From NCBI GenBank assembly GCA_026394075.1, contig JAPKYX010000301.1, positions 1-41,303 of the forward strand: 41,303 bases of DNA, in the 5' to 3' direction. The notes beneath the pieces were generated by a model. It was given only the letters and a program-made list of their open reading frames with translations, ran no database searches and was not told the DNA's origin. The first letter of the stretch is position 1. Every line of letters begins with the position of its first letter. Source of the DNA: Acidobacteriota bacterium (GTDB lineage: Bacteria; Acidobacteriota; Terriglobia; Bryobacterales; Bryobacteraceae). Shown here one piece after another: positions 1-41,303 of the stretch. The translations under genes were made by a program, and so were the position numbers.

Positions 1-185
1 CCTTCGTGCTGATGGCCGAATTCGGAGGCCGCGCCGAGGCCGTCCTGAGCTACGGAAACTCCTCGCAGCCGGGCTCCAAGCACAGTGAAGATCAGCTCCC
101 CCTGGTCCGCGACAAAAAGACCCGTCCGGTCCTGCGGCTGCGCAAAGAAGTGGAAGCCAATCTGGAGTCGAAGGACGTCTTCTAG
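1..185 (+). CDS. Penicillin acylase family protein, C-terminal end only
   Basis: The gene enters from the left edge, reads in frame from base 3 and stops with TAG at 183-185. Only the last 60 residues are visible. They contain a tyrosine-glycine-asparagine-serine-serine-glutamine-proline-glycine-serine stretch followed by a DQ-L-L pattern. This resembles the C-terminal end of penicillin acylase (peptidase family S45, Ntn hydrolases), where a Y-G-x-S-x-x-P-x-S segment precedes DQ. Such enzymes are exported and hydrolyse amide bonds of acylated amines, lactams or homoserine lactones. The N-terminal nucleophile serine lies outside the window, so activity cannot be judged. The next gene starts 36 bases downstream on the same strand. 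Family call is by motif only. Confidence 0.6.
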   Translation, partial: FVLMAEFGGRAEAVLSYGNSSQPGSKHSEDQLPLVRDKKTRPVLRLRKEVEANLESKDVF

Positions 186-221
186 CGCCGCCCTCGCCCG
201 GCATGATGTAATCGAGGACGA

Positions 222-977
222 ATGTCAAAGAAGCTTGCAGGACGAGTCGCTGTCATTACCGGCGGTAGCCGGGGATTGGGCCGGGCCATGGCCGTGGCCT
301 TGGCGGAACAAGGGGCGCAGATTGCGCTGGTGGGGCGCGATCAGGCCGCGCTGGATGAGAGCGTGCGACAGGTGGAGGCGGCCGGGTCCACGGCTTCGGC
401 CCACACGGCGGATGTTTCGAACGAAACCGATGTGGCGCGCTTGGGTGAAGAGATCGCCGCCAAGTATGGCAAGGTTCAACTGCTGATCAACAATGCCGGT
501 GTCAACCTGCGCAAGAACTTGGACGAGTTCACGCTGGCTGAATGGAAGTACGTGCAGGAAGCCAACGTCAACAGTGTGTTCCTGGTCTCCCGCGCCATGA
601 TCCCGCTGATGCGCGGCCAAGGCTATGGCCGCATCCTGATGATGACCTCCATCATGAGCCACGTCTCACTCGCCGGACGCACGGCGTATTCGACTTCGAA
701 GACCGCGCTGCTCGGCATGATCCGCGCCCTGGCGCTGGAACTCGCCTCCGAAGGCATCACCGTCAACGGCATCTCGCCCGGACCCTTCGCCACCGAGATG
801 AACACTCCCCTGATGAACGACCCCGAAAAGAACGCGCAGTTCCTGGCCAAGCTGCCCGTGGGCCGTTGGGGCGACCCGGCGGAAGTGGGCGCTCTCGCCG
901 CCTTTTTGTGCGGACCCGACGCAGGCTTCATTACTGGAACGGATATCCTGATCGATGGTGGCTGGACTGCTTCGTAA
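222..977 (+). CDS. SDR family NAD(P)-dependent oxidoreductase (FabG-like)
   Basis: A classical short-chain dehydrogenase/reductase of 251 residues, the usual family length. Visible motifs are the cofactor loop GGSRGLG at residues 14-20, NNAG at 90-93, catalytic Ser143 and the Y-S-T-S-K motif with Tyr156 and Lys160, then a PGP-F-T substrate-loop region near 187-192. It is predicted to be a cytosolic enzyme interconverting an alcohol and a ketone. Specificity is not readable; with a sugar-type binding protein and an Ldh2 dehydrogenase downstream, a sugar or sugar-acid substrate is a reasonable inference. A GAGGA stretch upstream supports the ATG at 222. The last 23 bases overlap the start of the binding-protein gene, which suggests co-transcription and translational coupling. 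Confidence 0.93.
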   Translation: MSKKLAGRVAVITGGSRGLGRAMAVALAEQGAQIALVGRDQAALDESVRQVEAAGSTASAHTADVSNETDVARLGEEIAAKYGKVQLLINNAGVNLRKNLDEFTLAEWKYVQEANVNSVFLVSRAMIPLMRGQGYGRILMMTSIMSHVSLAGRTAYSTSKTALLGMIRALALELASEGITVNGISPGPFATEMNTPLMNDPEKNAQFLAKLPVGRWGDPAEVGALAAFLCGPDAGFITGTDILIDGGWTAS

Positions 978-1888
978 TCGGCCCTTCGCGGCCCTCCTCA
1001 TCCTCGGCGCGCTCCTGCTTCCGGCTTGCAACCGTGAGCAGAAGCGCATCATCGGCGTCGTCCCCAAGGCCACTTCGCACCTGTTCTGGATCAAGGTGGA
1101 AGAAGGCGTCCGCGCTGCCGGCAAGGACTTGAAAGTTGAGATCCTGTGGAACGGCGCGCCATCTGAGACTGACTACGCGCGGCAGGTGCAGATCGTCGAT
1201 TCGATGATCAACCAGCGCGTCTCCGGCATCGCCGTGGCGGCAACGGAGCGCAAGATCTTGAACAGTTCGCTGCATCGAGCGATGGCGGCGGGCATCCCCG
1301 TCGTGGTGTTCGACTCCGGCGTCGATTCCGATGAGTACGTCAGCTTCATCGCCACCAACAACTACGAAGGCGGAGCACTGGGCGCGCGCGCTTTGGCCAA
1401 AGCCATCGGCGGCAAGGGCAAAGTGGGCCTGATGATGGGCTCCCCCGGGTCCAGCTCCACCATGGAACGCGAGAAGGGCTTTGAAGAGACCATAGCCAAA
1501 GAGTTTCCGGCCATCACCATTGCTGCCCGGCAGTTCTCCATGTCCGATCGCGCCAAGGCGCTGGCCGCAGCTGAGAACATGCTGACCGGCAACGCCGACC
1601 TCGCGGGTTTCTTCGCCTCCGCCGACCCCGGCTCTGTCGGTGCCATCAAGGCCATCCAGGCACGCGGCCTCGCGGGCAAAGTGCACCATAGTACCACTTC
1701 CTAAAGAGCCTTCCTGAAAAATATAAAGTGTCTGCCCAGGAAGTTTTATACCAACTCCTTTAGGATTCATTGGTTTCTTTCCGTAGTATGCTAAACACCA
1801 ATCCGTGCAAGCGGTCGTGAAGAAGTTGGACGGCCAGACGCTCCCCAAGCGCGTCGATCTCGCGCCGCGCGTGCAGGAATGCCGGTAG
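955..1888 (+). pseudogene. Periplasmic sugar-binding lipoprotein (RbsB-like), disrupted near its C-terminus
   Basis: Reads as a LacI-type periplasmic binding protein of the ribose/xylose ABC family. A lipoprotein signal with lipobox L-P-A-C at about residues 22-25 is followed by two-lobe binding-protein sequence (the V-F-D-S-G segment near 121-125 is typical). The frame ends with TAA at 1702-1704 after 249 residues, whereas the family usually exceeds 300. A family-like C-terminal tail (QAVVKKLDGQTLPKRVDLAP) resumes in another frame from about 1802 and ends at TAG 1886-1888. Between them lie about 120 A+T-rich bases where some 35 codons of the family fold are expected. The copy is therefore a broken gene, or the assembly is wrong here. 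No permease or ATPase gene lies nearby. The start overlaps the SDR gene and the end overlaps the Ldh2 gene. Confidence 0.75.
1684..1804. other. A+T-rich structured segment replacing part of the binding-protein gene
   Basis: About 121 bases of clearly lower G+C than either flank sit between the two halves of the binding-protein reading frame. The segment contains nested inverted repeats: TCCTAAAG (1699-1706) pairs with CTTTAGGA (1758-1765), and inside it CTTCCTG (1710-1716) pairs with CAGGAAG (1737-1743). It shifts the frame by one base and carries stops. It stands in for roughly 100 expected coding bases, so it is a replacement and not a clean insertion. No target-site duplication is evident. 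It could be a small mobile hairpin with an adjacent deletion, or a mis-filled assembly gap. Confidence 0.55.
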
Positions 1889-2934
1889 TCCCCCACGCGC
1901 AACTCGAAGCCTTTTCGCAGCAGTTGCTGCTGGCGGCGGGCGTGCCGGCCGAGAATGCAGAACTGACCGCCCGCATGCTGCTCGCAGCCAATCTGCGCGG
2001 CATCGATTCCCACGGCGTCCACCTGCTCTCGTACTACCTGAAGCAGATCGAAGCGGGCACCGTTCACCCCACTCACGAAGGCCGGGTGGTGAGCGAATCC
2101 GGCGCCTGCCTCAGCTACGACGGCGAGAACGCGCTGGGTCAAGTGATCGCGCGCAACTGTTGCGACCACGCGGTCCGGCTCGCAAAAGAGCATGGCCTCT
2201 CGATCGTCACCGCGCGCGAAGCCAACCACTTCGGCGCCTGCTTCTGGTGGGCCCGCGAGATCGCCCGGCACGGCATGCTGGGCTTCGTCTTCTGCAACGC
2301 CTCAACGCTCGTGTCCCCGTGGCAAGGCAAGCAACCGAAGTACGGCACCAACCCCATCTGCCTGGCGGTACCTCCCTGCGGCGACGACGGGCAGGAGCCG
2401 TTCCTTCTGGACATGGCCACCACCACGGTCGCGGCCAACAAGATCTTCAAGGCCTTCATCAATCAGCAGCCCGAGATCCCGCTCGGTTGGGCGATGGACA
2501 AAGAAGGCGTGCCCACCACCGACACGGTAGCCGCCTACAACGGCCTGGTCTCACCGCTGGGTGGCTATAAGGGCTATGGCCTGGCGATGATGGTGGAGAT
2601 CCTGTGCTCCGTGCTGGGCGGCGGCGCGCTGCCGAACGACTTGGGCGGCATCCGCTTCGTGACGAAGCCAGTCCGCGTCAGCCACTGCTACATCGCAGTG
2701 GACATCACCCGCTTCATGCCGTTGGAAGAGTTCAACACCCGCATGCTGGCGTTGACCGCGATCATGAAGGCCACCGCCCCCGCGTTCGGTTTCACCGAAG
2801 TGCTGATGGCCGGTGACCCCGAAAAGCGCCTGGAAGCACAGCGCCTCGCCTCCGGCATTGACATCCCGGAAGGCAACTGGAAAGACCTGACCGACGGCGC
2901 CGCCCGGTTGGGCGTCAGCGTGCCTGTGGTCTAG
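1879..2934 (+). CDS. Ldh2-family malate/L-lactate/ureidoglycolate-type dehydrogenase
   Basis: A 351-residue NAD(P)-dependent dehydrogenase of the Ldh_2 family (YlbC/AllD/ComC-like), cytosolic and unrelated to classical Rossmann lactate dehydrogenases. Hallmarks are G-I-D-S-H-G-V near residues 40-46, with the family's conserved histidine, the segment YGTNP near 154-158, LLDMATTTVA near 176-185, and GYKGYGLA near 230-237. Length is normal. Substrates in the family include malate, L-lactate, ureidoglycolate and sugar-derived 2-hydroxy acids; which applies here cannot be read. The ATG overlaps the end of the broken binding-protein frame by ten bases, so this gene was probably translated by coupling. 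Together with the SDR gene it suggests a small hydroxy-acid or sugar-acid oxidation operon. Its 3' end overlaps the convergent nucleoside hydrolase gene by 20 bases. Confidence 0.92.
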   Translation: MPVVPHAQLEAFSQQLLLAAGVPAENAELTARMLLAANLRGIDSHGVHLLSYYLKQIEAGTVHPTHEGRVVSESGACLSYDGENALGQVIARNCCDHAVRLAKEHGLSIVTAREANHFGACFWWAREIARHGMLGFVFCNASTLVSPWQGKQPKYGTNPICLAVPPCGDDGQEPFLLDMATTTVAANKIFKAFINQQPEIPLGWAMDKEGVPTTDTVAAYNGLVSPLGGYKGYGLAMMVEILCSVLGGGALPNDLGGIRFVTKPVRVSHCYIAVDITRFMPLEEFNTRMLALTAIMKATAPAFGFTEVLMAGDPEKRLEAQRLASGIDIPEGNWKDLTDGAARLGVSVPVV

Positions 2935-3952
2935 CGCCCCACTGCCCGAGCACATAGTCCTCAATCGCCCGCGGATCAATCGGGTCCACCACCTTCACGC
3001 GCCGCGCCCCAGGCTCCGGCTTCGTGCGACCCGCGCTGGCACTGTCAGCGATCAACGCCACTTCGTCGTCCTTCACCCGGAACAGCGCCGGAGCGGCCAC
3101 ATAGGCCGCGGCCAGCAGATCCCAAAAGTAGAACTCCTCACCATTGGCATAAGAGAACGAGTTCAACTGCCCAGCCAGATCGCCCAACGCGGTGTGGCGC
3201 ACTTTGGCCAGCCGTTGCTGAAACTCTCGCCGCACCGGCACCTTATTGGTGGCATCGAGGGGACACAGCACGATCGGCACCTTCGACCTCCACACACGAG
3301 CCGCCGCCGGAGGATCAAAGTAGGCATTCCATTCAGCGGACCCATCATGCGACGGCTCATCATTGCGCGAGACGTTGCCGCCGACACGCAACGCGCCGCC
3401 CATCCAGACCACTTCCGCGATCTTCGATTCAATCGACGGCTGCCGGTCCAGCGCCAACGCCAGCGTGCAGAAGCTCCCCGTCACCAACATCGTCACCGGA
3501 GCCATGGCCGCCATCAGCTGGCTCACCAACCAATCCACCGCATCCGGAGCCGCCACAGCAGGCAACACCCGCTGGTTCATGATCGGCAGCGCATCCGCCA
3601 CCCAAACACTGCGCCGCCAGGGCGTGGGATAAGCATTCAAGCCTCGCGCCGCGCTCCGGAGAACCGGCACTTGATCGCGACCCGCCAACGCCAGCATCTT
3701 CCGCGTGACGCTCAGCGATGCGTCCAGGTACGTCACCCCCGGCGAGCAGATCACCCCGCGCAGGTCCACATCTTTCAACGTCAGCAGCAGCGCGAGCGCC
3801 AGAAAATCGTCCGGCGTCCCGCCGTCATGATCAAAGATCAGCGGGCGCGCCGCCCTATTCTGTTGCGCCAGCGCTGGCAGTGACGAAGCAATCATCGGAG
3901 CTGAAAGGGCGGCCGCGTGGTGGAGAAACTGCCGGCGTGTCCGCTTCATCAT
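2915..3952 (-). CDS. Tat-exported inosine/uridine-type nucleoside hydrolase
   Basis: A 345-residue nucleoside hydrolase (IUNH family), predicted to cleave the N-glycosidic bond of ribonucleosides outside the cytoplasm. The N-terminus has a twin-arginine-like motif (R-T-R-R-Q-F-L, residues 4-10), a hydrophobic stretch and a likely cleavage after A-L-A. The calcium-binding aspartate cluster follows as DHDGGTPDD (residues 41-49). The family consensus is D-x-D-x-x-x-D-D, so one extra residue separates the two pairs. LDATNKVP and a later F-W-D-L-L-A segment match the conserved central and C-terminal Asp regions. The gene converges on the Ldh2 gene with a 20-base overlap and is divergent from the DUF1501 operon. 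A fully different substrate is possible because of the altered cluster. Confidence 0.86.
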   Translation of the reverse strand: MMKRTRRQFLHHAAALSAPMIASSLPALAQQNRAARPLIFDHDGGTPDDFLALALLLTLKDVDLRGVICSPGVTYLDASLSVTRKMLALAGRDQVPVLRSAARGLNAYPTPWRRSVWVADALPIMNQRVLPAVAAPDAVDWLVSQLMAAMAPVTMLVTGSFCTLALALDRQPSIESKIAEVVWMGGALRVGGNVSRNDEPSHDGSAEWNAYFDPPAAARVWRSKVPIVLCPLDATNKVPVRREFQQRLAKVRHTALGDLAGQLNSFSYANGEEFYFWDLLAAAYVAAPALFRVKDDEVALIADSASAGRTKPEPGARRVKVVDPIDPRAIEDYVLGQWGARPQAR

Positions 3953-3984
3953 GAACCTTCATCTTAATGGTGTCCGGAGCGCCA

Positions 3985-3990
3985 TATAAT
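3985..3990 (+). promoter_or_regulatory. Putative -10 element upstream of the DUF1501 operon
   Basis: A perfect TATAAT lies 50 bases upstream of the DUF1501 ATG, in the 88-base gap between divergent genes. No convincing -35 hexamer is present at 17 bases spacing. A good GAAGGAG ribosome-binding site at 4027-4033 precedes the ATG at 4041. Confidence 0.35.
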
Positions 3991-4040
3991 AGCGAAAGCC
4001 CAAAGTGGCTTGAACGTTGGTAGCAAGAAGGAGCGCGCCC

Positions 4041-5480
4041 ATGTTGTCTATTCCTGGCCAACCCGTCCGGACCTGTGACGGAACCTCGCGTCGCGAGCTG
4101 ATGCGCGTCGGCGGCCTCAGTCTGTTGGGTCTCGGTCTGCAGGATCTGTTTGCGTTACAGGCCAAGGGCGCCACCCCCGCCTCCACGCTCGCCATCAAGC
4201 CGCGCGCCAAGTCCGTCATCCTGTTGTTCCTGCAAGGCGGACCCAGCCACATCGACATCTGGGACCCCAAGCCTGAAGCGCCCTCCAACGTCCGCGGCGA
4301 ATTCAAGCACATCAAGACCAAAGTGCCCGGCATCGAAGTCAGCGAGACCATGCCGCTGCTCGCGCAGCAGATGGACAAGATCACGCTGATCCGTTCGATG
4401 AGCTACACGCCCAGCGGCCTGTTCAACCACACCGCGGCCATGTACCAGATGATGACCGGTTGGGCGCCGGACAAAGTCTCTCCGTCGGGCCAGCTGGAGC
4501 CGCCGTCACCGCGCGACTTCCCCCACATGGGCTGCCAGATCGCCAAGATGCGTCCGCCGGAAGGCGCGATGTTGCCCTTCGTCGAAATGCCGCGCCCGCT
4601 CCAGGAATCAAACGTCGTCGGCAAGGGCGGCGCGGCCGGCTTCCTGGGCAAAGCCTTCGATCCCTACCGCCTCTACCAGGACCCCGCCAAGGACGTCCGC
4701 TTGGACGACCTCACCCTGCGCCCGGAAGTGAACCAAGCGCGGCTGAAGGACCGTTTTGAACTGCTCAAAGGCATCAACGGCTCCATGAAGGATCTCGAAA
4801 AAGCCGTCTCCAGCTACGCCCTCACCGACTATTACGAGAAGGCCTACGACCTGGTGCTCTCCGGCAAAGCCCGTGACGCCTTCGACCTCACGCAGGAATC
4901 CGACAAGACCCGCGACCGTTACGGCCGCCACACCTTCGGCCAGTCCGCGTTGATGGCGCGCCGCTTGATCGAAGCCGGCACGCGGTTTGTGCAAGTCAAC
5001 TGGCCGTCAGTGGCCAATGGAGACCCGGAAACCTCCAGCTGGGATACGCACTTTGCGAACTTCGGGCCGCTCAAGAACCTGCACTGCCCCAAGCTCGACT
5101 CCGCGCTCAGCGCCCTCATCGAAGACATGGACCAGCGCGGCATGCTGGCCGATACGTTGGTGCTGGCTATCGGCGAATTTGGCCGCAGCCCGCGCCTGGG
5201 CGTCTCCACCTCGGGCAACACCAACTCGCCCGACGGGCGTGACCACTGGCCTTACTGCTACACCGCCGCCATCTTCGGCGCGGGCGTCAAGCGCGGCGCG
5301 CTCTATGGCAAGAGCGATGCCCAAGCCTCGGCCCCGGTGGACAACCCCGTGCACCCGGTCGATCTGGTGGCAACGATTTATCACTCTCTGGGGATTGACC
5401 CCAACATGGAGATCTTGAACGATCTCAAACAACCCCGCATGCTGGTGGAAGGAAAGCCGGTCGCCGGCCTTTTTGGATGA
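4041..5480 (+). CDS. DUF1501 domain protein, Tat-exported, first gene of a quinoprotein cassette
   Basis: A DUF1501 protein of 479 residues. Members have an alkaline-phosphatase/sulfatase-like fold and are abundant in Acidobacteria and Planctomycetes; their biochemical role is unsettled. The N-terminus carries a twin-arginine signal (S-R-R-E-L-M, then a leucine-rich stretch). Family hallmarks are [16 protein letters not shown] near residue 70, a SETMPLLA segment, R-S-M-S near 120, WDTH near residue 335 and IGEFGRSPR near 375. The ATG at 4041 was preferred over an upstream TTG at 4017 because GAAGGAG sits seven bases before it and the shorter form starts close to the Tat motif. The stop overlaps the ATG of the cytochrome gene (ATGA type), so the three genes 4041-7839 are very probably one operon. 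Confidence 0.9.
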
Positions 5481-6259
5481 AGCTACTTTCTCTGTTGTTC
5501 TCCTGCGCCTTGTTTGCGCAACAGCCCCAAATGGGCAAGCCGGACCCGGAGGGCGACGCCCTCTACCGGTCCAACTGCGCGTTCTGCCATGGCCTCTCGG
5601 GCAAAGGTGGCCGCGGACCGGACCTCACCGCGCGCCGCGTCCACGGCAGCACGGACGCGGATGTGTCGCGCGTCATCAAGCAAGGCATCCCCGGCACCAC
5701 CATGCCCGCCTTCGCCAATTTTGAGAATGACGAAGTAGCGAAGCTGGTCGGCTATCTGAAGAGCTTTTCCAATCAGGGCGGCGGAGCCAATGCCCCAAAA
5801 CTCACCGGCGATATCGCCGCCGGCAAGCTGGTCTATGGCCGTTCCGGCTGCACGGGCTGCCACAAGGTCGACGGCGTCGGTTCCATCTATGGGCCGGACC
5901 TGTCGCGCATCGGCGTGGCGCGTTCGCAAGCCTACATTACGGAATCGCTGGCCAAGCCTTCGGCGGACATCCCGCTCGAATGGGAAGGCGTCTCAGCGGT
6001 GATGAAGGATGGCCGCAAGGTCACCGGCCTCAAGGTGAACGAAGATTCGTTCACGCTGCAAATGCGGGACCCGGCGGGCAAGTTCCGGTTCTTTGACAAG
6101 AGCGAACTCAAGACCGTCACCATCGAGACCAAATCCCTGATGCCGGCCTACGACCGTCTGCCCAAGGCCGATCTCGACAATCTGCTGGCGTATCTCGATT
6201 CATTGCGGGGCAACATCAACGCCTCCGGTCCGGCCACCAAGGCGAAGGGGATTCAATAA
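5477..6259 (+). CDS. Dihaem c-type cytochrome, partner of the quinoprotein
   Basis: A 260-residue exported cytochrome c with two haem-attachment motifs: C-A-F-C-H at residues 34-38 and C-T-G-C-H at 125-129. The N-terminus is a short hydrophobic signal peptide ([10 protein letters not shown] and on). T-T-M-P-A-F near residue 74 and L-M-P-A-Y near residue 216 offer methionine axial ligands, which defines two cytochrome domains. The start overlaps the DUF1501 stop, and the stop overlaps the PQQ dehydrogenase start (TAATG). The likely role is to accept electrons from the periplasmic quinoprotein and pass them to the respiratory chain. That role is inferred from context; no partner oxidase is in the window. 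Confidence 0.92.
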
Positions 6260-7839
6260 TGCGCTGGACCATTGCACTGATCGCCGCCGCCGCTTTGGCG
6301 CAGGATGTCACCTTTGACCGCCTGAAGAATGCGCTCAAAGAGCAGCAAAACTGGATGACCTACCACGGCGACTATTCCGGCCAACGGCACCGGACGCTGA
6401 AGCAGATCAACTCCACCAACGTCAAAGATCTCCGCGTCGATTGGATCTTCCAGACCGGGCAGCCCGGCGAATTCCAAGGCATGCCGCTGGTCGTCGATGG
6501 CGTCATGTATCTCACGTCCGCCAATGGCGTCGCCTTTGCACTCGACGCCCGCAGCGGACGCCAACTCTGGCGCTATTCGTACCCGGTACCGAAAAACGAA
6601 CTGCTCGCCAACGGTACCGTGAACCGCGGCTTCGCCATTCTGGGCAATCAGCTATTCATGGTGACCCCGGATTGCCACCTGCTCTCGCTCGACGCCCGCA
6701 CAGGCGAACTGCTGTGGAACGTCACCATGGAAGACAACAAGAAGGGCTACGGCGCGACGCTGGCCCCCTTGGTGGTGGGCGATAAAGTGATCGCGGGCGT
6801 CGGCGGTGGCGAATACGGCATTCGCGGCTTCATCGCGGCTTTTGATGCGCGCTCAGGCAAAGAGGTTTGGAAGTTCTACACCATCCCGGCCAAGGGCGAA
6901 AAGGGCGGGGAAACCTGGCTCGACGATAGCTGGCAGCGCGGCGGCGGCCCGGCCTGGATGACCGGCACGTATGACCCGCAGCTGAACACGCTCTATTGGT
7001 CGGTCGGCAATCCTGGCCCGGACCTGTTTGGAGATGTCCGCCAGGGCGACAATCTCTACACCTGCTCGGTACTCGCGCTCGACCCCAACACCGGCAAGCT
7101 GAAATGGCACTTCCAGTTCACCCCGCACGACACGCATGACTGGGACGCCAACCAGACCAACATGCTGGTCGACATGAACTACAAAGGCCAAGCGCGTAAG
7201 CTGCTCCTGCAAGCCAACCGCAACGGCTTCCACTATGTCCTCGACCGCGTGACCGGCGAGTTCTTGAGCGGCAAAGCCTTTGCTCCGCAGACCTGGGCCG
7301 TGGGCCTGGACGAAAAAGGCCGCCCCATCGAAAAACCCGGCACGCGTCCCTCTAAAGAAGGCACGCCCGTCTGCCCGGGCCTGGCTGGAGCCACCAACTG
7401 GATGGCGCCCGCGCTCAACCCGGAAACCGGCTGGTTCTACTTTGCCGTCCGCAACCAGTGCGATGTCTTCTATGAAGCGCCGCCCGTCTACGTGGCGGGC
7501 AAAGCCTACTGGGGCAGCGTCTTCCGCGGCTGGAGCGAAAAGCGTGAGTCCGGCTCCGTCAAAGCGATGGACCCCATCTCCACCGACACCAAGTGGGAAT
7601 TCCCGCTCGCCAAAGCCCCTTGGTCGGGCGTACTGTCCACCGGCGGCCAAGTGATCTTCGCGACGGACCTGGATGGCTACATCATGGCGCTCGAATCCAA
7701 AACCGGCGCCCTGCTCTGGAAGTTCAACCTGGGTTACGCCCTCAAGAGCTCGCCCATCACCTGGGAAGTAGGCGGGCGCCAATACATCACCATGGGCGCC
7801 GGCTCCTCCGTGGTCTCGTTCGCGTTGCCGAAACCGTAG
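6259..7839 (+). CDS. PQQ-dependent alcohol dehydrogenase (quinoprotein), lanthanide-type active site
   Basis: A 526-residue quinoprotein with a short signal peptide and the eight-bladed propeller pattern of PQQ dehydrogenases (repeated L-D-A-x-x-G-x-x-x-W units). Metal and catalytic positions can be assigned by family alignment: Glu185 in GGGEYGIRG, Asn251 in VGNPGPD, catalytic Asp294 in HDTHDWD, and Asp296 two residues later. An Asp at that +2 position is the known marker of lanthanide-dependent enzymes (XoxF, ExaF, PedH); calcium enzymes carry Ala, Ser or Thr. The adjacent cysteine pair found before V-N-R-G in methanol dehydrogenases is absent here (A-N-G-T-V-N-R-G). It would oxidise an alcohol in the periplasm and reduce the upstream-encoded cytochrome. 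There is no haem domain, so this is a type I-like enzyme. Confidence 0.93.
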   Translation: MRWTIALIAAAALAQDVTFDRLKNALKEQQNWMTYHGDYSGQRHRTLKQINSTNVKDLRVDWIFQTGQPGEFQGMPLVVDGVMYLTSANGVAFALDARSGRQLWRYSYPVPKNELLANGTVNRGFAILGNQLFMVTPDCHLLSLDARTGELLWNVTMEDNKKGYGATLAPLVVGDKVIAGVGGGEYGIRGFIAAFDARSGKEVWKFYTIPAKGEKGGETWLDDSWQRGGGPAWMTGTYDPQLNTLYWSVGNPGPDLFGDVRQGDNLYTCSVLALDPNTGKLKWHFQFTPHDTHDWDANQTNMLVDMNYKGQARKLLLQANRNGFHYVLDRVTGEFLSGKAFAPQTWAVGLDEKGRPIEKPGTRPSKEGTPVCPGLAGATNWMAPALNPETGWFYFAVRNQCDVFYEAPPVYVAGKAYWGSVFRGWSEKRESGSVKAMDPISTDTKWEFPLAKAPWSGVLSTGGQVIFATDLDGYIMALESKTGALLWKFNLGYALKSSPITWEVGGRQYITMGAGSSVVSFALPKP

Positions 7840-7870
7840 CACCCCGGCTCCCGCAGGTAAAACATCGGTG

Positions 7871-7896
7871 GGGCGTTCGTTATCGCTCGAACGCCC
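7871..7896. terminator. Hairpin after the quinoprotein operon
   Basis: GGGCGTTCG (7871-7879) pairs perfectly with CGAACGCCC (7888-7896) across an eight-base loop, 31 bases after the PQQ dehydrogenase stop. There is no T-tract, so this is at best a weak or factor-assisted terminator. Confidence 0.35.
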
Positions 7897-8032
7897 TCAC
7901 CCCTCACCAGTACACCCAACAGACTCCGCCCGTTCCGAGCCGCGACCAGCAGGAGCGGGCTGCTCTCTTCCCCAAAGCGTCTCTGGCCCCACACCGCATT
8001 GTTTGACCAGATGATTGGTTGGCCTCAGCCCA

Positions 8033-8086
8033 ATGCGTCAGCTTGGGGCTTTTTCGGGTACGGGAAGAAGCCCCAAGCTGACGCAT
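8033..8086. repeat. Long near-perfect hairpin (REP-like or terminator-like)
   Basis: ATGCGTCAGCTTGGGGCTT (8033-8051) is followed by its exact reverse complement at 8068-8086. Pairing extends inward through a G-T wobble and outward past one bulged A into AGCCC/GGGCT. The structure is about 25 base pairs around a small loop. It may be a REP-like or MITE-like palindrome or a terminator of the upstream operon; the loop-side T-run is not in terminator position. Confidence 0.55.
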
Positions 8087-8300
8087 GGGCTAGGCGCTAG
8101 CCTGTCTTTCAAACCCTAGCAAACGCATCAGGCGGTCAACGCCTAGTCACATTGGTCAGCAAGTAGTAGCGATAGCCGCTAGACCGGCCCATCGTGTCCT
8201 CTCTGCTCACCGCTAGCAATCGGTTTGGTGTGCTACGGCCTGCTCTAGCTCTGGTACCCCACCAGCCCGCACACCGGCCCATTTCCCCTCACGCGGCGCC

Positions 8301-8498
8301 GCCTCACGCTGAGCCGCGACAGAATGGAGCGGAGTGTTGGCCCTTCAACTGCCGCCCAGGAACCAACACGGCCGGGGTTTGCTCCACCATGCCTTGAAAG
8401 TTGCGTGCCCTGGACTCGAACGGGGCTCATCACGGAGTAGCCCGGCACCTACGGAAGGGGTGGACTCCGCTCCATTCTGTCGCGGCTCAGCGTGAGGC
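8301..8498. repeat. Perfect 35-bp inverted repeat around a 128-bp core
   Basis: The 35 bases at 8301-8335 (beginning GCCTCACGCTGAGCC) recur exactly reverse-complemented at 8464-8498. The 128-base core contains no meaningful reading frame. It has a weak resemblance to a tRNA T-arm (GTTCGAGTCC on the minus strand near 8418-8427). The layout, terminal inverted repeats around a short non-coding core, suits a miniature mobile element or an extended repeat, but no flanking duplication is obvious. Confidence 0.6.
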
Positions 8499-8970
8499 AG
8501 GGGCTCAGTATGGGCCACGTGTGGCGTTTCGAGATTAGCGTGAACACGCCCGCTGTATTCCTGCGTCACCCTCCTCCTACTCCCCGATCTCCCGCCTCCT
8601 CCAGCACTTAGCCACCCCGACACGCCTCCACTCACGCTCGGCCGTGCTACTTCCGGTAACGGAGGACCTGTGCGCTATGCATCCCGTCGCCATTTCCGGC
8701 CCAATCCCACCCCCACCTGTGCGCCCCGTCGCGAAACGCCCAAAAACCTAGTACTTTACTGTGTCCGCCGTCCGCATCTCGATGCCCGCGCCGATTCCGT
8801 ATCCCGCAGAAAAGGGGCGTCTTATTCATCGGCAAGCGCCTCCCGCCAGAAGAATTTCGTTTTTGCGAGCGCTACACCCCAATGCGGGTATCCCGTACGA
8901 AGGGTACTATCAACATCAAAGTCCCCCACTAAGGGTTCGCGCCAGCCCCGCCGGACTAGTACTACTATCG

Positions 8971-9000
8971 TTGACGGCCTGTTTCAGTCTTGCGTAACAT
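8971..9000 (+). promoter_or_regulatory. Possible promoter of the PEP-CTERM gene
   Basis: TTGACG (8971-8976) and TAACAT (8995-9000) are spaced by 18 bases and lie 38 bases before the ATG at 9038. The -35 matches five of six consensus positions, and the -10 matches four. This rests on hexamer similarity alone. Confidence 0.3.
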
Positions 9001-9037
9001 ACCCGAAGTAGTCTGATTTCAACCCCTCGAGAAAACA

Positions 9038-9700
9038 ATGCAGAATTGGTCTAAGTCAAACAAAAATAAGACGTCCGCGTCTCCCCTCAGCCGCCGCCTC
9101 CAAGCCTACGCCCTGGCTGCCGGAGCCGTCATTGCCGCCGCTCCTGCCACTCAGGCGGGCGTGATCACCACTGTGGTCAACGAGACGCAAACGATCCTGG
9201 ATGGCGATAACGGTGCCAACCCCCTGATTTACGACGTCGACGGGGACGGGAACCCCGATGTCGTCGTGTACGTTGCCGACGACACCACGAACTCGGGCCA
9301 GTATTTTGCATTCGGTTTCGCTACCGGTGCCGTGACCACGGTGAACGCTCTCGATCCGATCATGCTGCCCCTCTCGGGAGCTGTCATCCCCGCTCTGGCC
9401 GATTTCAAGGGGATTCCTGTCGGCATCCTGCGCGCGAACAAGGGCGGGTCGACCGGGGGCGCTTGGGCCAACGACTTGACCAAGCCGCAGTATTTCGGCT
9501 TCCTGTTCGAATCGGAAAACTACTTCCGCGCCGGCTGGATGCAGGTGGCGGTCGAGAATAGCGACCTCGGCACCACCATCAACGTGATCGACTACGCCTA
9601 CGACACCACGCTGCTCACCCCGGAGCCCTCCAGCATCGCGCTGATGGCCGCCGGTGTGGCGGGTCTGGCCGCCCTCCGCCGCCGCCGCGCCGCGAACTAG
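9038..9700 (+). CDS. PEP-CTERM sorting domain protein
   Basis: A 220-residue exported protein. The N-terminus is basic, then an alanine-rich signal peptide ends near A-T-Q-A-G (about residue 41). An aspartate-rich D-V-D-G-D-G-N-P-D loop at about residues 66-74 resembles EF-hand/FG-GAP-type calcium loops. The C-terminal 27 residues are a canonical PEP-CTERM signal: T-P-E-P-S-S, a hydrophobic helix (IALMAAGVAGLAAL), then R-R-R-R. In this system an exosortase removes the tag, often in exopolysaccharide-producing bacteria; no exosortase gene is in the window. The middle portion is not recognised. The gene stands alone, with its own possible promoter and a strong terminator. Confidence 0.9.
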   Translation: MQNWSKSNKNKTSASPLSRRLQAYALAAGAVIAAAPATQAGVITTVVNETQTILDGDNGANPLIYDVDGDGNPDVVVYVADDTTNSGQYFAFGFATGAVTTVNALDPIMLPLSGAVIPALADFKGIPVGILRANKGGSTGGAWANDLTKPQYFGFLFESENYFRAGWMQVAVENSDLGTTINVIDYAYDTTLLTPEPSSIALMAAGVAGLAALRRRRAAN

Positions 9701-9721
9701 TTTCAGGCAACTTAAAGCAAC

Positions 9722-9771
9722 AAAGCCGGAAGGGAGCCGTTGTACTGGCTCCCCTCCGGCTTTCTCTTTTT
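9722..9771 (+). terminator. Rho-independent terminator of the PEP-CTERM gene
   Basis: AAAGCCGGAAGGGAGCC (9722-9738) pairs with GGCTCCCCTCCGGCTTT (9747-9763) with a single mismatch and an eight-base loop. It is followed by CTCTTTTT (9764-9771). The stem begins 21 bases after the stop codon. Confidence 0.92.
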
Positions 9772-9788
9772 GCGCCCCGCTGGGTGCA

Positions 9789-11480
9789 CTAATCCACGTG
9801 CTTCAGCGAATCCCCATTGCGCCGGCGAGCGGATGAGCTGGGCAGCAGGACGTCGCGGTAGTCCATCCAGTTGGCGGCCACCACAAACAGGCCAAACCCC
9901 ACCGCGCCCAGCGCGAACAGCGTCACGCCAATAATCGCGGCCCAGTGCGGCCAACTCCACTCACCGCCGGGTTCAAAGAAGACTTTGGCAAAGCCCCCGG
10001 CAAAGTTCATGCCGAAAAAGCCGGTCAGCACCGCGCCCGCGCCCAGGATCATGCTGATCATGGCCAGACGGTTAACGGCCTGGGTGTTGCGGGACTGGTA
10101 GTACTCGGTCAGCGACGTATGCAGCCGGTTCACTTCGCGTTCGGTGTCTTCGATCATGGGCCGGATGCGGTAGGCATCGCACATCATGGTGAAGTGCTCA
10201 GACTCTTCGTCCTTGTTGGCCAGTTCGTCGAAGTGCCAGTAGTTGGTGAAGTTGAAGAACTCCGCGCGCAGCATGTTGACGAAGCGGATGGTCTCGGGCG
10301 TCAGCCGGTCATCTTCGGAGTCCCGGTTGAGGCGCTTGGACACCAGCGCCACGCGCTCGGCAAAGTCCAGCAGTGTCGCCCGGTAGAACACCGCCACCAG
10401 CATCATCAGGTAGTAGCGGGACCGGAACATGCGGTGGATCAGAAAACCCTCGCGCAGCTGGTGGTCGTCGCAATCGAACTCGCCGAAAGCCACGGTCACG
10501 GTGGAGTAACTGGAGAAGCCGTAGAACGTTCCCTGGTGCGCCCACCGCCGGTAGACCTGGCGGCGCATCAGCTGGCGGGTAAATTCCGGTTCGTAGCGGT
10601 AGCCGTCGTTGAGCTGATCCACGTAGATCGCCCGGCTGACAAACTGCTCGTAGGCCTCGGAGTTGCGCCATTCCGTGGTGGCGGACTTGGGGTCGAGCGC
10701 AATGTAGGAGTAGACGATCATGCGGTCGTCCAGCACCGGCTCATACTCCTGCGCCGGGTAATCGGCGAAGTAGAGCAGGGAAGAGACCAGGTTCGACAGC
10801 GGCGGCTGGAAGGACTTGATCTCGCAGACCTCAAAGGTCTCTTCCGCCAGCGTCGTGCGCTGTCCGTCCCGCACCAGCGTAATCGCCAAGTGGCTGGGCA
10901 CGCGACCCTCGCGGCGCTGCCGGCCACTGGATGGGTACAGCTTGCGCATCATCTCGTTGATCCAGAGGGCGCGCCGGGCGGGAATGTTGACGGCGTCGAT
11001 GCCAATGGAAAGCACCCCAATGCCATTGGCGAACAGAAACAGCGTTAACCCATCGATGGCCACTTCAACGGAGCGGCCGGTGACGGTCTCCGCCCGCATC
11101 AGTAGCTGGCTGCCCTCGGGAACCGGCATTTTGTAGCGGCGGACCAGGTTCTCCTGCTCGGCTTGCGCGCTCGATTGGCTGCCCGCATCAAAGAAGATGC
11201 GTCGCACAAACGGATGGAAGAAGACCATGTCCTGGTAGGCGCTGGATTCGACATCGAACTGCGTATGCGAGGCCCGCTGCCAAACGCCCAGGTGCGGCAT
11301 GCCCTGGTGCCGCGCGATCCATTCATCCAGCCCTTCCAGCCACCGGCGGCTGCCGGAGCCGTCGACCGCGCCCCAGATGCCGGGATGGTGGTTCTGCACC
11401 AGCTCCCGCTCAATCGAGAACGGGAACATAAAATTCGTGCGCAGGTGGGCGACCTGCAGGTTTTCGAGCGCGGCATCCAT
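9789..11480 (-). CDS. Large CorA-superfamily-like membrane protein
   Basis: A 563-residue protein ending in a CorA-like pore module. A hydrophobic helix (residues about 470-489) ends in G-M-N-F at 490-493, the signature loop of CorA magnesium channels, followed by a tryptophan-rich loop and a second transmembrane helix (about 510-536) with a short basic cytosolic tail. The long N-terminal part is charged and predicted soluble and cytosolic, including helical segments just before the first membrane helix. It is about 200 residues longer than typical CorA and is not obviously similar to it beyond the GMN module. It may be a distant magnesium/divalent transporter or a regulatory relative. The ATG at 11480 lies only 25 bases from the divergent DUF1080 start. 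Confidence 0.8.
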   Translation of the reverse strand: MDAALENLQVAHLRTNFMFPFSIERELVQNHHPGIWGAVDGSGSRRWLEGLDEWIARHQGMPHLGVWQRASHTQFDVESSAYQDMVFFHPFVRRIFFDAGSQSSAQAEQENLVRRYKMPVPEGSQLLMRAETVTGRSVEVAIDGLTLFLFANGIGVLSIGIDAVNIPARRALWINEMMRKLYPSSGRQRREGRVPSHLAITLVRDGQRTTLAEETFEVCEIKSFQPPLSNLVSSLLYFADYPAQEYEPVLDDRMIVYSYIALDPKSATTEWRNSEAYEQFVSRAIYVDQLNDGYRYEPEFTRQLMRRQVYRRWAHQGTFYGFSSYSTVTVAFGEFDCDDHQLREGFLIHRMFRSRYYLMMLVAVFYRATLLDFAERVALVSKRLNRDSEDDRLTPETIRFVNMLRAEFFNFTNYWHFDELANKDEESEHFTMMCDAYRIRPMIEDTEREVNRLHTSLTEYYQSRNTQAVNRLAMISMILGAGAVLTGFFGMNFAGGFAKVFFEPGGEWSWPHWAAIIGVTLFALGAVGFGLFVVAANWMDYRDVLLPSSSARRRNGDSLKHVD

Positions 11481-11489
11481 CCGATCCCG

Positions 11490-11497
11490 ATTATAGT
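11490..11497. promoter_or_regulatory. Overlapping divergent -10-like elements
   Basis: On the minus strand TATAAT occupies 11495-11490, nine bases before the CorA-like ATG. On the plus strand TATAGT occupies 11492-11497, eight bases before the DUF1080 ATG. If both are used, transcripts would start at or within a few bases of the start codons, i.e. be leaderless. No -35 consensus was recognised on either side. Confidence 0.3.
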
Positions 11498-11505
11498 GGG
11501 GATGG

Positions 11506-12624
11506 ATGACACGGCGTTCTTTGATTGGTTCCCTGGCCGCTCCGCTGGCCGCCCCGGCGTTGCAAGCGCAGGCTTTTGAGTCTCTTTTCGACGGACAGAC
11601 CCTACGTGGCTGGACGGTGGTGGACGGCCCCGCTTCGGCCTTCTATGTCAGTGACGGGGCGATTGTGGTGCACGAAGGCTCGGGCGACCCGGCGTGGCTG
11701 CGGACCGACAAGGTCTACGAGAACTTCGAGTTCCGCTGCGAAGTGTTCATCAAGGGTTGGGCCAATGGCGGGCTCTTCTTCCATGCGCCATTGCATGGGC
11801 GGCCCACCGAATGCGGGATCAAGCTGAACTTGTTCCAGAAGAAGGATTCGACACCGCTGGGGGAGTCGATGGGCGCGATCTTCCCCGTCATCGCTCCGCG
11901 CAAGGTGAACGTGCGGAACCAAGGCGAATGGAACTCAATCCGCGTGGTGACCGACGGCCCCGCGCTGCGCGTCTGGATCAATGATGAGCTGGTGCAGGAC
12001 CTGAACCGCGATCTGCACCCCGCGTTGCGCCACCGGCTCCGTTCCGGCTATATCGGCATCCAATCGCTGAGCTACCCGCTCCGCTTCCGCAAGCTGGAGA
12101 TCCGCGAACTGACGTCCAAGGAGCAGTGGACCTCGCTTTATGCTGAACCCGCTGACCTGGCCAAGTGGACGGTGCTCCAGTCACCCAAGATCGAGGCTCT
12201 GGGCGATGTGCTGCGGACGGACAACCTGGGTTATCTGGCCACCAAGCAGACCTATAAGGACTTCGAGTTCCAGTGCTACATCCGCGCCTCCAAGCATTCG
12301 AACGGCGGCATCATCTTCCGCTCTGTGAGCGAGAAGTCCGACGAGCATTACGAGATCCAGCTGCACGACGTGGAGGGCGCCGTCTACCCCACCGGTTCGC
12401 TCTACGGCTTCGCCCGCAGCCGCCCGTACCCGCGGATTGAGGCGGAGGTCTGGTACCCGTTCCAGTTGATCGTCAAAGGCCAGCAGTGCGTCGTGCGGGT
12501 GAACGGCGACACGGTGGTGGATTACGCCAACCTTCTGAAAATGGACCGCGGCCCCATCATGCTACAGGCGCACCAGATGGGCAAATGGGTGGAGTACAAG
12601 CAGATCCGGGTGCGCGAGATTTAG
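11506..12624 (+). CDS. Exported protein with two tandem DUF1080 (3-keto-disaccharide hydrolase-like) domains
   Basis: A 372-residue protein built from two DUF1080 domains, a concanavalin-like beta-sandwich family linked to hydrolysis of 3-keto-glycosides. The N-terminus has a twin-arginine-like start (M-T-R-R-S-L) and an alanine-rich signal ending Q-A-Q-A. Domain 1 spans about residues 24-205 with F-D-G-Q-T-L-x-G-W, then N-G-G-L-F-F and G-Y-I-G-I-Q. Domain 2 spans about 206-372 with N-G-G-I-I-F-R and a closing Q-I-R-V-R-E-I. Both N-G-G-x-x-F motifs are intact. It is expected in the periplasm, where it could process oxidised sugars made by Gfo/Idh/MocA-type enzymes such as the one at 18657-19988. 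A decayed fragment closely matching its last 35 residues lies at 18023-18127. Confidence 0.9.
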   Translation: MTRRSLIGSLAAPLAAPALQAQAFESLFDGQTLRGWTVVDGPASAFYVSDGAIVVHEGSGDPAWLRTDKVYENFEFRCEVFIKGWANGGLFFHAPLHGRPTECGIKLNLFQKKDSTPLGESMGAIFPVIAPRKVNVRNQGEWNSIRVVTDGPALRVWINDELVQDLNRDLHPALRHRLRSGYIGIQSLSYPLRFRKLEIRELTSKEQWTSLYAEPADLAKWTVLQSPKIEALGDVLRTDNLGYLATKQTYKDFEFQCYIRASKHSNGGIIFRSVSEKSDEHYEIQLHDVEGAVYPTGSLYGFARSRPYPRIEAEVWYPFQLIVKGQQCVVRVNGDTVVDYANLLKMDRGPIMLQAHQMGKWVEYKQIRVREI

Positions 12625-12766
12625 CCTTCCCGTTCCACTGTTGGTGAACACCCAAGCAGAGCCACGCTCGGCCTTGTAGGTTCACGAAAAATTCATCCGA
12701 AAAAAGCGACCCGAGTGAAATTTTATTAATGCTTACGGTTTCATACGTGCATCTATTTCGTAGATC

Positions 12767-15121
12767 ATGCGTTTTCTCCCCTTTCTCCTCTGCCCCTTGT
12801 TGCTGGCCCAGGATACGACGGGCGTCGGTGGTTTAACCGGCACCGTCACGTCTGCTGACGGAAAGCCTGCTTCCCAGGTAAAGGTTTGTGTCGTCGATTC
12901 CCCCCGCTGCGTCACCTCAGACGACCGGGGCCAATTCCGCTTTCCCGACCTTCGTCCGGGTGATTATCAGCTGGATATCACCGCGCCGGGTCAGCCTTCC
13001 ATCCGCAGCTCCGCCGTCAGCGTCCGTGCTGGTCTGGATGGCACGGTGGAAGTGTCGCTGTCCGCCGCTACGGCCGTTCAGCAGACCCTGACGGTGACGG
13101 AGTCAGTCTTTGTGGCCCCGGAGGAGATCAAGAGCTCCAGTTACGTCATTCAGTCTGAGGAGCTGTTCAAGTCGGCCGGTGCCCGCCAGGACATCTCCCG
13201 CTACGTGCAACTGTTGCCGGGCGTCGTCACCGGTGCCAATGACTTCCGCAACGACATCATCGTCCGTGGCGGCAGTCCGCTGGAGAACCTCTTTATTGTC
13301 GACAACATCGAGATCCCCAACATCAACGCCTTCGCCAACTTCGCCTCGGCGGGTGGCACCACCAGTATTCTCGATGCTCAGCTGATCCGGGACGTGACAT
13401 TTCTGACGGGCGGCCAGCCGGCTCCGTTCATCAACCGCACCTCCAGCGTGTTGCAGGTGGCCCAAACGGAAGGCTCCCGCGACCGGTTCCGGGGCCGTGT
13501 GACGGTTGGCGACCCGGGTATTGGCGGCATCGTCGAAGGCCCCATCAACAAGGGCAAGGGCTCCTGGATTGTCTCCGCGCGCCGCAGTTATCTCGATCTG
13601 TTCACCAAGGACATCGGCATCGGAGGCGTTCCGGTGCTCTACACCTACAACGCCAAGGTCCTCTATGACCTGACGCCGCGGGACCGCATCTGGGCCGCCT
13701 CCATCTCGGGCTCCGACGACATCCGCCTGGGCCTCCGCGATGACGTCAAGCGCGACGCCAAGTTTGAAACCGAAGAGCTGAACAATCTCGACATTCGTTA
13801 CGGCGGCTGGCGTAGCGCCAATGGTCTGAACTGGCAGCGCCTGTATGGCGCACGTGGGGTGGGCCTGCTGGGGGTCACCCACTCGGAAGCCCGAGTCGAT
13901 CAGTCCGTCCGCGACCTGCTCCGCCGAGGCATTCCCTCCGCGACAGCGAAGGCGGACGACATTATCGCCGCCAGTCCGGTGGTGTTCCGCGAAAAGTCGC
14001 GGGAGGGCGAAACCACGCTGAAGTACGACTTCACCGGCTACCTGCCGATGCTCGACAAGCTCCAGGCGGGTGGCAGCTTCAAGATCTTCCAGGTCAACTA
14101 TAATTCCGCCGCCCCGTTCGGTTCCGATAGCCCCTATAGCGCCGTCCGGGACGTGAATCCGTTCGACATCCGGCAGAGCTTTTCCGCCCGGCAGTCCAGC
14201 GCGTATCTCCAAAGCTCGCGGAACCTCGGCTCCCGCTGGAACCTCACCTGGGGCGGCCGCATCGACAACTACCAGTACATCGCCCGCAGCCGCTTCAGCC
14301 CGCGCGTGGGTCTCAGCTTCCGCATCACCGACAAGCTCTCCTGGCGCGCCAGCTTTGGCACGTACTTCCAGCAGCCGCAGTTCCTGTTTCTGGCCGCCTT
14401 TCCGCAGAACCGCAATCTCACCCCGTTCCGGGCGGAACACTACGTGACCGGCTTCACCTACATCCCCACCGCCACTCTGCGCTTCACGGTGGAGGCTTAC
14501 CTGAAGCAGTACAAGGATTACCCCGTCTCCACGCAGTTCCCGGCGCTCTCGCTGGCCAGCATCGGGGACACTTTCCAGATCCGGGAGATCCTTTTCCCGC
14601 TCACCAGTGCCGGGCGTGGGCGTGCCCGCGGCATCGAGTTCTTTGTCGAAAAGAAATGGGGGGCCCGGTGGTTTGGCAACGCCAATCTCTCCCTCAGCCA
14701 AGCCCGCCAAGGCGGCCTGGACGGGATTCTCCGGCCTTCCACCTTCGACTTCCCGGTGATCTTCAATTCGCTGGGTGGCTACCGCTTCAACAAGAAGTGG
14801 GAGGTCTCCGCCCGGACCACCATCACCTCCGGCCGGCCTTACACCCCGTTCAACACGGCGCTTTCCACGCAACAGCGCCGCGGCATCTTTGACCTGGCCC
14901 GCGTCAATGACTTGCGAGTCCCGGCCTACATCCGCATCGACCTCCGCGTGGACCGCACATTCATGGTGCGCGACAAGCCGCTCCTGGTGTTCCTGGGTGC
15001 CCAGAATGTGATCAACCGCACCAACGTCTCGGGCTTTGAATGGGCGCGACGGGCTAACCAGCCGGTGGCCAATGAACAGCTGGGACTGTTCCCGGTGATC
15101 GGCCTGAACTGGTTCTTCTAG
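12767..15121 (+). CDS. TonB-dependent outer-membrane receptor with N-terminal carboxypeptidase-regulatory-like domain
   Basis: A 784-residue outer-membrane receptor. A short signal peptide (MRFLPFLLCPLLLAQ) is followed by a carboxypeptidase-regulatory-like beta-sandwich (about 20-105, with G-x-V-T-x-x-D-G-K-P and R-P-G-D-Y). A TonB plug follows (about 110-235, with I-I-V-R-G-G-S-P and the L-F-I-V-D-N-I-E-I-P segment), then the beta-barrel, ending in an aromatic residue pair (W-F-F at the C-terminus) as outer-membrane proteins do. This architecture is the abundant Acidobacterial type used for uptake of large or complexed substrates; no specificity can be read. No sugar- or siderophore-specific genes adjoin it directly. 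The 142 bases upstream are A+T-rich and probably hold its promoter. The 3' end overlaps the convergent MFS gene by four bases. Confidence 0.92.
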   Translation: MRFLPFLLCPLLLAQDTTGVGGLTGTVTSADGKPASQVKVCVVDSPRCVTSDDRGQFRFPDLRPGDYQLDITAPGQPSIRSSAVSVRAGLDGTVEVSLSAATAVQQTLTVTESVFVAPEEIKSSSYVIQSEELFKSAGARQDISRYVQLLPGVVTGANDFRNDIIVRGGSPLENLFIVDNIEIPNINAFANFASAGGTTSILDAQLIRDVTFLTGGQPAPFINRTSSVLQVAQTEGSRDRFRGRVTVGDPGIGGIVEGPINKGKGSWIVSARRSYLDLFTKDIGIGGVPVLYTYNAKVLYDLTPRDRIWAASISGSDDIRLGLRDDVKRDAKFETEELNNLDIRYGGWRSANGLNWQRLYGARGVGLLGVTHSEARVDQSVRDLLRRGIPSATAKADDIIAASPVVFREKSREGETTLKYDFTGYLPMLDKLQAGGSFKIFQVNYNSAAPFGSDSPYSAVRDVNPFDIRQSFSARQSSAYLQSSRNLGSRWNLTWGGRIDNYQYIARSRFSPRVGLSFRITDKLSWRASFGTYFQQPQFLFLAAFPQNRNLTPFRAEHYVTGFTYIPTATLRFTVEAYLKQYKDYPVSTQFPALSLASIGDTFQIREILFPLTSAGRGRARGIEFFVEKKWGARWFGNANLSLSQARQGGLDGILRPSTFDFPVIFNSLGGYRFNKKWEVSARTTITSGRPYTPFNTALSTQQRRGIFDLARVNDLRVPAYIRIDLRVDRTFMVRDKPLLVFLGAQNVINRTNVSGFEWARRANQPVANEQLGLFPVIGLNWFF

Positions 15122-16329
15122 AGATCCGGGGTGGTTGATGACTGCGTGGAGCCCATGTCGGACTCGCCCACAGCCAAGTAGGCGATGATTCCGGCCAGGC
15201 AGATGCCCGCCGTGAGAGCGAACGCGGCTGGCCATCCACTGGCCTTGGCGACATATCCCACCGCCGCCGGAGCGATGATGCCCGCCAGATTGGCGAAGGC
15301 GTTCTGCGCGCCGGCCAAGGAAGCGGCCCGGGAAGGTGCCAGGCGCAGGGAAGCGCTGGAGAAGATCGGCGTGGCTGATGCCAGCAGTCCCATGGCGGTG
15401 CACAAGAGAATCACGGCCGCCGTTGCGGTCTCCACGCGTGGAACCGCAAAGATGCTGGCCGCCGCCAGGGCATAGGGCAACAGAAACAGCTTGCGGGCTT
15501 TCGCTGCGCCCCAGCGGGGAGCGTAACGGTCAATGGCCCAGGCGAACGCGTTGGTGCCAACCCAGGCGAAAAAGAACGGCACCGCCGCCCCGGCGGCCAT
15601 GCCCGGCAACGAGAGCTTTCTCTCCAGGGTTAAGTACGTGGGCAGCCACGAGATCATCACGTACAGAAACCAGTTGGAAGAGAAGTGCAGCAGAAAGACG
15701 GCCCAAACCGCTGGGGCCCGCAGTAGGTCGCCCCAGGAACTCACTTGCGTCTCTGGCGGCGCGGGGGGCTCTTCCAGACGCCACCAGAGCGGAAGCCAGA
15801 GCAAGCCCAGCAACCCAAACCCGAGGAAGATGGCCCGCCAGCTGAACTGATGAAGAATCCAGGAGGCGAAGGGGAAGGCGATCATCGGCGCGGCGTATCC
15901 GGCGCTCCAGCACAGGCCAGCCGCGCGGGCGTACTCGCTGGGGGGGAACCAGCGAGCCAGCGTACCGTTGATGCAGGCCGCGGTTCCACTTTCGCCCATG
16001 CCGAGAGAAAATCGCATCGCCGCCAAGCCAGCGAGAGAACGCGGCAATGGCGTCAGCATCGTGAACAGGCTCCACCAGGCGAGGCAGGCGGCAAACACCC
16101 GGCGCGGACCAAAGTGCTGTGCCGCCAGGCCGGCTGGAATCATCAGCAATGTGTAGCCGGTGAAGAATGCGGAAAGCACCCAGCCCATCTGCGCTGTGTC
16201 CCATTGATACTCGGCCATGATGGCGGGCACGGCCACGCTGAGACTGATTCGATCGCAATGCGCGATGACGTTGGCCGCAAAGCACAGCAGCGCGGCATCC
16301 ACACGGCGCGGCCACAGCCTAGCGGCCAC
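15118..16329 (-). CDS. MFS transporter, anion:cation symporter-like
   Basis: A 403-residue inner-membrane carrier with about twelve hydrophobic segments. The N-terminal half shows the loop pattern D-R-I-S-L-S-V-A-x-P after the first helix, G-Y-T-L-L-M-I-P-A-G in helix 2 and G-M-G-E-S-G near residue 111, features of the ACS family (relatives carry hexuronates, glucarate and similar organic anions). The C-terminal half retains an A-x-A-G-x-Q-N-A-F segment. Its start lies inside the end of the M81 peptidase gene (11-base overlap), so the two are co-translated. A plausible job is importing or exporting a product of that hydrolase; the substrate is not determined. Confidence 0.9.
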   Translation of the reverse strand: MAARLWPRRVDAALLCFAANVIAHCDRISLSVAVPAIMAEYQWDTAQMGWVLSAFFTGYTLLMIPAGLAAQHFGPRRVFAACLAWWSLFTMLTPLPRSLAGLAAMRFSLGMGESGTAACINGTLARWFPPSEYARAAGLCWSAGYAAPMIAFPFASWILHQFSWRAIFLGFGLLGLLWLPLWWRLEEPPAPPETQVSSWGDLLRAPAVWAVFLLHFSSNWFLYVMISWLPTYLTLERKLSLPGMAAGAAVPFFFAWVGTNAFAWAIDRYAPRWGAAKARKLFLLPYALAAASIFAVPRVETATAAVILLCTAMGLLASATPIFSSASLRLAPSRAASLAGAQNAFANLAGIIAPAAVGYVAKASGWPAAFALTAGICLAGIIAYLAVGESDMGSTQSSTTPDL

Positions 16330-17809
16330 GCAACACCGTTGGTTCCAATCCCGGGATCTCTTCGTCCTGCGGAAAGAATGGGCGGGCCAGACGCTGGAAC
16401 TTCACGTGGCGGAGGGAGGCCGGCGTTGGGCCAGGAGTATCGAGTACGTAGATGGCGCTATGGCGCCCGGCGTAGCCTACCCGGTAGTTCATCGGATTCT
16501 TGACCACGATGAACCGCGCGGACGCCGTGTCCATGCCCAACGATCGGTACTGCTCGTCGGCCCAATCATAGGTGCCGCGTGAAGCGAGCAGCACCTGGAC
16601 TGATCCGATGCGGACGCACGCTGCCGGCCCCATGTCGCCCGTCTGGCCCGCCCAGATGCCGCCAGAGTAAACAAAGCGGCCGTCGGTTAGCTTTTCGACA
16701 ACGGCCTGGGCGTGCAGTGGCGCACCCCACTGCGGGTCCAGGGCGTGGCCGATCGCCAGATCCATGCGCGCCCCTTCACCGGCGCGGTGGCACGCCGCGG
16801 CCGCTTCTGGATCGATCACGTAAGCCAGGGCACTATCCGGTAACGCTGCCTGCACCAGCGCCTTGAGGACGGCCGCGCTATCGCCCGTGGCACCGCCTCC
16901 AATACAGTCCGAAGTCTCAAGCAGCAACACCGGCGCGCCCTGGTGTCGCAAGCCGTTCTGGATGGCTTCCCCTGGTTCCCAGATGCGCGGTTCCAACTGA
17001 AAGCGGAGATCCCAGTACTGGCGAGCAAGGGCCACCGCTTCACGCTCCGCCCGGGCGGCGTCGCCATCGGTGATCACCAACGCCCCACCGCCCATTCCGG
17101 GAAGGTCCAATTGCGGCTGGACGAGGAATGCGCTGGTGGAAAGCATTCCGGCCTGCCGCTCCAGCGCCTTGGTGCGCTGCATGAAGGTGGCAAACGGTCC
17201 GTCGTCGGTGCTGCCCATGAAGCCACCCACAATCACGGGCACCTTGGCCATCGCCATCGTGGGGCGCGCCCGGCCAGAGACGGTGTCGAGCAGGAGGCGG
17301 GCTCCTCGTTCGCCGGTGGTGAAGGTATCGCGATGCGGATAGGTCTCCCAGGCCACCAGCCCATTCGCGCTGGCCACCATCTCCGCCGTGACGTGGGCGT
17401 GACAATCGAGGGTGGCCACAATGGGGACCTGAGGCCCAACGAGTTCCCGCACCGCCGAGAGCAGGTCACCATCCAGGCTGCCCAGTTCCTCCACCGCGGC
17501 GGCACCATGCTGCGGCATCAGCACGCCATCAAGCGGCAGGGCCTCGCGAAGCCGCGCCAACAGTTCCTGCTTCAGCGCCGCGAAGCAAGACGCGCGCAGC
17601 GGGCCGCCGGGAACGGCGCTGGCGTAGATCAACGGCACCACGCTGACACCTTGCAGCGCCTGCATCATGCCGCCCAGCACGCCGTTTGAGGCGGCCAATA
17701 CGGCTTCGCCTCGCCGCAGTTCGGTCCGTTCAAAATCTCCGAGTTCGGTGAGCCGGCCCACCAGATGGTTGGACTCAGTGAAGATTGAACCGACGGCAAT
17801 CCTGGTCAT
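16319..17809 (-). CDS. M81 family metallopeptidase (MlrC-like)
   Basis: A 496-residue member of the M81/MlrC family (microcystinase C is the named example; relatives act on linear peptides or amides and need a metal). The N-terminal DUF1485-type domain spans about 1-290, with R-I-A-V-G-S-I-F-T-E-S-N near the start, L-M-P-Q-H-G-A and A-T-L-D-C-H-A-H (metal-ligand histidines) and Y-P-H-R-D. The C-terminal MlrC_C domain follows (about 300-490), with D-N/S-type G-G-G-A-T-G-D-S near 306-314. Length is normal. The start codon overlaps the stop of a 29-residue upstream frame (ATGA), and the MFS carrier overlaps its end. Expected to be cytosolic; there is no signal peptide. Confidence 0.9.
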   Translation of the reverse strand: MTRIAVGSIFTESNHLVGRLTELGDFERTELRRGEAVLAASNGVLGGMMQALQGVSVVPLIYASAVPGGPLRASCFAALKQELLARLREALPLDGVLMPQHGAAAVEELGSLDGDLLSAVRELVGPQVPIVATLDCHAHVTAEMVASANGLVAWETYPHRDTFTTGERGARLLLDTVSGRARPTMAMAKVPVIVGGFMGSTDDGPFATFMQRTKALERQAGMLSTSAFLVQPQLDLPGMGGGALVITDGDAARAEREAVALARQYWDLRFQLEPRIWEPGEAIQNGLRHQGAPVLLLETSDCIGGGATGDSAAVLKALVQAALPDSALAYVIDPEAAAACHRAGEGARMDLAIGHALDPQWGAPLHAQAVVEKLTDGRFVYSGGIWAGQTGDMGPAACVRIGSVQVLLASRGTYDWADEQYRSLGMDTASARFIVVKNPMNYRVGYAGRHSAIYVLDTPGPTPASLRHVKFQRLARPFFPQDEEIPGLEPTVLRGR

Positions 17810-17895
17810 GGCCGGTCGGCGTCCGCGAATCGAAAGCAGTTGCCGGGCGCGTCGGGGAAGCTGAGGGTGACCACCTCAATGTCGCGAATTCTCAT
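17806..17895 (-). pseudogene. 29-residue upstream frame, possible remnant of an enolase-superfamily gene
   Basis: A short open frame from ATG (complement of 17893-17895) to TGA whose stop overlaps the M81 start codon. It begins M-R-I-R-D-I-E-V-V-T-L, which resembles the first strand of mandelate racemase/enolase-superfamily enzymes. It then breaks off after P-D-A-P-G-N-C-F-R-F and similar residues. It may be a remnant or fusion joint, or a leader peptide coupling translation of the M81 gene. The resemblance is short and could be chance. Confidence 0.35.
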
Positions 17896-18022
17896 ACTCG
17901 CGACATTCTATCTTCATTGGCCTCGGGCGAACGAACCGTGGCCAGGCGTGCGGCATGGGACGGCATCTGGGCCGTCACTTCGATAAGTTTTCCGACCGGC
18001 TACGCGCTAACATCACAGCGCC

Positions 18023-18127
18023 TTCAAATACTCCAACCTGCTAAAAATGTACTGCGACCCGATCGTGCTGCAGGTGCACGAGATGGGCAAGTATGTGGAG
18101 TACAAGATCCGGGTGCGCGAGATCTGA
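18023..18127 (+). pseudogene. Remnant of a DUF1080 gene (C-terminal 34 codons)
   Basis: Translated from 18023 the strand reads F-K-Y-S-N-L-L-K-M, then P-I-V-L-Q-V-H-E-M-G-K, V-E-Y-K and I-R-V-R-E-I before TGA at 18125-18127. This matches the end of the tandem DUF1080 protein at 11506-12624 almost residue for residue, with one codon deleted before I-R-V-R-E-I. There is no start codon, no upstream coding match and no room for the domain, so it is a leftover of a deleted paralogue. Confidence 0.8.
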
Positions 18128-18131
18128 CCTG

Positions 18132-18647
18132 TTACTTCGACGCTTCGGGCCAAGGCAGGTCCGCCAGTGTGATGCGGAGATTGTGCTCGGGAATCTCGAG
18201 CGCGTCGACTTCGAGGAACCGCCCGTCCCGATAGATCAGCAGGGCCGGGTCCTCGGTGTCGATCAGCCAGATGTGCTGGACGCCCCACTGTTCGTACTCA
18301 GCGCTTTTGCTCATGATGCGTCGCATGCGCTCGCCCGGTGAGAGGATCTCGACGGTGGCGAGCGGCGGGGTGGAAGGATACTCTTCGGTGGGAACTTGCG
18401 ACCAGATCGAGATATCCGGTAAGCGCACGTTGCGGCCAATCCGGGAATGCAATTCGGGTCCGCAAGTGAGTCCGCGGGCGGCGCCGATCAGAAAGCACAT
18501 CTTGCCTTGAATCAGGCTGTGAAGCAAATTCGGCATCGCTCGCTCGACAATCTCTCCATCCACTAATTCCGGGCACGGGCGCATCCCCGCTGTCGCTTCC
18601 AGGAACTTCTCGAACGTGAGGGTGGGCGGGGCTACCGTGGTGGCCAT
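18132..18647 (-). CDS. Uma2 family protein (DUF820, PD-(D/E)XK nuclease fold)
   Basis: A 171-residue Uma2/DUF820 protein of normal length. It shows P-E-L-V-D-G-E-I-V-E near residue 26, R-L-P-D-I-S-I-W near 75, V-E-I-L-S-P-G near 98 and K-S-A-E-Y-x-x-x-G-V-x-H-I-W-L-I-D near 113-130. Together these place the Asp/Glu and Lys of a restriction-endonuclease-like fold. The cellular role of the family is unclear. It is multiplied in cyanobacteria, Acidobacteria and Planctomycetes and sometimes called a putative endonuclease. It sits nine bases downstream of nothing it obviously partners: the Gfo/Idh/MocA gene upstream on the same strand ends at 18657, so the two could be co-transcribed. Confidence 0.88.
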   Translation of the reverse strand: MATTVAPPTLTFEKFLEATAGMRPCPELVDGEIVERAMPNLLHSLIQGKMCFLIGAARGLTCGPELHSRIGRNVRLPDISIWSQVPTEEYPSTPPLATVEILSPGERMRRIMSKSAEYEQWGVQHIWLIDTEDPALLIYRDGRFLEVDALEIPEHNLRITLADLPWPEASK

Positions 18648-18656
18648 AACTTCAAT

Positions 18657-19988
18657 TTACAGCGTCTTCAACTTGATCGGGTCCCACTTGACGGCCCGGT
18701 TCTCGAAGTAGCTGACGTTGGACAGTACGGCCGGGCCGGCGGCGCGGAAGCCGAATTCGGCGTCTTCGACGACGGGTTTGCGGCTGCGGACCGCGTCGAA
18801 GAAGTTGCGGTGGTGGTCTTCGTGGTCGTTGTAGCCGCGCGGTGCCGAGAAGCGGTCTTCCTTCTGGGGCCGCATGCCGTCGGCGGAGGCTTTCAGTTCG
18901 GGGTACTTGGCGCGGTACTGCTTCAGATACTCTTCCTGCTGCGACTTGGGGAAGGTGTCGATGGTGTAGCCGGGCTCACTTTCACGCGGCACTTTGCTGA
19001 CCGTGACGCCGCGGCCGATGGTCATGATGCCTTCGCTGCCGACAAAGCGGAAGCCGCTGGTCTCACCCGCGCCGTTCACGAAGTTCACCCGCAGGGCGAG
19101 CGTGAAGGCGGGGTGCTGTTCGGTCTTGGCGTAGTCATAGAGGCCCAGCATCACGTCCGGCACGTCGCGGCCGTCCTTCCAGTGGCGCAGGCCGCCCGTG
19201 GCGAAGACGCGCTCCGGACCAACGGCTCCGGTGACGAAGTGCATGCCGCTGAACAGGTGCACGAACAGGTCGCCCGCGACACCGGTGCCGTAGTCCCGAT
19301 AGTTGCGCCAGCGGAACAGACGGGTCGGCTCAAAGGCGCGCTTGGGAGCCTTGCCCAGGAACGTATCCCAGCTGATGTTGGCGGGCGAAGCGTCCGTGGG
19401 AATCGAATACTGCCAGGCACCGATGGCGGAGTTGCGGTCCCACCAGGCTTCCACCATGTTGAGTTCGCCGATGGCACCGGCGCGGAACAGTTCTTGCGCC
19501 TTCATGTACTCAATCGAGCTCACCCGCTGGCTGCCCACCTGGATGATGCGGCCGGTCTTCTTCTGCGCGTCCACCATCGCTTGACCTTCGCCGATCTGCT
19601 GGATCATCGGCTTTTCGCAGTAGACGTCCTTGCCTTTGGTCATGGCTTCGATGGCGATGGTCTGGTGCCAGTGGTCCGGCGTCGCCACGATGACGGCGTC
19701 GATGTCCTTGCGGTCCAGGATTTCGCGGTAATCGCGCGTGGTCGCCACCTGCTTGCCCCAACGCTCCTTGGCGCGGGTGAGGCGGCCTTCGTAGATGTCG
19801 GCCACTGCCACCAGTTCCGTGCCGCCGACGGCGAGCGCTGAATTGGCGTCGCCCGAGCCCATGCCGCCGGCGCCGATCAAGGCGAAGCGGATCTTATCGT
19901 TGGCCGACTTGCCGCCCTGCGCGGCGGCCGAGGAGGCAGCCAGGCCGGTGACGGCGGAGGTCTGAAGGAAGTGACGGCGCGTGGTCAT
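18657..19988 (-). CDS. Tat-exported Gfo/Idh/MocA family oxidoreductase
   Basis: A 443-residue NAD(P)-dependent oxidoreductase. A twin-arginine signal (T-R-R-H-F-L-Q) with an alanine-rich stretch precedes the Rossmann fold: A-L-I-G-A-G-G-M-G near residue 37, the D-x-x-x-x-R acidic end, A-T-P-D-H-W-H near 103-109 and the cofactor motif C-E-K-P-M near 124-128. The C-terminal alpha/beta domain is complete. Exported members of the family oxidise or rearrange sugars and glycosides, and they co-occur in Acidobacteria and Planctomycetes with DUF1080 proteins. Pairing with the DUF1080 gene in this window is plausible but not shown. The gene is divergent from dinB with 81 bases between them, including a near-palindrome CCAGTGGCCAACTGG at 20006-20020. 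Confidence 0.92.
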   Translation of the reverse strand: MTTRRHFLQTSAVTGLAASSAAAQGGKSANDKIRFALIGAGGMGSGDANSALAVGGTELVAVADIYEGRLTRAKERWGKQVATTRDYREILDRKDIDAVIVATPDHWHQTIAIEAMTKGKDVYCEKPMIQQIGEGQAMVDAQKKTGRIIQVGSQRVSSIEYMKAQELFRAGAIGELNMVEAWWDRNSAIGAWQYSIPTDASPANISWDTFLGKAPKRAFEPTRLFRWRNYRDYGTGVAGDLFVHLFSGMHFVTGAVGPERVFATGGLRHWKDGRDVPDVMLGLYDYAKTEQHPAFTLALRVNFVNGAGETSGFRFVGSEGIMTIGRGVTVSKVPRESEPGYTIDTFPKSQQEEYLKQYRAKYPELKASADGMRPQKEDRFSAPRGYNDHEDHHRNFFDAVRSRKPVVEDAEFGFRAAGPAVLSNVSYFENRAVKWDPIKLKTL

Positions 19989-20069
19989 GTATCGATTGTA
20001 GAACTCCAGTGGCCAACTGGAAACAGCTGCGCAAAAACTGCGTTAGAATCGCCCAGGAGTTTGATCCGC

Positions 20070-20570
20070 ATGACACTGCAAGCATCGTTTCTGGGTGAGT
20101 TCGACATGGAGATGGCCAGCACGCGCAAGGCGCTGGAGCGCATCCCGACGGACAAGCTGACATGGCGGCCACACGAGAAATCCTTTACGCTCGCCTCCCT
20201 GGCCGGACATCTGATCGAGTTACCCGGCTGGGCGAAAAGTACCATTGTGGCTGATGAACTGAACCTGAAGGGCCCATTCGACCGCAAACCGCCGGAGTCC
20301 ACCGAGCAGATTCTGGAGATCTTCGACCGCAACGTTGCCGCCGCTCGCGAGCTACTGGCCGCCACCAATGACGCCACGCTGCTGGAGAACTGGACGCTGA
20401 AGGTGGAAGACAAGACGATGTTCACCATGCCGCGGACACAGGTGCTCCGCGGCTTCGTGCTGAGCCATACGATCCACCATCGCGGACAGTTGACGGTCTA
20501 CCTGCGGCTGTTGGACGTCGCCGTGCCGGCCATCTACGGGCCGACGGCGGATGAGAAGAGCTTCTTCTAG
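20070..20570 (+). CDS. DinB family protein
   Basis: A 166-residue DinB/YfiT-type four-helix-bundle protein. Three histidines expected to bind a metal are in place: His47 in L-A-G-H-L-I-E and His133 and His137 in S-H-T-I-H-H-R-G-Q-L. The ATG at 20070 was chosen over an earlier in-frame start because CAGGAG at 20054-20059 precedes it by ten bases and the protein then begins at the usual family position. Members act as metal-dependent thiol transferases or hydrolases in several pathways; the function here is unknown. It is a single-gene unit between divergent and convergent neighbours. Confidence 0.9.
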   Translation: MTLQASFLGEFDMEMASTRKALERIPTDKLTWRPHEKSFTLASLAGHLIELPGWAKSTIVADELNLKGPFDRKPPESTEQILEIFDRNVAAARELLAATNDATLLENWTLKVEDKTMFTMPRTQVLRGFVLSHTIHHRGQLTVYLRLLDVAVPAIYGPTADEKSFF

Positions 20571-20577
20571 CGCGGTG

Positions 20578-20648
20578 GCTTCAGCAATTCTAGCTGTTAT
20601 GGCGGTGGCGCAGGCTGACAGTGGTCTGCGCCACATAGCTCCTGAAGC
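20578..20648. terminator. Large imperfect hairpin between convergent genes
   Basis: Three arm pairs line up: GCTTCAG (20578-20584) with CTGAAGC (20642-20648), AGCT with AGCT, and TGGCGCAG (20606-20613) with CTGCGCCA (20626-20633). It fills the 94-base gap between dinB and the convergent bicupin gene. It probably ends transcription from both sides, although there is no clear T-tract. Confidence 0.45.
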
Positions 20649-20664
20649 AGGAAGCCGTTCCGCC

Positions 20665-21609
20665 TTAGTGCGGCATCGCTGATTCGAACAGGTGGGCGAT
20701 GTTGGTGTAGCCATTCATCGCCAGGCGGCACGATGCGCCTTCGCCATGCCAGCGGGGGGCGTGGTAGGTGAACGGCGGCACGTAGACGACGTCGCCGAAG
20801 CTGGCGATGATGTCGCCGGCGTATTCTACGGGGTAGCGGACTTGGCCTTCCATGATCAGCCAGCTTTCAGCGCATTCCGGGTGATAGTGGCCCTTGTTTT
20901 TGGCGTTGAACGCGGGCAGGTTCTTTTCGTAGCCGTAGATGATGTTCGAGACGGCGCGGTCGTCATGGATGAAGCGGTGCTGGAAGTTGCCCTTGCCGGC
21001 AGCGTCCGGGCGGTTTTCGGGCAGCTTGGCCAGCTCATAGAGGTTGATGTGGGTCTTGTTGTTGGCCCCCAGCGGCTGCGGCTTGCGGTTCAGCGTGACG
21101 GCCACAAACTCAAAGCCTTCCACCTTGGGCGGGCTGACGTCCTTGGGGAACAGCATGTGGGCCTTGGCGATGTTCACTTCGTAGCGGAGTGACGGCTTGT
21201 CGCCGACGCTTTCCATCTCGTAGATGGTCTGCATGGGGACTTGCACCATGCTGCCCTTGGTGGCCACAAACGGTTCGTTGCCTTCGATGGTGTACTTGAT
21301 CTCGCCTTCGAGAATGATCCACCATTCGCGCGTGTCGGGGTGGAAGCGGCGGCCTACTTTCTCGCCTGGCTGCATCTGGACGTAGACACCGCTCAAATGC
21401 TCGTCGTCCACCACGATGTGACGCCAGCTCTTCTGGCCGGCATGTTGGGCCTTCACTTCCACCAGCTTGGTGTGCGGCTTGTGCGGCGGAGCCCAAACCG
21501 TCTTCTTGATCGCCTTGGGCGCCCAGGAAGGCTCTTCTTTGGCTTGCTGAGCCATCAGGATCATGGCCGCGGCCAGCGTGGCGGCTCCAACGAGGATGGG
21601 CAATTTCAT
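20665..21609 (-). CDS. Exported bicupin-domain protein
   Basis: A 314-residue protein with an N-terminal hydrophobic signal (MKLPILVGAATLAAAMILMAQ) and two cupin domains. Domain 1 covers about residues 70-125, with P-G-E-K-V-G-R-R-F-H-P and I-I-L-E-G-E. Domain 2 covers about 225-300, with G-H-Y-H-P-E-C-A-E-S-W-L-I-M-E-G and a later F-T-Y-H-A-P. Domain 2 keeps the H-x-H-x(4-6)-E and distal His of a metal site, while domain 1 lacks the first His of the pair. The reaction is unknown; exported bicupins may be dioxygenases, isomerases or sugar binders. It is 37 bases downstream of the DUF3500 gene on the same strand, probably co-transcribed. Confidence 0.85.
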   Translation of the reverse strand: MKLPILVGAATLAAAMILMAQQAKEEPSWAPKAIKKTVWAPPHKPHTKLVEVKAQHAGQKSWRHIVVDDEHLSGVYVQMQPGEKVGRRFHPDTREWWIILEGEIKYTIEGNEPFVATKGSMVQVPMQTIYEMESVGDKPSLRYEVNIAKAHMLFPKDVSPPKVEGFEFVAVTLNRKPQPLGANNKTHINLYELAKLPENRPDAAGKGNFQHRFIHDDRAVSNIIYGYEKNLPAFNAKNKGHYHPECAESWLIMEGQVRYPVEYAGDIIASFGDVVYVPPFTYHAPRWHGEGASCRLAMNGYTNIAHLFESAMPH

Positions 21610-21646
21610 CGACGCTTAAACTATCACATTCGAGCGACCACCAGCA

Positions 21647-22861
21647 CTACTGGTGCGGGTGCGGGTGCTTTTCGTAATGCTGCCGAAGCAGATCCTTGCC
21701 GTAGTCGTTGCCGTTGGGCGTGCGGACGACGGTGTGGATGTGCTCCTCCACCGGGCCGCGTGAGTTGGGCATCAGGTGGCGAATGCCGACGGGGTTCTGG
21801 TGGTCGAATTCGATCAACACGACGGGGCTGTGGATGCGGTAGTAGAAGACGCTTTTGTCCTCAGTGCCGCCGATCCAGGCAAACCAGGTGTCATCCAGAT
21901 GTTGCGCGATCTCGGCCATGCGGACCTTGGCGTGTCCGGCGGGCATGTTGGCGATGTAGAGGCCGGCCAAAGCGAGCAGTTGCTTCTTTTGTTCGCCGTT
22001 CATCGCCTTGCCGCGCAGGCCCGCATAGTCCAGGACCACGTTGTCCTTGAACGCTTCGCCGACGTTGTTGTTGCCGGGCTTGGTGGGCGTCAGGATCGCC
22101 ATCTTCTGCTGTTCCGCCGAGAGCGCCCGGATCATGCCCAGGCCGGCTTTCTGCTCTTCCTGCAGGATGGATGTGCCCTTGTATTTGCCGCTGGTGGCGA
22201 TCACCGGTTCAGAGCCCATGAAGGTGGGCGTCATCACCACTTGGTCACCCAGCACAAAGTAGTTGATGATCAGGTGATGGCCGTCAATCTGCCAGCCCCA
22301 GGGCTTATCGGCTGACGGTTCGCCCATCACGGTGATCCAGTAGAGCCACTCGCCGTAACGCACCATGTCGTTGTTGTTCAGCTCACCCAGGGTGTAGTTC
22401 AACTTCATGATGTCGCGCGAAAGCTGCAGGCCCTTGGCGCTGAGTGACGCTTTCAGCAGGCCGAACGCGGCCTCGCGCTGGGTGTCCGTCATTTCGTCGA
22501 AGCCGACGCCTTGGCGGTAGTAAAAATCCTGATTCATCCACTTCCGCCACTCATCGGAGTCGATGGGGAACTTGGTTTTGGCCTTCTGCTCCGGCTTCAG
22601 CGCCGCCAGAAATGCCTCGGCCGCCTTGCGCACGGGTGCCGTCGACACACCAGTTGACTTGATGGCGAACAGGCCCTTCTCGGGAGTCCCTTTGGTGGTG
22701 ACGCCGCGGAACGGTTCGGCCAAACCCTTTTCGTCGTGGGGTATCGACATCTGCTTGCGGCGTTCGGCCCAATCGGCCGGCGTTCGCTGTTGGGAGAAGG
22801 CGATGGCCACACCCAACAAAGTGGTTGCGCCCAGGATCAGAGGGAGGCGGTGCTTCAGCAT
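21647..22861 (-). CDS. Exported DUF3500 family protein
   Basis: A 404-residue DUF3500 protein. It has a hydrophobic N-terminal signal (residues 5-22), then the family landmarks R-Q-G-V-G-F-D-E-M-T near residue 116, W-Q-I-D-G-H-H-L near 189, a L-D-Y-A-G-L-R-G segment near 280 and R-I-H-S-P-V-V-L-I-E-F-D-H-Q-N-P near 345. The C-terminus is histidine-rich (H-P-H-P-H-Q). DUF3500 has no established biochemical role that I know of; several conserved His and Asp residues suggest metal binding. Length is typical. It probably heads a two-gene unit with the bicupin gene, and it follows the mono-haem protein gene by 55 bases on the same strand. Confidence 0.85.
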   Translation of the reverse strand: MLKHRLPLILGATTLLGVAIAFSQQRTPADWAERRKQMSIPHDEKGLAEPFRGVTTKGTPEKGLFAIKSTGVSTAPVRKAAEAFLAALKPEQKAKTKFPIDSDEWRKWMNQDFYYRQGVGFDEMTDTQREAAFGLLKASLSAKGLQLSRDIMKLNYTLGELNNNDMVRYGEWLYWITVMGEPSADKPWGWQIDGHHLIINYFVLGDQVVMTPTFMGSEPVIATSGKYKGTSILQEEQKAGLGMIRALSAEQQKMAILTPTKPGNNNVGEAFKDNVVLDYAGLRGKAMNGEQKKQLLALAGLYIANMPAGHAKVRMAEIAQHLDDTWFAWIGGTEDKSVFYYRIHSPVVLIEFDHQNPVGIRHLMPNSRGPVEEHIHTVVRTPNGNDYGKDLLRQHYEKHPHPHQ

Positions 22862-22916
22862 TCGCCTCTAAAGGTAATGTATCCACCGCACTGGCGCAAG
22901 GCGGCGGGCGGCGATT

Positions 22917-24134
22917 TTACAAACCTAACCGGGGTTTGTGCTCCCGCAGGTAAGCGGAGATGGCGCGGCGGTCTTCGGGCGTCAGCTTCTTGTACCGGGC
23001 ATCGGTCTCCTGGCCCGAAAGCACGTCCACCAGCCGGTTGGCCACCGCCACGCGGGCGGCATCGGGTAGGGCATCAAACGCCGCGGTCTCCACCATGAAG
23101 CTGAGCGGTAGCTTTTGCAGCCGCTTGGTCAGATCCAGCTGGCGCAGCGGTGAGCTGGAGAACTTCTGGGCGTAGCCGGAACTGCCTTCCACGGGTGCCT
23201 CAAGCGGTGCCTCGTCGATGAACAGCAGATAGTCCACCAGCTCTTCGGCCGCCTTGCGAATCACCCGTTCGGTGGTTTCGCTCCGTCGCTCCAAGGGTTC
23301 GCCAAAGGCTTTGTTCATCGCCCGCTGCTGGTACAGCATGTAGCGGACTTCAAAATTCACGCGTGTGATCAGGTTAGTCATGTGCGTCTGGTGTTCCAGC
23401 ACCAGTAACGCCGCGACATCTGAGTAAGGAGTTAGATACTGGCCGGGATCGAAGCCCGATTGGATGGGCGTCATCACTCCGCCGCGGAGCACGGCGTTGC
23501 CCAGATGCTTGTGGGTGCTCTTCTCATTGACATACCAGCCGCCCCAGCGCTGCCCGATCGGGCTGCGGTGGTCGGAGACGTAGGTGCCCTGCTCAAAGGC
23601 GGGCATGCCGGTGGGCTCGGGATAGACGCTGCGGACCACCAGACCGGGCACGCCCAGGGTGGCGGAGGATTGGTGGCACTGCAGGCACATGTCGCGGCGG
23701 ACGAAACGCGGCTTGTCCACCTGGTCCTGGTCGAGCGTGTAGAAGATGACACCAATATCGGGGTCCACGGCGGCGGCTTCCACCACATCGCCGCCTTGAA
23801 CCCAGCCGATCGAGGCCGTGTCATTGAAGTAGAGCGCTCGCGGACTATGCGGGGCAATGCGCGGGGCCTGGAAACTGGTCTTGGAAAACACGAGCACCTG
23901 GCTTTCGCGCGGCACCTTCAGGGCATCCAGCACGGCCGGGAGATAGCCGTGGAGCTGATCGAACTTCAGCTTCGTTTCGCCGCGGGCAATGCGCTGGTTG
24001 AGCAGTGCGATCGGGTCACGAGTGTCGCGCCGGTTATACCCGATCGCCTCGTGTTCCAGCGGCACCATGAACGATCCGCCCAGTCCGGCCAAGGCCGCCG
24101 TGGCTACCAACACAATTCCGGCTTTAGGCGACAT
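22917..24134 (-). CDS. Exported or membrane-anchored mono-haem c-type protein of unknown function
   Basis: A 405-residue protein with an N-terminal hydrophobic segment (about residues 5-23) and one haem-c motif, C-L-Q-C-H at residues 150-154. Before it are Q-V-L-V-F-S-K-T-S (79-87), P-R-A-L-Y-F-N-D (98-105) and G-W-V-Q-G-G (110-115), which read like a conserved domain. Sequence further on is not typical of small cytochromes. It looks like a recurring family of uncharacterised haem proteins in Acidobacteria and Planctomycetes; that is from memory of the motif pattern and is not verified. The start overlaps the Rrf2 regulator gene by 11 bases, so the two are co-translated and the haem protein is the likely regulated output. 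A role in sensing or handling NO, oxygen or peroxide is conjecture. Confidence 0.8.
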   Translation of the reverse strand: MSPKAGIVLVATAALAGLGGSFMVPLEHEAIGYNRRDTRDPIALLNQRIARGETKLKFDQLHGYLPAVLDALKVPRESQVLVFSKTSFQAPRIAPHSPRALYFNDTASIGWVQGGDVVEAAAVDPDIGVIFYTLDQDQVDKPRFVRRDMCLQCHQSSATLGVPGLVVRSVYPEPTGMPAFEQGTYVSDHRSPIGQRWGGWYVNEKSTHKHLGNAVLRGGVMTPIQSGFDPGQYLTPYSDVAALLVLEHQTHMTNLITRVNFEVRYMLYQQRAMNKAFGEPLERRSETTERVIRKAAEELVDYLLFIDEAPLEAPVEGSSGYAQKFSSSPLRQLDLTKRLQKLPLSFMVETAAFDALPDAARVAVANRLVDVLSGQETDARYKKLTPEDRRAISAYLREHKPRLGL

Positions 24135-24576
24135 GAATCAGCTCCGTTTGGCGAGTATGGTCACACAGTGGTTTCACGCCATCCACCCCGGCCGCCATCT
24201 CGGCCAAAGTGGAACCGGCCAGCGCTTCTTCCATGTGTTGCAGGGCGTTGTCCAGCTTGCGATGTAATCCGCAAAGCCGTCCCGCATGCGCGCGCAGGTT
24301 CAGCGGACAGTGCGTGATGCGCCGCAGGGGGTCCACGGCGTTCACCACCTCCAGTAGCGAGATGTTCTCTGGCGGACGGGTTAAGGTGTAGCCCCCGTTG
24401 CGTCCGCGCTGGGCCCGCACCAACTGGGCGCGGACCAATTGATTCATCACTTTGGCCAGATAATCCGGCGGCACCTGGGTGGCTGGGGCCAGATCGACGA
24501 CGCGCTGGGCGGCGGTGGAATCACTGGCCAGGGCCACGGCGGCGCGGAGGGCGTACTCGACAGTCTGGGAGAACAT
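24124..24576 (-). CDS. Rrf2 family transcriptional regulator with an altered cluster site
   Basis: A 150-residue Rrf2-family DNA-binding protein. The N-terminus M-F-S-Q-T-V-E-Y-A-L-R-A is the family start, followed by the winged helix with P-P-D-Y-L-A-K-V-M-N-Q-L (36-47) and G-x-x-G-G-Y-T-L (58-65). In IscR and NsrR three cysteines spaced by five residues bind a [2Fe-2S] or related cluster. Here Cys90 and Cys102 hold the outer positions but the middle one is Ala96, with His97 adjacent; a further Cys138 lies near the C-terminus. The cluster, if any, may use His97 or Cys138. It is co-translated with the downstream haem protein and probably regulates itself and that gene through the site at 24585-24606. 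Confidence 0.9.
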   Translation of the reverse strand: MFSQTVEYALRAAVALASDSTAAQRVVDLAPATQVPPDYLAKVMNQLVRAQLVRAQRGRNGGYTLTRPPENISLLEVVNAVDPLRRITHCPLNLRAHAGRLCGLHRKLDNALQHMEEALAGSTLAEMAAGVDGVKPLCDHTRQTELIHVA

Positions 24577-24584
24577 CTGGGCTC

Positions 24585-24606
24585 ATCATACGATAAAGCG
24601 ATAAAG
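24585..24606 (-). promoter_or_regulatory. Rrf2 gene promoter with tandem CGATAAAG operator-like repeat
   Basis: On the minus strand a -10 element TATGAT (24590-24585) matches consensus at five of six positions and lies nine bases before the regulator's ATG. Directly upstream, in the spacer, CGATAAAG occurs twice head-to-tail (24591-24598 and 24599-24606 on the plus strand). The position suits an autoregulatory binding site. The -35 is poor. Confidence 0.45.
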
Positions 24607-24630
24607 ATATCCAGAGATTTCCGGAACGGC

Positions 24631-25542
24631 CTACGGATTCGTCGCAAACACGGCGGTGTAGCCTGGAAAATCATCCAGCACGTGACGCGCCTTCTCGACG
24701 CCACCTTCGCTCGCAATCACCCGCAGAGCGGTGGAGAGCGCATCGGCCAACATCCCCCGCATGCCGATCACCGACACCATCTGGCCGGCCGGCAGCGCGG
24801 ATTTATGCTCCGGGTCAAAGATGTGTGAGAACCGGATGCCATCACGCTCCCAGACTTGTTCCGTGTCGCCGGAAGTGGACACGGACTGATGCAGCAGGTC
24901 AATGCGACGGCCGTCCGGCCCTAACTCGACCCGCCACCCGTCACGAAACGGAGGTGCTTCTCCGGCGGCGATATCACCACTGAGGGAGACCATGGCGTGC
25001 GTCAGGCCCATTGCTTCCAGTCGATGAATGGCTTCTTCCGCCGCATAGCCCTTGGCGATGCCGCCCAGATCCAGTTGCATCCCCGGAGCCAGCAACGTGG
25101 CGGACTGCGTGCGGACCTCGACTTTCAACTTGGTGTAGCCGACCGCCTCCCGTTCAGCATCGGTGGGCTCGCGTTTGGCGCGCCAGGCCTTGGTGAGCGG
25201 GCCAACGGTGACATCAAATGCCCCGTGCGTGGTCCGCGCCACGCGCTGCGCCTGGTCCAGCACGCGAAACAAATCGCGGCTCAATTTCACGGGCACGCCG
25301 GGCTTGGACCGGCACAGACGATTCAGTTCGCTTGTCGGGAGGTAGTCAGAGAGCGTCGCATCCAGCGCCTTGATCCTCGCAAACGCGGCTGCAAAGCCGG
25401 CTTTGGCTTGGGCTGCATCCGGTGCGTAGAGCACGATGCGGGCCAGCGTCCCCATATGCGGTTCCACTGCTTCGAAGCGCTCCAGCGGCTGCGCCTCCGC
25501 CACCAGCGCCAACGCCATTCCGCACAACAGGGCGATCCGCAT
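24631..25542 (-). CDS. apbE: FAD:protein FMN transferase (ApbE)
   Basis: A 303-residue ApbE-type flavin transferase, which attaches FMN covalently to threonine of periplasmic or membrane redox proteins (for example Nqr/Rnf-type subunits) using FAD and Mg2+. The N-terminus is an exported-protein signal (M-R-I-A-L-L-C-G-M-A-L-A). Landmarks are P-H-M-G-T near residue 30, G-A-F-D-V-T-V-G-P-L near 107-116, D-L-G-G-I-A-K-G-Y near 158-166, V-S-T-S-G-D near 225, and A-D-A-L-S-T-A near 268 with the Mg2+-site Asp. The ATG at 25542 overlaps the selD stop as TGATG; a TTG one codon earlier is unlikely. Length and domain are complete. No obvious flavinylation target is in the window. Confidence 0.92.
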   Translation of the reverse strand: MRIALLCGMALALVAEAQPLERFEAVEPHMGTLARIVLYAPDAAQAKAGFAAAFARIKALDATLSDYLPTSELNRLCRSKPGVPVKLSRDLFRVLDQAQRVARTTHGAFDVTVGPLTKAWRAKREPTDAEREAVGYTKLKVEVRTQSATLLAPGMQLDLGGIAKGYAAEEAIHRLEAMGLTHAMVSLSGDIAAGEAPPFRDGWRVELGPDGRRIDLLHQSVSTSGDTEQVWERDGIRFSHIFDPEHKSALPAGQMVSVIGMRGMLADALSTALRVIASEGGVEKARHVLDDFPGYTAVFATNP

Positions 25543-26555
25543 CAACGCACCCGCAATGGTTTGGCGGCCCGTTCCACGACGCGACCGATGGGCGTGCCGA
25601 CGGCCACCGGACCCGAGATGAGCAAGCCGCCCGAGGTCTGAGGGTCATAGAGCAGAGCATCGAGCGCGGCTGGCAGGTGGCGCAAATACTCGACGCAATC
25701 GATGACAAAGTCGCGGTTGTTTTTGCCGCCCCCGGGAATGGCTCCTGCCGTGGCGTACTCCAGTGCTCCGGCCAGCAGCGGCACCGCATCGGCGTCGATT
25801 TCCAGCGTGACTTTCGAGCCGAGCGCCATCTCCCGCGCGTGCCCCAGCAGCCCAAAACCCGTCACGTCCGTGCACCCATGTACCGTGATGCCTTCTGGTG
25901 GCCGGTTGAGCCGCAGCATGGAGTCCACCGAGGCCGCCACATGGGCATCGCTGGCCATGCCGCGCTTCAAGGCGGTGGAGATGACGCCCGTGCCGATGCT
26001 TTTGGTCAACGAGAGGATGTCGCCGGGGCGCGCACCCGTATTGGCCCAGATCAACTCCGGGTGAACGGTGCCGGTGACGGAATACCCGAACTTCAGCTCG
26101 TCATCGCCGACGCTATGCCCGCCCAGGATCACGCAGCCGGCCTCGATCATCTTTTCCGCGCCGCCGCGCAGAATCTCCTCCAGCGTTTCGAGATCGCCGG
26201 ACTTGGGCCAGCAGAGCACGCTCAACGAACTGAGCGGCTTGCCGCCCATCGCAAAAACATCGCTCAATGAATTGGCCGCCGCGATAGCGCCGAACGTGTA
26301 GGGGTCGTCGACAATCGGGGTGAAGAAGTCGATGGTCTGCACCAAGGCGCACGTCTCCGTTAGCTTGTAGACGCCGGCATCGTCCGACGTATCAAACCCG
26401 ACCAGAACGTTACTGTCCGCCAGCCGCGGGATGCGCGGCAGCACTTGGTCCAAAACCTTTGGACTGAGCTTGGACGCTCAACCCGCGGCTTTGGCGTGCG
26501 CGGTTAGTTTCTTGTGGACCACGCCGGAGCGTTGGTCGCCTTGGGAATCACTCAC
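25542..26555 (-). CDS. selD: Selenophosphate synthase SelD, itself a selenoprotein (Sec26)
   Basis: Reading through one in-frame TGA (complement of 26478-26480) gives a 337-residue protein. The N-terminus K-K-L-T-A-H-A-K-A-A-G-Sec-A-S-K-L-S-P is the classic SelD nucleotide/active-site segment, which has Cys or Sec followed by an essential Lys three residues on (Lys29 here). The rest is a complete AIRS-fold kinase, with Q-T-I-D-F-F-T-P-I-V-D-D, A-N-S-L-S-D-V-F-A-M-G-G, G-G-H-S and C-T-D-V-T-G-F-G-L-L-G-H-A-R-E motifs. Without TGA decoding the protein would start at 26453, lack the active site and be inert. SelD makes selenophosphate from selenide and ATP for Sec-tRNA synthesis. GTG at 26555 is the first start after an in-frame TAA; no clear ribosome-binding site was seen. 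apbE is downstream. Confidence 0.88.
26448..26480 (-). promoter_or_regulatory. Bacterial SECIS-like hairpin downstream of the selD TGA
   Basis: Thirteen bases after the TGA on the minus strand, GTCCAAA and TTTGGAC form a perfect seven-base-pair stem (26448-26464) capped by a GGT loop. Bacterial SECIS elements lie immediately 3' of UGA and expose a GGU-type loop to SelB (E. coli fdhF has a GGUCU loop about 11 bases from UGA). Position and loop sequence fit. Confidence 0.7.
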
Positions 26556-26834
26556 GTCTTATCAGACTACCGCGGCGGCCGGCCGATCCGCGTCCCCTGG
26601 CCACCCGCTGAGCGCTGGGACCGCATCTCTCTGATCTTTGGGGTTGGCGGAGGGGGAATAGTCAAGTTCGCAACCTGACTCGTCAGCGTTAGGATACGGG
26701 GCGTTCCAACTGGGCGGCCGCGTTCAGTTCTATGTTGATAGCGGAGGCAGACCGCTTGCTGGCGCGCGCGGCTCGGTAGCATGGGAGCGTTGCCGGGCCG
26801 CGCGCTGCAAGGGAGTGGTTTTCTGATCGAAGCG

Positions 26835-27368
26835 CTAGCGCTTGGACTTGATGTCTGGCCGCCGGTCCGGCACGAAGCCGTCGCGGTTGGGCATTTTCAC
26901 TGCGGGCAGTGTCTTCTCGTTGAGCTCCTGCGTGCGCTCCACCAGGCCATTCAGATGCAGGACAAACGCTGTCACGGCGTAGGCTTCGTCCGCTGAAAGC
27001 GAGCGTGGATGGTCGAACGGCATGGCGCGGCGGATGTAGTCCCAGACGGTGGTGGCGTGTGGCCAGAAGCTGCCCACGGTCTTCAGCGGCTTGGCGGAGG
27101 TGAGGGAGCCGATGCCGCCCACCAGGGCAGGGTACTGGCCGGGCCGGCCTTCGCCCTTTTCGTTGTGACACTCGGCGCACTTTTCTTTGTAGATCGTCGC
27201 GCCTTGGTCGGCGGTGCCTTTGCCGGAGGGCAGACCTTTGCCGTTCGGAAAGACGGTCAGATCCTTCTGCGCTGTATCCGCCGCCGTGGCGGGTTGGCCG
27301 AAGCCGTAGGGCTGGCTCTGGGCCGCGATCACGCCCGCCGAACAAAGTAGTAACAGCCAGCTAAGCAT
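26835..27368 (-). CDS. Mono-haem c-type cytochrome, SoxD-like
   Basis: A 177-residue exported cytochrome c with a hydrophobic signal peptide (MLSWLLLLCSAGVIAAQ). The haem motif is C-A-E-C-H at residues 64-68, preceded by D-Q-G-A-T-I-Y-K-E-K. The methionine ligand is probably in R-A-M-P-F-D near residue 115, a pattern common in SoxD and sulfite-dehydrogenase cytochromes. Its start overlaps the end of the SoxC-like gene by eight bases, so the two are translated together. It is expected to take electrons from that molybdoenzyme in the periplasm. A palindrome AAGCGCTAGCGCTT spans the stop codon (26830-26843). Confidence 0.9.
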   Translation of the reverse strand: MLSWLLLLCSAGVIAAQSQPYGFGQPATAADTAQKDLTVFPNGKGLPSGKGTADQGATIYKEKCAECHNEKGEGRPGQYPALVGGIGSLTSAKPLKTVGSFWPHATTVWDYIRRAMPFDHPRSLSADEAYAVTAFVLHLNGLVERTQELNEKTLPAVKMPNRDGFVPDRRPDIKSKR

Positions 27369-28557
27369 GGGTCACCGTCCCATCCGCATTCACGCGCCAC
27401 GGCTTGATGCCGTTGTAGTGGTAGCCGCTGTTCAGGCCGCGCACGGCGATGAACTCATCACGGGTCGGCTGCAGATAGCCGGTCTCATCCGTGCACCGGC
27501 ACGCGATCACCGTCTCCTTCCCATCCCAGCGCCACGGGTACCGGAAGCGGACCGCGGCCTTTGATAGCACCGGCGCCTGCAGTTCCGCATCGGCCCACGT
27601 CTGGCCCGCGTCGGTCGAGACTTCGACGCGCGCAATCTTGCCGTAGCCCGACCACGCCAAGCCGGTGATCTCATGGAAGCCCGGCCCCGCCAGCTTCTGC
27701 CCACCTGAGGGCCGCGTGATCACAGACCTAGCCTCCATCACAAACGTGAACTGCTGCGCCTTGCCATCGGGCATCAGGTCCGTGTAGTTGGCCGTCTCCT
27801 TAGCCGACATCGCGGGTTGATCCACCAGTTGCAGCCGGTGGAGCCACTTCACGTTCGTGTTGCCTTCCCAACCCGGCAGCAGCAGCCGCAGCGGATAGCC
27901 CTGCTCCGGCCGCAACGCTTCGCCGTTCTGCGCGTAGGCCAAAAACGCATCGTCCAGCGCCTTCGACACCGGAATGCTGCGCGACATCCGGCCCGCATCC
28001 GCCCCTTCGGCGATCATCCACGTCGCCTCCGGCTTCAAGCCCGCTTCCTTCAAGACGATCGAAAGCGGCACGCCGGTCCACTCACTGCAACTCAGCAACC
28101 CGTGGCTCTTCTGGACATCCGGGAGATTCGCGCCCGGTTCCCCGATGCTGTTGCCGCCGCATTCGATAAAGCAGACCCGCGACGCCGACGGGAAGCGCTT
28201 CAGGTCGTCGAGCGAGAACGTCAGCGGCCGCTCCACCAGGCCATCCACCAGCAGCCGGTGCGCCGCCGGATCGAGCGCCGGGACGCCGGAATGGTGCCGC
28301 TCAAAGTGCAGCGCGGAGGGCGTGATGATGCCATGCAACTCCCCCAGCGGCGTCCGGCTGGACCCGGTGCCCAAGCTCTTGGTCAGCTCCCGGACCACGC
28401 GCACGCTCTTCTCATGCGGCGACCGTTCGCCATAGCCGCGCATATGCGCCCCGGATTCAGACGGCGCGGGCGCCTTGCGGCAAGCCACCACAGCCCCCGC
28501 CAAGCTAGCCCCCAGCGCCAGAAAGCGCCGCCGGGGCGGAGTGAGTTCTTCGGTCAC
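27361..28557 (-). CDS. SoxC-like sulfite dehydrogenase (molybdopterin), Tat lipoprotein
   Basis: A 398-residue member of the sulfite oxidase family. The N-terminus has R-R-R-F-L-A-L-G, a twin-arginine motif, then a lipobox V-V-A-C with Cys26, so the protein is a Tat-exported lipoprotein. The molybdenum-ligand cysteine is Cys133 in F-I-E-C-G-G-N-S. R-L-L-L-P-G-W-E-G-N-T-N-V-K-W (about 223-237) is the conserved substrate/cofactor segment of SoxC, and the C-terminal Mo-co dimerisation domain is complete. The downstream overlapping cytochrome gene makes a SoxCD- or SorAB-type pair oxidising sulfite or a sulfane-sulfur intermediate. No soxXYZAB gene lies in the window, so simple sulfite oxidation is the more likely role. 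Confidence 0.9.
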   Translation of the reverse strand: MTEELTPPRRRFLALGASLAGAVVACRKAPAPSESGAHMRGYGERSPHEKSVRVVRELTKSLGTGSSRTPLGELHGIITPSALHFERHHSGVPALDPAAHRLLVDGLVERPLTFSLDDLKRFPSASRVCFIECGGNSIGEPGANLPDVQKSHGLLSCSEWTGVPLSIVLKEAGLKPEATWMIAEGADAGRMSRSIPVSKALDDAFLAYAQNGEALRPEQGYPLRLLLPGWEGNTNVKWLHRLQLVDQPAMSAKETANYTDLMPDGKAQQFTFVMEARSVITRPSGGQKLAGPGFHEITGLAWSGYGKIARVEVSTDAGQTWADAELQAPVLSKAAVRFRYPWRWDGKETVIACRCTDETGYLQPTRDEFIAVRGLNSGYHYNGIKPWRVNADGTVTHA

Positions 28558-28572
28558 GATCTGGACAATGTA

Positions 28573-28592
28573 GCAGGCTGGAGGAAGCCTGC
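28573..28592. terminator. Short hairpin between hicB and soxC
   Basis: GCAGGCT (28573-28579) pairs exactly with AGCCTGC (28586-28592) around a six-base loop. It lies seven bases after the minus-strand hicB stop. No T-tract follows, so a terminator role is tentative. Confidence 0.3.
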
Positions 28593-28598
28593 GCGAGG

Positions 28599-28820
28599 CT
28601 AGGCGGCAATCTCGACGTAATCGACCGACGTGTGTGGCTCCGGAATCGGCTCACCGATCTCGAGCATCGCCTCAAAGTGCGCCGTCAGCGCATCCTGAAA
28701 GTTCAGCCGAGTCTCTTCTTCGGTGTCGCCCACCGCCACGCACCCGTCAACGTCGGGCGAATAGGCGGAATAGCCTGTGCCAGTTGACTCGATGATGATG
28801 GGATAGCGTCGCGCAATCAT
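28599..28820 (-). CDS. Solitary HicB-like antitoxin-family protein
   Basis: A 73-residue protein with the HicB fold: Y-P-I-I-I-E-S near residue 6, G-Y-S-A-Y-S-P-D-V-D-G-C-V-A-V-G-D-T (16-33) and E-E-T-x-x-N-F-Q-D-A-L-T-A-H. The start ATG is at 28820; longer frames upstream lack homology. Standard HicB proteins are paired with a HicA mRNA interferase and have a C-terminal DNA-binding part. Neither is present here: there is no HicA-like frame next to it, and the protein ends with an acidic tail. It may be a stand-alone member, common in cyanobacteria and Acidobacteria, of unknown role. Confidence 0.82.
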   Translation of the reverse strand: MIARRYPIIIESTGTGYSAYSPDVDGCVAVGDTEEETRLNFQDALTAHFEAMLEIGEPIPEPHTSVDYVEIAA

Positions 28821-29005
28821 TTCAGGCCTATGCTTCGAGTTTACGCCTCGTTGACCGGTTGAGCAGGTTGCTGAGATAGTGTGATCCGAAGACCACTCCC
28901 TCACGGCGAGTGGCTCAGTAAGTGTCTGCGAATCATGCAAGAGTTTACTGAGCCGCGCGCGTCAGCAAGCGGTCTCCGGCCCTCTTCCTCAGCCCACCAG
29001 CCCGT

Positions 29006-29011
29006 TATAAT
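29006..29011 (+). promoter_or_regulatory. Putative -10 element of the DUF433/DUF5615 operon
   Basis: A perfect TATAAT ends 19 bases before the DUF433 ATG, and a GGGAG ribosome-binding site lies between them. No good -35 was found, so this may be an extended or activator-dependent promoter. Confidence 0.4.
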
Positions 29012-29030
29012 CAAGACAGGGAGTTGAGCC

Positions 29031-29348
29031 ATGCACAGCGAGTACATCGAACAGCGCCACGGGGGCTATTACATCGCCGGGACGCGCATTTCGTTGGATT
29101 CGGTAGTGTACTCGTTCAACGAAGGCCAGTCGCCCGAGGCCATTCAAGAGGACTTCCCATCATTGAAGCGCTCCCAGATCTACGGCGCGATTGCGTTCTA
29201 CCTGGATTATCAGGCTGCGATCGACCGGCATCTGGCGGAGACCGAGCGTGAGTTCGAGGGGAAGGCGATTCCTCTGGAACAAGAGAACCCGGCGCTTTGG
29301 GAGAGGTTGCAGCTCGCCAAGGCGAAAATGGGTGAGTCCCGGCCTTGA
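29031..29348 (+). CDS. DUF433 family protein, predicted antitoxin
   Basis: A 105-residue DUF433 protein, the usual partner of DUF5615 PIN-like proteins. Near the start R-H-G-G-Y-Y-I-A-G-T-R-I-S-L-D (8-22) matches the family's G-x-x-x-I-x-G-T-R-I-x-L signature; S-P-E-A-I-Q-E-D-F-P-S-L (33-44) and Q-I-Y-G-A-I-A-F-Y-L (47-57) are the helix-turn-helix part. It should bind DNA and neutralise the downstream nuclease. The acidic, helical C-terminal third is where such antitoxins contact the toxin. GGGAG precedes the ATG by eight bases, and the next gene overlaps the stop by four bases. Confidence 0.88.
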   Translation: MHSEYIEQRHGGYYIAGTRISLDSVVYSFNEGQSPEAIQEDFPSLKRSQIYGAIAFYLDYQAAIDRHLAETEREFEGKAIPLEQENPALWERLQLAKAKMGESRP

Positions 29349-29719
29349 TTCGTTTCCTGGCCGACGCCGACCTCCGGTACGGTGTCGTCAAGGCTCTTCG
29401 CCGGAAAGAGCCAGCTATCGATTTTGCTTCCGCTGATGATGCGGGCCTTGCTGGGGTGCCCGATCCCGAGGTTCTTGAAATCGCCGCCCAACAGGGGCGA
29501 ATTCTGGTGAGCCATGATCGGCGTACCATGGCGGATCATTTCCGCGCTCGCCTAGCAGCGGGCAAGTCAAGTCCCGGCGTCTTTCTGGTTCCCCAGTCGC
29601 TCCCGATCGGCCAAGTTGTCGAAGCACTCATGATGGTCTGGGCCGCATCGGAGCCCGCGGATTGGGAGGATCAGCTACGGTATTTGCCGTCGATGACGCG
29701 GCATTTCTTTTCCCGCTGA
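29345..29719 (+). CDS. DUF5615 PIN-like protein, predicted toxin
   Basis: A 124-residue DUF5615 protein with a PIN-like nuclease fold. It begins I-R-F-L-A-D-A-D-L (first acidic pair) and later has P-D-P-E-V-L-E-I-A (53-61) and R-I-L-V-S-H-D-R-R-T-M (66-76), including the conserved acidic positions. Start is TTG at 29345, overlapping the DUF433 stop; no ATG exists nearby and the fold begins right there. With DUF433 it forms a type II toxin-antitoxin-like module, toxin downstream. The RNA target, if any, is unknown. Confidence 0.85.
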   Translation: MIRFLADADLRYGVVKALRRKEPAIDFASADDAGLAGVPDPEVLEIAAQQGRILVSHDRRTMADHFRARLAAGKSSPGVFLVPQSLPIGQVVEALMMVWAASEPADWEDQLRYLPSMTRHFFSR

Positions 29720-29796
29720 GCAGGGACATTGGATGGCTAGGTTAGGCGCAGCAAGAACTCAGGCACTTCTGCTAAGGTCTGGTGTCTAAGGAAATC

Positions 29797-31107
29797 ATGC
29801 GCCGGATTCGTTTCTTTGACCGAGAGAACGATAACGAGTCACTTCCACTGGATTGGCGGTGGGTTGCCGCCATCTTGGCGACGCTGTTCCTGAACTTTCA
29901 TCTTTTCACCGGACTTGGGTCACATGCCATGGATGCGGCGGGGTGCTTCGCCGTGGCCATCCTAATGCCTCTGCTCTTCTTTGCCGGGCCCGCCGTCCTC
30001 GTCCACACGACACAACGATCCATTCTGAGGCTGCTGGAAGACTCGATCGGAACGATGCCAACGGTGGCGGTTCGATTGTGCGCTGTGGTCTTTCTGTCCC
30101 TCTGGATCGCAGGCTTACTTGCCTGGCCTGTCTTTTGGGCGGCGAAAATGTCGATGCCTGAACCATCCCTGCGGTCAACGGCCGTTGGTGCGATTGCGTT
30201 GATGTTTCTGTTCCATACCGCGATGCAGAGCACTCACACAACCGCGAAGCTGGCTCTGTTTACAAATAAGCTCGGAATTGTCATTCTCGTCGCCGCCTTG
30301 ATTCGTGCCAGAGATGGTTGGGATGCGATTCCCGCGAATGTCGAGATCACGAGTATCTTTACGCCTCTGCAGCCACTCTCGTGGGCCATGTCCAACCTTG
30401 CTCAGTATGCCGCCCCATTCGGACTTCTCACTGCCCAATATGCCTCCCGAATGCCAAGCCGAAGGACGGTTGCGCTGACGATTCTGACGGGCGTGACTTT
30501 GCCGGTCTTTGGGGTGATGCTTCTCTCTGGTTTTGTGGCAGTGGCGACAAGGAATTCTGACCTGTATCAGCCCAGCCTTAGCCCAAACGTCGGCATGGCC
30601 CTGTTTGCTCACACAGCCGCGAGCGCCGCTTGGTCGCGCGGGCTGCTGGTCGCAATCTCAGCCTTCGGCGCTCTGAGACTCGGGGTCTGGGCGCTCGCCA
30701 AGTGGAGTTCCTTGCCTTCCCAGGGAAAACTACGATGGGCCTGCGAGATAGTTGGTGCTGTGGCTATCGCGGTACTGGCTCTCTGGCCATTCGCGGAGCC
30801 AGTAGTCGCCTTACACGGCATAGCAGCAAAATGCCTCACGCTCGTAGGTGCAGTGGTGACGGCTGATTGCGTGATGAGAAACGCGTGCGGCCCTGCCCCA
30901 CGAAGGTTCGACCCAGTCGGCACAATTGCCCTCGTGGCTGGACTTGGTATAGCTCTCTGGCTAGCTGAGGAGATCCAGCGGTCGCAGGCTCAATGGTGGC
31001 TGCACTGGCTTTTCCCCTCTTATGCGGTTAGCTTCGGGGCTACTTGTATTGGACGATTGGTGCAGAGACGAGCTAGCTCTCAAATGAACAGCGGATGTCT
31101 CAGCTGA
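29797..31107 (+). CDS. Polytopic membrane protein of unknown function
   Basis: A 436-residue protein dominated by about eleven to twelve hydrophobic helices. ATG at 29797 is preceded by AAGGA with short spacing; a GTG at 29782 would add five residues. The segment A-Q-Y-A-A-P-F-G-L-L-T-A-Q-Y-A-S-R-M and the helix length pattern resemble nucleobase/amino-acid permeases of the APC or NCS1 fold, but I cannot assign a family with confidence. The G+C and codon use look slightly lower than in neighbours (more A- and T-ending codons), which fits later acquisition. The gene follows the DUF433/DUF5615 pair with 77 bases between them, not obviously in the same operon. Confidence 0.82.
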   Translation: MRRIRFFDRENDNESLPLDWRWVAAILATLFLNFHLFTGLGSHAMDAAGCFAVAILMPLLFFAGPAVLVHTTQRSILRLLEDSIGTMPTVAVRLCAVVFLSLWIAGLLAWPVFWAAKMSMPEPSLRSTAVGAIALMFLFHTAMQSTHTTAKLALFTNKLGIVILVAALIRARDGWDAIPANVEITSIFTPLQPLSWAMSNLAQYAAPFGLLTAQYASRMPSRRTVALTILTGVTLPVFGVMLLSGFVAVATRNSDLYQPSLSPNVGMALFAHTAASAAWSRGLLVAISAFGALRLGVWALAKWSSLPSQGKLRWACEIVGAVAIAVLALWPFAEPVVALHGIAAKCLTLVGAVVTADCVMRNACGPAPRRFDPVGTIALVAGLGIALWLAEEIQRSQAQWWLHWLFPSYAVSFGATCIGRLVQRRASSQMNSGCLS

Positions 31108-31116
31108 AAATGCAAA

Positions 31117-31145
31117 ACGGCCGAAAGCGCTAGGCCCTCGGCCGT
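31117..31145 (-). terminator. Probable terminator of the minus-strand gene at 31253-31789
   Basis: ACGGCCGA and TCGGCCGT form a perfect eight-base-pair stem (31117-31124 with 31138-31145). On the minus strand the stem is followed by TTTTGCATTTT, a reasonable T-tract. It can act for the plus-strand membrane protein too, but with no T-run on that side. Confidence 0.5.
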
Positions 31146-31252
31146 CCAGAAAAGCGAATGCCCATTTGTAGCGCTCCGCAGTTGGTCGACGCAACGCCTC
31201 TTTCGCACGTCACGTCCGTGCCTCGGCGGCTGAACCGGAACTTGCGGAAAGC

Positions 31253-31789
31253 TTACTTGGCTGAGGGGGGCGGCTGTCGTTCGGGAGTAGTGCGAATCAG
31301 GCGATCGGCGGCGGTCTGAATCAGTGCATGGTCGGTGCTAACGAGCGTGACGCAGTCCTGCCCATCTGCGATGAACGTCGTTGCTTGCAGCTCCTGCATC
31401 TGGTTCCAAAATCTCTCTAGGATGCCTGGTAGGTACGGGTTCGGCTCATGCAGCAGGAATGCCGGGTCGTTGACGAACACCATCACGTGGCCTGGCCCGG
31501 GCTGAAAGTCGAAGTAGTTTCCGTGATAGATGCTACCCAATGCGGGAGGAGGTTCCGTGAAGATATACCACTCGTCGTATCCTGGCGAGTCTAGCCCATC
31601 GCGCTGGAATCTCAGCCCTGCAACCGTGCTGATCCTAGGACTGTACGCGATATCGCCGCGCAGAACCCAGCCTTCCGCAATCTCTTCGTCGGATAACCGG
31701 GAGAATGCCACTGTCGTGGGACGTGACCGCAAGGTAATGATTGACGATAGCCTCGGGAAGGAGTCCGACAACATCGCCCATGTAAGCAT
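31253..31789 (-). CDS. Hypothetical protein, no recognised domain
   Basis: A 178-residue frame with mixed but coding-like composition and no signal peptide or membrane helix. The middle is rich in aromatic residues (D-E-W-Y-I-F-T-E-P-P near 74-83, then Y-H-G-N-Y-F-D-F near 88-95) and F-W-N-Q-M-Q-E-L precedes A-D-G-Q-D-C-V-T-L-V-S-T-D. I do not recognise the family. Third-position G+C is higher in this frame than in an overlapping alternative frame (31635-31871), which is why it is preferred. The first 15-20 residues are uncertain, and a frameshift joining the two frames cannot be excluded. Neighbours suggest accessory DNA. Domain style recalls small immunity-type proteins, but that is a guess. 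Confidence 0.55.
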   Translation of the reverse strand: MLTWAMLSDSFPRLSSIITLRSRPTTVAFSRLSDEEIAEGWVLRGDIAYSPRISTVAGLRFQRDGLDSPGYDEWYIFTEPPPALGSIYHGNYFDFQPGPGHVMVFVNDPAFLLHEPNPYLPGILERFWNQMQELQATTFIADGQDCVTLVSTDHALIQTAADRLIRTTPERQPPPSAK

Positions 31790-32153
31790 CGTCAGTGACA
31801 GTTAGCCAGCGGTACTGATTGTGAATGCCTAACCGTGCAATTCGGCCATCTGATGTTGCGTCCGGGACCATCCGAGTTGATGATACAACAGAACGCTTCT
31901 GGGAACTGGGATGTGCTTCCCGGTGTCGAGTGTGGAGGCGCGGAGTACCCTAAAGGACGCGCGAGCCCCACGCGGATTTCAGGACGCTCATCCAGACCTC
32001 CTGGTCCGGTGGCCAGGGGTTTTCGAAATTGTCGGGCAGCACGTCCATCAAAACACGGCGACAGCGGCCGACGAGTGCAATGTCCGGATCAGATAAGGGT
32101 CTAGAGACGTACTCTCGGGAACTCTAGTGTCTGTGAGTACTTAAGGAGGAAGA
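31790..32153. other. Gene-poor strip next to tRNA-Pro, with a possible remnant frame
   Basis: No clear gene. On the minus strand an open stretch at 31950-32123 reads S-D-P-D-I-A-L-V-G-R-C-R-R-V-L-M and then D-N-F-E-N-P-W-P-P-D-Q-E-V-W-M before TAG at 31950-31952. The reading looks protein-like but has no proper start before an internal ATG at 32048, which would leave 32 residues. It may be the tail of a deleted gene. The rest holds nothing I can identify. Confidence 0.45.
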
Positions 32154-32230
32154 TGGTCGGGGCGAGAGGATTCGAACCTCCGGCCTCCTGGTCCCGAACC
32201 AGGCGCTCTACCAGGCTGAGCCACGCCCCG
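32154..32230 (-). tRNA. tRNA-Pro, anticodon CGG
   Basis: A complete 77-base tRNA with encoded CCA. The acceptor stem CGGGGCG/CGCCCCG, D-arm, anticodon stem CCTGG/CCAGG with loop TTCGGGA (anticodon CGG at 32194-32196) and T-arm GGTTCGAATCC are all intact. Discriminator base is A. It reads proline codon CCG, frequent in high-G+C genomes. Confidence 0.96.
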
Positions 32231-32253
32231 AACAACTGACAGGATACCACGGG

Positions 32254-34710
32254 CTAGCGGTCGTCGTCCTCTACCTCCACCGACAGCGGGGCAAAAACCG
32301 CTTGCCGGACGCCGGGGTAGGGGGTGGTTTTGTGCATCCGCCACAGGATCCGGTTTAGCGCATTGGTGGGCGCGGCGTCGGGGACGTCCCAGCGCATTTT
32401 GGCGGAGGCTTGCGCGTCTTGCCGGGCTTGGCCGCGGAGGGCGCTGGACTGCGGGTTGCGGTCGAATAGGGATTGCGTGGGCTCGACGGCGGTGTAGGGT
32501 GCGAAATCCGGGGTGCTGGTGAAGCTGGCGCGCATGTCGAGGGCGATCAGGTCAAACAATGACAGTGCGGGCATGCCGAGCATCAGTTCGATGGTTTTTA
32601 GCATGCTCTGGTGGGCGTAGAAGGTGGAATCGACGCTGCCGCGCTTGATGTAGGGGCTGATGGCCAGGGCGACGGTGCGGTGGCCGTCCACGTGGTCGAC
32701 ACCATTCTGCGCGTCGTCTTCCACGATGAAGATCGCCATCTTCTTCCAGAAGGGCGTGTGGGAGAGCGCTTCCACCACTTTGCCTACGGCCAGATCGTTA
32801 TCGGCCACCATCGCCTTGGGCGTGGAGGCACCGGGGGAGGCGCCGTAGGTGTGGTTGCTGGGCAACTGGAGCAGGGTGAGGTTGGGCATCTTGCCGTCCT
32901 TCACCCACGCCTTGACGTCTTCGTTAAAGATGTCGGCGCGGATCACGTCCGGGATGCCGTTTGAGTAGCTGGGGAAGTTTTTCGCCAGCAGCTTGTTCAC
33001 CGGAGCAATGGGGGCGGTCACCTGCCAGCGGTTCAGGAACTTTTCGCCGTTTTTCCATGCGGCCAGTAGTTCGTGCCGCAGGGCGGGCGGCTCGGCCAAG
33101 CGTCCGGCGTATTCGCCATAGATCTTCACGGTGCGGCCCACCTTCAGGGCCGCGTCCCACAGGAAGCCGCCGTCGGAATAGGCGATCGGGTCCGTCCCAT
33201 CGAACGGGTAGCTGCGGCCGGCGTATCCGGGCCAGAGCGTGTAGGCCATCTCATTGGCTTGCGTCACCCATTGGTGGCCGTTGGCGCTGTTGCCGCCGGT
33301 GGCATAGAAGTTGTCGAGCAGCACGAACTGCTCGGCCAGCCGGTGCTGGTTGGGCGTGACCTCGCGGCCAAACATGGTTAAGCTGGGGTCGCCATTGCCT
33401 TTGGGGATGTCGCCGAGCACCTGGTCGTAGGTGCGGTTCTCTTTGATGATGAAGACGACGTGCTCAATCAGGCTGGGCTCACCGGCACGTTCCGGCACGG
33501 GGGTGGCGGCGATGGCGCGGCGCGGCGGATCGGCCTTCAAGGGCAGGCGGTTGTTTTCGGCGACCACCGTTGTGTAGCTGGCCAGTTGCGCGGCATCGGG
33601 GATCGGCACCACGCTGACGGAGCCGCGGTTCGAATGCACGAAGCGCTTGCGCGGCTCCTCCCGCCAGCCGGACCCCGGGCCCAGCAGGGAGGCGATGGCC
33701 AGATGCTGGCCGTCCGCACTGACGGAGAGCGCGTTGGGGTACCAGCCAGTGGGGATGGTGCCCAGGATGCGCGAGGTGGCGATGTCCAGCACGGCCACGG
33801 CGTTGATGCCGCCGCAAGCGATATAGAGCTGCGTGCCGCGCAAGGCCAGTGCCGTGGGTGCGATGCCGCGCACGGGGCGGGGGAAGGGCTGCACGGGGAT
33901 GGTCTGGAGCACCTTCTGCGTGGCGCTGTCGATCACCGAGACGCTGTCGGAGTTGCCGTTGGCCACATAGACCCGACCGCGTTTTTCATCCCAGACAATG
34001 GCCATCGGGTGCAGGCCGACGGCGATGGTGTCGGTGACCGTCATGGTCGCGAGATCGACGCGGGCCACGGTGCCGCTGGCGGCGATGCCACGGCTATCGA
34101 CCACCACTTGGTCGGCGGTGGGTTCCAGACCCGTGGGCGCGGTGAGGTCGCCCGCCTTGGAGAAGCGTCCGCCCCAGTTGGTCACATAGGCCACCGTGCC
34201 CGCCGCATTCAGGGCCACGCCGAAGGGGGCGATGCCCGTCTTCACTTTCTTGATGCCCGCACTGGTGACCACTGCGAGCTCGTTGTTGAAGGTCAACGGC
34301 ACGGCGGTGACGCCCTTGCTGGTGGCCAGCGCGCCGGAGATCATCGTGCCCAGCTTTTGTTCGCCCAACAGCACCTCGCGCTTCCGGGTTACGGTGTAGA
34401 CCGGCTGCTGTCCATCGAAGGTCAGGCCTTGCAGCGCGGGTGAGCCGGTGTGGGCGCGCTTTTCGACGACGCGGTTCTCGCGCCAGTTCATGCGGTAGAG
34501 CTGCGAGGCGTGCAGCACCCAGAGGTCGTCGCTGGACGCTCCAAAGGTGACGCCGTAGACGCGTCCGTCGAACACGGAGGGCACTCCGGCCGGGGTAATG
34601 ATCTGGCGGGTGGTGATCACGCCGGGGTCGGTGACAGCGCGGACGGGACGGTCCACGGTTTGGGCCAGCAGCAACACGAGAGGCAGCATGGCGACACTGT
34701 AGCAGGTCAT
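32254..34710 (-). CDS. Bifunctional YncE-type propeller / alkaline-phosphatase-superfamily phosphoesterase
   Basis: An 818-residue exported fusion. A hydrophobic N-terminus (L-P-L-V-L-L-L-A-Q) precedes a beta-propeller of YVTN/YncE type (about 25-400), recognisable by repeated V-x-D-x-A-T-x-x-x-x-x-I-P-x-G and V-Y-V-A-N-G-N-S-D-S-V-S-V-I-D. The C-terminal phosphoesterase domain starts near residue 411 with E-H-V-V-F-I-I-K-E-N-R-T-Y-D-Q, the metal/nucleophile region of the acid/alkaline phosphatase superfamily, and contains F-I-V-E-D-D-A-Q-N-G-V-D-H-V-D-G-H-R (about 665-685). The fusion is common in Acidobacteria; the substrate is unknown. Two starts are possible, 34710 (with AAGGG upstream) and 34689. 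It is divergent from the deoxyhypusine-synthase-like gene. Confidence 0.9.
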   Translation of the reverse strand: MTCYSVAMLPLVLLLAQTVDRPVRAVTDPGVITTRQIITPAGVPSVFDGRVYGVTFGASSDDLWVLHASQLYRMNWRENRVVEKRAHTGSPALQGLTFDGQQPVYTVTRKREVLLGEQKLGTMISGALATSKGVTAVPLTFNNELAVVTSAGIKKVKTGIAPFGVALNAAGTVAYVTNWGGRFSKAGDLTAPTGLEPTADQVVVDSRGIAASGTVARVDLATMTVTDTIAVGLHPMAIVWDEKRGRVYVANGNSDSVSVIDSATQKVLQTIPVQPFPRPVRGIAPTALALRGTQLYIACGGINAVAVLDIATSRILGTIPTGWYPNALSVSADGQHLAIASLLGPGSGWREEPRKRFVHSNRGSVSVVPIPDAAQLASYTTVVAENNRLPLKADPPRRAIAATPVPERAGEPSLIEHVVFIIKENRTYDQVLGDIPKGNGDPSLTMFGREVTPNQHRLAEQFVLLDNFYATGGNSANGHQWVTQANEMAYTLWPGYAGRSYPFDGTDPIAYSDGGFLWDAALKVGRTVKIYGEYAGRLAEPPALRHELLAAWKNGEKFLNRWQVTAPIAPVNKLLAKNFPSYSNGIPDVIRADIFNEDVKAWVKDGKMPNLTLLQLPSNHTYGASPGASTPKAMVADNDLAVGKVVEALSHTPFWKKMAIFIVEDDAQNGVDHVDGHRTVALAISPYIKRGSVDSTFYAHQSMLKTIELMLGMPALSLFDLIALDMRASFTSTPDFAPYTAVEPTQSLFDRNPQSSALRGQARQDAQASAKMRWDVPDAAPTNALNRILWRMHKTTPYPGVRQAVFAPLSVEVEDDDR

Positions 34711-34729
34711 TGTTTCACCCTTGTCAATC

Positions 34730-34739
34730 GGTGATCACC
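34730..34739. promoter_or_regulatory. Palindrome GGTGATCACC in a divergent intergenic region
   Basis: A perfect ten-base palindrome, followed at once by CACGTG, sits in the 72-base gap between divergent start codons. A second imperfect palindrome ACCAGTAAGCTGGT spans 34766-34779 just before the GTG start. They could be operators for a regulator of both genes, or chance. Confidence 0.25.
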
Positions 34740-34782
34740 ACGTGAAAAATCCGCGCCGGCCGATGACCAGTAAGCTGGTATT

Positions 34783-36018
34783 GTGAGCAACCATCAGCAA
34801 CCCACGCGCCGGACCGTCCGCGTCCGCCGCGTGGATGAATGCAACACCCTGGACGAACTCTTCCGGCACTGTCTGCCGGCCTTTGGCGGCGCTTACCTGC
34901 GCCGCATCTACGACATTCTGGACCGGGCCGTCGGCGCGGGCTGTCCCATCACCATGGCCGTCGCGGGACCGGTTACGGTCTCCGGTCAACATCAGACGTG
35001 GCTGCTGCCACTGCTCGAAACCGGGTGGGTGGCCTATCTTTCGACGACGGACGCCGTTTGCTATCACGACGGCCACCGTTCGCTGACCGGGCGGCGTGAT
35101 CCGGTCTTTGAGGTGCCGATCTTTGGCGATGACGGCGCGCTGCGCGATGAGCACACGATCCGCGTCACCGACATGGCCTTCGATGAAGACGTGCTGCTCG
35201 ACCAGGACCGCTACCTGAGCGCTCTGCTGTTGACCGACGAGTTCCAGCACAAGATGACCGGCACCGAGCTGAGAAACCGCCTCGGGCGGCACTACGGCGA
35301 AATGGAACAGCGCAACGGGGTGGAACCGGGGTTGCTGTCGACTTGCCATCGCCTGTCGATCCCCGTGTTTGTCGGCGCGCCCGCCGATGGCAGCGTGTTT
35401 TTGAACTCGATGAAGTTGTGGGCGATGCGCGAGGCGGGCCTGACTGGGGCGTATGGCTTTGATCTCGACCTGCATGCCGAAGTATTTGAGGCGTGCGCGT
35501 ATCACCGCTGGGGCTTGTTTGAAAGCCCGGCGAAGGCGCTGGCCACCTGGATGCTGGGCGGTGGCGTGCCGAAAAACTACAACCTGCAGCCGGAGCCCGC
35601 GCTGGGGCAGATTCTGGGCCTGCCGGATGTGCGCGGCTATGAGTTTGATGTGCAGATCGTCACTGCGCCGGTCACCGATGGATCGCTTTCATCGTGCCCG
35701 CCAGCGGAGGCGGTCACCTGGGGCAAGGTGGACAAGGACACCTACCAGCAGTCCACGGAGAGCATGCAGGCGGACTATTCCATGCTGATGCCGTTCATCG
35801 TGAAGGCGCTGCTGGACAACCGTGCCCTGTACCAGCAACTGGCGTCTGAGATCGGCGAGGAAGCACTGTTTGCCCAGCATCCGAAGGCGCAAGGCTATCT
35901 GCGCACGCAAGCCGGCTATCGCTTGTTTGAGCAACGTGAAACACTGTGCGGGAAGCTGCGCGAAGATGTTCGGGCCAACGCCGAATGGCTGAAGGAAAGC
36001 GTCCTGTATCCGCTCTAA
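34783..36018 (+). CDS. Deoxyhypusine-synthase-like protein
   Basis: A 411-residue member of the deoxyhypusine synthase (DHS) family. It has G-P-V-T-V-S-G in the nucleotide region, G-G-G-V-P-K-N-Y near residue 264, D-V-Q-I-V-T and D-G-S near 287-300, and E-A-V-T-W-G-K with Lys315, which matches the catalytic lysine of DHS (W-G-K). In eukaryotes and archaea DHS moves the aminobutyl group of spermidine onto eIF5A/aIF5A. Bacteria have no eIF5A substrate; bacterial relatives include homospermidine-synthase-type and agmatine/polyamine enzymes. It starts at GTG with no obvious ribosome-binding site, and 30 bases separate it from tdh. A link to threonine degradation is not explained by known pathways. 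Confidence 0.88.
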   Translation: MSNHQQPTRRTVRVRRVDECNTLDELFRHCLPAFGGAYLRRIYDILDRAVGAGCPITMAVAGPVTVSGQHQTWLLPLLETGWVAYLSTTDAVCYHDGHRSLTGRRDPVFEVPIFGDDGALRDEHTIRVTDMAFDEDVLLDQDRYLSALLLTDEFQHKMTGTELRNRLGRHYGEMEQRNGVEPGLLSTCHRLSIPVFVGAPADGSVFLNSMKLWAMREAGLTGAYGFDLDLHAEVFEACAYHRWGLFESPAKALATWMLGGGVPKNYNLQPEPALGQILGLPDVRGYEFDVQIVTAPVTDGSLSSCPPAEAVTWGKVDKDTYQQSTESMQADYSMLMPFIVKALLDNRALYQQLASEIGEEALFAQHPKAQGYLRTQAGYRLFEQRETLCGKLREDVRANAEWLKESVLYPL

Positions 36019-36048
36019 GAGTGTTGGTGTCAGTAAGGAGGCCGGTGG

Positions 36049-37080
36049 ATGAAAGCTTTGGTGAAGAGCCGGGCCGAAAAAGGCATCTGGCTGGATGACG
36101 TTCCAGTGCCGGAATACGGCATCAACGACGTGCTGATCAAGGTAAAGAAGACCGGGATCTGCGGCACTGACTTGCACATCTACGATTGGGATGAATGGGC
36201 GCAAGCCACCATCCCCGTGCCCATGCACATTGGCCACGAGTTTGTGGGCGAGATCGTCGCCGTGGGGGCCAACGTCAACGACTTTCACCCCGGCGAGATC
36301 GTCAGCGGCGAAGGCCATGTGGTCTGCGGGCGGTGCCGCAACTGTTTGGCCGGGCGGCGGCATCTGTGTGTCCACACCAAGGGCGTGGGCGTCAACCGTC
36401 CCGGAGCGTTCGCGGAGTACCTGGCACTGCCGATGGCCAACGTCTGGCGGCATGCGCCGGGGATTGATCTCGATACGGCCTCGATCTTTGATCCGTTTGG
36501 CAATGCCGTGCACACGGCGCTCTCGTTCCCGGTGCTGGGTGAAGACGTGCTGGTGACCGGCGCGGGTCCGATTGGGCTGATGGCCGCAGCCGTGGCGCGG
36601 CACGCGGGCGCTCGGCATGTGGTGATCACTGATGTGAATCCGTTCCGGCTGGAACTGGCCCGCAAGCTGGGCGTCACTTTGGCCGTCAACGCACGCGAGA
36701 CGCGGCTGGCGGATGTGCAGAAGCAGTTGGGCATGCGCGAGGGCTTCGACGTAGGTCTGGAGATGTCCGGCAACCCGGCCGCCTTCGCCGAGATGATCGA
36801 CAACATGGAGCATGGCGGCCACATTGCAATGCTCGGCATTCCGCCGAAGGACATGCGGATCGATTGGACCAAGGTGGTCTTCAATATGCTGACCATCAAG
36901 GGCATCTACGGGCGCGAGATGTATGAGACCTGGTACAAGATGACGGTGATGCTGGAGTCGGGGCTCGACATTGCGCCGGTGATCACGCACCGGTTCGCCT
37001 GGCATGAGTTCCAGCAAGGGTTCGATGCGATGAAGAGCGGCGCCTGCGGCAAGGTGGTGCTGGATTGGAGCGACGTTTAG
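36049..37080 (+). CDS. tdh: L-threonine 3-dehydrogenase
   Basis: A 343-residue zinc-dependent dehydrogenase that oxidises L-threonine to 2-amino-3-oxobutanoate with NAD+. Catalytic-zinc residues are Cys38 in G-I-C-G-T-D-L-H and His63-Glu64 in G-H-E-F. The structural-zinc cysteines are 93, 96, 99 and 107 (C-G-R-C-R-N-C, then C). The NAD fold has G-A-G-P-I-G-L near 172-178, and the C-terminal segment F-D-A-M-K-S-G-x-x-G-K matches Tdh rather than other medium-chain dehydrogenases. AAGGAGG at 36035-36041 is a strong ribosome-binding site. The product goes to Kbl, encoded three bases downstream, so the two form a working pair in the cytosol. Confidence 0.95.
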
Positions 37081-37083
37081 GCC

Positions 37084-38271
37084 ATGTACACCGCTGAAGC
37101 GAGGCTGCAAGAGACGCTGTTCGGCATTCGGGCCGAAGGGCTCTACAAGAGCGAGCGTGTCATGTCGAGCGCGCAGGGCACGGAAGTGACCGTGGGCGGC
37201 GGCCAGCCGTTGATCAACCTGTGCGCCAATAACTATGTGGGCCTGGCCAACCATCCGGCTATCGTCCAGGCCGCGCATGACGCGCTGGACAAGTGGGGTT
37301 ACGGCCTGGCTTCGGTGCGCTTCATCTGCGGCACGCAGGAGCTGCACAAGCAACTGGAGCGCCGGATCAGCGAGTTTCTGGGGACGGAAGATACGATCCT
37401 CTACGGCTCCTGCTTTGATGCCAACGGCGGCTTGTTTGAGACGCTGCTCGATGCCGAGGATGCGGTGGTGTCTGATGAACTGAACCACGCCAGCATCATT
37501 GACGGCATCCGGTTGTGCAAAGCGAAGCGGTTCCGGTATCGCAATGGGGACATGGCAGATCTGGAAGCGAAGCTCACTGAGGCGCAGGGGTCGCGGCAGA
37601 TTCTGATCGCGACTGATGGCGTCTTCTCGATGGATGGCTATATCGCCAAGCTGCCGGAGATCTGCGAGCTGGCCGCTCGGTTCGGCGCGATGGTGATGGT
37701 GGACGATTCGCACGCGGTGGGCTTTATCGGAGCCCAGGGCCGGGGCACACCGGAACACTGCGGCGTGATGGACAAGGTGGACATCATCACCGGAACGCTG
37801 GGCAAGGCCTTGGGCGGAGCCAGTGGCGGCTACACCAGTGGCCGCAAGGCGGTGATCGACCTGCTGCGGCAACGCTCGCGGCCCTATCTGTTCTCGAATT
37901 CCGTGCCGCCGCCGATCGCGGGGGCGTCGTTGAAGGTGCTGGAACTGCTCTCGGCGGGCGGCGAGCTACGGGAGCGGGTTCACGCGAACGCCGCGCTCTT
38001 CCGGTCTCTGATGACGGCCCACGGGTTCGACCTGCTGCCCGGTGAACATCCCATCATCCCGGTGATGCTGCATGACGCGACGGTGGCCACACGCATGGCG
38101 GAGAAGTTGCTGGCGCGCGGTGTCTACGTGATCGCGTTTTCGTATCCGGTGGTGCCCAAGGGCCGCGCTCGCATCCGGGTGCAGGTGTCGGCGGCGCACA
38201 CTACGGCCGAGTTGGAATACGCCGCAGCTCAGTTCACGTCGGCTCGCGACGAGATGCAGGCCGCGGGCTAG
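37084..38271 (+). CDS. kbl: Glycine C-acetyltransferase (2-amino-3-ketobutyrate CoA ligase)
   Basis: A 395-residue PLP enzyme of the alpha-oxoamine synthase family, which cleaves 2-amino-3-oxobutanoate with CoA to glycine and acetyl-CoA. The PLP lysine is Lys241 in [15 protein letters not shown], close to the E. coli position. Other landmarks are N-N-Y-V-G-L-A near residue 48, F-D-A-N-G-G near 115, [11 protein letters not shown] near 138 and D-D-S-H-A-V-G-F near 208. It follows tdh by three bases and so completes threonine-to-glycine conversion. The ATG follows the tdh stop directly. The end overlaps the convergent lnt gene by four bases. Confidence 0.95.
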
Positions 38272-39773
38272 AGGCCCAGGCGGATCTCTTCTTCTGGTTC
38301 ACGCTCGCGCTGGTAGTGCGGCATCACGGCGGCAAGGCCGGTGAGGATCAACCCGAGTGCCAGGCAGATCCAGGCGAACCAGTCGCCATGCTTGGAGTAG
38401 GGCGTCGTTTCGCTGACGGTGGAGAAATTCAGGCGCCCCGCGGTTTCGCGATAGGGCAGCAAAGTGCGGGCCACGCGACCGGCAGGGTCAATCGACGCCG
38501 TGATGCCGTCATTGGTGACACGCAGCACCCAGCGCTGATTTTCGATGGCGCGCATGCGGGCCAGCAGCAGGTGCTGCTCGCGGGCGGCGGTCTTGAAGAA
38601 CCAGCCATCGTTGGAGATGTTCACCAGCACGTTGGCGTTCTGCTGGGCATTCAAGCGGACCAGATGCGGAAACGCGGCTTCGTAACAGATGAAGGTGCCA
38701 ATCCGGAGCGGGTCTACCTGCGTGACGTGTGGGCCATCGCCCGCCGCGAAGTCGCCGGCTTCGGTGGAGATCTTGGTGATCCAGCCGAACATGGGTGGTA
38801 TGAACTCCCCGAACGGCACCAGAAAGGTCTTTGAGTAGCGGCCGCGTTCGTTGCCTTGTGGGTCGACGATGACGGCCGAGTTCAGCGGCGCGCCGTCTGG
38901 CGTATGCGTCACTGCTCCCAACAACACGGGAGCGCCGGCCAGTCGCGCGAGGGTGCTGACCGCTTGGCGCAATTCGGAGTTGCCGCCCGGGGTCACGCGA
39001 TCCCAGTAAAACCCCGCGGGCATCTCGGGCCATACCACCAGATTGGCGCGCGGCAGCGCGGCGGCCAGCGACAGGTTTGCCAGCCGGGAGATGTCTGGCG
39101 GAGTGCTCTCGGTCAAATTGGGTTGCATGGCCACCGCCGTCAGTTCGCCCTTGTAGGCGTTCGGCAACTCTGGCAGCAGATAGAGGCCGGGCAGCGCCAA
39201 CAGCCACAGTAGATGCGCTCGCGGGCGGCGGAGGACCAGCAAGGCCAAGCCGACGTTCAGCATCACCAGTACGAAAGAAACTCCGTAGACCCCCGCGATG
39301 GGCGCGGCCCGCAAAGGGATGCCCATGGGCACGGCCGCATTGCCCAGCGTCAACCAGGCAAAGCCCAGCGTCCCATGTGTCCGTTCGATTCCGGCCCACA
39401 GCGCCGCGATGGCCGGAATGGCCCACCAGCGCCCCATCAGCCAGCCGGCACAGAGCGCGAACACGGCCGTGTGCAGGGCCTTGATGGCGGCGAACATCAC
39501 CAGTGTCAACCAGCTGAGCGGCTCGCTTAAGCCTCCGTAGGCGGCCAGCGTCGGCCGGATCCAGTAGCAGACGCCCGCCCAGAAGATGAAGCCGGTCAGC
39601 TCGCCCACGGCGAATCGAACCCACGGCCGCGTTTCCCGGCCACAGGCAAACAGCAACGGGACCAGGGCGACAGGCGCCAGCAAATCAATCTGCAGGCCGG
39701 TGAAGCCGGGGAAGAGCAGAACCATCAGCTGGCCGGAAACCAGCGCCGCCAGAATGTTCAAGCCAGGTAGCAT
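38268..39773 (-). CDS. lnt: Apolipoprotein N-acyltransferase
   Basis: A 501-residue inner-membrane enzyme that N-acylates the diacylglyceryl-cysteine of lipoproteins. The first 200 residues hold about six to seven transmembrane helices, and a nitrilase-fold periplasmic domain follows. Its catalytic triad is in place: Glu250 (V-V-W-P-E), Lys315 (R-Y-S-K-T-F) and Cys363 (F-I-C-Y-E). A final helix anchors the C-terminus. The ATG follows the lipA stop codon with no gap, so it is the second gene of a lipA-lnt unit (the SPOR gene lies upstream). The presence of lipoprotein signals in this window (955 and 28557 genes) fits. Confidence 0.94.
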
Positions 39774-40682
39774 CTAGACGGCTTCTTCGTGGACCAGGTC
39801 CGCCATGTAGGAACTGCGCACAAACGGGCCGGCAAAGACATTCTTGAACCCGATGGAAAGGCCATATTCGCGCCACCGTTCATACTCCTCCGGTGGCACG
39901 TGGCGGGTCACCCGCCGGTTCTTCCGCGACGGCTGAAGATACTGCCCGATGGTGGCGATATCGGTGTCCGCCGCGCGCAGGTCCTCCAACAACCGGCAGA
40001 CCTCATCGAACTTTTCCCCCAACCCCACCATCAGGCCTGATTTCGTCAACGCCTGCGGCCGGTGCTGTTTGGCGAACTTCAGTACGTCCAGCGATTGCTG
40101 GTACTTCGCCTGCGGCCGGACGCTGCGGTAGAGCCGGGCGATGGTTTCCATGTTGTGGTTGAAGACGTCCGGCGCGACATCCAGCACGCGGGCGACGGCG
40201 TCCAGATTGCCGTCAAAGTCGGGCGTCAGGACTTCCACCTGGGCCGCGGGCAGTGCCTGCTGAACCGCGGTGACAGTCGCGGCAAAGTGCGTCGAACCGC
40301 CGTCAGCCAGATCGTCACGGTTGACGCTGGTGATGACGACGTAGCGCAGCTTCATGGTGGCGGCCATTCGCGCGACATGCGCGGGCTCATCGGGGTCCAG
40401 TGGCGATTCCTGCTTGCGGGGGTTGAACTTCGGCACGCTGCAGAAGGTACAACCCCGGGTGCAGAGATTTCCCAGGATCATGAACGTCGCCGCGCCCCGA
40501 TGGAAGCATTCGTGGATGTTGGGGCAACGGGCAGACTCGCACACCGTGTGCAGGTTCAACGCCCGCAAATCCTTCTTCAACGCCGTCAGCGACTCAAAGT
40601 GCGTCGCGCTTTTGCGCAGAAAATCCGGCAGGCGCGGGCCGGCCTCCGGGCGGGGAGGCGCAATCTGAACCAAGGTCTCCAC
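39774..40682 (-). CDS. lipA: Lipoyl synthase
   Basis: A 302-residue radical-SAM enzyme that inserts two sulfurs into octanoyl-protein to make the lipoyl cofactor of 2-oxoacid dehydrogenases and the glycine cleavage system. The auxiliary cluster cysteines are 48, 53 and 59 (C-E-S-A-R-C-P-N-I-H-E-C) and the radical-SAM cluster cysteines are 74, 78 and 81 (C-T-R-G-C-T-F-C). R-S-S-Y near the C-terminus closes the auxiliary site. Start is GTG at 40682, overlapping the upstream SPOR gene's stop (TAGTG); the protein length is normal. lnt starts immediately after it. Confidence 0.96.
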   Translation of the reverse strand: METLVQIAPPRPEAGPRLPDFLRKSATHFESLTALKKDLRALNLHTVCESARCPNIHECFHRGAATFMILGNLCTRGCTFCSVPKFNPRKQESPLDPDEPAHVARMAATMKLRYVVITSVNRDDLADGGSTHFAATVTAVQQALPAAQVEVLTPDFDGNLDAVARVLDVAPDVFNHNMETIARLYRSVRPQAKYQQSLDVLKFAKQHRPQALTKSGLMVGLGEKFDEVCRLLEDLRAADTDIATIGQYLQPSRKNRRVTRHVPPEEYERWREYGLSIGFKNVFAGPFVRSSYMADLVHEEAV

Positions 40683-41303
40683 TACTTCTTGTATTCCTTC
40701 TTGAATGCTCGCTTGAAGCCCAATTGTTCGAGGGAGGCTTTGGCCTTGGAAAGAGAAGCCGTGTCGGCGAACGGACCCACCAACACCCGGAACACATCTT
40801 CCTTATCGCCCGCCGCCACCCAGGTCGGGTATCCCTTTTCCGACAGTGTCGTCGCTTCCATCTCCGCGTCACTGCGGCTGACGGAGGCGACCTGGATGAA
40901 GGTGCTTCCTGCAGGAGGTGCGCCGGTGCGGTAGGCAGCGGCAGCGGAACTGGCCTTATGGGGCTTCGCCGGTGCCGCGTCCGGCTTTGCTTCTTGCTCC
41001 GGTTCGCGCGGCGTGACGGACTCAGTGGAGCGGCCCGGTGCGGGCTCTGTCACGACCGGCGGCAAGGAGGAGGGGGCGGGGTCCGGCTTAGTGGGACTGG
41101 CCGCTGCGGATGACGTTGGCGCGGAATCCGATGGCTTCGAGGCCGATTTTTCAGCCAGCGGCTCGGCCGTGCCCGGTCCCGAACTGCGCCCCAGAACGAA
41201 CCCCAGCGTGAAGCCGACGCCCAGCAAGACCACCACCACAAAGAAGATGCTGAGCAACTTCTTGTTGTCCAGAATCAGTTCGTATTCGCCTTCGTCGTTC
41301 CGT
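40682..41303 (-). CDS. SPOR domain protein, membrane-anchored (5' end beyond window)
   Basis: The gene runs off the right edge; in-frame reading extends from 41302 as R-N-D-E-G-E-Y-E-L-I-L-D-N-K-K-L-L-S before the membrane helix, so the visible start at 41257 is not the true one. A single transmembrane helix (S-I-F-F-V-V-V-V-L-L-G-V-G-F-T-L-G-F-V) leads to a proline-, alanine- and serine-rich linker and a C-terminal SPOR domain of about 75 residues (S-T-F-I-Q-V-A-S-V and V-L-V-G-P-F-A-D are typical). SPOR domains bind denuded peptidoglycan at the division septum. The linker length suggests a cell-division or envelope protein. It is followed directly by lipA with overlapping stop and start. 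Confidence 0.85.
   Translation of the reverse strand, partial: RNDEGEYELILDNKKLLSIFFVVVVLLGVGFTLGFVLGRSSGPGTAEPLAEKSASKPSDSAPTSSAAASPTKPDPAPSSLPPVVTEPAPGRSTESVTPREPEQEAKPDAAPAKPHKASSAAAAYRTGAPPAGSTFIQVASVSRSDAEMEATTLSEKGYPTWVAAGDKEDVFRVLVGPFADTASLSKAKASLEQLGFKRAFKKEYKK

Follow-up and report, generated by a model that had tools for sequence, protein, structure and literature searches.

The DHS-superfamily gene of the window, the 41,303-nucleotide stretch of Acidobacteriota DNA analyzed here, probably encodes an NAD-dependent homospermidine synthase that works in the manner of SpeY, a bacterial DHS homologue described as making homospermidine (PMC9992855, PMC10407285). The gene (34783..36018, + strand) has a GTG start and specifies a protein of 411 residues, a predicted homospermidine synthase, from a SpeY-sister lineage termed clade A. 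The analysis establishes its family, its fold as a prediction, its catalytic residues, its clade, likely pathway genes in the same genome, and its non-overlap with other DHS types; from these we infer the chemistry, substrate, and product of the enzyme. In the proposed reaction, NAD would oxidize an amine donor (putrescine itself, or spermidine on its aminobutyl side), K315 would hold the aminobutyl group as an imine, and a second putrescine would accept this group, with reduction yielding homospermidine. The putrescine may be supplied from arginine by the successive action of arginine decarboxylase, agmatine deiminase, and N-carbamoylputrescine amidase.

An earlier note on this DNA had held that a bacterial DHS-type enzyme must use a substrate other than eIF5A. 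That is most likely so, and was already known from SpeY and from the caldomycin synthase CdmS, a bacterial DHS homologue described as coupling agmatine (PMC9992855, PMC10407285, PMC10981699). Bacterial DHS homologues with substrates other than eIF5A are thus already published, and the window protein would be a further, SpeY-sister variant among them. No such clade appears in the titles and abstract openings among the literature matches listed, a set that most subscription papers fall outside.

Family scores, fold, and active-site residues

The match of the window protein to the Pfam family PF01916 (DS; E = 1.4e-32, 113.6 bits, gathering cut-off 27) makes it a member of the DHS superfamily. Seven NCBIfam DHS-type models match the protein, each below its own cut-off; the best is the SpeY model, NF001980/PRK00770 (171.1 bits, cut-off 450), and the CdmS model, NF002699, gives 74.3 bits (cut-off 500). 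The AlphaFold2 model of the protein (pLDDT 92.4) adopts the DHS fold. Among the 50 matches listed, all PDB matches to the model are DHS, and the Foldseek comparison with 1roz_B gives 3.6e-13 and a TM of 0.82 by target length.

The catalytic lysine is K315, located within W313-G314-K315, and is kept in 33/33 clade-A rows, as are D238, K287, E323, W327, K329, and D342 in human DHS numbering; D313 in the same numbering is kept in 32 of the 33. These seven human-numbered positions and the fold are shared with the eukaryotic and archaeal deoxyhypusine synthases (1dhs, 7cmc, and 8put). Unlike those enzymes, the window protein carries H288N (N265), D243L (L207), N292Q, Y305Q, E136Y, and E137H, although D243 is itself Thr in the archaeal reference 8put. 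The substitutions H288N, N292Q, Y305Q, and D316L are found in clade A and SpeY but also in CdmS-type rows and in a third DHS type, group C, and so argue against DHS proper, not specifically for SpeY. In the residue table, which was built without L069 and places L133, L151, L152, and L155 in no group, most residues initially scored as SpeY-like are common to all bacterial clades, which lowers the weight on a SpeY-like reading and raises that on a new specificity.

The likeness to SpeY comprises the superfamily, the catalytic Lys, Trp, and Glu, and a Tyr136-His137 pair that clade A shares with 48/48 SpeY rows and with 19/19 rows of its sister clade A′, whereas CdmS-type rows have Val-Gln (24/24); the sister-clade position and co-occurrence with candidate genes for putrescine supply add to it. 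The differences are also considerable. The window protein is 26–33% identical to ten SpeY rows, and position D313 is Asp in clade A, DHS, and CdmS-type rows and Thr in SpeY. Clade A is further set apart from SpeY by N106P (clade A alone), G318S (also in A′), and A319C (also in A′ and group C), as well as by a longer C-terminal tail, with a median of 69 residues past residue 345 compared to 44 in SpeY and 45 in A′.

Phylogenetic placement and distribution

In a 52-row tree, clade A (11 rows) has support of 100/100 and joins A′ (12 rows) in a single clade (100/99), whose sister is SpeY (14 rows, 98/98), with DHS, the CdmS-type, and group C outside all three. The 52 rows are a subset, picked for balance and without 8put and most long rows, of a 148-row set from which the near-copies L031, L032, and L116, the fragments L050, L051, and L070, and L132 (two pieces) were omitted; the 148-row tree has the same branching order. 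Judged by record titles, clade A consists mostly of Acidobacteriota of the Bryobacteraceae type, and A′ is a clade of Myxococcota and Planctomycetota. A tree membership check places the window protein outside the SpeY clade, and the stem to its clade is long (1.5 changes per column); the tree program flags long branches meeting at the join of A + A′ and SpeY. The earlier note had allowed that phylogeny might put the protein in a characterized bacterial group with an unrelated role. It does not; the neighboring characterized group is SpeY, whose role is polyamine synthesis.

Since the protein scores under the SpeY cut-off, lies outside the SpeY clade, and sits on a long stem, its specificity may have shifted. 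Clades A and A′ would then share superfamily chemistry with another donor or acceptor, such as spermidine as an obligate donor, diaminopropane, or a mixed agmatine–putrescine product. This alternative, which draws on the separate clade, the non-SpeY residues N106P, G318S, and A319C, the retained D313, and the longer clade-A tail, is judged unlikely in view of Tyr136-His137, the sister position to SpeY, and the distribution of the DHS types among the 37 genomes of the bacterial family. Clade A is present in 21 of these genomes, SpeY in 8, and group C in 4; the three types never occur together, which suggests an equivalent role. Clade A seems to replace true SpeY or group C within the family, as if these were interchangeable. 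It is doubtful that clades A and A′ make up a functional class of their own, a third among bacterial DHS homologues, which pairs substrates differently from both SpeY (putrescine) and CdmS (agmatine) and has supplanted SpeY in polyamine metabolism within a single bacterial family. The family genomes G007, G010, G016, and G018 have no DHS match of any type. G010 (96% complete) does contain ADC, AIH, and NCPAH matches, which weighs against the homospermidine reading, and inspection of the listed ORFs of its ADC/AIH/NCPAH region revealed no evident substitute for DHS.

Polyamine genes in the source genome and its relatives

Homospermidine synthesis in the SpeY manner would call for putrescine, and candidate genes for its supply are present in the source genome: SpeA (arginine decarboxylase; 888.7 bits, cut-off 369) and an overlapping NCPAH-AIH-like gene pair, assigned by best match, yet with both members below the NCBIfam cut-offs. 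The single ureohydrolase-family match is an arginase, over its NCBIfam cut-off. Searches for triamine-route genes covered SpeD and nspC. SpeD matches are absent from 3/3 genus genomes; of the 21 family genomes with clade A, however, 11 have one, and spermidine synthesis is possible there. The carboxyspermidine route was rejected, with nspC matches over cut-off in 0/61 genomes; the nspC match of the source genome (24.7 bits) falls at the second of its PF02784 loci (C155), in a gene taken to be diaminopimelate decarboxylase.

Unlike SpeY, clade A has no conserved polyamine gene cluster. The SpeY genes of the family adjoin an Orn/Arg-decarboxylase-family or agmatine-deiminase-family gene at 7/8 loci, and a polyamine gene lies near the clade-A gene in 1/21 family genomes (G028, with arginine decarboxylase ∼5 kb away on the opposite strand). 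An operon with polyamine genes was found only weakly, in G028 and, within A′, at L135, where arginine decarboxylase is directly upstream, and at L148, where it is 1.3 kb away on the other strand. All 15 A′ genomes have at least one of an agmatine-deiminase-family gene (6 genomes) and a ureohydrolase-family gene (12 genomes). Six of these 12 ureohydrolases were typed, one per genome: for four the best match is agmatinase, although none reaches the agmatinase cut-off, and those of G455 and G458 are arginases over cut-off. In G458, no agmatine-to-putrescine gene was found, there being no match to the agmatine-deiminase or ureohydrolase families beyond the arginase. The Planctomycetota clade-A genomes G469 and G470 have weak agmatine-deiminase matches, G471 has none, and G472 (Taylorbacteria) has neither an agmatine-deiminase-family nor a ureohydrolase-family match.

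A CdmS-like activity using agmatine, which the source genome makes (SpeA), is improbable. CdmS-type genes over cut-off do occur in the same phylum (3/3 tested, 539–594 bits), and the window protein shares with CdmS the superfamily, the catalytic lysine, D313, and Leu at 316. The protein nevertheless reaches just 74 of the 500 bits of NF002699, belongs to a separate clade, and has Tyr-His in place of Val-Gln at 136/137. In addition, position N106, taken to correspond to Ser67 of CdmS, is Pro in 33/33 clade-A rows and Ser in 24/24 CdmS-type rows, and Ser67 is proposed to bind the guanidine (PMC10981699). The gene content of the source genome, with arginase as the sole ureohydrolase-family match and with agmatine-deiminase- and NCPAH-like genes, also speaks against agmatine use. 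If homospermidine is indeed the product, it would be the same as that of the Blastochloris viridis-type HSS, which belongs to another enzyme family and has carboxyspermidine dehydrogenase as a relative (PMC9992855).

The tdh–kbl neighborhood and the meaning of clade A

As the earlier note had reported, a DHS-family gene that keeps the W-G-K lysine is located 30 bases 5′ of tdh, which is followed by kbl; the coordinates are exact, the profiles match, and the juxtaposition is confirmed as real and well past chance. The tdh gene (36049..37080, + strand) encodes an L-threonine 3-dehydrogenase of 343 residues (NF003808, 591.7 bits, cut-off 380), and kbl (37084..38271, + strand), 3 bases further on, encodes a glycine C-acetyltransferase of 395 residues (NF005394, 645.3 bits, cut-off 460). 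The spacer before tdh contains a Shine-Dalgarno-like sequence, AAGGAGG (36035..36041, + strand), 7 bases 5′ of the tdh ATG. The DHS-like gene and tdh–kbl are possibly in one transcript. The divergent upstream neighbor (32254..34710, − strand), which encodes an 818-residue beta-propeller and phosphoesterase-family protein (PF04185, 1.4e-17), is retained in both other genomes of the genus (L031, L032). A check for plasmid origin gave three weak plasmid matches (23–26% identity), and one for phage origin gave zero phage matches.

The earlier note further proposed that the enzyme is tied to amino-acid catabolism. Short spacers and the same gene order in 3/3 genus genomes are in keeping with coupling to threonine breakdown, but the order is observed in 0/18 other family genomes with an orthologue (one of which, G008, offers just 66 bases downstream) and in 0/16 further named clade-A loci, some of which may duplicate genomes already counted. 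A kbl relative of >60% identity is found in four clade-A genomes outside the genus (G011, G015, G025, and G034), on a different contig of these draft assemblies, and the one paper found to pair homospermidine with threonine dehydrogenase concerns another subject, judged by title and abstract opening. A conserved operon with tdh–kbl is thereby rejected for the loci examined, and functional coupling is very unlikely. The adjacency is a genus-level arrangement that says little about the role of the enzyme. Other recurring clade-A neighbors each occur in small subsets only, in a survey limited to clear cases, as its custom ORF caller misassigned the DHS ORF at some loci (e.g. L032 and L116).

EF-P is the bacterial homologue of eIF5A, onto a lysine of which true DHS transfers an aminobutyl group. 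A corresponding modification of EF-P, despite that precedent and the retained catalytic lysine, is the least credible alternative, considering the replacement of human DHS H288 and D243 and the absence of a tip Lys from the two EF-P-type proteins that a search with the EFP_N family alone recovered in the genome, which by-eye alignment gives Asn (PGNL) and Arg (ARGG) at the position of Lys34 in the EF-P PGKG motif (PMC2821294).

Because the window protein falls under the cut-offs of all seven matching NCBIfam models, clade-A genes may well carry the annotation "deoxyhypusine synthase", and a hypusine function would not be expected of them. The three DHS types found in one bacterial family provide a natural replacement set for finding the residues that determine polyamine specificity. 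For the organisms themselves, which are represented here largely by metagenome assemblies, placement beside SpeY predicts that homospermidine is present.

Phylogenetic placement of the DHS-like protein

The top NCBIfam model for the 411-residue product of the deoxyhypusine synthase (DHS)-like ORF, referred to here as the window protein, is NF001980/PRK00770, "homospermidine biosynthesis protein", at 171 bits (below the cut-off of 450), and six further DHS-type NCBIfam models score lower, each below its own cut-off. A quick tree of 148 rows and a careful tree with 52 give the same order of clades. In both, the window protein belongs to clade A, made up of Bryobacteraceae-type Acidobacteriota and three Planctomycetota MAGs, with a Taylorbacteria MAG at its base in the 148-row tree. 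Clade A', composed of Myxococcota and Planctomycetota, is its relative. A + A' (100/99 in the careful tree) is sister to the DHS-like homospermidine synthase SpeY (98/98). Outside lie DHS proper, the caldomycin synthase (CdmS) type, and group C, a third DHS type of the family that is near PRK00805. Nostoc is joined in the SpeY clade by other cyanobacteria, and all seven SpeY genes from the family of the source genome that were placed in the 148-row tree fall there too. The tree program warns, for the careful tree as well, that several of these joins link long branches; the clade order is unchanged after most of the longest rows are dropped.

The SpeY cut-off is passed (532–595 bits, NCBIfam) by a Nostoc gene, two SpeY genes of the family, and one gene of a different family in the class, and the CdmS cut-off by three CdmS-type genes (539–594 bits, NCBIfam). 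SpeY is also the best model, below its cut-off, for a Planctomycetota clade-A gene (185 bits), the Taylorbacteria gene (193 bits), and three A' genes (272–317 bits).

Three Planctomycetota MAG contigs (L127, L128, and L130) carry DHS genes nested within the Acidobacteriota of clade A, with 59–66% identity to the window protein, reflecting either gene transfer or mis-binned contigs. Of three public MAG contigs with A'-type DHS genes (L135, L141, and L149), two bear the title Klebsiella pneumoniae and one Bifidobacterium breve; these genes cluster with one Myxococcota row, and the titles look mis-assigned. To go by its title, Brochier et al. (2004) dealt with the horizontal acquisition of DHS homologues by bacteria; Burnat et al. 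(2018) also belongs to the prior literature.

Active site and proposed reaction

Residues were compared in human DHS numbering across 33 clade-A, 19 A', 48 SpeY, 24 CdmS-type, and 15 group C rows. D238, K287, E323, W327, K329 (K315 in the window protein), and D342 are conserved in 33/33 clade-A rows, and D313 in 32/33. Relative to the DHS references, which are themselves not wholly uniform at N292 and Y305 (8put has Trp at 292), the replacements H288N, N292Q, and Y305Q are invariant or nearly so in each of the five groups; being common to the bacterial groups, they argue against DHS proper and not for SpeY specifically. The Leu at D316 in all bacterial groups is not diagnostic because both archaeal references also have it. 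Tyr136-His137 of clade A are as in SpeY (48/48) and A' (19/19), unlike the Val-Gln of CdmS-type rows (24/24) and the Phe-His of group C (15/15). Clade A and A' both have Leu in place of D243, while SpeY has Met in 45/48 rows and the CdmS type has Phe. At position 313, clade A has Asp, as do DHS and CdmS-type rows, whereas SpeY has Thr; this Asp counts against a plain SpeY reading of clade A. The AlphaFold2 model of the window protein has a pLDDT of 92.4, and DHS structures make up the whole list of its 50 PDB matches (top 1roz_B, E 3.6e-13, 22% identity); residues 299–302, aligned with human 313–316, are of low confidence in this single-chain model.

By analogy with the established chemistry of DHS and SpeY, we infer that in the window protein a donor amine would be oxidized by NAD, an aminobutyl group would be carried on K315 as an imine, and putrescine would accept this group. 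Homospermidine is the probable product, and another specificity is rather unlikely. Agmatine coupling, as in CdmS, is doubtful. In the CdmS report, Phe204 and Leu286 are set against human D243 and D316, and Ser67 and Glu293 are the proposed guanidine binders (PMC10981699). We read Ser67 as human position 106, which is occupied by Ser in CdmS-type rows, Pro in clade A, and Ala in SpeY.

Gene order around tdh and kbl

The DHS-like ORF (34783–36018, + strand; PF01916, 1.4e-32) is followed on the same strand by tdh (36049–37080) and kbl (37084–38271), both above their NCBIfam equivalog cut-offs, in the positions given in the earlier note; the spacers measure 30 and 3 bases. The window is an entire contig of a 5.77-Mb, 302-contig assembly. 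Two of its other ORFs (29782–31107 and 31253–31789) have no Pfam or NCBIfam match, and the longer looks like a hydrophobic, membrane-type protein.

An orthologue of the window protein is present in 21/37 family genomes, source genome included (72–100% identity). The DHS-tdh-kbl order is found in 3/3 genus genomes and in 0/18 of the remaining orthologue-bearing family genomes, 17 of which have at least 2.2 kb of downstream sequence and one (G008) 66 bases. It is also found on a public contig titled Acidobacteria bacterium, Lac Pavin (L116; DHS protein 96% identical), probably the same record as a contig of genome G002, and is absent from the other 16 named public clade-A loci (L117–L132), some of which may duplicate family genomes already counted. 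In G011, G015, G025, and G034, kbl relatives (>60% identity) lie on a different contig from the DHS gene. On this evidence the adjacency is a local arrangement. Of the first reading, the DHS-family gene beside tdh-kbl is confirmed. Its surprising part, a link of a polyamine reaction to amino-acid catabolism through tdh-kbl, fails, and genuine coupling to threonine breakdown is very improbable.

DHS types and polyamine genes

Among the 37 family genomes, 21 have the clade A type, eight SpeY, four group C, and four none, and two types never co-occur. The search took the window protein as query (E ≤0.001) and could have overlooked a second copy that had diverged even further. Zero overlap under independent placement of the three sets has a probability of 3.5e-7, a value that ignores genome kinship and is indicative only.

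The source genome encodes a biosynthetic arginine decarboxylase (888.7 bits) and an arginase, both above cut-off, and an overlapping gene pair best matched by N-carbamoylputrescine amidase (NCPAH; 308.9 bits against a cut-off of 410) and agmatine deiminase (248.2 bits against 483). The strict aguB cut-off is uninformative here because 0/61 genomes pass it. SpeD (PF02675) has no match in 3/3 genus genomes. Of the 61 relatives, 22 have one, including 11 of the 21 family genomes with clade A. According to PMC10407285, a SpeD homologue may instead decarboxylate arginine or ornithine.

An Orn/Arg-family decarboxylase or agmatine-deiminase-family gene adjoins 7/8 SpeY loci of the family. In G060, a genome outside the family, one cluster (L069, 5760–9608) brings together a DHS homologue with agmatine deiminase, NCPAH, and an arginine decarboxylase that is probably pyruvoyl-type by our reading of its sequence; this DHS homologue is very divergent (end branch 4.7 in the 148-row tree) and fits every clade poorly. 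The family member G010 (L200; two contigs, estimated 96% complete) has matches for ADC, AIH, and NCPAH, but the window protein has no DHS-family match in it.

Modification of EF-P by the window protein is the least credible reading, as the two EF-P-type proteins found in the source genome (L197 and L198) have Asn and Arg, not the tip Lys (compare PMC2821294). SpeY (PMC9992855, PMC10407285) and CdmS (PMC10981699) have already been published (see also PMC11107197 and PMC11999265), and the window protein is a divergent member of this known superfamily.
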